Shown in pieces: positions 1-43,196 of a stretch of 43,196 nucleotides of DNA (position 1 is the first letter of the stretch; each line of letters opens with the position of its first letter). The stretch comes from Candidatus Saccharimonadota bacterium (GTDB taxonomy: Bacteria; Patescibacteriota; Saccharimonadia; Saccharimonadales; UBA4665). The notes below the pieces were generated by a model. It did no database searches. It saw nothing but the letters and a program-made list of their open reading frames with translations, and was not told the origin of the DNA. The stretch lies in NCBI GenBank assembly GCA_020427965.1, contig JAGQNT010000177.1, positions 1-43,196 of the forward strand, given 5' to 3'. The position numbers and the translations under genes were made by a program.

Positions 1-1158
1 CAGAACGAACTCAGAAGCTTACTGCGCGGCCAATGGTCCAACGGTATGTTGCCGCACATGATTTTTAGTAACGATCCTGACTTTGAACGCGACCGCCAAG
101 CCTGGCGCAGCTGGGTGAGTCCGTATTCGCCAGAGAAAGTTTCGACCAGTGGCATTACCCAACCCCCCATGCTAGCAGAAGCTGTCGTGCAAATCGGACA
201 GCGTTTGAAGGCGCCTGAACGTCGCCGTTGGTACGACGAAATGTGGCAACCGCTCGTCAATCATCACCGCTGGGTGTATCAAGAACGCGATCCACATCAA
301 GAGGGTTTAGCGCTCCTGATTCACCCCTGGGAATGCGGTATGGACAACACGCCGCCGTGGATGGCTTACCTCCAGGATCACCAACTCCCTTTGTGGATCA
401 ATTTTCTCCACACGACCAAACTCGAAACTGTCGTCGGTCTGTTCCGGCGTGACACCAGGAGCGTGCCAGCCAATCAACGCTTTACGAACTATGAAGTCCT
501 GGGTCTGTACAGCGATCAACTACGACTCCGCCGCAAGGGCTACAACATTGACCGTATATTGGATCACGCCCTGTTTGCCATCGAAGATTTAACCTTCAAC
601 AGCATCCTCATCCGGGCTAACCGCCACTTGCAAGATATCGCGGCCGTCATCAAGGAAGATCTACCAGAGGACTTACTAGAGAGGATGCATAAAACCGAGA
701 AAGCCTTCGACCAACTATGGGACGAAACGACCGGCCAATACTACTCGCGTGATTTCACGACGCACAAATGGCTCCGAGAGTCGACCATTGCGACATTACT
801 GCCACTGTACGCTGGACACATCAGCAAGGAGCGCGCCAAGTCGCTCGTCAAACTCATCGAAAACCCCGGACAATTTGGTTTGGACTTTCCGCTGCCAAGC
901 GTACCGCAGTCATCGGGTTGGTTTGACCCCAACCGCTACTGGCAAGGTCCGAGTTGGATCAACATGAATTGGTTAGTTATTGAAGGGCTAAAGCGTTACG
1001 GCTTTGACGACCATGCACAGGTAATTACTGAATTATCGATCGAAATGGTCGCCGAACACGGCAATCACGAATACTTCAATCCGCAGGATGGCTCGCCACT
1101 TGGCGCCGAAAACTTCAGCTGGACAGCTGCCCTTACAATTGATCTGCTGAACCGTTAG
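1..1158 (+). CDS. GH63-like (MGH1-type) glycoside hydrolase, 5' truncated
   Basis: The frame is open from base 1, so the start lies outside the window; 385 residues are visible, ending in TAG. The sequence matches the C-terminal (alpha/alpha)6 barrel of the GH63/mannosylglycerate-hydrolase-like glucosidases. Typical blocks are HPWECGMDNTPPW (the Asp is the likely general acid, about residue 115 of the fragment), YWQGPSWINMNWL and, near the end, GAENFSWTAAL (the Glu is the likely base). Family knowledge suggests hydrolysis of an alpha-glycoside of a small sugar or compatible solute. No membrane segment or secretion signal is visible in this part. The substrate cannot be read from the sequence. 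The 3' end overlaps the convergent small gene at 1133-1303. Confidence 0.8.
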   Translation, partial: QNELRSLLRGQWSNGMLPHMIFSNDPDFERDRQAWRSWVSPYSPEKVSTSGITQPPMLAEAVVQIGQRLKAPERRRWYDEMWQPLVNHHRWVYQERDPHQEGLALLIHPWECGMDNTPPWMAYLQDHQLPLWINFLHTTKLETVVGLFRRDTRSVPANQRFTNYEVLGLYSDQLRLRRKGYNIDRILDHALFAIEDLTFNSILIRANRHLQDIAAVIKEDLPEDLLERMHKTEKAFDQLWDETTGQYYSRDFTTHKWLRESTIATLLPLYAGHISKERAKSLVKLIENPGQFGLDFPLPSVPQSSGWFDPNRYWQGPSWINMNWLVIEGLKRYGFDDHAQVITELSIEMVAEHGNHEYFNPQDGSPLGAENFSWTAALTIDLLNR

Positions 1159-1303
1159 GTTGTATCTGCTTTTTGACAGATTGTGGAATTGGCTTGCAGC
1201 CGCAATGCTTTTGATGCGCCTCATGCCAGGCCATGCGCTGCATCGGCGTTGGATGCGTCGGCATTTTGTGCTGGTTATGCCAAGCTTGATTTATCATTAC
1301 CAT
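1133..1303 (-). CDS. small His/Cys-containing protein, 56 aa, hypothetical
   Basis: A short ORF begins at an ATG preceded by GGGAGG with 7-nt spacing, which decides this start over the upstream in-frame ATG at 1318. The protein has a compact core, HPTPMQRMAWHEAHQKHCGCKPIP, in which spaced His and a Cys-Gly-Cys could bind a metal. The pattern of Trp-His, His-x2-His-Cys and CxCxPIP resembles small uncharacterised bacterial proteins that I recall but cannot name. The last 26 bp overlap the 3' end of the convergent glycosidase gene. No signal peptide or membrane segment is present. The function is unknown. The case for coding rests on the ribosome binding site and the non-random residue pattern. 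Confidence 0.55.
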   Translation of the reverse strand: MVMINQAWHNQHKMPTHPTPMQRMAWHEAHQKHCGCKPIPQSVKKQIQPNGSADQL

Positions 1304-1393
1304 GGGCAGACCTCCCACCTTTTATCCTATATGTCTGTCTATAGTGCCGCACATTCCATGAGGAGTCTGTGGTGAATTTCACGCAGCCAAAGG

Positions 1394-2449
1394 CTAATCG
1401 TCAAGTGACGGCTTGTCGAGCAACAAGGGGTCGACCGAGGCCTCAGCGTCAGTGATCTTCACGATGTCACGATCAATTTTACCAAGCTCTTTGTAGGTGT
1501 TATTGTAGTGGCCAACCGTGGTGCCCAGACTGGCACCCAGTTTACCCATATAGGCATTGTGCGCAATTAAGTGCTTCTGTAGTTGTTCAATATTTTTACG
1601 AATTTTCTCGGTGTCTTTGTGGATTTCGATACTCCTCAGGCCCTGCAAAATGGTTTGTAGCATGGCACTGAGCGTACTGGGTCCGACGATAGTCACCTTC
1701 TTCTCGCTAGCGTATTGCATCAGGCTACGACCACTGACATTGCCAGCACCTACTTTATTCGCCAACAGATCATAGTAGATGGCTTCGCTGGGAATAAACA
1801 TGAGCGCCTGATCAAGCGTACCCTTGCCGGGCAGGATGTATTTACTGGTTTCATCGATGCGCCTCTTGAGGTCTTCCTTAAACGCTCTACTCAAGGCCGG
1901 TTGTTCATCAGGTTTGGCTTCGAGCAAACGATTATAGTTCTCCAGGCTAAATTTACTATCAACCGGCAGCACTCTGTCGTCCAAAATAATGACCGCATCA
2001 ACAACCAGGCCGGTGCCAAGCTTGTATTGCAGCTGGTACGAGCCCGGCGGCAAGGTGTTTTTGAGAATCTGGTCCAGGTAATATTCGCCCAGCACACCGC
2101 GCTGCTTGGGGTTTTGTAGAACGTTTTGTAGCGTCTTGAGCTCGTTGGCGATATCACCAACGTTTTTATTGGTGCCCTCAAGCTTTGTCAGTTTTTCAGT
2201 CACGGCTTCGAGGATTTTAATATTAGCAGCCGACTGCTGTTGCATTTGCTTGTTGCTGGCGCCCATCTGGTCAGATAATTGCTTGGTCATACCGTCTTTA
2301 AGTTGAGTGATGTCGTCACTGAGCTTGGTAAGATCATGTTTTAGGAGTAGTGCCGATTCAGTTCCGCCACTAGGACGTCGCTGCTGCCAAAGCAATGCTC
2401 CCATGAGCACTACAACCAACACCCCCAAAACGATAACTGCGACAGTCAT
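1394..2449 (-). CDS. rmuC: RmuC-domain DNA recombination protein
   Basis: The 351-residue protein has one N-terminal transmembrane helix (about residues 2-22, VAVIVLGVLVVVLMGALLW), then a long coiled coil (about 40-110). The conserved RmuC domain follows, with blocks KQRGVLGEYYLDQIL, VVDAVIILDDRVLPVDSKF and MFIPSEAIYYDLL. RmuC proteins are nuclease-fold relatives that limit inversions and recombination at short repeats; the exact activity is not established. A -10-like TAGAAT lies 6 nt before the ATG, suggesting a leaderless transcript. It stands alone, separated from the next minus-strand gene upstream by open intergenic space. Confidence 0.92.
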   Translation of the reverse strand: MTVAVIVLGVLVVVLMGALLWQQRRPSGGTESALLLKHDLTKLSDDITQLKDGMTKQLSDQMGASNKQMQQQSAANIKILEAVTEKLTKLEGTNKNVGDIANELKTLQNVLQNPKQRGVLGEYYLDQILKNTLPPGSYQLQYKLGTGLVVDAVIILDDRVLPVDSKFSLENYNRLLEAKPDEQPALSRAFKEDLKRRIDETSKYILPGKGTLDQALMFIPSEAIYYDLLANKVGAGNVSGRSLMQYASEKKVTIVGPSTLSAMLQTILQGLRSIEIHKDTEKIRKNIEQLQKHLIAHNAYMGKLGASLGTTVGHYNNTYKELGKIDRDIVKITDAEASVDPLLLDKPSLDD

Positions 2450-2512
2450 GTCTCTATTCTATCATCTCAACTGATGTAATGAATTATCGAGTTTGCTGGC
2501 CGGTGTCTGCGC

Positions 2513-2547
2513 AAAAGCGGATTTAAAGCGGATTTAAATCCGCTTTT
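2513..2547. terminator. 12-bp hairpin with repeated arm, probable terminator
   Basis: The element aaaagcggattt occurs at 2513-2524 and again (aaagcggattt) at 2525-2535, and both copies can pair with aaatccgctttt at 2536-2547. Copy 2 plus the arm forms a perfect 22-nt palindrome. A/T-rich ends would allow termination on either strand, most likely after the ZIP gene (stop 2677) on the minus strand. The duplicated 5' arm is unusual. Confidence 0.55.
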
Positions 2548-2676
2548 ATGTTCCCCTGTTATTTTGCATGTACTCTACCAGTGGTCACCCAACAGTCCCA
2601 GGCTGCATAAATCAGCCGCATAGCCTGGTGCTACTAAGATTGTAGCGCCTGCGTTGGTGGCCTACCTGCCGCTACC

Positions 2677-3405
2677 CTACCCAATAAATCTGGTGATCAC
2701 AAACATGGCAACCGTGCCAATGAGCGTACAACCCAGTGCGCGATACGATGCTTTTTTGGTGTGAGCCTGCGGCAAAATGTTACTAGCAGCAATGTACATC
2801 AAGATACCCGCAAACAGGCTGAGGTAAAGCGTCAACGTTGTCTCGGAAAATGAGATTACTAAACTCGCCAGACCACCCAGGATAGGCATCGCAATGACAA
2901 TGGCCATGAACTGTCTGATATGCCGCTCGCTATTTTTGTGCAAAATCATGAAGTTGGCCGTGTCAAAACCATCGGCAAAGCGGTGGCCGATCACCGCCAA
3001 AGCCACAGCGTAGCCAACGGCATTACTGACCTGAAAGCCAACGCCGATACTGAGGCCGTCCAAAAAACTATGACCCGTCAATGCCAAGGCACGCGCAATG
3101 CCAAGTTTTGGGTGCGTATGGGGCCCATATTGTTCCTCTGCGCCTTCGTGCACCAAGATGAGCTTTTCCACGATGTGAAAGAGCAGAAAGCCCGAGATGA
3201 ACAGCACCATCGGCATGGCAGCGTCTATGCCAGCGGCGGCAATGCCTTCAAAAATTTCCGGTAACAGATCGAATGCGACCAGTCCTAGGACCAAGCCGGA
3301 TGTCAGTGCCATAGCCAAGTGTAGTTGCGTACGGCTACGCAAGGCGACAGTGCCGCCAACCAGTGCCGCCAACGAGGCCACAAGCGTCAAAAGTAAGATT
3401 GTCAT
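2677..3405 (-). CDS. ZIP family divalent metal transporter
   Basis: A 242-residue polytopic membrane protein. Two ZIP-signature helices carry the metal-site residues: TGHSFLDGLSIGVGF and IGHRFADGFDTANFM (His, Asp and Asn ligands). A hydrophilic His-containing loop (EGAEEQYGPHTHPK) precedes the first of these, as in the cytoplasmic loop of ZIP transporters. Members move Zn2+, Fe2+ or Mn2+ into the cytoplasm; the metal cannot be decided here. The gene lies 15 bp downstream of the PIG-L gene, and its ribosome binding site (AGGAG) overlaps that gene's stop, so the two are probably co-transcribed. Confidence 0.88.
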   Translation of the reverse strand: MTILLLTLVASLAALVGGTVALRSRTQLHLAMALTSGLVLGLVAFDLLPEIFEGIAAAGIDAAMPMVLFISGFLLFHIVEKLILVHEGAEEQYGPHTHPKLGIARALALTGHSFLDGLSIGVGFQVSNAVGYAVALAVIGHRFADGFDTANFMILHKNSERHIRQFMAIVIAMPILGGLASLVISFSETTLTLYLSLFAGILMYIAASNILPQAHTKKASYRALGCTLIGTVAMFVITRFIG

Positions 3406-3420
3406 AGGTTGTTATTACTC

Positions 3421-4158
3421 CTAGTCTATGTCGATTCGCATGAAGCCCTCGGCGTACTCAGCGCCGACCGACTTGCCGAGCTCACTGGCCCAGTGACGAA
3501 TCGTGTCAAAGGTGGCATTTATGTCAGATATCTGGCTACTGTGCTTGCCGAGCGCGGCCAGTTTCAAGTCAAATGTTTCAGTCACGTCAATGACGATGTC
3601 GTGTTTTTCAAATGTAATCAGGAAGACATGGCTCACTTTGTGCGGCTCCAAGCCCTCTTCGAGTAATTCGGGAAATTCCAAATAATCACGCGCCATCGGG
3701 TAGACGGCGTCCAGCGTTGCCTGGCCAACCGCACGATGATCGGGGTGATTGATCGAGCCGGGGTTACTGGTGTAGATAACCGTTGGATCCATAGTTACGA
3801 CGGTGTCTGGTTTGACTTCGCGAATCGCCCGAACCAGATCCTTCTTGAGTCCTCTGTTCACTTCTAGCTCGCCGTCAACGTAACTCAGGAAATGGACGTC
3901 TTTGGCACCCAGCGTTTTGACGGCTGCCCGTTGTTCGTAACGACGCATTTTGATCAGCTCCTCGCTACTCAGGTCACGATCTGACGTGCCTTTGCTACCA
4001 TCGGTGACAACCAAATAAAACACTTCGGCGCCCTGCTTGGCCCAGAGTGCAATAGTGGCAGCAGCTCCAAAATCAATATCGTCCGGGTGTGCCCCGACGG
4101 CTAAGACACGCTTTGGTTTGTAGGCTTCGTGGTGGTCGCTGTGCATGGTTTGGGTCAT
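3421..4158 (-). CDS. PIG-L/LmbE family deacetylase
   Basis: Contains the metal-binding AHPDD motif of the LmbE/PIG-L fold shortly after the N-terminus (VLAVGAHPDDIDFG), a TDG loop (VVTDGSKGTSD) and the second zinc-site motif NHPDHRAVG. These are Zn-dependent N-deacetylases acting on N-acetylglucosaminyl compounds such as GlcNAc-PI or mycothiol/bacillithiol intermediates. The substrate here is unknown. The frame is open back to an ATG at 4230, but the family begins close to the AHPDD block and the 5' extension overlaps an inverted repeat, so the start at 4158 (MTQTMHSDHHEAYK) is preferred. No strong ribosome binding site separates the two. It probably forms an operon with the ZIP transporter. 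Confidence 0.87.
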   Translation of the reverse strand: MTQTMHSDHHEAYKPKRVLAVGAHPDDIDFGAAATIALWAKQGAEVFYLVVTDGSKGTSDRDLSSEELIKMRRYEQRAAVKTLGAKDVHFLSYVDGELEVNRGLKKDLVRAIREVKPDTVVTMDPTVIYTSNPGSINHPDHRAVGQATLDAVYPMARDYLEFPELLEEGLEPHKVSHVFLITFEKHDIVIDVTETFDLKLAALGKHSSQISDINATFDTIRHWASELGKSVGAEYAEGFMRIDID

Positions 4159-4230
4159 GTGTATCTGTTGTTCTCGTTGGCTATAGTGTAGCGCACCGCA
4201 GCACCCGCTCGCAACGGCACCCCACTCCAT

Positions 4231-4256
4231 GCATTAATAGGACGGACCTATTATGC
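4231..4256. promoter_or_regulatory. inverted repeat upstream of the PIG-L gene
   Basis: GCATtAATAGG - ACGGA - CCTATTATGC: arms of about 10 bp with one bulged base and a 5-nt spacer, just upstream of the preferred PIG-L start. No U-run follows on the minus strand, so it looks more like an operator or 5'-UTR hairpin than a terminator. Confidence 0.35.
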
Positions 4257-4298
4257 GACATTTGATGGGGTGTTTATTGAGGTGATTCGTTGTAATTT

Positions 4299-5075
4299 TT
4301 AGATTTCTGTGTTGCTGCCAAAGGCGTCCTTGAGGGCTGTGGCGGCATCTTTGACCGTCTCGACAAAGGCCCGATCCGCCGCCTTTACCGTCGCATTGCG
4401 GGTTTTTACAAGACTCGCGATTTGGTCCTGTATGTTGTCGTCTGACTTGCGCAGCTCCGTGAAGGTCTGACGGCTATTCTGTAAGCTTTCAAGGAGCGTT
4501 GATCTTACCGTTGCGACCGCGACACCGCCATCACAGTTTGATTGAGCGGTCGTATAGGCCACCGAGACAGCAGTACTCAGGCCAGTGGCTTGATTTGACA
4601 GGTTAAGCCGCCGTGCTTTGATGGCGTCTTTCACCGCTTGGCGGAAGGTATTACGGGCAGCATCAACGGCACTACGACGCGTATTGGCAGCCTCCCTGAC
4701 CGTCGTTTCATATGTCGCGACAGCGGCTGTTTCATCGTCGGTCGAAGCCCGGTCTTCTAGCTTGGCAAAGTTGATAGCTCGTTGGTCGTCAACTTTGTCA
4801 CGAGCCGCTTGAATTTGTTCATCGAACTTACTGGCCAGTGTGTTTAACCTGGTATCCTGACTCTCCCAAGCAGATTTGACCTTTGTTTGAAGCTTGTTGA
4901 AACGCTTTTGGGCAGCATTGGCACGGTTTGATAAGCTCGTACAGAACGCCGATGCACTACTATCACGCGTCGTATTGTCGAGCGCCGTGGCTCGTGCCGG
5001 CACACTAGCCGCAGTCAAAACACCTAGCGCCAGAAGCATTACCGCAGCATGCAAGAATCTATAATTCCGACCCAT
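4299..5075 (-). CDS. secreted alpha-helical/coiled-coil protein
   Basis: 258 residues from the ATG at 5075, chosen because GGAAGGAG sits 6 nt upstream; the longer frame to 5144 lacks such a site. An N-terminal signal sequence or anchor (FLHAAVMLLALGVLTAASVPARA) is followed by long charged helices rich in Ala, Lys, Arg, Asp and Gln, consistent with coiled coil (about residues 50-250). Two cysteines could form a disulfide. The first 17 bp overlap the 3' end of the prepilin-like gene, so the two are translationally coupled and probably work together at the cell surface. I recognise no family. Confidence 0.72.
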   Translation of the reverse strand: MGRNYRFLHAAVMLLALGVLTAASVPARATALDNTTRDSSASAFCTSLSNRANAAQKRFNKLQTKVKSAWESQDTRLNTLASKFDEQIQAARDKVDDQRAINFAKLEDRASTDDETAAVATYETTVREAANTRRSAVDAARNTFRQAVKDAIKARRLNLSNQATGLSTAVSVAYTTAQSNCDGGVAVATVRSTLLESLQNSRQTFTELRKSDDNIQDQIASLVKTRNATVKAADRAFVETVKDAATALKDAFGSNTEI

Positions 5076-5376
5076 CGCTCGCTCCTTCCAGGTTGGCCAT
5101 GGCTGTGTTATCGCTGGTAGCGGCCGCCGACTCTTGACTATCATATGAACTACTAATCTCAGACTCTTGATTAATTTCCGAATCGTTCAATTCTAGAGTA
5201 CGGGCTGTGCTCCCGACAGGGGCAGATACGCTGGTATCAGCCACAGAATCCGAGTCGTTGCGGTGGTTGTAGACATAGACACCGGCACCAGCGATCACTG
5301 AGACTACGATCAGCAGTGTTACTGTTTCTAGGAAGGCGAAGCCCCGATTGTTTTTTTGTAACGTTTTTGTCTGCAC
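5059..5376 (-). CDS. type IV prepilin-like protein
   Basis: 105 residues with a GTG start preceded by AAGGA. The N-terminus has a short basic leader then RGFAFLETVTLLIVVSVIAGAGVYVYN: a class III-like prepilin cleavage site (G before F) with Glu at position 5 of the mature protein and one hydrophobic helix. The rest is short, Ser/Asp/Glu-rich and of low complexity, so it resembles a minor pilin or pseudopilin rather than a full-size major pilin. It overlaps the next gene, a secreted coiled-coil protein. The upstream region contains TATACT and the sequence GCATAAGC. Type IV pili are known in Saccharibacteria; no assembly genes are in this window. Confidence 0.68.
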   Translation of the reverse strand: MQTKTLQKNNRGFAFLETVTLLIVVSVIAGAGVYVYNHRNDSDSVADTSVSAPVGSTARTLELNDSEINQESEISSSYDSQESAAATSDNTAMANLEGASDGSEL

Positions 5377-5503
5377 AAGCTTTCCTTGTTTTGCTTATGC
5401 TTATAGTATACACCGACTGTAAAGTATCGGGACATGATAACCCTGAACGACCCCTGCTGGCACGCATGACTTATATAATTAATTATATAAGTCGGATATT
5501 TGG

Positions 5504-6355
5504 CTACTTTTTGGCCTGATGGATGACAACCTGCTGGAATGGAATGACGATACCGGCCTCGTCAAAAGCCTTCTTCAGTCGCATCCGAAAATCACCGGCC
5601 ACGTCCCATTGAGTGGCCGGCTTCACCTGACCAACGCATTTCAGCATGACTGCGGAGTCGCCAAACTTATCGACCCGCAGGAACTCAATCGGCTCCAGGA
5701 TTTCATCGGCCCACTTTTCGGCTTTAGCCTGGGCCTTACCGACTATATTGATAACCTCACGGGCTTTTTCTAGATCTGTATCGTAGCTCACCCCGACATC
5801 CACGTTAACAGCTGCGAATTTGAACGATCGATTGGTCACAACACCGCCAGAACCATTGGGGACAATGTGTAGATTGCCGTCCAGATCACGCAGTTTGGTA
5901 ATACGAATTGTAATCTCTTCGACCACGCCACCAACATTAGCCCCGTCAGCGTACAGCGTGACAATATCTCCGACTCGATACTGGTTTTCCATGATAATAA
6001 AGATACCAGCCAGATAGTCTTTGACGGCTTCCTGCGCGCCAAATCCAATCACAACGCCCAGCACGCCGGCACCGGTCAAGAGCGCCACGAGATTCACGTG
6101 CAACTGCGTCAGCATAACCAACACAGCGATAGTCCAAAGCAGAACCGCGCTGGTTGCCTGAAAAACACTCGTTAACGTCTCTTCACGCTTCTTTTCCTCG
6201 GCTCGACTACTGTGATGATGACTGTGGACCGTGCGTTCGACAATACGGCGAAGGGTGTGGCGCAGTACGACCTGAACCACGATGGTGATACCGATAGTCA
6301 GTGCTACTTGTAGCCAGGCAATGGTCAGTAGATCGTGAATGTCGCTCCAGTGCAT
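5504..6355 (-). CDS. mscS: small-conductance mechanosensitive channel (MscS family)
   Basis: 283 residues. There are three N-terminal transmembrane helices; the third is the glycine/alanine-rich pore helix (LLTGAGVLGVVIGFGAQEAVKDYLAG). The MscS beta domain follows (QYRVGDIVTLY... GVVEEITIRITKLRDLDGNLHIVPNG), then an alpha/beta C-terminus ending in IPFQQ. It releases solutes upon hypo-osmotic shock. The length matches the family. TAGGCT lies 6 nt before the ATG, suggesting a leaderless message. A strong hairpin terminator lies upstream, isolating it from the aldo/keto reductase region. Confidence 0.92.
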   Translation of the reverse strand: MHWSDIHDLLTIAWLQVALTIGITIVVQVVLRHTLRRIVERTVHSHHHSSRAEEKKREETLTSVFQATSAVLLWTIAVLVMLTQLHVNLVALLTGAGVLGVVIGFGAQEAVKDYLAGIFIIMENQYRVGDIVTLYADGANVGGVVEEITIRITKLRDLDGNLHIVPNGSGGVVTNRSFKFAAVNVDVGVSYDTDLEKAREVINIVGKAQAKAEKWADEILEPIEFLRVDKFGDSAVMLKCVGQVKPATQWDVAGDFRMRLKKAFDEAGIVIPFQQVVIHQAKK

Positions 6356-6394
6356 ATCACCAGCCTAGCGAAGAAACAGTGCCGATGCAAACAC

Positions 6395-6425
6395 TAAAAA
6401 ACCCGAGCGAAGTGCCCGGGTTTTA
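6395..6425. terminator. Rho-independent terminator, AAAACCCG/CGGGTTTT
   Basis: Hairpin aaaacccg...cgggtttt flanked by A- and T-runs, able to terminate on both strands. On the minus strand it is preceded by a second small hairpin, AGGAAG-tgtgagg-CTTCCT, and by the conserved element at 6466-6504. It may therefore be the 3' end of a minus-strand small RNA. Confidence 0.6.
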
Positions 6426-6465
6426 TAGGAAGCCTCACACTTCCTACCTATTAGGTTACGCTTAT

Positions 6466-6504
6466 GCGTAGTGACTTTCAACCCCAAAATTACCCCTGTT
6501 ATTC
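6466..6504 (-). repeat. intergenic element shared with 18466-18502
   Basis: Read on the minus strand, AACAGGGGTAATT is followed 6-10 nt later by GAAAGTCACTACG. The same two blocks in the same order occur at 18466-18502 on the plus strand. The blocks are 12/12 and 13/13 identical with a variable linker. Both copies lie upstream of hairpin-plus-terminator structures, suggesting a shared promoter/operator for small RNAs or a dispersed repeat. Confidence 0.5.
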
Positions 6505-6593
6505 TCAGTAAATTCAAACGATATAATTAAATTTAATTGGCTCAGAATTGTTACCCGCGCTACACTAGTTGCAGATAAGTCGGGGAACGTATT

Positions 6594-7424
6594 TTGACCG
6601 ATAAGGTACCACAAATAACACTCAATAATGGCGTGACCATGCCTCAGTTCGGTTTCGGCACGTGGCGCGTTGCTGACGGCGAAGAAGCAAAGAATTCAGT
6701 GCAAAGCGCCCTTAGTACTGGTTATCGCCTCATTGATACCGCTGCACTATACGGCAATGAAGTCGGTGTCGGCCAGGCTCTGTTGAGCAGCGGCGTGCCA
6801 CGAAACGAGGTGTTTGTCACCACCAAACTCTGGAATGACAGCCACCAGTACGACAAGGCTTTGCAGGCCTTTGATGACAGTCTGGAGCGGCTTGGACTAG
6901 ACTATATCGACTTATACCTTATTCACTGGCCTGTGCCTAGCCAGGATTTATATATTGAGGCTTGGCGTGCTCTGGAACGACTGTACGAAGAAAAGCGAGT
7001 ACGAGCCATTGGCATATCCAATTTCCAGCCCACCCATGTAGAGAAACTGCTCGCCTCGGTTAACACGCCACCAGCAGTCAACCAGATAGAGCTTCACCCT
7101 AGACTGCAGCAGCTAGAGACACGTCGGACGTGTCAGCAACATGACATACATATCGAATCATGGAGCCCGTTGATGCGCGGTGGTGAGCTCCTGAACGAGC
7201 CTAGCCTGGTTGCGATAGCTCAGAAGTACAACAAAACTGTCGCGCAGGTTGTGTTGCGTTGGCACATAGACAGCGGGCTCATTGTCATACCCAAGTCTGT
7301 ACATGTGGACAGAATTCGTGAGAATTATGATATTTGGGACTTTTCACTTGATCAGGACGATATGGAGCGAATCGCACAGCTAGACAGTGATCGGCGCACC
7401 GGACCAGACCCAACCAGTATGTAA
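6594..7424 (+). CDS. aldo/keto reductase
   Basis: 276 residues, (beta/alpha)8 NADPH-dependent oxidoreductase reducing aldehydes or ketones. The catalytic tetrad is visible: Asp48 and Tyr53 (IDTAALYGNE), Lys78 (VTTKLW) and His111 (YLIHWP). The cofactor-binding IPKSV block is near residue 235. It starts with TTG at 6594, which has GGGGAA about 6 nt upstream and no alternative ATG nearby. A promoter candidate is TTGGCT - 18 nt - TACACT at about 6538-6567. The closest named relatives are 2,5-diketo-gluconate/methylglyoxal reductases; the substrate is undetermined. Cytosolic. Confidence 0.9.
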   Translation: MTDKVPQITLNNGVTMPQFGFGTWRVADGEEAKNSVQSALSTGYRLIDTAALYGNEVGVGQALLSSGVPRNEVFVTTKLWNDSHQYDKALQAFDDSLERLGLDYIDLYLIHWPVPSQDLYIEAWRALERLYEEKRVRAIGISNFQPTHVEKLLASVNTPPAVNQIELHPRLQQLETRRTCQQHDIHIESWSPLMRGGELLNEPSLVAIAQKYNKTVAQVVLRWHIDSGLIVIPKSVHVDRIRENYDIWDFSLDQDDMERIAQLDSDRRTGPDPTSM

Positions 7425-7518
7425 CAGATTGAGTTGCCCAAAAAGTGTGATTTATATCATATATTATTTTCTCAGCTCGGCGCATGCTGAGAACATACAA
7501 ATTAGGGAGGTGCGTAGC

Positions 7519-8058
7519 ATGGCAGCAATTTCACAACTGGAAGACAGTCTGAACGATATATTTGGTAAGTCGGCTCCGGCGCTGCCTGAAGGCGGCAGGA
7601 AGTTCCTGGTCGACGTAGCGCCGTGGCTGAGTCTGCTCGGTGGCATTTTAAGCGTCTGGACAGCCTGGAATCTATGGCACTGGGCACACATTGCCGATAG
7701 CTACATCGACTACGCTAATCGTATTAGCGCGTTATATGGCAACGGAGCGGTCGTTGGCTCGAGGCTTTCGTTGGGCATCTGGCTGAGTATGGCGGTAGTG
7801 GTTGTGCAGGGTGTGCTGATGTTGATGGCCTTTCCGAAGCTCCGTGAGCGCTCCAAAAAAGGCTGGGATTTATTATTCTATTCGACGCTGGTAGGCATCG
7901 TGTATGGCGTGATTGTGATGTTTACCAATTACGGCAACCCAGGCAGCCTCGTTGGTGCTTTGATTGGCGCGGCTATCTCGTTTTATTTGCTGTTTCAAAT
8001 CCGTGGCCACTACATGGGCAAGGCTGCCAGTAAGCCCACCGATAAGCCGAAAGAGTAG
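7519..8058 (+). CDS. four-helix membrane protein, hypothetical
   Basis: 179 residues from the ATG at 7519, chosen because GGGAGG lies about 10 nt upstream; the frame is open further upstream but that part is not protein-like. A short polar N-terminus is followed by about four transmembrane helices (WLSLLGGILSVWTAWNLWHW; LGIWLSMAVVVVQGVLMLMAF; LLFYSTLVGIVYGVIVMF; LVGALIGAAISFYLLFQI) and a Lys-rich tail. No enzymatic motif. The 5'-UTR holds a CTCAGC...GCTGAG hairpin at 7471-7491. The gene ends at a strong bidirectional terminator shared with the convergent DUF475 gene. I recognise it only as a conserved hypothetical membrane protein. Confidence 0.7.
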   Translation: MAAISQLEDSLNDIFGKSAPALPEGGRKFLVDVAPWLSLLGGILSVWTAWNLWHWAHIADSYIDYANRISALYGNGAVVGSRLSLGIWLSMAVVVVQGVLMLMAFPKLRERSKKGWDLLFYSTLVGIVYGVIVMFTNYGNPGSLVGALIGAAISFYLLFQIRGHYMGKAASKPTDKPKE

Positions 8059-8075
8059 ATCCTACCTACACACTT

Positions 8076-8108
8076 TAAAAACACCGCGGACAAGCCGCGG
8101 TGTTTTTA
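8076..8108. terminator. bidirectional Rho-independent terminator
   Basis: Perfect stem AAAAACACCGCGG - acaag - CCGCGGTGTTTTT between the convergent stops of the membrane protein gene and the DUF475 gene. It overlaps the last 3 bp of the DUF475 gene. Confidence 0.9.
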
Positions 8109-9125
8109 GACACGCTTTGCGCGAAGTGACGCAACGACTGAGGCCCCTATCACAAAAAGCCCAGTTCCTCCCGTTACAAATTCTGGTATTTCAAAGATGA
8201 CTGAGCCTAGCATCGAGACCGCCAACACCCCGATAGCGTAATGAGCCCCATGCTCCAAATAGCGATACGCCTCTAGGGTGCCACGCCGTACCATATAGAC
8301 CGTCATTGACCTGACCCAGAGCGCACCAATACCAAGCCCGGCCGCAATTAAAATAATGTCGCTACTAATCGCAAAAGCACCAAGGACACCATCAAGAGAA
8401 AAGCTGGCATCTAGCACCTGCAGATATACGAACATAGTAAAAGCTGCCCAGCCTACATAGTGCTTTGACTCACTCGTGGAGCGCGTCAAGAAGTTGATAG
8501 CGTACATAATGCCCTGAATTGCCAGGTACGTCATGATCCCAATCAGACCGGCCCGTAGTGTTTCGGTGGCGTGCTCATTACCAGGCAACCACGAGATGCC
8601 AAGCACCACCAACGTCGTCATCGCCAGTGGTGTCCACCATGCGCCTAAATGATTCATGGGTCGTTCCAACCACTCAATCCAGTGGTGCTTCTTGTCTTCT
8701 TCGATAAAGAAATGAAGACAGAGCATGAGTAAAAATGAACCACCAAAGGCTGTAATCGTCGGGTGTGCCAGTTCGAGTTTGTGAGCGTACACTTCGGGAT
8801 GATTGAGTGCCAGATCAATCACATCGTGCCACGGCAAATGAGCCGTAAGGGCAACGATTAACACCGGGAAGACTAGTCGCATCCCAAAGATGGCTATCAA
8901 AATACCGACGGTCAAAAATAGTTGCTGCCACAGTGGCGATAGTTTTTTGAGTATCTTGGCGTTGACCACCGCATTGTCGAAACTAAAAGTGATCTCGATG
9001 ACAATCAGCGTCAGGAGCGGTGCAAGCGCGCCAAAACCCAGATAATATAACACCGTCAACGTGACAATCGCCGACGTAATGATAGACCAGCTGAAATGTT
9101 TGAGATGTTCTCGCACTCTAGTCAT
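8106..9125 (-). CDS. DUF475 / TerC-superfamily integral membrane protein
   Basis: About 339 residues with some nine hydrophobic segments. Two acidic signature motifs in helices are typical of the TerC/DUF475 superfamily: EITFSFDNAVVNAKIL near the N-terminus and DASFSLDGVLGAFAIS in the second half. TerC-like proteins are linked to metal export (Mn2+) and tellurite resistance; for DUF475 the role is unproven. The frame is open to 9194, but the ATG at 9125 (MTRVREHLKHFSW) fits the family start better. It follows TATGAT/AGG closely, so the start is not certain. Confidence 0.85.
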   Translation of the reverse strand: MTRVREHLKHFSWSIITSAIVTLTVLYYLGFGALAPLLTLIVIEITFSFDNAVVNAKILKKLSPLWQQLFLTVGILIAIFGMRLVFPVLIVALTAHLPWHDVIDLALNHPEVYAHKLELAHPTITAFGGSFLLMLCLHFFIEEDKKHHWIEWLERPMNHLGAWWTPLAMTTLVVLGISWLPGNEHATETLRAGLIGIMTYLAIQGIMYAINFLTRSTSESKHYVGWAAFTMFVYLQVLDASFSLDGVLGAFAISSDIILIAAGLGIGALWVRSMTVYMVRRGTLEAYRYLEHGAHYAIGVLAVSMLGSVIFEIPEFVTGGTGLFVIGASVVASLRAKRV

Positions 9126-9234
9126 CCTATCATAAGCGTTCTGCACAGCTACATTGCAGTTCCCGGCCCCAGACGATACAATAAATGACAACAATGTGGA
9201 CTTCTAACACTCTTGGGGCCGATAAGCACTCGTC

Positions 9235-10206
9235 GTGGATCAGTTAACACTCCTTATCGAGATTTTGATTTTTGTCGGTTTTTCCGGCCTTTGCTCTGGG
9301 CTGAATGTTTCACTGCTAGCCTTAGATCTAGCCGATTTGCAGCGCAAGGCCAAGCTTGGTAACAAAGCAGCTAAGCGCGTCCTGCCGCTGCGTCGTAACA
9401 GTCACCTAACTTTGGCCGCCATTCTGCTCGTGAATGTGGGTGCTGTGTCGGCCACGTCGCTCGTGCTAGAGCACGAATTTAATGGCCTGATCGCGGGCAT
9501 CATCACCACCCTGTTGATCGTGGTTTTTGGTGAAATATTTCCGCAAGCCCTCCTCAGTAAGCGTGCACTCTTTTATATGTCGCTGGCGACGCCGCTCCTG
9601 AAAGTAATGATCTTTATCACCTATCCGATCGCCAAGCCCTTGCAGCTCTTATTAGACCGTCTGTTTGGCGCCGAACAACATCAACTACAGAGCCGTCGCG
9701 AGCTGGGAATCATGATCAGCGAACACCTAGGTCACCAGGAAAGCGAGCTTGATGAAGACGAGGTAGAGATTATCAAAGGCGCCTTGCAGCTGAGTGAAAA
9801 ACGAGTCCGAGATATTATGATGCCGATTAGTGACGTCTACTGGCTAACACCAGAAACCGTATTAACCGAAGCAAAAGTAGACGAACTCAAGGCAACCGGC
9901 TATAGCCGTATTCCGATATTTAACAAAAAGCTGACCCAGTGTTACGGCGTAATGCTGGTGAAAGAATTGATCGACGTCGATTTTGATGAAGAACACGTAG
10001 TGGTTGGAGATTTGGCCCTGTATCCGTCCCAGCTCGTCGGTAATATGACCGCACTAGACACAATGTTCCGAAAGTTTATTGGCGCCCAGACGCACTTGAT
10101 CCCGATTGAAAAAGAAGACAGCATCGTCGGCATCGTAACTATCGAAGACTTGATTGAGGAAATTCTAGGGCACGAAATCCAGGACGAAACTGACCGCAGG
10201 CGCTAG
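9235..10206 (+). CDS. CNNM-type transporter with CBS domains (HlyC/CorC-like)
   Basis: 323 residues starting at GTG. The DUF21/CNNM transmembrane domain (about residues 1-165) contains a helix with GLNVSLLALDLADL and, later, GEIFPQALLSKRA. A linker with DEVEIIKGALQLSEKRVRDIMMPISDV leads into a pair of CBS domains (about 185-310), ending VGIVTIEDLIEEILGHEI. Family members (CorC, MpfA, CNNM) transport or regulate Mg2+ or other divalent cations. Compared with longer homologues, the C-terminal CorC_HlyC domain is missing. It is transcribed divergently from the DUF475 gene, and both encode putative ion-handling membrane proteins. Confidence 0.88.
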   Translation: MDQLTLLIEILIFVGFSGLCSGLNVSLLALDLADLQRKAKLGNKAAKRVLPLRRNSHLTLAAILLVNVGAVSATSLVLEHEFNGLIAGIITTLLIVVFGEIFPQALLSKRALFYMSLATPLLKVMIFITYPIAKPLQLLLDRLFGAEQHQLQSRRELGIMISEHLGHQESELDEDEVEIIKGALQLSEKRVRDIMMPISDVYWLTPETVLTEAKVDELKATGYSRIPIFNKKLTQCYGVMLVKELIDVDFDEEHVVVGDLALYPSQLVGNMTALDTMFRKFIGAQTHLIPIEKEDSIVGIVTIEDLIEEILGHEIQDETDRRR

Positions 10207-10207
10207 T

Positions 10208-10591
10208 TTACAGGCCGCCCTCGCGAGCGCCAGGACAACCTTCTCTCTCTAGGAGAGCGGCTGATGCTGGATCGGCCGACATAAATGTAGGTGATAACAA
10301 ACCATGGCGGTGGACTTCCAGCCTTAAAACCGATGGTGTTTGGTAGTTTGCGTCAATTGGCACAATGTCTAGACCATAATCCGATGGGTACACCGCAGCG
10401 TTTTCAAGGGGATCATATGGTGTACCTGCTAGACACTTACTGTCATCAGTATACTGACGAACGTAACTGGGGACTGCCTTGAAATTATCAACCTCCCAGG
10501 CGACGCCAAGCATGAAAATCACTGCGCTGAGCGCAGCGCCAGCTTCTTTGAGGGTCCACCTGTTGTGGGAATGTAATCTGTTGTGATGCAT
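10208..10591 (-). CDS. single-pass membrane/secreted protein, hypothetical
   Basis: 127 residues with one N-terminal hydrophobic helix (AGAALSAVIFMLGVAWEV) after a His-rich start, then a soluble exported part with two Cys. No family recognised. The promoter looks unusually clear: TTGACA - 17 nt - CATTAT, with the ATG 7 nt after the -10 box. The transcript is probably leaderless, which supports this start. Its stop lies 1 bp from the stop of the convergent CNNM gene. Confidence 0.6.
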   Translation of the reverse strand: MHHNRLHSHNRWTLKEAGAALSAVIFMLGVAWEVDNFKAVPSYVRQYTDDSKCLAGTPYDPLENAAVYPSDYGLDIVPIDANYQTPSVLRLEVHRHGLLSPTFMSADPASAALLEREGCPGAREGGL

Positions 10592-10694
10592 GGACGATAT
10601 AATGCTTTATTGTTCACATCTTGTCAATTCTGCAATGTGGTGATGCCTCTGTAGGTGTCGACGTGGCTGGCTGCCAGATCTAGCCTACAGAGGA

Positions 10695-11162
10695 TTAGGG
10701 CATTCCTCCTTGGTTGTTGTTGTCGACCTCGGGTGGGTCAAGTGGATGATGCGCAAACGACACGTGGTGGTTCCATAGCCAATTAAAGATGGCTGAACTC
10801 CCCAACGCACCGAAAAACGCCGCGATTGGCCACATGTCGGTGCGACTGTACACCTTGAGTGCCAGCGAAAAGATGCCTGCGCCCACGATGTTTCCGGCCA
10901 TAAACAGCCACCAGCGCCGCACCCAGCCCTGCATCGTCGGGTGGCGGTCGCGCCACGTCACGGTGTGGTGCAGAAAGAAGTTAGTCTGACCACCAACCAG
11001 ATAACCGACAAAAGCCGCCAGCCCCAGGCTCACATCAGATACCAAGAGCATCTGCTGCGTGCCGTAGTTGGTCATGACGGACACGATGCCCATCGCAACG
11101 AACACTAGCTTGCGGACAAACCTGCGCTCGACGTAGCGCGTATACGCTTCGTGCCAAGGCAC
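10695..11162 (-). CDS. GtrA-like membrane protein
   Basis: 155 residues, four transmembrane helices. The arrangement is typical of GtrA: FVAMGIVSVMTNYGTQQMLL, then AAFVGYLVGGQTNFFLHHTVTW, then FMAGNIVGAGIFSLAL, then GALGSSAIFNWLWNHHVSF. GtrA proteins are thought to help move undecaprenyl-phosphate-linked sugars across the membrane for cell-surface glycan synthesis. The start is GTG, with AGGTGG 8 nt upstream; the nearby ATG is in another frame. The Pro/Asn-rich C-terminus is cytoplasmic or exposed. Confidence 0.85.
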   Translation of the reverse strand: MPWHEAYTRYVERRFVRKLVFVAMGIVSVMTNYGTQQMLLVSDVSLGLAAFVGYLVGGQTNFFLHHTVTWRDRHPTMQGWVRRWWLFMAGNIVGAGIFSLALKVYSRTDMWPIAAFFGALGSSAIFNWLWNHHVSFAHHPLDPPEVDNNNQGGMP

Positions 11163-11270
11163 TCATCTCACCACCTTTCCAATGTTGTAGGAACTTCTCA
11201 AACCAAGTCTGAGCCCATACCACCCTATCACAAATTCGCTAAAGAAGTTAGTCAAATATTCATCGCTACA

Positions 11271-11462
11271 CTATCGATTAGGGGCTGTAAAACCGACGAT
11301 AGCAATGATGAGCGTTGCTGTTGCGACTAGCAGAAGCAGTATGTGTGCCGGTATCTCGGGTCGAATAATCGCCAGGAGTGCGCTCCCAATCCAGATGAGC
11401 GCAATAACACCAGCAGTGTAGGGATAGCGCATCTGTAAAACCCACTGTTTTAGATTGCTCAT
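11271..11462 (-). CDS. small two-helix membrane protein, 63 aa
   Basis: Two hydrophobic helices (TAGVIALIWIGSALLAII and AHILLLLVATATLIIAIVGF) separated by RPEIP. Its ATG overlaps the stop of the UbiB-like gene (ATGA), so it is translationally coupled and forms one transcript with it. The function is unknown; proximity suggests a membrane partner of the kinase-like protein. Confidence 0.7.
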   Translation of the reverse strand: MSNLKQWVLQMRYPYTAGVIALIWIGSALLAIIRPEIPAHILLLLVATATLIIAIVGFTAPNR

Positions 11463-12904
11463 GCAAAACCTCCTTTGGTGATGAATCCGTACATATGCCG
11501 ATCATTTTCGGCGATTGTGGTGAGCCAATTTGCGGCTACTTCAAAAGCCCTTTCGTCTGTCATTTCAGGTTGACGAGGCTGATCGACTCCATCCCGCAAG
11601 GCCTGTCGGTAAACGCGGCTGGTTATACCATGCATTAGTGCAAAATTTACCTGACCATCGTGTGCTTCCCCAATCGCCCGGATCATAGAAGCGAACATGC
11701 TCATTGAGCGCTGTTGCATGACATTCTCTTTTGAAATTCGTATGCCAAGCTTATTGCCACTATTTATCACCTGATCAAATAGGCGTGATACTCGTCGTTC
11801 GGTCAGATAGTGTTTTATCTGGCCGTCATTGGTGAGGTTCTTAAAATAATTGTCGATAAAACCTTCCAGCGAGCCTATGTAGTTGTCGGCAAACTCGCGG
11901 GCGACGATCTGCAATGCGTCATGCAGTTCAACATCAAAAAAAGCTAACATCGAGGTTGCAAACGATCCGGCATCAAAACGGTCCTCGTAAATTTTTACGT
12001 ATTCGCCCATGACATTTACGACAGCTGCTTTGTTTGACGGAGCGCGACTAACCATCCCGAAATCGATCAGCGCAACTTTGTCGTTCGGTAAAAGCCTGAT
12101 GTTCCCTGGATGCGGATCCGCCATGTTGTAATCTGCGTACAACATTGAGTCAAGAAACTCTTCGCCGAGCTCTTCGAGCTGCGACCAAACGTTAGAGCCG
12201 GTTGCGTCAAATACAATCCGATCTATCTGCTCACCATTACTCTGACGTAGCATGGCTTCGGCGAGTGAAATACCGCCAACATAATCCTGTACCAGGATGT
12301 GATCGGAGCTTAGCTGCACGTATGATCGAGGTATGACAAGTGTGTTTCTCCTTTCGAAAAAAGAACGCTGCCATTCAGCATTTTGGACTTCTCGCCGATA
12401 GTTTGTCTCGGCAATGGTTGTACGCGAAAACTCCTGCGCAATGGCCAGCGGATCAACGATGGCCCTGCGCGTGAACCAGCTGGTAATTCTTGCAATACTA
12501 TTAAGTATTCGTAGATCTTGGCGAAGTGTTTTGCGTACAGAGGGTCGAAGGATCTTTACTACTACATCTTGTCCTGTCCTGAGCTGACCACGGTAGACCT
12601 GGCCGTATGATCCCCCTGCGAATGGCTGATAATCAATCCAGGCGAACTCTTGAACTGAACGACCCAACTCTTGGTTGACATCAATCGCCTCAAATGGCAC
12701 GTGTTCGTAAACTAAGTCTGCCCTGGCTCCCTCCACTAGATGTTTTGTCGTTTCGTGGACGGCAAGCATTTGGATAAATTTAATGTACACTCCACCTAGG
12801 CGCTCGCATTCTTCCAGTAGGACCGACTGCCAGTTGTATGATTCGAATAGGCGCGCCATTACAACGCGACTAGATGCAAGAAAGACTTGCCTTAAACGCC
12901 TCAT
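11459..12904 (-). CDS. ABC1/UbiB (AarF) family atypical kinase-like protein
   Basis: 481 residues. Family hallmarks are a GGVYIKFIQML block standing in for the KxGQ N-terminal motif, an Ala/Gly-rich loop FAGGSYGQVYRG instead of a normal P-loop, invariant Lys117 in VVVKILRP, a MADPHPGNI catalytic loop and ALIDFGMV as the metal-binding DFG equivalent. UbiB proteins hydrolyse ATP and support ubiquinone or other prenyl-lipid metabolism. No quinone pathway is visible here, so the lipid substrate is unknown. The start is fixed by the 51-aa gene that ends 1 nt upstream. It is the middle gene of a three-gene operon flanked by tiny two-helix membrane proteins. Confidence 0.87.
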   Translation of the reverse strand: MRRLRQVFLASSRVVMARLFESYNWQSVLLEECERLGGVYIKFIQMLAVHETTKHLVEGARADLVYEHVPFEAIDVNQELGRSVQEFAWIDYQPFAGGSYGQVYRGQLRTGQDVVVKILRPSVRKTLRQDLRILNSIARITSWFTRRAIVDPLAIAQEFSRTTIAETNYRREVQNAEWQRSFFERRNTLVIPRSYVQLSSDHILVQDYVGGISLAEAMLRQSNGEQIDRIVFDATGSNVWSQLEELGEEFLDSMLYADYNMADPHPGNIRLLPNDKVALIDFGMVSRAPSNKAAVVNVMGEYVKIYEDRFDAGSFATSMLAFFDVELHDALQIVAREFADNYIGSLEGFIDNYFKNLTNDGQIKHYLTERRVSRLFDQVINSGNKLGIRISKENVMQQRSMSMFASMIRAIGEAHDGQVNFALMHGITSRVYRQALRDGVDQPRQPEMTDERAFEVAANWLTTIAENDRHMYGFITKGGFA

Positions 12905-12905
12905 C

Positions 12906-13061
12906 CTAGCGTCCCCTCTGAAATCCGATCAAGAACAAAAGAATCGTCATGACTAATACCAGCACCGCTAGAAACAAGCCATCCGCATCCGTCTTAACCG
13001 CCAGTAGCAGTACTGCAACCCAAATTGCCACGATACTCGCAAACACGAATGCGTACCTCAT
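12906..13061 (-). CDS. tiny two-helix membrane protein, 51 aa
   Basis: A short ORF from an ATG at 13061 to a TAG one base before the UbiB-like start. The sequence has two hydrophobic helices (VFASIVAIWVAVLLLAV and LFLAVLVLVMTILLFLIGF) separated by KTDADG and ends RGR. A -10 box TATACT (13073-13068) lies 6 nt before the ATG, so the message is probably leaderless and this is the first gene of the UbiB operon. It has the same layout as the 63-aa protein at the other end of the operon. The function is unknown. Confidence 0.65.
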   Translation of the reverse strand: MRYAFVFASIVAIWVAVLLLAVKTDADGLFLAVLVLVMTILLFLIGFQRGR

Positions 13062-13099
13062 ATTCGCAGTATATCATCCGCAAGACTATACTGAGTAGT
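13062..13099. promoter_or_regulatory. divergent overlapping promoters, both leaderless
   Basis: Plus strand: TATACT at 13087-13092, with the rarA ATG 7 nt later. Minus strand: TATACT at 13073-13068, with the ATG of the 51-aa gene 6 nt later. The two -10 boxes are only 13 bp apart, so the polymerases must compete. Confidence 0.55.
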
Positions 13100-14266
13100 A
13101 TGGATGTGAGACCGTTGGCCGAGCGTATGCGGCCACAAACACTTAAGGAAGTGCTCGGGCAAGAGCACCTAACGGCCGTGGGTAAAATTATCCATGAAAT
13201 TATCGACAAGCAACAGCCGACCAGTCTAATCTTGTGGGGGCCGCCGGGTAGCGGCAAGACTACGCTGGCACGGATTATCGCCAACGAAACCGAAGCGGAG
13301 TTTATAGAACTTAGTGCCGTCACTGCGGGTAAGGCTGACGTGACGAAGACGGTCATCCATGCGGAACAGAACCAACGCCTGGGCATGCGAACCATTCTGT
13401 TTGTTGATGAGATTCACCGCTTTAACAAGGCCCAGCAAGACGCCTTTTTGCCCCACGTCGAGGCGGGCACCATCATCTTGATTGGCGCCACTACCGAAAA
13501 CCCCAGCTTCGAGGTCATTACACCCCTGTTAAGCCGCTCGAGAGTGTTAGTCTTGGAACCCCTCGATAAAACTGCCATTACCACCGTCATCAAGCGAGCC
13601 GCAAAGGAACTCAAACTAACTGCCAAACGACTACCTGTCAAGAGTATTGATCTGCTGGCAGAACTGTCCGGGGGCGACGCCAGAGTGGCTCTAGGCAACC
13701 TGGAACTCGCCGTACAGCTGACCGACAAAAATATCACACCAGAGGTGGTTAAAACGGCCGCCCAAAAGCGCATCCCCGGCTACGACAAGGCGGGTGAGCA
13801 ACACTACAACATCATCAGCGCGTTCATAAAAAGCCTGCGCGGCTCTTCGGTCGAGGGTGCGCTGTATTACATGGCCCGGATGTTACAAGCTGGCGAAGAT
13901 CCCAAGTTTATCGCCCGTCGCATGGTGGTCTTTGCATCAGAAGACATTGGTCTGGCCGGCAACGGCGGTCTATCAATTGCAGTCGCGACCTTCCAGGCCG
14001 TCGAGCGCATCGGCTTGCCCGAATGTGAATACAATCTATACCACTGCGCCGTTGCGCTGGCTCGTTCCAAAAAGTCACGGGAAGTAACAGATCTGATGAG
14101 CCACTACAAGCAGTTGGCACGCCAATACCCAGACTCACCCGTACCCTTACACCTCCGTAACGCGCCAACCAAACTCATGAAAGACCTTGGGTACAATCAA
14201 GGCTACCAGTGGCAAGCAGACTTTAAACCCGACCAGGGGTTTCTACCCGATGAGGTTAGTAGTTAA
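13100..14266 (+). CDS. rarA: replication-associated recombination protein A (RarA/MgsA AAA ATPase)
   Basis: 388 residues. N-terminal MDVRPLAERMRPQTLKEVLGQEHL, Walker A GPPGSGKTT, Walker B LFVDEIHRFNKAQQD, sensor 1 GATTENPSF, and the tetramerisation region with KSLRGSSVEGALYYMARML and DIGLA. RarA acts at stalled replication forks and interacts with SSB. The ATG at 13100 is chosen because it matches the family N-terminus and lies 7 nt after a TATACT box. The open frame to 13025 overlaps the divergent promoter. The last 4 bp overlap the convergent Nudix gene. Confidence 0.95.
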   Translation: MDVRPLAERMRPQTLKEVLGQEHLTAVGKIIHEIIDKQQPTSLILWGPPGSGKTTLARIIANETEAEFIELSAVTAGKADVTKTVIHAEQNQRLGMRTILFVDEIHRFNKAQQDAFLPHVEAGTIILIGATTENPSFEVITPLLSRSRVLVLEPLDKTAITTVIKRAAKELKLTAKRLPVKSIDLLAELSGGDARVALGNLELAVQLTDKNITPEVVKTAAQKRIPGYDKAGEQHYNIISAFIKSLRGSSVEGALYYMARMLQAGEDPKFIARRMVVFASEDIGLAGNGGLSIAVATFQAVERIGLPECEYNLYHCAVALARSKKSREVTDLMSHYKQLARQYPDSPVPLHLRNAPTKLMKDLGYNQGYQWQADFKPDQGFLPDEVSS

Positions 14267-14688
14267 TCAATTAGCTCGCGCAGCACAAGTTCTGGAATGA
14301 CTTCGTGGCCTACAATCGAACCCATAGCCACAACCCCAACGTCTCGCGATGTTACGAGCTTGTTTTCTTCAATCTCGCCACGTGGCGTTGGCTGGCCAGA
14401 CAAGTTATTCACTAAATAGACGTCCATCGTGACGTGTGTTTGCGATTCCTCTTCTCCGGCTGCAATAGCCTCGTAACGACCCAGCAAACTCAAGTCTTCT
14501 GGTCGGACATCCAAACCCTGCTCTTCTTTTAGTTCGCGAATCAGTGCCTGAGTTGGCATCTCGCCAGACTCTAGCTTGCCACCAGGGGCGACAAAGTCAG
14601 TTTTGCCCTTACTGCGAGACACTAGCAGTTTTTTATCGATGATAATGGCAGCACCTGCCTTGTGTATGTATTGTGGTGATTCACTCAT
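14263..14688 (-). CDS. Nudix hydrolase
   Basis: 141 residues with a complete Nudix box: G-x5-E-x7-RELKEEQGL, i.e. GKLESGE followed by seven residues and RELKEEQGL, preceded by FVAPG. Such enzymes hydrolyse nucleoside diphosphates linked to another moiety, using Mg2+. The substrate is unknown; a housecleaning (MutT-like) role is possible. TATACT at 14701-14696 lies 7 nt before the ATG, indicating a leaderless transcript. Convergent with rarA (4-bp overlap). Confidence 0.88.
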   Translation of the reverse strand: MSESPQYIHKAGAAIIIDKKLLVSRSKGKTDFVAPGGKLESGEMPTQALIRELKEEQGLDVRPEDLSLLGRYEAIAAGEEESQTHVTMDVYLVNNLSGQPTPRGEIEENKLVTSRDVGVVAMGSIVGHEVIPELVLRELID

Positions 14689-14745
14689 GACATGCAGTAT
14701 AGCGCCTTTTGGGACATGGCGTAAGGATGTATAATCGTAAGCAGC

Positions 14746-15648
14746 ATGGGAGCACTACTAGAGACTCACGGTCTGACTAAGATATACTCCGGGACGAAAT
14801 TGCCCGCTCTCGACGGTTTGTCGCTAAAAGTTGATGCTGGCGAAGTCTATGGTTTCTTGGGTGCCAATGGCGCCGGTAAATCGACCACCATCCGAACCCT
14901 ACTGAACTTCATACAGCCCAGCGGTGGTTCGGCATCTATTTTTGGGCTCGATAGCGTCAAAGATACTGTTAAGATCCACCGGCAGATTGGCTATCTCTCT
15001 GGTGATGTCGCCCTGTACCCAAAGGTTACGGGGGCTCAGTTGTTTGAATATCTTGCTAAACTTCAAGGTGGCATCGACAAGACCCATCTCAGCAATCTGA
15101 TAGATCGTTTCGAGGCACAGATTGCTAAACCAATCGGTACATTATCCAAAGGCAATCGGCAAAAAATTGGCCTGATTCAAGCCCTGATGCACCAACCAAA
15201 GCTACTCATCCTCGACGAACCGACCAGTGGTCTAGATCCATTAATGCAAGAACGTTTTTACGAAGTTATCCGCGACGCCAAGAAAGCTGGTGCGGCGGTA
15301 TTTTTGAGTAGCCACAGCCTACCGGAGGCCCAGCACATGTGCGACCGCGTGGGTATCATTCGCGCTGGCAAATTACTCCGTGAAGCAACCGTCGCAGAAT
15401 TAACTGCTGATGTAAAACCGTTGTTCGCCGTAGTGTTCAAAAAGGACATTACCAAAGCGGCACTTGAAAAACAACAGACGCTAGAAGTACTCAGTCTGCA
15501 TGGTTCATCGGCGCGGCTGCGAACAGTTGGCTCAATACAGGCCGCCCTCAAAACGCTCGCCACTTTTGATATTTTGTCGATGACTGTCGAAGACGATCAG
15601 CTAGAAGACCAGTTTATGACCTACTACGAAAGCGAGACGGCCTCATGA
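14746..15648 (+). CDS. ABC transporter ATP-binding protein
   Basis: 300 residues with Walker A GANGAGKST, Q-loop region, a signature LSKGNRQKIGL (variant of LSGGQ), Walker B LLILDEPTSGLDP and the H-loop SSHSL. The C-terminal ~80 residues resemble the extension in CcmA/YxlF/BcrA-type exporters. It pairs with the permease gene that overlaps by 4 bp. TATAAT at 14730-14735 lies 10 nt before the ATG, leaving almost no leader and no ribosome binding site. The likely role is an antibiotic/lipid or peptide exporter; the substrate is unknown. Confidence 0.92.
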   Translation: MGALLETHGLTKIYSGTKLPALDGLSLKVDAGEVYGFLGANGAGKSTTIRTLLNFIQPSGGSASIFGLDSVKDTVKIHRQIGYLSGDVALYPKVTGAQLFEYLAKLQGGIDKTHLSNLIDRFEAQIAKPIGTLSKGNRQKIGLIQALMHQPKLLILDEPTSGLDPLMQERFYEVIRDAKKAGAAVFLSSHSLPEAQHMCDRVGIIRAGKLLREATVAELTADVKPLFAVVFKKDITKAALEKQQTLEVLSLHGSSARLRTVGSIQAALKTLATFDILSMTVEDDQLEDQFMTYYESETAS

Positions 15649-16439
15649 AAGCGATGATCCTATGGGAGCTGAGTCGGCGCAAGATTTCCTTGCTGTGGTG
15701 GGTAATCGGCGTCACAGCCCTGGTAGCCCTGACTGTTTTATCGTACGCTGCCGTCAAAGATCAGGCTTCACAGCTCGACCAAGCATTTGGCTCTATTTCT
15801 AGCGGCGCCAGCTCCTTCGTTGGGACCTCCGACCTATTTTCTCCAGAGGGTTACCTCAATTCCAACCTGTACTACATCACCTTGCCTATTTTGTATATTA
15901 TCTTGGTCTTGAACCTAGCCAGCAGCTTGTTGGGCAAGGAAGAAAACGATGCAACATTAGAGCTGTTACTTAGTCGACCGATCAGTCGCGGACGTTTGCT
16001 GGCTGCCAAGGCAACAGCTGGCATGCTATCTCTGTTCTTGGTTGGCGGAGTCGCAACGCTCGCCACTATTATTTGTGCCAAAATCATTGGCATGGACATA
16101 GCTATGGGCGGGCTCGTATTGACTAGCGTCGTTACGGTATTGTTCGCCGGCACTTTTGGCGCCATTAGCTTTGCCATGCTTGCCGCTAGCCAGGCTACTC
16201 GCCGTTTCGCTACCCTCACTGCCATCTTACTCAGTTTCGGCGGCTATATAATCACCTCTCTGGCCGGGTTGGTCTCTTGGCTGGGAACGCCCGCTAAGTT
16301 TTTGCCCTATCACTACTTTGACACCGAAAAGATGCTGCAGGGCACATTACCGCTCGGTATTGTCATATACATCATCGGCGCTTTTGGAATCGCCAAGCTC
16401 GTGGGCTATATAGGTTTTCGTCGTCGAGATATAGGCTGA
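15645..16439 (+). CDS. ABC-2 type transporter permease
   Basis: 264 residues with six predicted transmembrane helices and the layout of ABC-2 permeases: a first helix WWVIGVTALVALTVLSYAAV, a large external loop, then a cytoplasmic LGKEENDATLELLLSRPISRGRLLAAKA coupling segment, which is diagnostic of the NosY/YhaP-like group. It starts within the stop of the ATPase gene (ATGA), so the two are translationally coupled and form a half-transporter pair. Confidence 0.9.
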   Translation: MKAMILWELSRRKISLLWWVIGVTALVALTVLSYAAVKDQASQLDQAFGSISSGASSFVGTSDLFSPEGYLNSNLYYITLPILYIILVLNLASSLLGKEENDATLELLLSRPISRGRLLAAKATAGMLSLFLVGGVATLATIICAKIIGMDIAMGGLVLTSVVTVLFAGTFGAISFAMLAASQATRRFATLTAILLSFGGYIITSLAGLVSWLGTPAKFLPYHYFDTEKMLQGTLPLGIVIYIIGAFGIAKLVGYIGFRRRDIG

Positions 16440-16569
16440 ATAACGTTTGTGGCTAGATAAGTCACTTATGTATGTTATTTCACTGTTACTATGTGATAGT
16501 CTAGGAGACAATGTGGGTAAGTAGCGACATGCTACGGGGGCGTATTCTAAGTGAGCAAACATGGGCATA

Positions 16570-16598
16570 TTGACAAAATGCTTATGTTAGTGTACAAT
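16570..16598 (+). promoter_or_regulatory. strong sigma70-type promoter
   Basis: TTGACA (16570-16575), 17-nt spacer, TACAAT (16593-16598). It drives the LPxTG-like gene at 16630, which has AGGAGG 9-10 nt before its ATG. The spacer contains ATGCTTATGTTA, a motif related to GCTTATGC/GCATAAGC seen near several other surface-protein genes. Confidence 0.8.
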
Positions 16599-16629
16599 AC
16601 CATTACTAGTGGTTAGGAGGACTCGACTT

Positions 16630-17691
16630 ATGTTTTCAGGAGCTCGATTAATACGGCGAACTCGCAAGACTGCCACTGCTGCGATTGTAGCGCTCATGCT
16701 TATTTCAGCCAGTTTATTTACCGTTATACAACCCACAACCGTTAACGCCGCCAGTTGTGACAAAGTCAATATCGTTTACTGCGGGCTGAATGGCAACAAC
16801 GCGCAGGGTTATCTGGACTCTTTTCAGCATTTTTATAACACCGGCAGTAGTAATGGCCATCACGACCTGAGGGCAGTCTACCGCTGGGCAGGCGCCACCT
16901 ACAGTAAGGTTGCAGCCATGAACTCTACTAACACAAAGGTTGGTACCCTGTACCGCAATGGCGATCTCGAAGTGAATGGCCAAGTCGTTGCCACTGATGC
17001 CTGGGTGAGTGCTCGATTTGGCGCTGGTCAAGCTGGTTTTACACAAATCCTACCTGGTGTTTGGGCGCGTAAAACCACCACTTCGTTTGCAAATGCGTCC
17101 GTGCCGACGCTGGTCCACTTCAACCAAAGTGGTAATGTCGACTTCGCAGTCATGATTGATTGTGGTAATGCCGTCAAAGTCACGCCAAAACCTCAACCAA
17201 AGCCGGTCATAAGTTGTTTGTCGCTGGTCGCAAATCCCACTGATCAACGGTTAACCTATGAGTTTGTTGCCCGTGCAAACGCCAAACGCACAAGTATCGT
17301 CAGCTACAGCTTCAGTTTTAACGACGGCAAGACAAAGGTCGTGAAAACCCACAAAGAAATGCTGAGTGTAAAACATACTTTCACTGAGTACAACACTAGG
17401 TACCGTGTCACCGTTGTCGTCAATGGCAAGCATGGCTCTGACAGATGTAAGACTACTGTCACGACGCCCACGAAACCAGTCAAAGAGTGTTTGCCTGGTA
17501 TACCGGTCGGTGATGCACGTTGCACTCCCACCCCACCCAAGCAACCTCCTACCCCGCCGATAACACCCCAGACCCAGGAATTGTCCGATACGGGTATGGG
17601 CATGATGAGCGTGGTCGGTCTGTTTGGCTCCACCGTTTCGGCCGCCGCCTTTGGCCACCGCTACCTCAGTCGTCGTAGGCTTGGTATCTAG
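16630..17691 (+). CDS. LPxTG-like cell-surface protein, paralogue of the 28862 gene
   Basis: 353 residues from the ATG at 16630 (AGGAGG upstream; an in-frame GTG at 16609 lies before that site). A signal sequence (IVALMLISASLFTVIQPTTVNA) is followed by an approximately 120-residue domain beginning CDKVNIVYCG and containing GTLYRNGDLEVNGQVVATDAW. Next come a second domain with two Cys, a Pro/Thr-rich stalk (TPTPPKQPPTPPITP), LSDTG, a hydrophobic helix and RRRLGI. The LSDTG/helix/Arg tail is a sortase-type sorting signal with an unusual pentapeptide. No sortase gene is in the window. Its N-terminal domain matches that of the 28862-29794 protein. Probably displayed on the envelope. Confidence 0.78.
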   Translation: MFSGARLIRRTRKTATAAIVALMLISASLFTVIQPTTVNAASCDKVNIVYCGLNGNNAQGYLDSFQHFYNTGSSNGHHDLRAVYRWAGATYSKVAAMNSTNTKVGTLYRNGDLEVNGQVVATDAWVSARFGAGQAGFTQILPGVWARKTTTSFANASVPTLVHFNQSGNVDFAVMIDCGNAVKVTPKPQPKPVISCLSLVANPTDQRLTYEFVARANAKRTSIVSYSFSFNDGKTKVVKTHKEMLSVKHTFTEYNTRYRVTVVVNGKHGSDRCKTTVTTPTKPVKECLPGIPVGDARCTPTPPKQPPTPPITPQTQELSDTGMGMMSVVGLFGSTVSAAAFGHRYLSRRRLGI

Positions 17692-17797
17692 ACTCTCTGA
17701 GATCATTTACGTGCTCGGATAACGGTCATTTTGTCGTATTTTTTTGAATTCTGAGAATTTTGGACCATAATGTGAATCACTAACGGAGGAACTTGCT

Positions 17798-18361
17798 ATG
17801 GTCAAGAAGTTGATTATTTTGGTGGTGGTACTGGCCGCCCTAGGCGCAGGAGCGTACATTTTGTTTGGGAATAGCAAAAATGACGAGAAAGCTGCAACAA
17901 CGAGCACGAGTACTACCAAAGAGCAAGAAACTAAAACATCGACATCCGAAAATGGCAACATCTATTCATTGGCTGATGGCGACAAGGCGCGAAAATGCAC
18001 CTTTAGCTACGCAGGCTCACAGGGCACAAGCGTTGGCAAGATGTATTCCGACGGTAAAGGTAACGGACTGATGACAATTGAGGTCACGACCTCAAAAGGT
18101 ACTACCAGCACTAGTAATACGCTGGTTCTGACCGACAAAGTCTATGGTTGGACCAAAACAGACAAGGGATCCGTGGGTTTTGTGTATGACAAGTCAGCAC
18201 TGACCAGCAAGACTAATACGACCAATTCTTCGAGTAGTTCCAGTAACTCTACCGCTAATCCAGATAAAGATTTTAAACTGTCCTGCCAAAGCTGGAACGT
18301 CGACGAAAGTCTTTTCGTGCTACCAACTGACGTCCACTTCACAAGCCTGCCAAACTACTAA
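17798..18361 (+). CDS. membrane-anchored Ser/Thr-rich extracellular protein
   Basis: 187 residues with an N-terminal anchor (KLIILVVVLAALGAGAYILF) without a lipobox Cys. A Ser/Thr/Lys-rich linker leads to a small domain with KARKCTFSYAGSQGTSVGKMYSDGKGNGLM, a second Ser/Asn linker, and a short end CQSWNVDESLFVLPTDVHF. Two Cys probably form a disulfide. The start is supported by ACGGAGG 9 nt upstream. It resembles short exported proteins of CPR bacteria, but I recognise no family. Confidence 0.7.
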   Translation: MVKKLIILVVVLAALGAGAYILFGNSKNDEKAATTSTSTTKEQETKTSTSENGNIYSLADGDKARKCTFSYAGSQGTSVGKMYSDGKGNGLMTIEVTTSKGTTSTSNTLVLTDKVYGWTKTDKGSVGFVYDKSALTSKTNTTNSSSSSSNSTANPDKDFKLSCQSWNVDESLFVLPTDVHFTSLPNY

Positions 18362-18477
18362 ACCATTCCACCGTCGTAGTACTTGTTACCGTCAGCCAAC
18401 AATAGTATTTGGGTTGTTGTATGCACGAAAAACATACTATACCATATGTTTGTTTTGTAATTTTACAGGGGTAATTA

Positions 18478-18504
18478 TTGACGTTGTGAAAGTCACTACG
18501 TCAA
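18478..18504. promoter_or_regulatory. 27-nt imperfect palindrome, candidate operator
   Basis: TTGACGT-t-GTGA-aag-TCAC-t-ACGTCAA: both halves match except for the central 3 nt and one symmetric mismatch pair. It lies 37-63 nt upstream of the TATAAT of the small RNA candidate and contains part of the element shared with 6466-6504. Typical of a dimeric repressor or activator site. Confidence 0.5.
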
Positions 18505-18540
18505 AATGATCCAGATATATTGCACAGAAAAAACTTATGG

Positions 18541-18656
18541 TATAATTTAGATAAGCATTGTGAGTAACAATGCACGGAAGTGAAGTTTTGCGAGGTAGGC
18601 TGAAGTATTACTTGAGCCTCACATAGAAAAAATCGGCCATGAGGCCGATTTTTTTG
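18541..18656 (+). ncRNA. candidate small RNA with its own promoter and terminator
   Basis: Extended -10 TGGTATAAT (18538-18546) with a weak -35 (TTGCAC, short 15-nt spacer). The predicted transcript, about 100 nt, runs from about 18552. It begins with hairpin GCATTGT-gagta-ACAATGC, contains a second stem (AGGCT...AGCCT-type, 18594-18621), and ends in a strong terminator ATCGGCC-atga-GGCCGAT plus T7 at 18632-18655. No credible ORF. It is not recognisably 6S, SRP or tmRNA. The 344-bp gap 18362-18705 otherwise contains only the upstream palindrome and AT-rich sequence. The terminator may also serve the SIS gene (minus strand). Confidence 0.6.
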
Positions 18657-18705
18657 ATCGTTTTATCCTAGAATTGTCCGAGAACTAGGACGTCGCCGCA
18701 GCAAA

Positions 18706-19650
18706 TTACTTGTCAACAATGGGTGATATTTCGCTACCAAAAATTTCAGAAACCATCTTGCAGTAGTCTGCAATGTTATCTTTGAAGAAGTGCGGATAGG
18801 CTTTTTGGATCTGGGCAATGACGAAGTAGCCTACCGCCATCATTTCGGCGTGACCAGCATTGTCACTCAGTGGTATATGTAGGCGATTTTCAGGCTGGCC
18901 CCATGTTTCGTTAGGCTTACCAAAGCTGATAAATAGTTCGTTACTGGGGGCAACGGTGGTTGCGTGCGCAACATATTCATCTGTTTCAACATCGCGGGCA
19001 ATATTGCGACCGAATAGCTCTATAAACTTCACTTGAAGCATGCGGATAATGCCCGAATATTTTGCCGGCACTATCAGATAGTATTTGTCATACTGATTGA
19101 AATCTGGGAATTGTATGGTCGAGACCGACTCTTCGATAAATTGCTGTATCTGCGTTGGGTCTTCGCCAGTTGCACCCAAGATCATACCCATGTAGGTTGA
19201 AGTGTTGTAGGTGTATGGCTCTCGGTTTTTGGGGAAGACATACTCATCGTAATCGTGCTCATGATCAAGCTCGGCACTCGCTAGAGAGTTTGGTGTGTTA
19301 GTAATAAGCGTGACGTGCCTGTCAAGTTCGCGCGAGCGCTTGGCGATGATTGGTGCGTGCTTGCCACCCGACGCCGAGATCAATACTACGCCATCGATAT
19401 GCGAGTTGCCGGCTAGTTTTTCTTCGAAATTACTCTCTGATGCAAACATCGCGTCAGCTGATTCGAATAATATCTTGCCTGTCGCTTCTGCATTACCGGA
19501 GCCTACAATCAGCGGATGCTTGTAAATCGACAGATCCAATCTGGGCAATGTTGTCTTGGAGAAGAGCTCTAGTGCGCCTAATACTACTACGTCGAGGCTG
19601 GGCAACGCATCAATCGTGAAAGTATCCAAGGCATCAATATTGTCTGACAT
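18706..19650 (-). CDS. SIS-domain sugar-phosphate isomerase-like protein
   Basis: 314 residues from the ATG at 19650 (AAGGAGCC upstream). An N-terminal SIS fold shows PLIVGSGNAEATGKILF, DGVVLISASGGKHAPIIAKRSRELDRHVTLITNTPNSLAS, typical of phosphosugar-binding isomerases. The second half, with YLIVPAKYSGIIRMLQVKFIELFGRNIARDVETDEYVAHATTV, resembles the second SIS domain of bifunctional phosphoglucose/phosphomannose or glucosamine-6-phosphate isomerases. Cytosolic. The precise sugar is unknown. Confidence 0.8.
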   Translation of the reverse strand: MSDNIDALDTFTIDALPSLDVVVLGALELFSKTTLPRLDLSIYKHPLIVGSGNAEATGKILFESADAMFASESNFEEKLAGNSHIDGVVLISASGGKHAPIIAKRSRELDRHVTLITNTPNSLASAELDHEHDYDEYVFPKNREPYTYNTSTYMGMILGATGEDPTQIQQFIEESVSTIQFPDFNQYDKYYLIVPAKYSGIIRMLQVKFIELFGRNIARDVETDEYVAHATTVAPSNELFISFGKPNETWGQPENRLHIPLSDNAGHAEMMAVGYFVIAQIQKAYPHFFKDNIADYCKMVSEIFGSEISPIVDK

Positions 19651-19771
19651 AGTGGCTCCTTTTGAGTAAATTGTAGCAAATCCAGAACTTTTCGATGAAA
19701 ATATTAAAGATACTGTCTCTTGACTCGATGAAATAAACAAGCATAAACTTTACCCATAAAGGACTATGGTT

Positions 19772-20782
19772 ATGGTATTTCCACGGAAGGATTATCAGAC
19801 ATTACGTGAGAAAATAAAGGGCATACGTATGCAAGGCACCACACGTCAGATTACACTCGCAGCTTGCGTCATAGCTTTCGGATTCGTTGGCTATTACCTG
19901 CTGAGTATCACTCGTGCCGCACCAGTTACCTTTTCGTCTGAAGCCGAAACGGGTACGTTGTCTGCCAACGCGACCCAAGTTAGCGACAGCCAGGCCTCTG
20001 GAGGTTCTGCCGTCAAGTTTACTGCCGGCACAAGCAGCGAGCCAAAATGCGCCGATCTGACAAACTTAGTATTTTGTGATGATTTTGATGGCGCCGCCAA
20101 CACAGCTCCCGATAGCTCAAAGTGGCATATTCTGAGTGGTTCTAGCTGGGGAGGCCAGTGCTTCAAGAATCTACCAGAAAACATCTCACAGGACGGCCAA
20201 GGTAATCTGAAGATGACACTCATTAACAAAAGTACAACCCAGTGTACTGACAGCGATGGCTATCCCAGCTCAGTTACGAGCGGTGGCATGGACACCCAAA
20301 ATAAACAGTATTTTAAGTACGGCAAATTTGAAATTCGGGCAAAGCTTGCCTGTGCTCAGAGTGTCTGGGGTGCAATTTGGACATCAGTTGGAACCGGGCC
20401 GGCCTGGCCCGAGGGTGGCGAAATTGATATTTGGGAAACATTTAATAATGATGGGAGAATCAAAAATTCAATCCACGCCGGTAATCCACATTGGCAAATA
20501 GGCAAATATATACCAGCGGCAAACCCTGCGTACTGTAACGACTACCACGTCTACGGCATTATCTGGCGCAACGGTTCGATAAAATGCACCCTAGACGGCG
20601 TTGTGCGAAACGAAATCACGAGCGCAGAGGCAAACGGCAGGCCTTGGCCCTTCGACACATACGATCAACGGCTCATTATCGATCTGCAATATGGTGGGCC
20701 TGGCCGACCAAACGCTGGTGCTTATGATGTCACAGAATTGCCCGATTCTATGCTGATCGATTACGTCCACATCTTTCAGTAG
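19772..20782 (+). CDS. membrane-anchored GH16 endo-beta-glucanase-like protein
   Basis: 336 residues from the ATG at 19772, chosen because AAAGGA is 8 nt upstream (the ATG at 19766 is too close). One N-terminal membrane helix (ITLAACVIAFGFVGYYLLSI) is followed by a short beta segment (VTFSSEAETGTLSANATQVSDSQASGG) of the kind found in CBM6-like modules. A GH16 jelly-roll follows, with the catalytic signature EIDIWE (Glu217, Asp219, Glu222). GH16 enzymes cleave beta-1,3/1,4-glucans or galactans. Four to six Cys are present. In an episymbiont it could act on host or biofilm glycans; that is inference. Probably tethered outside the membrane. Confidence 0.88.
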   Translation: MVFPRKDYQTLREKIKGIRMQGTTRQITLAACVIAFGFVGYYLLSITRAAPVTFSSEAETGTLSANATQVSDSQASGGSAVKFTAGTSSEPKCADLTNLVFCDDFDGAANTAPDSSKWHILSGSSWGGQCFKNLPENISQDGQGNLKMTLINKSTTQCTDSDGYPSSVTSGGMDTQNKQYFKYGKFEIRAKLACAQSVWGAIWTSVGTGPAWPEGGEIDIWETFNNDGRIKNSIHAGNPHWQIGKYIPAANPAYCNDYHVYGIIWRNGSIKCTLDGVVRNEITSAEANGRPWPFDTYDQRLIIDLQYGGPGRPNAGAYDVTELPDSMLIDYVHIFQ

Positions 20783-20864
20783 AGGCTAAAACGTTTTCTA
20801 TGTGTTTTGGCTTCCCTTTGTTGACGTGTTTTGCAACTTCCCAATCGAGCAGGATGTAATCTTG

Positions 20865-21074
20865 TTAGTCGTCTAAGTAATGTTCTAAGTCTAGCTCTTC
20901 GGCGATTTGCTTTGCTGTTTTGCTCACGCGATCGGCGAAATTATCTGCATGTTTTTCAGGCGATTGACCTGCGCCTCTATAGTAGCCCCTTTGCTCTTGC
21001 TCGGCTTCAGACATGAGCATTTCCATCGGACCAGCAGTTGGCAACTGCACGCGTAGTGGTTTGGCGGATTCCAT
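20865..21074 (-). CDS. small acidic soluble protein, 69 aa, hypothetical
   Basis: Charged, helical 69-residue ORF with no membrane segment (ends KQIAEELDLEHYLDD). TATACT (21087-21082) lies exactly 7 nt before the ATG, the leaderless arrangement seen at other genes in the window, which supports it as a real gene. No family recognised. First gene of the accessory region. Confidence 0.5.
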   Translation of the reverse strand: MESAKPLRVQLPTAGPMEMLMSEAEQEQRGYYRGAGQSPEKHADNFADRVSKTAKQIAEELDLEHYLDD

Positions 21075-21157
21075 ATATTTCAGTATATTCCAAAAAATTC
21101 AGAGTGAAAGTGCGTATGATTGGCTGCCGTTGGTTGATGTACTTCGGAACTTGGCTT

Positions 21158-21556
21158 TTAGTGATTCCACGCCGCTACAATTGCTACCAACATCAGGATA
21201 AATGCCAGTAACAAAGAAAAGTCTTGGTCGCGCCAGAACCACGGGCCGACACGGCGATACTTGCCGCTATAGTTGAATTTACCGCCTCTAACGTTCTGAT
21301 AACCCTTTGATTTCATATAAGCGTAGGTGCAACGGTTTTCGATATTTTCTGCTTCTGATCGCGTTACGCTACCAAGGTCGACAATCTCTATTGTTTCAAC
21401 GAAATGATGATCTTTTGTCCAGCGCGCGCCGTAAACACCTCGTTTATGCTCTGCTATTCTGGTCTCCGGATTTTTATGCGCAGTAATGCCAACGTAGTAT
21501 TTATCCTGCTCCAGGAGAAGTACGTATAGCCAGTAGTGCTTTCGAGTGTCTTCCAT
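21158..21556 (-). CDS. GIY-YIG nuclease with C-terminal membrane helix
   Basis: 132 residues. The N-terminal half is a GIY-YIG domain: YWLYVLLLEQDKYYVGIT (the GIY and YIG equivalents), then RIAEHKRGV with the catalytic Arg. An Asn/Glu-containing helix follows (SEAENIENRCTYAYMKSKG), then NVRGGKFN. The last 25 residues form a hydrophobic helix (FSLLLAFILMLVAIVAAW). A tail-anchored GIY-YIG protein is unusual; most are soluble (UvrC, homing endonucleases, UPF0213). The start has only a weak GGGG. A highly structured element lies 49 bp upstream and may control it. Confidence 0.75.
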   Translation of the reverse strand: MEDTRKHYWLYVLLLEQDKYYVGITAHKNPETRIAEHKRGVYGARWTKDHHFVETIEIVDLGSVTRSEAENIENRCTYAYMKSKGYQNVRGGKFNYSGKYRRVGPWFWRDQDFSLLLAFILMLVAIVAAWNH

Positions 21557-21604
21557 GACGAAACCCCGGCTGGCTGCAATAAAAATGGACAGCCCGCTAG
21601 GAAT

Positions 21605-21707
21605 TGTCTAGAAACCAGATAAACCGTTAAGCCTATCGTTCGCGTAGCTGCCCAATTTTACGGCTTAACTACGCGCACTTTGTGCGTGCATATCTGGAAT
21701 CTAGACA
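21605..21707 (-). ncRNA. structured, pseudoknot-capable element upstream of the GIY-YIG gene
   Basis: Outer helix TGTCTAGA-aa-CCAGATA (21605-21621) pairs fully with TATCTGG-aa-TCTAGACA (21691-21707). Inside, GTTAAGCC (21626-21633) pairs with GGCTTAAC (21662-21669). CGCGTA (21641-21646) pairs with TACGCG (21670-21675), crossing the previous stem. CGCAC-ttt-GTGCG (21674-21686) forms a hairpin. This is A-B-A'-B' topology: a pseudoknot or two alternative folds. The strand is inferred from position in the 5' region of the GIY-YIG gene. It may instead work as a folded DNA site. No known RNA family recognised. Confidence 0.6.
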
Positions 21708-21756
21708 GGTCTATTGTAACCCGTGGGCTTTTCTTACGGAATACTTACCCCTCACC

Positions 21757-22499
21757 CTGGTGGTCGAGTTCGCAACGATACGATAGTTTTGTCCAAGGTT
21801 GAACTGTAAGCTTTACTGTTGCGTCCCTAAGGAAGTGGGGTCATTCCCATGTAGGTTTATATTGGCTCATTAATTCACCGATGATCCCTTTTTTCATGAT
21901 GAGTGGTTTCGCCATCTTAATAGCAGCAAAATTCTTTTCGAAGTTTTGTGTGACTCTATTGGCCTGCAAATCCCGTGCCGACAAGTCGTTATGACAATAA
22001 GTTTCAGCAAACGCTACTCCTAACTTAGGCAGGATGTTTTTTAAATCGCCTGGATCATCATCGGCTATGTTTGAAAACAGTTTTTCTTGGTATGCGAGCA
22101 TCTTATCTAAGCGTTTCACGGCTGATGCCCGTGATACACCCTGGTCTTCCATCAAATAGTAACTGTATGCTTCGGTGACCTTTTGTGAAATGTCAGACAT
22201 TTCACAATTACCCTTGAAGTGTACAAATAGTTGAGTGCTTAAAGCGATCAAGTGAAAGTTCTCGAATTCACGCCACAGTCTTTTACGCTCTCTTTCGTCA
22301 AGCTTGTATGTATTTTCCCATTGCACCATATCAAGCATCTCACCTAGGTTGGATTCGTATGCCTCGTAGAATGTTTGAATCGCTAAGTAGGCAAATTGGT
22401 CAACTGTAATTTTTCGCTTAAACATGACATTACTCTAGCATGATAATCTGGCTAATGCATGACCATTGTTTCTCCTCTGGTGGACGAGCTTCGCAACGA
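21757..22499 (+). repeat. direct repeat pair flanking the 194-aa gene
   Basis: CTGGTGGTCGAG-TTCGCAACGA at 21757-21778 and CTGGTGGACGAGCTTCGCAACGA at 22477-22499 differ by one substitution and one indel. They are 720 bp apart in the same orientation, bracketing the gene at 21841-22425. This could mark an inserted cassette or a duplicated leader. Confidence 0.45.
21841..22425 (-). CDS. alpha-helical protein of unknown function, 194 aa
   Basis: No signal peptide or membrane segment; a mostly helical, charged cytosolic protein with many Tyr, Phe and Leu. No catalytic motif recognised. Upstream (22452-22466, minus) is a four-codon ORF, ATG GTC ATG CAT TAG, with its own GAGGAG. It lies inside a leader that contains one copy of the direct repeat, suggesting translational control. 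It sits among accessory genes between the GIY-YIG and AlbA_2 genes; a defence or mobile-element role is only inferred from context. Confidence 0.65.
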   Translation of the reverse strand: MFKRKITVDQFAYLAIQTFYEAYESNLGEMLDMVQWENTYKLDERERKRLWREFENFHLIALSTQLFVHFKGNCEMSDISQKVTEAYSYYLMEDQGVSRASAVKRLDKMLAYQEKLFSNIADDDPGDLKNILPKLGVAFAETYCHNDLSARDLQANRVTQNFEKNFAAIKMAKPLIMKKGIIGELMSQYKPTWE

Positions 22500-22567
22500 A
22501 ACTACTAATTCTCTTCAATTTAACACGTTGAATTTATTAAAAGGTACATCTCTTGAGAGTAGGGTTA

Positions 22568-22591
22568 ATAAAAAAGCCCCTTTCGGGGCTC
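22568..22591 (-). terminator. Rho-independent terminator
   Basis: On the minus strand AGCCCC-gaaa-GGGGCT followed by a T-run; it ends transcription of the 181-aa membrane protein gene 40 bp upstream. Confidence 0.85.
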
Positions 22592-22630
22592 CGGGTTATA
22601 CACCCTTAGTAATGCTATCTCCAGATTGAA

Positions 22631-23176
22631 TCATTGGATCATACCCTCCTTTTTCGTGGATACTACGATGCACGTAATACCGTTACCAGTATAACAACTT
22701 TGGACTCTTCCTGGAAAAGTTTTAATCACTACCAGAATGGAAGCGCCCAGGATTAGTAGTATAAACCCTAGGTTGAACGAGCGATGTTTGATTTCATACG
22801 TTGCTCCGTTTTTTTCAAAACAGGATATATACTCACCCTTTACATATTCGAGATATTGGTTCTCACTTCGTTGCGGTATCTTCTTAAGCTGTTTAATCTC
22901 GGTCGTTAGCATCCAAGGATATGGACGCAGCCCGAGTAGAAAAAGTATGAGAGCGGAGAGTATCGATGCGAGCCCAACAAAGTAGAAGATTCTGCCATAA
23001 AGCTCCACGGGTATAAACAGGTTCCCGTCTTTATAGAGATAAGTTAAAAGTGCAAATCCGGCTGCAATAAAAGTGAGTGTCTTGACTCTTAATTGGTCCA
23101 CAGCTTTGTCGAGCTTGGCATTAGACCGCCTTAGCTCATCGATAGCCACTTGATTTACTGCCTTGAGTGTCGCCAT
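22631..23176 (-). CDS. three-helix membrane protein with N-terminal coiled coil
   Basis: 181 residues: a short coiled-coil N-terminus (VNQVAIDELRRSNAKLDKAVDQLRVK), two adjacent membrane helices (LTFIAAGFALLTYLY; IFYFVGLASILSALILFLLGL), a cytoplasmic region of about 55 residues, then a third helix (NLGFILLILGASILVVI). The topology is reminiscent of SLATT-like or other small membrane effectors found beside defence genes, but I see no diagnostic motif. Its own terminator follows, so it is an independent unit next to the AlbA_2 gene (97-bp gap). Confidence 0.65.
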   Translation of the reverse strand: MATLKAVNQVAIDELRRSNAKLDKAVDQLRVKTLTFIAAGFALLTYLYKDGNLFIPVELYGRIFYFVGLASILSALILFLLGLRPYPWMLTTEIKQLKKIPQRSENQYLEYVKGEYISCFEKNGATYEIKHRSFNLGFILLILGASILVVIKTFPGRVQSCYTGNGITCIVVSTKKEGMIQ

Positions 23177-23273
23177 ATTTTCTTTCCCCCACCCTCGACT
23201 AGTAAATATAATGATGTATCACAAGGACTCTATTTGCAAGCAGTAGCAGTGAACCAAATATGACAGAGCTGTC

Positions 23274-24620
23274 TTAACCTCGAGCGTCAATGAGCTTAAT
23301 GGAATCCCTACTAATTTCCGAGTTAATTGTGTATGGAATAGCATTCTCGTCCAGGGCGAACATAGTATATATCTCTACAAGGATTCCATACGCATCCTTT
23401 TCTGCAGTGCCCGTTCCGTCGAGCTTCGCACTTGAATAGTCTTTTTGTGCGACTACTGAGTCATGTATGTCAAAACCACTGGGCGTGCCAGCATAGAGTC
23501 GAACCTCTGAGGCTTTCAGATTTTTACCCTCGGTAAAGTATGACCATGTATTGAGCCCGCGTTTAGCTAAGTAGTTTCTAATAAACCTTGTGAATTCGTA
23601 CGTCATTTCAACTAATACGATGGAATTTATTGTTGTTCCGCTCTGGCCAGGGTCTTTATTTACGGCCCAACCTGCCAATTCTGGGGAGATTTTTAATACT
23701 AGCGTTAGCGTACCATTGGGGTCGAGTCTCAGTATTGCATCACGCGAACCAGTCTTAACTAGCGCTCCATCAATTTTTTCCGCTCTGGCCCCCAAAGAAT
23801 CGAGATTAAAGCCCATCCCTCTGATTGGACTTGTTGAGCTAAATTCCTTTGCTAGATCAGAGTAGAAGCCCTCTAATCTAGCTCTTGTGGAGTGTGGTAT
23901 CGTCTGCAACAAAATGTATGGGTCTTTATCCCAGCCCTGAGTGCCAATAACGTATTCGCGGATTCCCTTCGCTTGTTTCTCGTTTTCGGCAATAGTTTTG
24001 CTCATAGTTTCATTTATCTTTGCTCGGTCCGTCTTTTGAAAAATCTCTCGCGTTTGAGTGGAACTTCTCCTGATTCTTTCATATACCGTTTCCGGGCGCA
24101 TCCAGTATGTTTGATCGTCTACTCGCTCGGGTATGCCGACAAAACCGTCAATCTGATTACCATTCTCGCTCATTAAGTGTCTAATGACATGTGGCTTATC
24201 GTGGCTTTTGGGGATAATGATTGCAAACAGCCCCTTCTTTGGCTCTGTTGGATACCACTTGAAACGTACTGACTTGTTGAGGGGGTACATCCACTCGCTG
24301 AGAATATCCTTGTAGTGTTTCTGGTCTATGGCTGTAATCTTTATTGAAGTTATTGCGCCCGCCACCGGTATGTTTTCGGTCTCACTGCGCTTCTCTTGAA
24401 CACCGATCAGTAGAATGCCTCCATCGGCGTTAGAAAATGCTGCAACGTCCTTGCTAAGTTCAGAGCGACCAGTCTGAGATAGTACAAGCGGTTTTCCCGG
24501 TAAGGTTTCGTATTGTGAACGCTTAAAGTCAACCCAGTCACTTTCGGGGGTATCTAGTATTTTTTCGTATTCAGCCCCTTCTAAGGCTTGGATAAGCTCG
24601 GCTTTATTCTCCACTGCCAT
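23274..24620 (-). CDS. AlbA_2 (Schlafen-type) domain protein
   Basis: 448 residues. The N-terminal ~150 residues form an AlbA_2 domain: ESDWVDFKRSQY, then LSKDVAAFSNADGGILLIGVQEK, and later FAIIIPKSHDKPHVI, typical of the Schlafen AlbA_2 fold linked to nucleic-acid binding or tRNA/RNA cleavage. A basic helical linker (residues ~185-225) leads to a C-terminal ~220-residue beta-rich domain I do not recognise. GTGACA - 17 nt - TAAGAT precedes the start, and the ATG at 24620 is 6 nt after the -10, so the start there is preferred over 24626. It is divergent from the HEPN-like gene with overlapping control regions; such pairs are common in antiphage or toxin loci. Confidence 0.78.
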   Translation of the reverse strand: MAVENKAELIQALEGAEYEKILDTPESDWVDFKRSQYETLPGKPLVLSQTGRSELSKDVAAFSNADGGILLIGVQEKRSETENIPVAGAITSIKITAIDQKHYKDILSEWMYPLNKSVRFKWYPTEPKKGLFAIIIPKSHDKPHVIRHLMSENGNQIDGFVGIPERVDDQTYWMRPETVYERIRRSSTQTREIFQKTDRAKINETMSKTIAENEKQAKGIREYVIGTQGWDKDPYILLQTIPHSTRARLEGFYSDLAKEFSSTSPIRGMGFNLDSLGARAEKIDGALVKTGSRDAILRLDPNGTLTLVLKISPELAGWAVNKDPGQSGTTINSIVLVEMTYEFTRFIRNYLAKRGLNTWSYFTEGKNLKASEVRLYAGTPSGFDIHDSVVAQKDYSSAKLDGTGTAEKDAYGILVEIYTMFALDENAIPYTINSEISRDSIKLIDARG

Positions 24621-24697
24621 AACCATATCTTAGGGTATGATTTAATTACTGTCACTAATTGACGCTTATAACAGCTTACTGCACACTGTTAATCATA

Positions 24698-25168
24698 ATG
24701 AAGCCATCCATTCCAAAGTTAGCAATAGAATTCATCAAAGCAGATATCGAACGTGAGATAAGGCTAGCAAGTTTATCCGAGAAAAAAACTTATGGTCTTG
24801 CGGCGAAGCTTTTTAGACTTCCGTATGGTGGAGGTAATTTTATGTGCGCGATGGGGTTAATGTGTTATACGGAATTCTTTGGTAAGCAACTTGGCATCAA
24901 GCGTGGCAGTCGAGGAAATTTCGATTCCTTTTTCGCAAAGCTTGGTAAGCCTTACGAGGAGCTGATTGCAGAGCATAAAATTTATGATATTTTCCGTTGT
25001 GGACTCGCGCATGAGTATCTGATTAAGAAACCAGGAACAATATACATGTTCGGTGATGTGAGCCCTGCACTTGGATTTACAGAAAGTGGTGATACTTATT
25101 TTGTGGTTGAGCAATACTATAAAGACCTCATGGCTGCTGCTGAGAGAGAGTTCGTCGTCACGGAGTAA
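24698..25168 (+). CDS. HEPN-like protein with R-x4-H motif
   Basis: 156 residues from the ATG at 24698; the longer TTG-started frame begins inside the promoter. The protein is helical and contains YDIFRCGLAHEYLI, an Arg100-x4-His105 motif of the kind that forms the active site of HEPN ribonucleases. A conserved-looking Gly/Phe-rich block, LPYGGGNFMCAMGLM, and GSRGNFDSFFAKL precede it. I recall similar uncharacterised proteins but cannot name a family. Base composition is more AT-rich than the core genes. Its divergent partner is the AlbA_2 protein, with only 77 bp between starts. Confidence 0.6.
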   Translation: MKPSIPKLAIEFIKADIEREIRLASLSEKKTYGLAAKLFRLPYGGGNFMCAMGLMCYTEFFGKQLGIKRGSRGNFDSFFAKLGKPYEELIAEHKIYDIFRCGLAHEYLIKKPGTIYMFGDVSPALGFTESGDTYFVVEQYYKDLMAAAEREFVVTE

Positions 25169-25217
25169 GGGGCGTATTACCAATGTCATATTTACTACAG
25201 CCCAATCTGTCGCTGTC

Positions 25218-25321
25218 TTGACAAACGCATTTTCGAAGTGTACACTCGGCACAAAACAAAGAGCCGAACCGAGAGGAACAAAAAAGAGATAAGCGAAGCG
25301 CCACACCCAGGCGCCTTTTTT
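25218..25321 (+). ncRNA. candidate short RNA/attenuated leader upstream of rep
   Basis: Consensus promoter TTGACA (25218-25223) - 17 nt - TACACT (25241-25246). The predicted ~70-nt transcript contains CGGC...GCCG, has no ORF, and ends at GCGCC-acaccca-GGCGC plus T6 (25298-25321). A second terminator follows at 25347-25370, then rep. It may be a copy-control RNA or a leader whose readthrough sets rep expression. Confidence 0.5.
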
Positions 25322-25346
25322 ATTTCAAAAAGTAATCAATTTATAT

Positions 25347-25370
25347 ACCGCCCTCGTCGGCGGTTTTTTT
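25347..25370 (+). terminator. second tandem Rho-independent terminator
   Basis: ACCGCC-ctcgtc-GGCGGT followed by seven T. It follows the first terminator by 25 bp and shields or attenuates the rep gene. The rest of the 356-bp gap 25169-25524 holds the promoter, the first terminator, short inverted repeats (AGCGC-tgt-GCGCT at 25457-25469) and the origin hairpin. Confidence 0.8.
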
Positions 25371-25486
25371 GTGCCCAAAGAATGGAGTAAGGGGTCTTGT
25401 GTAACACCAAACACAATTCGGGATTTAAGACTGAGAGAATCTGCCTTCGTGGTGTTAAGCGCTGTGCGCTACACCCGCAGCAGGTT

Positions 25487-25510
25487 GTCCTGTTACTTGA
25501 TATACAGGAC
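25487..25510 (+). other. candidate rolling-circle double-strand origin (nick-site hairpin)
   Basis: Perfect 7-bp stem GTCCTGT/ACAGGAC presenting a 10-nt loop TACTTGATAT. The loop contains ACTTGATAT, identical to the phiX174 gene A nick site core and close to the CTTGATA nick site of pC194/pUB110-type plasmids. By analogy the nick would fall between G25499 and A25500. It is 14 bp upstream of the HUH rep gene. Confidence 0.72.
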
Positions 25511-25524
25511 AGAAATGGGGTCAA

Positions 25525-26316
25525 ATGTCTGATCTGCAAGACAGGATGAGATCCCTATTTGGTCTGACCTCGGAAGTCGAAGCCTATCAAACGATTCACT
25601 CCCAGGAAGTGAGGTACAAGAACTTCACTAGGAGAATCGACTACAAAGTGCCTTTCGAGAAGCTCATCCCGTTTATGGAACAGTCGAAGAAGCTAATTAG
25701 GACAAAAAGTTCCCGGCCAAAAGAAAATACCGAATCAAACATAGGGCGCTCGCTTCGTCGCACAAACAAAAAAATATACGACATCGTGCATTGCAACGAC
25801 TTTACTCTGTTCATTACCTTTACGTTCGACCCTAAAAAGACGAAAGACCGATACAGCCCACGAGTAGTCAAACGACAGATGCGTAACTGGTTAAAAAATC
25901 AGCAGCGACGCTATGGGAAATTCAGCTACCTCATCGTGCCTGAACGCCATAAAGATGGCGCTCTCCACTTTCACGCGCTTTTTGCTGGGTATACCGGAAA
26001 ACTCGTAGACTCGGGCAAAAAACGTCATGGCAAAACAAGCTACAACCTCACCGGCTACACATTAGGTCATACCCAGGCCAGCATCATTGATGACTCACAA
26101 AAGGCCATGAACTATCTGCGTAAGTACATCACCAAAGACATGCCGCTATTCCCCGGCAAACATCGTTACTGGGCAAGCAAAGGCCTTCGTCGGCCACAGG
26201 TTATCGATAATCCACCACCGTGGGACTCGAACAAGACTCCGCTACGGGCTTATGAGAACGAGTATTGCGTCCAAGCTGACTTCGCGCGCGATTCCGGAGG
26301 TGGTGATGAAGCGTAG
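25525..26316 (+). CDS. rep: HUH-family rolling-circle replication initiator (Rep)
   Basis: 263 residues. The HUH motifs appear in order: motif 1 FTLFITFTFD (about 93-102), motif 2 GALHFHALF with His148-Phe-His150 that binds the divalent metal, and motif 3 NYLRKYITKD with Tyr197 and Tyr201. The two tyrosines three residues apart (YxxxY) are typical of the phiX174 gpA-like superfamily. It should nick the ACTTGATAT origin just upstream and stay linked to the 5' end. The N-terminal basic region (RSSRPK-type residues, about 55-85) may bind DNA. Followed by a 31-aa ORF and a serine recombinase, forming a replication-integration module. Confidence 0.85.
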   Translation: MSDLQDRMRSLFGLTSEVEAYQTIHSQEVRYKNFTRRIDYKVPFEKLIPFMEQSKKLIRTKSSRPKENTESNIGRSLRRTNKKIYDIVHCNDFTLFITFTFDPKKTKDRYSPRVVKRQMRNWLKNQQRRYGKFSYLIVPERHKDGALHFHALFAGYTGKLVDSGKKRHGKTSYNLTGYTLGHTQASIIDDSQKAMNYLRKYITKDMPLFPGKHRYWASKGLRRPQVIDNPPPWDSNKTPLRAYENEYCVQADFARDSGGGDEA

Positions 26317-26326
26317 TCCGCAAATC

Positions 26327-26347
26327 AGCACACGCAGAGCGTGTGCT
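26327..26347. repeat. perfect hairpin AGCACACGC-aga-GCGTGTGCT
   Basis: 9-bp perfect inverted repeat with a 3-nt loop, 10 bp after the rep stop, without a T-run. It could be a single-strand origin, a processing site or a weak terminator. Confidence 0.45.
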
Positions 26348-26396
26348 ACACTGTTGCGTTGCTTCATCTCCACTCCCATGGATTGGGGGCTCTAAC

Positions 26397-26492
26397 ATGG
26401 CGTTGTCTTCCACTGACTTAGAAGCGTGGAAGGCGTATTTTAAGTTGCTTGCCGAACTCGACAAGAAACAGAAGAGGAAGAAGAACCCGTGA
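26397..26492 (+). CDS. 31-aa small basic protein between rep and recombinase
   Basis: ORF MALSSTDLEAWKAYF... ending in KKQKRKKNP; an amphipathic helix followed by a Lys/Arg-rich tail, suggesting nucleic-acid or protein binding. GGGGG lies about 9 nt upstream of the ATG. Its stop lies 34 bp before the recombinase start. It could be a small regulator or directionality factor of the element, by position only. Confidence 0.45.
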   Translation: MALSSTDLEAWKAYFKLLAELDKKQKRKKNP

Positions 26493-26526
26493 GTTATACT
26501 ATAAGCAGAATTAATCGAGGGTATCG

Positions 26527-28251
26527 GTGGGAATGAAAGCATTTCTCATCGCACGCGTCTCGACTGCCGATCAGGTCGATGCATTGCCGGCTCAAATCTA
26601 CCGGCTCACCGACTACGCCCATGCCAAAGGGCTGGAGTACGAACTATTTGAATTTCACGAGAGTGCCTATAAGGGCACACGCGAAAAGTTCCGCGCCGTC
26701 ATTACGAAGATTCAATCTTCGACCGAGCCTATTATCATCGTGTTCGATAAGGTCGACCGGCTCACCCGAGATTCAAGTGCGGAAGAGACTCGAGTACTCA
26801 AAAAGTTGTATCAATCGGGCAAGATTGAACTTCATTTTCCGTCCGAAAACTTATTCCTTCATCAACATTCACCGTCGACCGATAAAATGCGCCTCGGGCT
26901 CAACATAGTATTCGGGGAATACTATTCAGACGCAATTAGCGACAACGTAAAGCGTAAGAATCAGCAGCTATGGCGCGATGGAGTCTGGACGAGCCTCGCT
27001 CCTTTCGGCTACAAGAACACCACCCGCGATGATGGCCGTAAGTGGATAGAGTTAGTGCCACTAAAGGCTGATGCCGTGCGAAGAGCATTCGAGCTCTATG
27101 TGACTGGCACCTATTCATTGAAATTAGTCCGGGACAAGATTATCCGTGAGTACGGCTTCACTCTAACTGCTGCACAGTGGGACAAAATCCTCAAAAACCC
27201 TTTTTATACGGGCGTCATGCGTATCAAGGGTGACTTATACCCTCACCACTACGACACAGTTATCAGCGAGGATTTATTTGAGCAGGCAAAGCGAACTCGC
27301 GGGAGTTACGCGGTCAAACCTCGGCGTTGGGCAGGCCTTCCCTATGCGTATCGCGGCCTCATCTACTGCACCGAGTGTGGCTGCAAGGTCACCTTTGAGA
27401 AAAAGAAAGGAAAATACATTTACGGCCACTGCACCCAGTACAAGGGCAAGCACGGGGCGGCGTATGTATCAGAAAATAGCCTCACAGACCAGTTACGATC
27501 AGTGTTCGTCCAGATTCGACTGCCTGACGATGCGTACGAAGAAGTCAAGCAATCCCTCCTCGCAGACGACCAGCAAGCGAGTAAAGACAGCGCGGCTAAG
27601 CTCACGAGCATCAACACGGAAATTAAAAAAGTTGAGATGAAGATAGAGCGCAACTACGATACGTATCTTGAGGGTGCTATTGCCAAAGAAATGTACCAAC
27701 GCAAGCAAAAAGAATTGTCCGAAAACAAGCGCGCTCTTGAAAGTAGTAGAAAAAATATCGAACTTGTGTCGAAAGATACTTACGACGAAGCTCTACATCT
27801 GTTGGATTTATCTCGCAGGGCTTCTGATATCTTCGAAAACTCAGAAATTGAGGAAAAACGAATTTTGCTCAATATGGTACTTTCGAACTTGGAGCTTGAA
27901 GACAAAGAACTTCGGTGGAAATTAAAAAAACCATACGATACGATGGCTTTTTGTAACGAAACTCAAAATTGGCTGGGGATGAGGGATTCGAACCCCCGAT
28001 CATGGGACCAGAACCCACTGCCTTACCACTTGGCCAATCCCCAGTACAAGGGGAAATTATACTCGAAATATCTACTTTGCGCTAGAATGACGGTATGGCG
28101 AAACAATGTCAAAGCTGCGGCATGCCCTTGCAGGACAAACAGGGTGATAACCGCGCAAGCGAAAAAGATGGCTCAAAATCCGAGAAATGGTGTAATTTGT
28201 GCTACAAAGACGGTGAATTCATTGGCCCCGACTGCACTCTGCAAGAAATGA
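26527..28251 (+). CDS. large serine recombinase (integrase), frame runs through tRNA-Gln
   Basis: GTG start with GAGGG 6 nt upstream. The resolvase domain has catalytic Ser12 in FLIARVSTADQ and, further on, FDKVDRLTRDSS. A recombinase domain follows (about 160-270, with PFGYKN and KNPFYTGVM), then a zinc ribbon (CTECGCKVTF...GHC) and a coiled coil. The expected end of the family is near residue 480, but there is no stop. The frame continues antisense through the tRNA-Gln gene (residues ~482-506, including GMRDSNPRSWDQNPLPYHL) and into the next gene, stopping at 28251. The C-terminal ~95 residues are thus host-derived and were probably acquired on integration. Confidence 0.85.
   Translation: MGMKAFLIARVSTADQVDALPAQIYRLTDYAHAKGLEYELFEFHESAYKGTREKFRAVITKIQSSTEPIIIVFDKVDRLTRDSSAEETRVLKKLYQSGKIELHFPSENLFLHQHSPSTDKMRLGLNIVFGEYYSDAISDNVKRKNQQLWRDGVWTSLAPFGYKNTTRDDGRKWIELVPLKADAVRRAFELYVTGTYSLKLVRDKIIREYGFTLTAAQWDKILKNPFYTGVMRIKGDLYPHHYDTVISEDLFEQAKRTRGSYAVKPRRWAGLPYAYRGLIYCTECGCKVTFEKKKGKYIYGHCTQYKGKHGAAYVSENSLTDQLRSVFVQIRLPDDAYEEVKQSLLADDQQASKDSAAKLTSINTEIKKVEMKIERNYDTYLEGAIAKEMYQRKQKELSENKRALESSRKNIELVSKDTYDEALHLLDLSRRASDIFENSEIEEKRILLNMVLSNLELEDKELRWKLKKPYDTMAFCNETQNWLGMRDSNPRSWDQNPLPYHLANPQYKGKLYSKYLLCARMTVWRNNVKAAACPCRTNRVITAQAKKMAQNPRNGVICATKTVNSLAPTALCKK
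27970..28043 (-). tRNA. tRNA-Gln (anticodon CUG)
   Basis: A 74-nt cloverleaf on the minus strand: acceptor TGGGGAT/ATCCCCA with U1-A72 as usual for tRNA-Gln, D-arm GCC...GGC, anticodon stem GTGGG/CCCAT with loop TTCTGGT (anticodon CTG at 28011-28009), T-arm GGGGG-TTCGAAT-CCCT, discriminator G and encoded CCA. The serine recombinase abuts its 3' end, marking it as the attachment gene. Confidence 0.95.
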
Positions 28252-28352
28252 CGCAGATTGTTGATGCTGCCCTAAAAAACAAAGGGTGGCCAAAGCCACT
28301 ACGCTGGATCGCAAAGAAGCAATTACCACATCTAGAGCGCTGGAGAAATTAG
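28095..28352 (+). CDS. small zinc-ribbon protein, 85 aa
   Basis: N-terminal CQSCGMPL and, further on, WCNLCYKDG give two CxxC knuckles; the rest is a helical tail (TLQEMTQIVDAALKNKGWP). It matches the small 'putative zinc ribbon' family. The function is unknown. The runaway recombinase frame overlaps its first half in another frame. It converges on the receiver gene with a 4-bp overlap. Start at the ATG 28095; no clear ribosome binding site, and the -10-like TAGAAT (28083-28088) lies 6 nt before the ATG, consistent with a leaderless message. Confidence 0.8.
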   Translation: MAKQCQSCGMPLQDKQGDNRASEKDGSKSEKWCNLCYKDGEFIGPDCTLQEMTQIVDAALKNKGWPKPLRWIAKKQLPHLERWRN

Positions 28353-28747
28353 GTGGCATCGGGCCGGAGTACGTTATTCACGAACTGGTCTAGCATGTCG
28401 TCGGTCATATTGGCTTTGACGATATAATCTTCGATGCCTAGTTGGCGTAAACCCGCCGGTGCCTCCGATTCGTTGAGGTTCGAAATGACCAAAACCTTGA
28501 TGTCTCTACCCCAGTCACTTTTACGTATCGTCTCGAGCACTTTATCGCCAGCAATATCGGGTATCATCAGGTCTAGCAGTACTAGGTCTGGCAGTTCTTT
28601 TTGGATGAAATACAACCCCGTTATGCCGTTATAACCGATAAAACAGGTGTAGCCAATGGCTTCGAGTCTGGTTTTGTAGATCGCAGCGAGATCAGCATTA
28701 TCTTCGACAATGACAATTTTCTGACTAACGGGCGTTGTTGGATTCAT
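28349..28747 (-). CDS. lone response-regulator receiver domain
   Basis: 132 residues from the ATG at 28747. Receiver signatures: acidic pair Glu15-Asp16 (VIVEDN), phosphoacceptor Asp59 (VLLDLMIP), Ser89 (VISN) and Lys111 (IVKA). There is no output domain, so it acts by protein-protein contact (CheY/PilG-like) or in a phosphorelay. No histidine kinase is in the window. The open frame to 28882 would overlap the divergent LPxTG gene and is rejected. Confidence 0.9.
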   Translation of the reverse strand: MNPTTPVSQKIVIVEDNADLAAIYKTRLEAIGYTCFIGYNGITGLYFIQKELPDLVLLDLMIPDIAGDKVLETIRKSDWGRDIKVLVISNLNESEAPAGLRQLGIEDYIVKANMTDDMLDQFVNNVLRPDAT

Positions 28748-28861
28748 ATGTAGATATTCTACGCCCCGTTGACGAGCATTACTAGGAAACCTTGACGGAG
28801 ATGTTTTAAAAACTAACAACAATGTCGTATAATCATACTTACGCTTAACAAAAGAAAAAAT

Positions 28862-29794
28862 ATGGCTAAAAAAACCCGTCAAATCACAAAATCAAAGACC
28901 AAAAAACACCCCGTTGCAGCAGCAACCCGAACTAAAAAGGGCGCCCCGAAAAAGGGACTGATTCATCACACAAAGCGTCTGTACCACGTTACACCAAAGT
29001 TCGTCCATGGCATGGTCGTGGGTGCATTTGTAGGTATTCTGGTATTAGTACCGCTTGGCAGTGCTCAAAATGCAGATGCGCTCAGTATCAAGACAACGAA
29101 AGACTGTGACGCTTGGTCGATTGTAAACTGCGGGGTTACCTCGACAGCTAACCTAAAGAATGCCTACGATCAGAGTAGCTATGTCAAACATGTCTACAGC
29201 TACTTCACAATTTCTGCAACTGACATGTCAACGATCGGCAAGAAAGCCGTAAAAGGAACTGTGTACAACGACGGTCGTGTAACAGTTGACGGCAAGGTAG
29301 TGGCCACTAAGGCAAAAACCGCCGCGCGGCTGCGCGTTACCAACAAAGACCAACGAGTGACCAAATCCGGCTCGGTGTTTTACACCAGACCCATCGCCTT
29401 ATCTTGGTCGCACACCTCTGGCCCGGCTTATGTTGTCATGAAGTCTGGCAAATTCGACTTTGCAATTTTAGCGTCCTGCGGCAATCCAATTACAGCCACA
29501 CCCAAGAAAACACTTCAAGCGGAACCCGTGCCAACTCCTCATACGCCAAACCCAACCCCGACACCACCACAAACCGACACGGACGTTACACCTCCTAGTA
29601 CAACCCCAGTCAAAACCGCGAGCATCACCACCCTACCCAAGACCGGCATTGGTGCAGTCGGATTTGTGTTCCTCATGGCGGTCATTGGAGGCTTCGTGTT
29701 CCACAAGACCCATCACCATGTGAAGAAGCGCCGCTCAGCTAAGAAACATAGCGCCACTACTCATCATCGCAAAGCATCGCATGTTAGCAGATAG
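28862..29794 (+). CDS. LPKTG-type cell-surface protein, paralogue of the 16630 gene
   Basis: 310 residues. Very basic N-terminus, membrane/signal helix (MVVGAFVGILVLVPLGSAQNADA), then a domain beginning CDAWSIVNCGV and containing GTVYNDGRVTVDGKVVATKA, homologous to the domain of the 16630 protein. A Pro/Thr stalk leads to TLPKTG at about residue 258, a hydrophobic helix and a long basic His/Lys/Arg tail. Sorting-signal architecture suggests sortase anchoring. TATAAT lies upstream in TCGTATAATCATACTTACGCTTAAC; the ribosome binding site is weak. Confidence 0.8.
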   Translation: MAKKTRQITKSKTKKHPVAAATRTKKGAPKKGLIHHTKRLYHVTPKFVHGMVVGAFVGILVLVPLGSAQNADALSIKTTKDCDAWSIVNCGVTSTANLKNAYDQSSYVKHVYSYFTISATDMSTIGKKAVKGTVYNDGRVTVDGKVVATKAKTAARLRVTNKDQRVTKSGSVFYTRPIALSWSHTSGPAYVVMKSGKFDFAILASCGNPITATPKKTLQAEPVPTPHTPNPTPTPPQTDTDVTPPSTTPVKTASITTLPKTGIGAVGFVFLMAVIGGFVFHKTHHHVKKRRSAKKHSATTHHRKASHVSR

Positions 29795-29883
29795 TCTTTT
29801 GTTAGCATAAGCAGCAAAACAATGTTAATTTTACATTTGCAAATTTTTTAGGCTGGGCGTAGGGTGTAGGTACGAATTAAGTA

Positions 29884-29976
29884 TTGCAGCAAGACTGTCA
29901 CCTCGCGAAAGCTGCAAAGAGGAGGATCACATGTCAGAAAATGCGTCTTAACCAACTCAAAATTGAGTTGGTTTTT
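29884..29976 (+). promoter_or_regulatory. mRNA leader with six-codon ORF and terminator hairpin
   Basis: TTGCAGC (29884-29890) pairs with GCTGCAA (29911-29917). CCTC in the loop (29901-29904) can pair with GAGG (29919-29922) of a strong GAGGAGG ribosome binding site, giving a possible H-type pseudoknot. Then comes ATG TCA GAA AAT GCG TCT TAA (29931-29951), whose stop touches a perfect terminator ACCAACTCAA-aa-TTGAGTTGGT plus Ts (29951-29976). This is the arrangement of a translation-coupled attenuator before the gene at 30007. Confidence 0.5.
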
Positions 29977-30006
29977 CAATTACATAGTTAATTTAAGGAG
30001 AATATT

Positions 30007-30357
30007 ATGCCAACCGTAACACCTATTCGAAGTTTTCCATGGGGTGGTCATCTGTTTATGGAAATCCCTCTACACAAAAAATCGGCTAACAAGTTTTACG
30101 CCCGCCACGGGGAAACTGCCGAAGGTCGCCAATACATTGAGTTTTCCAAGTTTGGACCACGTCCAAACACAGAGCACGACATCTATAACCAAAAACTGAG
30201 ACTATTTAGTCCCCTGCAATGGATTCAATTAAAGCACTATGTAGAACGTGAACTTACTGACTCAATCGGATGGGACCTGACTGAAGCAGAACGAATTTTC
30301 GAGAAAAAGACTAATGAGACGACCAAATCGAAAGCGGTTGAAGCCCCCAAAGCATAG
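30007..30357 (+). CDS. cytosolic protein of unknown function, 116 aa
   Basis: No signal or membrane helix; contains aromatic-rich IRSFPWGGHLFMEIPL, RQYIEFSKFGPRPNTEHDIYNQKLRLFSPLQWIQLKHYV and a charged C-terminus. AAGGAG lies 8 nt before the ATG. No family recognised. Its 5' leader includes the candidate attenuator, so expression is probably regulated by termination. Confidence 0.65.
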   Translation: MPTVTPIRSFPWGGHLFMEIPLHKKSANKFYARHGETAEGRQYIEFSKFGPRPNTEHDIYNQKLRLFSPLQWIQLKHYVERELTDSIGWDLTEAERIFEKKTNETTKSKAVEAPKA

Positions 30358-30394
30358 TTTGCATAGCTAGCCCGCAGTCCTATACTAGTTTGTA

Positions 30395-31492
30395 ATGAAA
30401 CAGCTAGGACGACTGGGACTGAGTGCGTTGATAGGAGTAGTTGTTGCAAGTATCTATTTCTTGTTTGAGCACGGCTTGCACCACGCCCTTCACTTCGTAT
30501 GGTTTGACTTAGTCGACACAGACGAACAAAGATTGTGGGTCCCTGTGATCTGTATTGTTTTGACCATAGTGTACTTTGGCACCATGCACGCATTAGACCC
30601 GCAAAATGAGCACCGTGAAAGTCATGGCCTGGGTGAAACCTCGAAAGTATCAGCCGCCAATATCAGTAAAATATTAGTCATTGGTTTTCTGTCGTTGCTG
30701 GCAGGTGCCTCACTGGGTCCGGAAGCAGTACTGGTGCCTGCCTGTATCATGTCTGGTGTTTTTATTGGAAAATTGTTTCTACCTGGCACCGATCATGACA
30801 CAAAAGCGCTTGGCGTTGTTGGTTTTGTGGCACTTTTCACGGCATTCTTTAGCTCTTTCTTTGTAGGGGTTATCTCGCTCTTACTCGTGAAACGACAGTT
30901 TAAAACCCGCATAGAGCCGACACTTATAGTCTACGCGATTACCGCAGCCGTAACGTCGTACCTTACGCTAAAGATATTAGAAAATCCATCCTACGTTCAG
31001 CTGCCGGACCACTCCTGGAGTCTTAATATCTCCACCCTATTTTTACTGAGCATACTGCTCGGGGCAGGTTACGCCATTGTCTATCTATTAGATATTGCGC
31101 ACACAGCCAGTCAATACGTTACACGCTATCTTACTGATAAAGCCTGGTGGCTCCATGCTCTCGTTACTGGAGGAGTGCTATCAATGCTCTACCTACTGGG
31201 AGGTAACCTGGTAGAATTTACTGGCAATCTGGCAATCATACCCATGTTTCACCAAGCTTCGGCGCTGGGTCTAGTTGGCTTAGTGTGGATTATGGTGGTC
31301 AAGTTATTGGCAATTAGTTGGTCGCGAGCAGGTGGCTTCAGAGGTGGATTAATTTTTCCAATGATTTTCGTGGCATCAATTGTTGTTGCTATCATACATC
31401 TATACGCACCCGCCCTTAATCCTATTTACGGCCTAATCGCAACTATTGTTGGCATGTTCGTGGCCGACCGTAAGGTCAAGGCCCTAATTTAG
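30395..31492 (+). CDS. ClC-family chloride/anion channel or antiporter
   Basis: 365 residues, about ten membrane helices. ClC hallmarks: AGASLGPEAVLVP (variant of GxSLGxEGP, retaining the gating Glu) and GGFRGGLIFPMIFVAS (variant of GxFxP). Shorter than canonical ClC proteins (about 400-470 aa). Transports Cl- or F-; which ion cannot be decided. TATACT lies 8 nt before the ATG. Confidence 0.85.
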   Translation: MKQLGRLGLSALIGVVVASIYFLFEHGLHHALHFVWFDLVDTDEQRLWVPVICIVLTIVYFGTMHALDPQNEHRESHGLGETSKVSAANISKILVIGFLSLLAGASLGPEAVLVPACIMSGVFIGKLFLPGTDHDTKALGVVGFVALFTAFFSSFFVGVISLLLVKRQFKTRIEPTLIVYAITAAVTSYLTLKILENPSYVQLPDHSWSLNISTLFLLSILLGAGYAIVYLLDIAHTASQYVTRYLTDKAWWLHALVTGGVLSMLYLLGGNLVEFTGNLAIIPMFHQASALGLVGLVWIMVVKLLAISWSRAGGFRGGLIFPMIFVASIVVAIIHLYAPALNPIYGLIATIVGMFVADRKVKALI

Positions 31493-31569
31493 TCGTAACT
31501 CTATAGATTGCGATTCGCGTCACACTTCACGCACTAAAAAGATGATATGCTGGTAAGGAGAAACTACTT

Positions 31570-32760
31570 ATGTCTAGCTACGCTGTTACCAACAACCAGC
31601 AGATTACGCAATCAACGCAGCTTGTGACCCTTCAGCACGTATCGGGTAAACCCCTGCTCTTTGAGCCAGGTCAGTACGCCGCCATTCACGGTTATAGGCA
31701 CGGCCGACCAATGCCTATACGTTGTTTCTCTATTGTCAGTTCACCTACCGAACAAGACATTCTACAGTTCTCAATGCGCGTAAAGGGTAAATTTACTCAC
31801 GCCATATCTGGGCTACAAAAAGGTGATAAAGTTCATGTTCAAGGCCCGTATGGTGGCTTTGTGTTGAATACGCATAATCAAAAACGTATTGTTATGCTCG
31901 CCGGCGGCATCGGTATTACGCCATTTATAAGTATGATTCGGTTTGCATCAATAACCAAAGCCGACACCGATGTCGAGTTAGTGTACTCTGTAGCCAAACA
32001 GACCGACATGCCGTTCTCGGACGAATTAACCAATTGGGATAGGTATAATCCAAATTTTAAGTACAACCTGGTCGTCAGTGATGGGCCAATCGACAAAATA
32101 AAGCACAACCGTGTGTTTCAAGGTCGGATTACACCGGAAGTGCTCGAAAAAGCCGTTGGTGCTATCTACGGGGACGTTGAAACCCAGTTTTATATTTGCG
32201 GACCGCCACCTTTCATGAACGCCATGCTTGCGATGCTCTTGGCGCATGGGGTAGCTAAGTCTCGAATAATGACTGAAGCATTCAGTCAGGGACCCAACCG
32301 GCAAACAGGTAAAATCCGCGACTGGCCCTTCAGCATGTACGCCTTAGGTGCGCTAGGACTGTCCGCGGGCAGCATGGCGGTCATGGTAAGTGACTTGGGT
32401 AAATTAGTGCCCGCCAAGAATAGCCTGCAAACTGCACCGAACCTACAGAGCGTCGGGCAGTCCAACAATCGTCAGTCAGACCTCGTCGCACTTGTTAACA
32501 GTTTTCCCGCCAGCTCGTCAGACGCACCAGCTTCTCGAGCCGTCAAAAAAGCTTTGGCAGCGGCTAAAAAGCCTACACAATCTTCGACTGTGGCCTCTAG
32601 TGGTTCAACATCGAGCTCATCATCAAGATCGACCACTTCGTCCAGTAGCTCATCTTCGAGTAGTAGTACCGGGTCAAGTACTAGCGGAAGCACCACTACA
32701 TCGACGCCTCCAACGCCTGTTTGCACAACCAATCAGAGTGGGGTTACGACATGCAATTAG
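31570..32760 (+). CDS. FNR-type flavin oxidoreductase with membrane helix and Ser-rich tail
   Basis: 396 residues. FAD-binding beta barrel (PGQYAAIHGY, then RCFSIVSSP in place of RxYS), NAD(P)-binding domain (MLAGGIGITPFISMI and YICGPPPFM). One membrane helix follows at about 258-275 (SMYALGALGLSAGSMAVMVS), then ~120 residues of Ser/Thr-rich linker that would lie outside. It is probably the cytoplasmic electron donor of the operon. The tail has no obvious ApbE flavinylation motif (DxxTGAT-like). AAGGAG precedes the ATG. Confidence 0.85.
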   Translation: MSSYAVTNNQQITQSTQLVTLQHVSGKPLLFEPGQYAAIHGYRHGRPMPIRCFSIVSSPTEQDILQFSMRVKGKFTHAISGLQKGDKVHVQGPYGGFVLNTHNQKRIVMLAGGIGITPFISMIRFASITKADTDVELVYSVAKQTDMPFSDELTNWDRYNPNFKYNLVVSDGPIDKIKHNRVFQGRITPEVLEKAVGAIYGDVETQFYICGPPPFMNAMLAMLLAHGVAKSRIMTEAFSQGPNRQTGKIRDWPFSMYALGALGLSAGSMAVMVSDLGKLVPAKNSLQTAPNLQSVGQSNNRQSDLVALVNSFPASSSDAPASRAVKKALAAAKKPTQSSTVASSGSTSSSSSRSTTSSSSSSSSSSTGSSTSGSTTTSTPPTPVCTTNQSGVTTCN

Positions 32761-33701
32761 TGCAATTTCACGAAACCAAGATGGCACTGGGTGGCGACGC
32801 GACAATTGTCATTGTCGCTAATCAGCACCGTGACATGACGGCTATTTTTAATGAATTATGGCGAGTTATCTTTACCTTCGAAAAGCAGTTCAGCCGCTTC
32901 CTGCCACAAAGTGAACTATCACAATTCAATACTCGTGCTGGACTTTGGGTGCCTATCAGTGATGAGTTCGCTGACTTACTCAAAACCACAATAAAGTTGA
33001 GTCAGTTCACTGGGAGTCTCTATAATCCCTTCATTTTGCCCGCACTGCAGCGATCGGGTTATACCCATTCCGCCGCGCCTGGCTATGAAGCCGACAGAGA
33101 TCAGGATTACCGTCATCGTGCGGTGGTACCAATCGACAAACTGACAGTGCGAGACAATCAAGCTTGCATCCCTTACGGAACGGCTTTTGACCTTGGCGGT
33201 TGCGGCAAAGGCTACTTGGCCGATACGTTAGCGGATCTATTAGACGACGCAGGATTCCATAGTTACTGGATCTCGCTCAGTGGTGATATGGTTACGTCAG
33301 GTCATGATGAACACGGGTCGCCGTGGCGTACTGTCATCCAAAATGCATATTCTGACCAAATCCCTGCCCCCGTCTTTGTCCAAACTGATGGGTCTAGACA
33401 CGCTGTTGCGACATCTGGCACCCTGCGTCGAGTCAATCAAAAGTTGTCGGGTAAGCACCATATTATTGATCCTTCTACCGGACTGTCGGCAAAAACAGAC
33501 ATCCGGCTCGCCACTGTGGTCACGACAAACGCTACCGAGGCGGACGTGCTCGCGTCTTGCGCAGTATTAACAGGCAGTAAAGATTCGGAAGATTTTCTCC
33601 GTGCTAGAAGAGTCGAGGCCGGCTACATTCAAACAACTCAGTCCGAGACTATGGCTTTTGGCCAATACTTACACACCGCCAGTGAGGTTACCTATGCTTA
33701 A
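32751..33701 (+). CDS. apbE: ApbE-family FMN:protein transferase
   Basis: 316 residues from the ATG at 32751 (GGGG 7 nt upstream), overlapping the FNR gene by 10 bp. ApbE signatures: FDLGGCGKGYLADTLADLL, WISLSGDMVTSG and HHIIDPSTGLSA with metal-site Asp/Thr. It normally attaches FMN to Ser/Thr of exported flavoproteins in an Mg2+-dependent reaction. No signal peptide is visible, so it may act in the cytoplasm. It does not carry a recognisable target; none of the neighbouring proteins has the classic flavinylation motif. Confidence 0.9.
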   Translation: MQLVQFHETKMALGGDATIVIVANQHRDMTAIFNELWRVIFTFEKQFSRFLPQSELSQFNTRAGLWVPISDEFADLLKTTIKLSQFTGSLYNPFILPALQRSGYTHSAAPGYEADRDQDYRHRAVVPIDKLTVRDNQACIPYGTAFDLGGCGKGYLADTLADLLDDAGFHSYWISLSGDMVTSGHDEHGSPWRTVIQNAYSDQIPAPVFVQTDGSRHAVATSGTLRRVNQKLSGKHHIIDPSTGLSAKTDIRLATVVTTNATEADVLASCAVLTGSKDSEDFLRARRVEAGYIQTTQSETMAFGQYLHTASEVTYA

Positions 33702-34404
33702 GAAAATGATTGTGCTTTGTTTACTCTTGTTTGGCTTCACGCTCTTCCCCCTCAGTCATCCTGTTTTAGCTGCTGATGCCGGCAATGTAGTGGTTCAAAC
33801 CATACCAGACGAGAACACTTTGGGCGACAAACTCGTTAGTCGAGCTGGCTCGTCCTGGCCATGGTATGTCGCACGCGCCTCTGGTCTGGTTGCTGCATTG
33901 GCATTGGTTATTTTGATGATATCCGGTATTGGTCAGATATCTGGCATGACTTTTCGTTTACTTGACCCGCTGACGGCCTGGGCCTCGCACAGAGCGCTTG
34001 GTATCACTTTTGGAATTGCAGTGTTAGTACACATGATCAGTCTGTTATTTGATCATTTTGTGCAGTTCAATATCTGGCAAATTTTGATCCCGTGGTTATC
34101 GGACTACCAGCCCGTTACATTACTGGGATTTCAACTTGGCAGTCTGTATGTTGCACTTGGCGTACTAGCGTTTTACTTGACGCTCGTTATTATTGTCACT
34201 TCGCTCATTTGGGTCGAACGTAAGCCCCATACATGGAAACTTATCCATCTCCTGTCGTATCTAACGATTGCCTTTGTGTTTGTTCATGCGCTATATCTTG
34301 GCACCGACCTTACCCATGGCGTTTATCGTCTCCTGTGGATTATGTTTAACGTAGGTATATTAGGACTGGCGATTACACGATCCTGGAGGGCATTTACTAC
34401 GTGA
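33694..34404 (+). CDS. ferric-reductase-like transmembrane heme protein
   Basis: 236 residues from the ATG at 33694 (GAGG upstream), overlapping apbE by 8 bp. A signal sequence (VLCLLLFGFTLFPLSHPVLA) is followed by about six helices. Candidate heme ligands are His in ASHRALG and VLVHMISLLFDH on one helix pair and in WKLIHLLSY and FVFVHALYLG on another, as in the FRE/MsrQ (YedZ) fold. It would carry electrons across the membrane from the FNR protein. It is translationally coupled to the next gene. Confidence 0.82.
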   Translation: MLKKMIVLCLLLFGFTLFPLSHPVLAADAGNVVVQTIPDENTLGDKLVSRAGSSWPWYVARASGLVAALALVILMISGIGQISGMTFRLLDPLTAWASHRALGITFGIAVLVHMISLLFDHFVQFNIWQILIPWLSDYQPVTLLGFQLGSLYVALGVLAFYLTLVIIVTSLIWVERKPHTWKLIHLLSYLTIAFVFVHALYLGTDLTHGVYRLLWIMFNVGILGLAITRSWRAFTT

Positions 34405-35303
34405 GCCGAGAACTTCGACATAGTGCCAATCCCTGGCGCATGCGTATAATTTGGGCAATTAGCTTTGTGGTACTAGTCGTACTACTATTATTCGCGTTTT
34501 ATCGGGTCTTTGACCGGATTCAGACATACTCATTGCCAAACGGTAGTGTCGAGCTGTCAGTGCCATACTCAAAATATCTTGTTGGCGAAACTATAACGTT
34601 TACCGTAAAAAATAACTTCAATAGTTCGATACAGGTCAGTAACGGCTGCCCCGGAGAGCCGCTGAGTGTATTTCGCTACGAGAAGCATAAGTGGGTGCAA
34701 ATTCACGACAAAACTAATATCAAGAACTGTGCCGATCAAGAACGGACCGTTACCATTCCTGCCAACCAGAGCATGACTGCCAGCTTTAAAAACTGGCCCC
34801 ATTTATTCAATAAGGCTGGCAAATATCGGATTGTGATGCGGGTCGACTTCTATAACTCTCTCCCTTATCAAGACTTTGAAGTTATTAATAAACCCAAGGC
34901 CTACGCTGCCGTCCATTCAGGCAGCGGGCAACCATCCACCAGCACCAAGTCCAGTACCTCCACCCAACAGAATGGAGTAAGTGAGCACGAAGACGCCAAC
35001 GAAGGTGGCTCCGCCACCCAAAACAAGGTCTACACATTGTACGTAAACTCTAGCGGCAACTACAACTTGACCAGTATTTCGATGCACGTTGGAGACACGC
35101 TCAAGATCGTGTACCAATCACCTTATCATGACGAAGTTCGTACTCGATTTACGCCCATCAATGGCACGTCTGCTTCAGTTTCTTCCGTTACAGTAGACGA
35201 GGAAAGACACAGTGGCACTCGTATATTTACTAGCGCTGGCACGTGGCGCTACAAGGCTGATGACCACAGTGGTAACAGTGGCGTCGTTACGGTGTCAAAG
35301 TAA
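34401..35303 (+). CDS. membrane-anchored two-domain beta protein (BsuPI-like plus cupredoxin-like)
   Basis: 300 residues, GTG start overlapping the previous stop (GTGA), with GGAGGG upstream. One N-terminal helix (IIWAISFVVLVVLLLFAFYRVF). Next is a domain resembling BsuPI-type beta sandwiches (SVPYSKYLVGETITFTVKN...CPGEPLSVFRY), then a Ser/Thr/Gly linker. The C-terminal domain resembles cupredoxins in layout (ISMHVGDTLKIVYQSPYHDEV...AGTWRYKADDHSGNSG), with two His but no ligand Cys, so copper binding is doubtful. Last gene of the electron-transfer operon and probably exposed outside. Confidence 0.65.
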   Translation: MSRELRHSANPWRMRIIWAISFVVLVVLLLFAFYRVFDRIQTYSLPNGSVELSVPYSKYLVGETITFTVKNNFNSSIQVSNGCPGEPLSVFRYEKHKWVQIHDKTNIKNCADQERTVTIPANQSMTASFKNWPHLFNKAGKYRIVMRVDFYNSLPYQDFEVINKPKAYAAVHSGSGQPSTSTKSSTSTQQNGVSEHEDANEGGSATQNKVYTLYVNSSGNYNLTSISMHVGDTLKIVYQSPYHDEVRTRFTPINGTSASVSSVTVDEERHSGTRIFTSAGTWRYKADDHSGNSGVVTVSK

Positions 35304-35305
35304 GG

Positions 35306-36244
35306 TTACTTTATCCCTTTTGCCACGTTTTTAGATTCTGCTCGCTGTTCAATTAGTTTGTAGGCGATCGCCCCAGCAATACAGGCGACACCTATAACTA
35401 ACGCTGTAAGCTGCAGATTCCTCAGTACAGATCGAGCAATCGCAAAGGCCGCTGCCTGGGTACTGTCAGTGGCCGGAACTAACGAAGGTAAGCTGAGGAG
35501 TAGGCCAATCACGACAAACACCACTCCAACTCCGATGAGCATTCGACGAATTGTTTTGCGATGGTTAACCGAGAGCATTATCGAACCCACTAGAGCAATG
35601 GCGCTTACAAGCACTAGTAGCCATGTACCTGTCTTAAAATAACTGTAATATGAATGTATTTGAGCAATACCCGTACCCTCTAGGCTGATCTTACCCGCGT
35701 CGTCTGGAATCTCGAGTTTTTTTACTGTTGGTTCTAGGCGGGTCGCCTCCAGCTGGGAAACAGCACTAGTAATTGACGGGTGTAGATCGAGTACAATGCT
35801 ATCGCTGCCGCTATTTAATTGTCGCACAACCGCAGCGTGGGTCGACCTCAGCTCCTCATTCCAGAGGTTCGTAAATTCAGGTGAAGATAGCACTTTCACG
35901 GCCTCATTCTTGATCAATTCGTGCAGTGCAGACCGTAGCTGATCAGTGCTTTTGTTCTTGCGCTCTCCGCTACTCAGTAATTCTCGGGCGGCATCTTTGA
36001 CGGGAATTTGCTTGACCACTTGATCACTAATTTCCGTGGCAATTAGTTGCTGTACCTCGGGCTTAGAAACGATTGGACCGACGCTACTAACAAAGGTGTT
36101 GGTATCTGTCAGTGTCCTATTCATCCAGACAACCAGAAGGCTTGCCAGAATGAGAGAAATCGCAAGTGTTCCTAATATCGCCGCAGCTACAGTTCGTAAA
36201 CGGTGATGTTTTGTCGATGTCGGACTAGATATTTTAGCCGCCAT
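35306..36244 (-). CDS. integral membrane protein with large extracellular helical domain
   Basis: 312 residues. First helix IPLGTL-type at about 20-42 (AAAILGTLAISLILASLLVVW), an external region of ~165 residues (TDTNTFVSSVGPIVSKPEVQQLIATEISDQVV), then three helices near the C-terminus. The layout matches a family of uncharacterised actinobacterial-type membrane proteins. The function is unknown. It is the last gene of a minus-strand surface-protein run and converges on the electron-transfer operon, stopping 2 bp from it. Confidence 0.7.
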   Translation of the reverse strand: MAAKISSPTSTKHHRLRTVAAAILGTLAISLILASLLVVWMNRTLTDTNTFVSSVGPIVSKPEVQQLIATEISDQVVKQIPVKDAARELLSSGERKNKSTDQLRSALHELIKNEAVKVLSSPEFTNLWNEELRSTHAAVVRQLNSGSDSIVLDLHPSITSAVSQLEATRLEPTVKKLEIPDDAGKISLEGTGIAQIHSYYSYFKTGTWLLVLVSAIALVGSIMLSVNHRKTIRRMLIGVGVVFVVIGLLLSLPSLVPATDSTQAAAFAIARSVLRNLQLTALVIGVACIAGAIAYKLIEQRAESKNVAKGIK

Positions 36245-36297
36245 GACTACTAGTTAACCATAAGCATCTTACGTAAAGCAAACTCTTGCCGTGTATT

Positions 36298-36531
36298 CTA
36301 GTCAAATTTACGGCGCATTTCCCAGATACTTGCTAGCTCTCGCTTGATCCTCTTGACGTGTGGTTTTGCAAAGTCAAATTCTAGCGAAAAAATCATTAAT
36401 GCAACCAGGCACGTCAGTAAACCCGGTCCAGGCAACGGTATCAAAATCAAGCCGACTACAAAAAGTGGAGCTGCAATCATAAATACTAACAACTTACGAA
36501 GTAGCGCCAGACCCTTTCGAATTACGACCAT
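36298..36531 (-). CDS. PGPGW-type small transmembrane protein
   Basis: 77 residues, two hydrophobic segments around LILIPLPGPGLLTCLVALMIFSLEF, the PGPG signature of the putative transmembrane PGPGW family, with a basic C-terminus. It starts 5 bp after the stop of the 637-aa repeat protein, so the genes are co-transcribed. Confidence 0.8.
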   Translation of the reverse strand: MVVIRKGLALLRKLLVFMIAAPLFVVGLILIPLPGPGLLTCLVALMIFSLEFDFAKPHVKRIKRELASIWEMRRKFD

Positions 36532-36536
36532 TCCGA

Positions 36537-38450
36537 CTACTTTCTGCTACGTAACCAATTACTTAATTGCTCAATCAAGAGAATTGCGATGCCAAGACCA
36601 AACAGAATTAGGCCGAACATCAATGCTTGATTCTTACCTTGTTGCACTAATTGCTCTGCGGCCTTGGTCTGCCCCTGAATTGCGGCGCTGGTTTCTGCGG
36701 CTTTCACGTTCTTGAACGTGCTCGCAACCGTGGCCTGCAAGTTAGCACTGCCACCAGTCGTGCCACTGTATCCTCCCGTCGATGTTGTTGGGGCGAATCC
36801 AAAGGTGTGAGTAGTACCGCTTGTCATTGAACCAGACCTAGCGGCCGCAACCTTCGCCTGCTCTGTCAATATACCGAAGTTACCATTCCAGTTACCAAAC
36901 ACGTTGATAAACAGTAGGCCGAACCACCCCGTTAGATCCAGGTAACTATTAGTAATATTGTTGAGGTTTACGGCAGTCTCCGCATCGCCAGTTGTGGCAC
37001 TGCCAGCATTGGTGTTGTTAGTGACAGACGCATCACCAGTATGGGCACTGGTCGTAACATTGTTCGTAATGCCAGAGTTATTGACTGCATTTAGCTCAAC
37101 GTTGTTGGTCATAGTACTGTTGGCATTAGTTACTCCGCCACCGTATGCGGCCGCCGTCGCACCGACCGGCGCATTCATGAGTACACCAACCCAGTTGCCT
37201 AGCACATTTACGAATACCAACATAGCATTCCCACCCGACACCTGTAGACCTGTGATGTCAAATATAGTCACATTAGTCTTGGCGTTGCCAGATGTAGCGC
37301 TCCCCGCATTTGTATTACCAGACACGGTGGCATTGCCTGTACTTGCCGTGCTATTTACATTGTTTGCAATTGAGGAAGTGCTGTTGATATTCGCTACGAA
37401 GTTATTCAAAGTATTCTGTGACACGGTTACATCCGAATGTGGCGCATTACTAGCCAGTAAACTATCGAGGAATTTTTGTGGCATCAGAATATTGCCATTA
37501 AAGTTACCGTTAATGTTTATAACGCCCAAGAAAGACTGCTGCGCAGAGATCATGGAATTGACCATGTTTACCACGTTGGCAACAGCCTGGGCATTACCGC
37601 TCGTGGCATTGCCCGCGTTAGCATTATTCGCTACTGTCGCCTTGCCGCTCGTGGCATCAAGTTGTAGGTCGTTCACTATCTGACCGTTATTGTCGACATT
37701 TAGTTGCAAGTTATTGTTGGAATTGACATTACTAGTTGTTGGCTGCAAGGCTCCCGGGTCAATGATCAAATCCCCCTGCACGTCACCATCAATATTGGCT
37801 ACAAACGTTGCGGCAGTAGCACCCAAATCGGAATTAGACTGTAGCATATTGATGACATTAGCTATCGATTGCGCATTACCGCTTGCCGCACTGCCAGCCA
37901 CTGTGTTGTTCATAACAGTGGCATCACCAGTTGTCGAAGTAGAACCTAGCTTGTTGGTAACGGTCGCGTTGGTTGTGGAGTTGATGGTAGCGTCATTGTC
38001 AATATTGGTTGTACTGGTATTTTCGACAGGAACAATCGGTGCGGGTCCGCCAACTGTTTTCGCACCAGAAGGTGGGCTACTGACAGAATACATATCCTGT
38101 GACCAAACCTGAGCAGACGGGCTGTAGTTCCAGATCTTGTAGTCCCACTTGCAGCTGACATCATTATAGGTATAGACTCTCTCGTCTTTTGGCGTCCTGA
38201 CTTGAGTTGAGGGGTCCCAAGTATAATGCGGGTTTTCCCACAGGCCAGTACATGAATTATATGTGTACGTACTACTGTCCGAACCGGTCGGTTGCTGAAT
38301 GCCGGTCGGCGCAGCTGCAACAGGCGAACATGCAGGCTCGTCTGCATACACATATACAGGTGCTGGTGTGCCAAGTATCAATAAAAGGGCGAGGCTGCCA
38401 CTAAGAACACGTCTGGTTGTCTGTTTGATCTGCGTAAGAATGTCTGTCAT
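36537..38450 (-). CDS. large surface repeat protein, four Asn/Gly repeat units, C-terminal anchor
   Basis: 637 residues. Signal sequence (VLSGSLALLLILGTPAPVYVYA), then a Trp/Tyr-rich N-terminal region (YTYNSCTGLWENPHYTW and YTYNDVSCKWDYKIWNY). At least four units follow, with core (S/T)G(N/D/K)A(T/S)V-x2-NT(N/V)AG-x-A-x-(S/T)G(N/D)A, each followed by a hydrophobic patch such as FLGVININGNFNG. It ends in a helix (ALMFGLILFGLGIAILLI) plus RSRK. The composition (Asn, Ala, Thr, Ser, Val; few charges) suggests a beta-helix or amyloid-like fibre on the cell surface. It shares its repeat with the genes at 38536 and 39895. Confidence 0.72.
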   Translation of the reverse strand: MTDILTQIKQTTRRVLSGSLALLLILGTPAPVYVYADEPACSPVAAAPTGIQQPTGSDSSTYTYNSCTGLWENPHYTWDPSTQVRTPKDERVYTYNDVSCKWDYKIWNYSPSAQVWSQDMYSVSSPPSGAKTVGGPAPIVPVENTSTTNIDNDATINSTTNATVTNKLGSTSTTGDATVMNNTVAGSAASGNAQSIANVINMLQSNSDLGATAATFVANIDGDVQGDLIIDPGALQPTTSNVNSNNNLQLNVDNNGQIVNDLQLDATSGKATVANNANAGNATSGNAQAVANVVNMVNSMISAQQSFLGVININGNFNGNILMPQKFLDSLLASNAPHSDVTVSQNTLNNFVANINSTSSIANNVNSTASTGNATVSGNTNAGSATSGNAKTNVTIFDITGLQVSGGNAMLVFVNVLGNWVGVLMNAPVGATAAAYGGGVTNANSTMTNNVELNAVNNSGITNNVTTSAHTGDASVTNNTNAGSATTGDAETAVNLNNITNSYLDLTGWFGLLFINVFGNWNGNFGILTEQAKVAAARSGSMTSGTTHTFGFAPTTSTGGYSGTTGGSANLQATVASTFKNVKAAETSAAIQGQTKAAEQLVQQGKNQALMFGLILFGLGIAILLIEQLSNWLRSRK

Positions 38451-38489
38451 GTGGTCAATGCCCCTTGATTACGTTAATAGTCGTTGTGT

Positions 38490-38517
38490 GGAGTGGGCTC
38501 TGCACAGAGCCCACTCC
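38490..38517 (-). repeat. 12-bp perfect intercistronic hairpin
   Basis: GGAGTGGGCTCT-gcac-AGAGCCCACTCC between the 198-aa and 637-aa genes. The stem is perfect and GC-rich with no T-run, so it is more likely an mRNA processing or stability element (or a partial terminator adjusting relative expression) than a simple terminator. Confidence 0.6.
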
Positions 38518-38535
38518 GCTACATACGCAAGCAAT

Positions 38536-39132
38536 CTAGTTACTGATGCTAACGGTTGTTGAACTACTACTTGTGTTAGAAGCAGCTCCGGTGGTTGCGC
38601 TCCCACCATTAGTGTTACCGCTCACAGTAGCCGAACCGCTACTCGCGGATTGCGAATTGCTGTTCTCTACGGTTATGCAGTTATTGTTCTCGACGTGCAA
38701 ACTGTTCTTGTTTACAGTCAGGACCATATTGTCTGAGTTTGGCCCAGTTGTGTCCATCGTAACCTTGGTTGTGTTACTTGCCCCAGCAGCTGCAGTTGGG
38801 CTAGAGTTCTTGACACTGACTGATGTCGCAAATGAGTTAGTATTCTTGGCATCACCCGACTTGGCGCTGCCACCATTAGTGTTGCCAGTGACAGACGCCG
38901 AACCACTGTTGGCACTCTGGCTGTTACTGTTGCCAACGCTCGCGTGGTTATTGTTAGTCCAATGGACATAACTTTTGTTAATAGTTTTGACATGGTTCGA
39001 CGAGTACGGACCAGTGTCTGTCAGCGTCGCTGTGGTGTTCGAACTTGCCCCAGCAACACCAGCCAAAGCAACTGCTGCACCAAGGGTAGCCAAGGTTCCA
39101 GCGGTAGCTTTTGATAGTTTGATTCGAGTCAT
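38536..39132 (-). CDS. secreted repeat protein, two Asn/Gly repeat units
   Basis: 198 residues. Signal sequence (AGTLATLGAAVALAGVAGAS). Two ~85-residue units follow, each with TGP-x-SxNxVxT(I/V)NK, an NNN-x-(A/I)(S/T)V stretch, NSNSQSA(N/S)SGSA(S/T)V and GNTNGGSA. No anchor, so it is free or assembled into a fibre with the 637-aa and 188-aa proteins. GAGGAGG lies 5-6 nt before the ATG. One Cys only. Confidence 0.72.
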   Translation of the reverse strand: MTRIKLSKATAGTLATLGAAVALAGVAGASSNTTATLTDTGPYSSNHVKTINKSYVHWTNNNHASVGNSNSQSANSGSASVTGNTNGGSAKSGDAKNTNSFATSVSVKNSSPTAAAGASNTTKVTMDTTGPNSDNMVLTVNKNSLHVENNNCITVENSNSQSASSGSATVSGNTNGGSATTGAASNTSSSSTTVSISN

Positions 39133-39173
39133 GTTGACCTCCTCTTAGTTAGTTATTTTTAGTTGATATTACC

Positions 39174-39231
39174 GGGATGTTCCCCCGACTCGCGACATAA
39201 AGCGGTTAGCCGCTAGTCGGGCGAGCATCCC
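39174..39231 (-). repeat. nested three-part hairpin in intergenic region
   Basis: GGGATG/CATCCC (39174-39179 with 39226-39231) encloses CCCGACT/AGTCGGG (39184-39190 with 39215-39221), which encloses AGCGG-ttag-CCGCT (39201-39214). Eighteen base pairs in all, between the 176-aa and 198-aa genes. Probably an RNA structure in the leader of the 198-aa gene, or a terminator of the 176-aa gene without a T-run. Confidence 0.55.
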
Positions 39232-39237
39232 ATTCGC

Positions 39238-39765
39238 CTAGGGCGTATTTGTTGTTTCGTTGTTTATCTGAACACTGAGAGAAGTTGAATTATCACTACC
39301 AATCGTATCGTTATCAGATGAAACATCAATCTGAGTTGTTGAACCATCTTCGCCCGTTATAGTCTTGTGTAACTCGCCACTCTTATCGACATGCAACCTG
39401 CGACCATTGACCCGAACAGATGTCTCGGACGCATCTGAGGTACTTTTGGATTCAACAGAAACACTTTGGCCACTGTGCGTAGTCGTATTCGTCGTCCCTT
39501 GGTCCTGAATCGAAACAGATGACTGTGTCGCTGAAGACGTGCTGGCTGCTTGTTTCATCAACTCTCCCTGTGATTGATTCGTCACTTCGGTTGCGGCTGG
39601 CAGATTACTGTCACTGCCCATGACGATACCCTGCAAGGCAACCAGTGCAAGAGGCAGTAAGGCAACAATTAAGAGCTTTACGTATCGGCCACCCCGACTT
39701 CGGGTCGTTGTACGTGATTGTCGACCTCTCGAACGCAATAGCCGATTTGTCGTCCACTGCAACAT
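39238..39765 (-). CDS. membrane-anchored Ser/Thr-rich protein
   Basis: 175 residues from the ATG at 39765 (GGGAGGGG upstream; the GTG at 39768 is too close to the site). Arg-rich cytoplasmic start, one helix (VKLLIVALLPLALVALQGIVM), then an extracellular tail of low-complexity Ser, Thr, Gln and Asp with beta-prone patches (SVSIQD, SVSVESK, TSLSVQIN). It lacks the GNTNGG core but shares composition and location with the repeat proteins. The upstream region (39843-39854) carries CGCTTATGTAA. Confidence 0.6.
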   Translation of the reverse strand: MLQWTTNRLLRSRGRQSRTTTRSRGGRYVKLLIVALLPLALVALQGIVMGSDSNLPAATEVTNQSQGELMKQAASTSSATQSSVSIQDQGTTNTTTHSGQSVSVESKSTSDASETSVRVNGRRLHVDKSGELHKTITGEDGSTTQIDVSSDNDTIGSDNSTSLSVQINNETTNTP

Positions 39766-39894
39766 CACACCCCTCCCTGCCTGATATGCACTTAGTTACA
39801 AATACTATCTGTTATGGTACGTATTTTGTCAGTTAGATAACTTACCTCGCTTATGTAACTCACCTACCTGACCGACGCAGCAAAAGCCACGACT

Positions 39895-40461
39895 CTAGTT
39901 GGATATCGAAATACCCGTTGAGGTTTCATTTTTGTTTGATGCATCACCAGAATCCGCATTGCCTCCGTTAGTATTGCCGCTCACTGTTGCCGAGCTGCTG
40001 GATGCTTGCTGATTATTTTCATTAATCACAGACACATTATTGTTGTTTGTGATCTCTGTACTATTTCGATTAACTGTCGTGATCTGATTGGTTGAACCGG
40101 GGCCCGTGTTATGCATACTAGCTACGGTCGTGTTACTGTACACAATCTTTTCAACAACTTCATTACTGCTACTAGACCCTCCCCCTCCACTACCACCGCT
40201 TGGCATTGGAGCCGGTGCCTTCGGCTTGGCTGTACTGGAAGCACCACCGACATCATTTGGGCTATAACATTCCGACAGCGAACTGACTGGTCGAGCCTGC
40301 AAATCGCGCGTTGCAGCTGCAATCTCTGACCGAACCATAGGTCCGACCATAGCAAGCGAAGCCACAACGCCCACGACCACTCCCGATAGGGTCGCCACGA
40401 ACGTGTAGAGGTTGCTGGTTTGGATTTTGGCAGTTTTGGATTTTTGCCGAGCATGTGCCAT
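39895..40461 (-). CDS. membrane-anchored protein with one Asn/Gly repeat unit
   Basis: 188 residues. TM helix (TFVATLSGVVVGVVASLAMVGPM), a short Cys-containing stretch (SECYSPNDVGG), a Pro/Gly/Ser linker, then one unit matching the 198-aa protein: NTGPGSTNQITTVNRN, NNNNVSVINENNQQASSSSATV, GNTNGGNADSGDA, ending ISISN. AAGGAGGG precedes the ATG. It could be the membrane base or nucleator of a fibre formed by the other repeat proteins. The long upstream region (40462-40662) is AT-rich and contains CGCTTATGTAA (minus) and the palindrome TTGCTTATGCAA. Confidence 0.7.
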   Translation of the reverse strand: MAHARQKSKTAKIQTSNLYTFVATLSGVVVGVVASLAMVGPMVRSEIAAATRDLQARPVSSLSECYSPNDVGGASSTAKPKAPAPMPSGGSGGGGSSSSNEVVEKIVYSNTTVASMHNTGPGSTNQITTVNRNSTEITNNNNVSVINENNQQASSSSATVSGNTNGGNADSGDASNKNETSTGISISN

Positions 40462-40662
40462 ACAAAGCCCTCCTTAAGGTTAAGTATCTCTTAGTTATCG
40501 CCCTCACGCGCCTAACATACACACCGGTATATACCCAGCAATTTCTCATGTAAAATTTTCTTTTACATAAGCGTTTTACCACCTTAGGTTTCTCTGTTAA
40601 TTAAGTTGCTTATGCAATAAAAAAATACTTCTCAGTTGTAAGATATTTTACTGTTGACAATT

Positions 40663-41610
40663 TTACAATTTACTCTGTAGATAGTGCCTGCGGCTCACAT
40701 GCCAAAACATAATGGCGCCAACGAGCAGTGGCAACCAAAATGTCACAAAGCGGTACAATATTGCGACCGCAAGGGCGGTGTCACTATCGATGCCATATGC
40801 CTTCAGTCCGATGTAGACGCCCGCCTCCGCTGCGCCAATGCCACCAGGGGTTGGTATGGCGGCAGTCGCAAAGACGCTCGCCGTTAAGGCTACAAATGCC
40901 ATACTGATCGTAACACCCGTATCCAGTGCCTGTGCCGCAGCGAACAAACTCATTGCATAACAAGCTGTCAAACCCATTGAGGTCAGCAAAGCTAGTAACA
41001 GTAAGTCAGATCGTTTTAATAAGCGTCGTAATTCGGTCAAGTTATTGAGTATCTTTTGCCTGGTTTTTGTCCACGTTAGCAGCACTGCTAAAACCGAGAG
41101 ACCAGCAACGATGATGCCGACAAGTATCAGCACTCGCCGGCCATCACCAACTAGCTTTGTTATAGCATCAGGTGCAAGCACAACTAACAGACCGAAGAGC
41201 AGTAAATGTCCGATCATGCCCAACAAATTGTTTGACGCAACAATCACACCTGCCGCCTGGCGCGAGTACTTGTTTGCTCGCAAATACAAAAAACTTACCC
41301 CGAGTGCCCCACTCCCAGCAGGTAAAAGTTTGTTCGCGAACAGGCCAGCCGTCTGCACCTGTAGAGTTCGTCCAAAGCCCAGCCTACCGCCAGATAGTAG
41401 CCGGTAGATGATGGTCGAGCATACGACCGACAGCGTGAAAAAGCCGACTGACACTGGAAACCAAATATTGTCAGCGGTTTTCGCCACATGCAGTGCGTCC
41501 ATTATGGCTTGACGTTGCTGGATGACCGTTGCTGCCATAAGCCCAATCAACAAAAAATATACGCCCCAGCGCCAATACGTGATGTGTGTGTTTTTTTGTT
41601 TTGTTGCCAT
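40663..41610 (-). CDS. flippase-like/LPG-synthase-TM family membrane protein (UPF0104)
   Basis: 315 residues, about eight helices. Motifs of the lysylphosphatidylglycerol synthase TM region family: RLLSGGRLGFGRTLQVQTAGLFANKLLPAGSGALGVSFLYLR, and ATAAIPTPGGIGAAEAGVYIGLKAYGI. This group lacks the cytosolic synthase domain and is thought to flip or transport lipids or lipid-linked glycans. Start at the ATG 41610. Confidence 0.87.
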   Translation of the reverse strand: MATKQKNTHITYWRWGVYFLLIGLMAATVIQQRQAIMDALHVAKTADNIWFPVSVGFFTLSVVCSTIIYRLLSGGRLGFGRTLQVQTAGLFANKLLPAGSGALGVSFLYLRANKYSRQAAGVIVASNNLLGMIGHLLLFGLLVVLAPDAITKLVGDGRRVLILVGIIVAGLSVLAVLLTWTKTRQKILNNLTELRRLLKRSDLLLLALLTSMGLTACYAMSLFAAAQALDTGVTISMAFVALTASVFATAAIPTPGGIGAAEAGVYIGLKAYGIDSDTALAVAILYRFVTFWLPLLVGAIMFWHVSRRHYLQSKL

Positions 41611-41651
41611 GTTGGTTTTATTTTACAGCTATTGCTTTTCGCTACAAAACT

Positions 41652-41972
41652 TCAAGTTATTCGCTTTCTAGCCAAAGGCCAACGAAGCCTGCCAACAATC
41701 TCTTGTTGCTTTACCCAGCCAAAGTGGCGACTGTCTTTGCTGGCACTCACATTGTCTCCAATCAAAAATAATTCGTCACCACGAATTTCAAGAATTCGTT
41801 TCACTTTTTCTATACCGCCATGGCGCACCATGACAATATCACCGACTTTCGGTCGACGAGATTTCGTAAATAACACAAGCTGCCCAGGTTTGAGCGTTGG
41901 ATGCATACTATCACCCACAATGCGACGTAGCTTAGGCGTTCTTTGTGGCTTTGAAGATTTCGGCGATTTCAT
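41652..41972 (-). CDS. sodX: S26-family peptidase, probable Ni-SOD maturation protease
   Basis: 106 residues. Catalytic Ser22 in GDSMHPTLKPGQLV and Lys58 in EKVKRILEI form the Ser-Lys dyad of signal peptidase-like S26 enzymes; GDNVSASKDSRHFG is the third conserved box. There is no membrane anchor, as in SodX, which trims the leader of SodN. The frame can start at TTG 41975 or ATG 41972; either way it overlaps the 3' end of sodN by about 40 bp, a strong sign of coupling. Confidence 0.85.
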   Translation of the reverse strand: MKSPKSSKPQRTPKLRRIVGDSMHPTLKPGQLVLFTKSRRPKVGDIVMVRHGGIEKVKRILEIRGDELFLIGDNVSASKDSRHFGWVKQQEIVGRLRWPLARKRIT

Positions 41973-42315
41973 CAATCATCTCAATCAATTTTTGGCCCTC
42001 TTCTGGCTCGCTGTGGTGCTTACACTCGCCCGCCTGCTTCGTAGCTTTCCAGAATTTATCATGCAAATCTGGGTATTTTTCGAGGTGTTCTGGCTTAAAG
42101 TAATCCGTCCACAGTACCCATAAATGATGTTTTACAAGTTCAGCACGCTCTTCCTTGATAAACAAAGCCCGCGTCCGATCATCCCCCTCAAAGTCTTTCA
42201 TTTTGGTTTGTATGGCGTACACGCTTTTGGCCTCGATCATTGCTTGTGCCGGATCGTACACACCGCACGGCAAATCACAGTGCGCGTAGACTGGTTTGAT
42301 CGAAAATAACTTCAT
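41932..42315 (-). CDS. sodN: nickel superoxide dismutase precursor
   Basis: 127 residues. An 11-residue leader ends in VYA, followed by HCDLPCGVYDPAQA: the nickel hook with His12 (becomes His1), Cys13 and Cys17 after cleavage. The mature chain would be 116 residues, close to the usual 117. It dismutates superoxide. AAGGAGG lies 4-5 nt before the ATG. The processing enzyme is the overlapping downstream gene. Co-occurrence leaves little doubt. Confidence 0.95.
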   Translation of the reverse strand: MKLFSIKPVYAHCDLPCGVYDPAQAMIEAKSVYAIQTKMKDFEGDDRTRALFIKEERAELVKHHLWVLWTDYFKPEHLEKYPDLHDKFWKATKQAGECKHHSEPEEGQKLIEMIDEIAEIFKATKNA

Positions 42316-42353
42316 AATCCCTCCTTGTGTATGTACCAGTATACGACGAACGG

Positions 42354-42998
42354 CTACTTGCTGTTAGCTTTTCGCCATTTGGCAATTTCGGCGTGGTGGC
42401 CAGACAGTAAAACATCAGGCACCTTCATACCTTGGAAGTCCTCCGGGCGGGTGTACTGCGGGAATTCAATTGATTTATCATCGTCTTGGAATGACTCAAT
42501 TTCGGCACTGGTTTCGCCCCCCAATACACCAGGTAGCAAACGCACAACACTATCGATAATGATCATTGCCGGTAGTTCGCCACCGGTGAGCACGTAGTTA
42601 CCAATGCAAAATTGCCGGTCGATCCACTTCGTAACTCGTTCGTCATAACCTTCGTAGCGTGGGCAGACCAAAATTATGCCTTTTTCGGCGACTGCCAGAG
42701 ATTTTGCATCAGATTGTTTATAGATCTGACCCCTTGGAGTTGGTAAAATAACCGTCGCTTCTGGATCGTTCCGTTTGGCGTGTTCAATTGCCGCTACCAG
42801 TGGCTCAACCATCATCAACATGCTATCTACAACACCATATGGTGTATCGTCGAACTGCTTGCGTGGACCTTGGCCATAGTCACGCAGGTTTATGAACGAA
42901 TATTCAGCAATGCCGCGGTCGGCCGCTTTCCACAGCATACTGTTGCCGAGTACGCCTTCGAACATCTCTGGGAATAGTGTAATTATCTGTATCTTCAT
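42354..42998 (-). CDS. trmD: tRNA (guanine-37-N1)-methyltransferase
   Basis: 214 residues from ATG 42998 (MKIQIITLFPEMF), with AGGA upstream. The SPOUT trefoil knot is recognisable by CPRYEGYDERV and NYVLTGGELPAM, and the C-terminal domain by LLSGHHAEIAKWR. It methylates G37 of tRNAs reading CNN-type codons, using SAM. One oddity: the loop that is usually PYGGGPGM reads PYGVVDSM here, losing the glycine run. The operon partner genes usually seen (rpsP, rimM, rplS) are not visible. Confidence 0.95.
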   Translation of the reverse strand: MKIQIITLFPEMFEGVLGNSMLWKAADRGIAEYSFINLRDYGQGPRKQFDDTPYGVVDSMLMMVEPLVAAIEHAKRNDPEATVILPTPRGQIYKQSDAKSLAVAEKGIILVCPRYEGYDERVTKWIDRQFCIGNYVLTGGELPAMIIIDSVVRLLPGVLGGETSAEIESFQDDDKSIEFPQYTRPEDFQGMKVPDVLLSGHHAEIAKWRKANSK

Positions 42999-43013
42999 AG
43001 GTTTTTCCTGAAA

Positions 43014-43041
43014 CAAAAACAACCGGCTTACCCGGCTGTTT
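43014..43041. terminator. hairpin upstream of trmD
   Basis: AAACA-a-CCGG-cttac-CCGG-c-TGTTT with one internal mismatch; T-flanked, so it is a probable terminator of a gene beyond the window or a 5'-UTR structure. 43042-43196 contains no ORF that I can support. Confidence 0.5.
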
Positions 43042-43196
43042 CTGTCACATATAAAGCTCCCAACCGGAATTTTCCGTGTTGGCTCGCACGAGCATTTTTG
43101 TTTTACGAGAACTGTCGTTATTTATCGACTAGCGACAGTGTAGCAAAGTGTACTCTGTAGCACAAGGGTTTTTACCCCGTAGGCTAAATGTCGAGA

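Follow-up and report, generated by a model that had tools for sequence, protein, structure and literature searches.

The window, the whole 43,196-nucleotide stretch of DNA analysed here, carries on its minus strand four genes transcribed in the order D-C-B-A, separated by gaps of 126, 105, and 85 bases and followed by two small membrane-protein genes. Gene D (39895 to 40461, minus strand, as are all features of this cluster) encodes a protein of 188 amino acids with an N-terminal transmembrane (TM) segment, a Gly/Ser linker, and a single repeat unit at its extreme C-terminus. Gene C (39238 to 39765; 175 amino acids) encodes an N-terminal TM segment, a Ser/Thr-rich stalk, and a conserved domain with the pattern VNGQ-xxx-VPxNG. 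Gene B (38536 to 39132; 198 amino acids), whose product is the proposed major subunit, has a signal-peptide-like start followed by two bare units, ends on its last predicted strand, and has no anchor. Gene A (36537 to 38450; 637 amino acids) encodes an N-terminal hydrophobic helix, a beta-hairpin domain (residues ~48 to 135), four repeat modules, a C-terminal TM helix, and a basic tail; the AlphaFold model shows the N-terminal hydrophobic helix and places the TM helix at residues 608 to 636. The anchors are thus as the earlier note had claimed, C-terminal in A, N-terminal in D, and absent from the secreted-type B. A PGPGW-family small membrane protein gene (36540 to 36298, minus strand) begins 5 bases past A and may be on the A transcript.

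Several other gene groups lie in the window. At 41655 to 42315 (minus strand), a nickel superoxide dismutase gene (PF09055, E 1.3e-42) overlaps a gene for an S26/S24-type peptidase, which is probably the maturation protease of that dismutase; proteins resembling this dismutase and peptidase are also encoded upstream of a related operon, at 1776 to 2536 of locus L051 (G029). On the plus strand, a redox gene group (31570 to 35303) encodes an FAD/NAD oxidoreductase, an ApbE flavin transferase, and a weakly ferric-reductase-like membrane protein, and ends with a protein that matches an Ig-like domain weakly and, below the cut-off, has a stretch resembling plastocyanin. A large serine recombinase and a Schlafen/AlbA_2 protein, encoded at 26527 to 28251 (plus strand) and 23274 to 24626 (minus strand), are possible remains of a mobile element.

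Inspection of the translations revealed seven homologous units in three proteins, four in A, two in B, and one in D. Their 19-residue cores start at residues 175, 269, 372, and 472 of A, residues 77 and 166 of B, and residue 156 of D. In A they read GDATVMNNTVAGSAASGNA (37872 to 37928), GKATVANNANAGNATSGNA (37590 to 37646), GNATVSGNTNAGSATSGNA (37281 to 37337), and GDASVTNNTNAGSATTGDA (36981 to 37037); the B cores lie at 38848 to 38904 and 38581 to 38637, and the single copy in D, at 39940 to 39996, is divergent (SSATVSGNTNGGNADSGDA). All three proteins were matched by a profile of the B family made without the B protein of the window. When scored on the four proteins, this profile gave 176.4 bits for B, 75.0 for D, and 73.8 for A, values that were not reached by any of 300 shuffled copies of each protein, and it gave a score of 0 for C, which is likewise Ser/Thr-rich. 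Across the whole genome it matched the A, B, and D genes only. Direct alignment of the A-unit and B-unit profiles by hhalign yielded a probability of 97.4 with an E value of 1.4e-11, and Gly, Asn, and Trp positions were invariant across 54 A proteins. After its signal peptide, B consists of two units and nothing else, with Asn as the last residue in 47 of 52 B proteins. The profile matches, the shuffle controls, and the zero score of C show that the homology is real; the count of four, two, and one units around a common core, given in the earlier note, is therefore confirmed. The units of A, B, D, and the LPxT-type relatives described below are one homologous beta module.

AlphaFold modelling of A from 54 sequences produced an N-terminal beta-hairpin domain, four all-beta repeat modules with pLDDT of ~93 to 97, and the C-terminal TM helix. 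The well-formed modules remove, for A, the objection that the repeats might be disordered without a regular fold. B modelled alone gave a poor result (pLDDT 55, pTM 0.35), with the same strand order in both units. The hairpin domain of A (38000 to 38300, minus strand), modelled with high confidence, carries a YTYN-x-TG-x-W pattern, is missing from some relatives, and has a weak, non-significant likeness to PDB entry 4r03 both by profile and by fold. In the C-terminal conserved domain of C, 9 of 44 relatives gave a weak match to Glucodextran_B, an Ig-like family (best E 1.1e-4), and C is therefore probably a stalk anchored in the membrane and topped by a beta-sandwich head.

Searches of A, B, C, and D against Pfam, NCBIfam, PHROG, and PDB sequences returned nothing credible, and neither did Pfam scans of each of 52 B and 54 A relatives. 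The statement that no named family was known has accordingly stood, and the units matched no known repeat family. The curlin repeat (PF07012) was matched by none of these 106 proteins, nor by the proteins of the window, and no SLH or S-layer family was matched among the 106; curlin, S-layer, MSCRAMM, and other Pfam or NCBIfam identities were rejected as absent or as isolated weak matches. No ligand-binding or host-binding domain was found in the operon proteins. Fold searches with the A and B models against PDB, and with the A model against a viral library, gave no significant match. FapC ranked first among PDB folds for A (E 0.5) and was the sole match for B (E 8.5), both far from significance, and we take this model-based ranking as a lead only. 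A phage origin was rejected, as no relative was found among the viral contigs searched. No paper describing the repeat family turned up in the literature library that was searched.

We then followed the genes through other genomes. Of 60 related genomes, 14 contained A and 17 contained B-like repeats, and the 12 loci retrieved in full all had the order C, B, A. Scanning 84,980 species genomes yielded 55 loci, almost all of which carry the title Saccharibacteria, Patescibacteria, or "bacterium". In 52 of the 54 Saccharibacteria loci where A is full-length, B lay directly upstream of A, and a recognisable C preceded the pair in 43. The Ser/Thr-rich membrane protein that the earlier note placed among the repeat proteins is thus a conserved partner, not a bystander. 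These loci come from metagenome assemblies, some of them mislabelled, and their open reading frames were called mechanically, so that start codons may be off. Two loci that carry the operon, L065 and L091, are titled Rhodoglobus sp. and Chlamydiae bacterium, titles that are probably wrong or reflect mixed bins. In profile searches, 34 of 380 genomes drawn from across the Patescibacteria phylum had a match to A, and 63 of 393 genomes from the class had one to B. Most of 20 distant Patescibacteria loci inspected kept the B-A order, often with a repeat protein bearing an LPxTG-type C-terminal signal right after A. Outside Patescibacteria nothing convincing appeared at the sensitivity used. Since only a minority of genomes carry A or the repeat, the operon is not a universal attachment device. 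In 16 of 55 loci a gene for a CRP-type regulator was found close to the operon, often immediately behind A (L072, L078, L083, L087 to L090, L099, L105, L107, L111, L113, and others).

Sequence clustering and catalytic motifs identified a sortase in 16 of the 55 loci, and the four sortases checked against Pfam all passed the cut-off. With about three sortases per 1.4-Mb genome, we estimate that chance alone would place roughly one such neighbour among 55 loci of ~11 kb. All 16 sortase loci encode an adjacent one-unit repeat protein whose C-terminal end consists of an LPxT-like motif (LANTS in one of them), a hydrophobic segment, and a basic tail. The locus in the window has no sortase, and no repeat protein with an LPxT signal was found in its genome despite three sortases there. 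Proteins of the D type, with an N-terminal TM segment and a C-terminal unit, occur in the window and in L066, L072, L074, L075, and L111, and none of these loci has a pair of sortase and LPxT repeat protein nearby. This distribution suggests that the D-type protein and the sortase/LPxT pair are alternative anchors, in numbers too small to prove exclusion.

The gaps on both sides of B contain stem-loops. The one between B and A (ggagtgggctctgtgcagagcccactcc, 38490 to 38517; gap z −3.6) and the one between C and B (39174 to 39231; gap z −4.2) both lack a T-tract, and both are conserved in position. In the 80 nt after the stop codon, a folding z below −2 was found in 72% of loci after C, 68% after B, and 25% after A, compared with 21% of 67 ordinary same-strand gaps used as a control. 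In 16 distant Patescibacteria loci the signal was present in 81% after B versus 13% after A. The hairpin sequences vary among the loci compared, and none matched Rfam. Simple terminators were rejected as an explanation because U-tracts are almost absent. A promoter search of the operon gave consensus matches no commoner than in shuffles. The Shine-Dalgarno sites of B were stronger than those of A (p 0.001), and also stronger than those of other ORFs. In Clostridium cellulolyticum, the stoichiometry of a complex of several proteins is set by stem-loops at the 3' ends of strongly transcribed genes (PMC4423207). We infer from the stem-loops flanking B and its strong Shine-Dalgarno sites that B is made in excess and is the major subunit.

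We compared the operon with known fibre systems. The Fap system of Pseudomonas likewise builds a minor and a major subunit, FapB and FapC, from common Asn/Gly-rich imperfect repeats; to the eye, the published FapC repeat motif looks like the unit, and in a comparison with the Greek-key cross-beta layer of each Fap repeat the order of long and short strands was similar, with FapC fold-match E values of only 0.5 to 8.5. However, hhalign scores against FapC were no better than those of column-shuffled controls, so FapC homology was rejected, and the B profile had no match at E up to 10 among PDB sequences that included FapC chains. The operon also differs in being anchored by TM helices and sortase motifs, and no Fap accessory genes were recognised in the clustered neighbourhoods. 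The operon may work in the manner of the FapC amyloid, whereas membership in Fap is not supported by sequence. Curli (CsgA/CsgB) offer the idea of a major subunit with a nucleator and short repeating strands with a high content of Asn, Gln, Ser, and Gly, but the unit here is far longer, and the curlin repeat is missing from the 52 B and 54 A proteins. Gram-positive sortase-assembled pili recall the dedicated sortase beside an LPxT module protein in 16 of 55 loci; in contrast to their shafts, B, as the presumed major subunit, carries no sorting signal, so that a sortase cannot join the shaft covalently, and the locus in the window lacks a sortase. Type IV pili of the Saccharibacterium TM7x are surface fibres of the same group that mediate host binding (PMC12206443), but the operon genes have no pilin or pilus-machinery match.

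On balance, and with little to spare, we judge it probable that D-C-B-A is a Patescibacteria operon for a surface fibre or fibrous coat, with A as scaffold or nucleator, B as subunit, and D or LPxT proteins as anchors. An excess of B would be secreted, and the two bare modules of each molecule would stack end to end with those of other B molecules through exposed end strands, giving a non-covalent filament of amyloid-like or beta-solenoid type. A, anchored through its C-terminal TM helix, would present four stacked modules and serve as the scaffold or nucleator bound to the cell. One stalked module would tie the assembly to the membrane through D, as in the window, or in other lineages to the wall through the LPxT protein and its adjacent sortase, and C would play an accessory part in the membrane. 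Most likely the assembly would be used for contact with host cells or surfaces. The view of the cluster as a multi-component surface system with subunit and anchors has been strengthened by the C-B-A order, the sortase with its LPxT repeat protein, and the expression signature of B. A more ambitious proposal, possible but doubtful, is that the operon defines a new Patescibacteria-specific class of functional-amyloid-like fibres, with no sequence relationship to curli or Fap, in which an over-expressed two-module subunit sits on a four-module membrane nucleator, is anchored by a dedicated sortase substrate or a TM protein, and serves host contact.

The same gene set is also compatible with a two-dimensional coat, S-layer-like or a sheath, in which A and B tile the surface and are held by the A TM helix and the LPxT or D anchors. 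An abundant secreted B fits a coat too, as does one module carried by several different anchors; we nevertheless consider a coat unlikely, since mature B is small, its exposed strand ends favour linear stacking, and S-layer and SLH families are unmatched in the A and B proteins. We regard it as less likely still that the proteins are separate, non-polymerising adhesins or wall stalks sharing a module through gene duplication. The LPxT proteins, D, and C do resemble stalked surface proteins, in which module duplication is frequent, but this reading leaves the near-invariant B-A pairing, the units-only architecture of B, and the B-specific stem-loops unexplained. That the repeats are Asn/Ser/Gly low-complexity spacers with neither fold nor specific role is highly improbable and already weakened: the biased composition and the low-confidence B model speak for it, against which stand the invariant Gly, Asn, and Trp positions of 54 A proteins, the pLDDT of 93 to 97 in the A modules, and the conservation of the operon.

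Beyond the earlier note, the analysis of this surface-fibre candidate adds a Patescibacteria-wide operon, a link to sortases, and conserved stem-loops. It brings to light an unannotated gene set whose order and architecture are kept across many Patescibacteria lineages, with proposed roles that are testable protein by protein. Should B form fibres, bacteria would have one more family of amyloid-like appendages, with sequences independent of those of curli and Fap and, here, a link to sortase anchoring. Little is known of the ways in which Patescibacteria recognise their hosts and keep hold of them (PMC12206443), and these genes give a testable route to how such tiny episymbiotic cells meet them.
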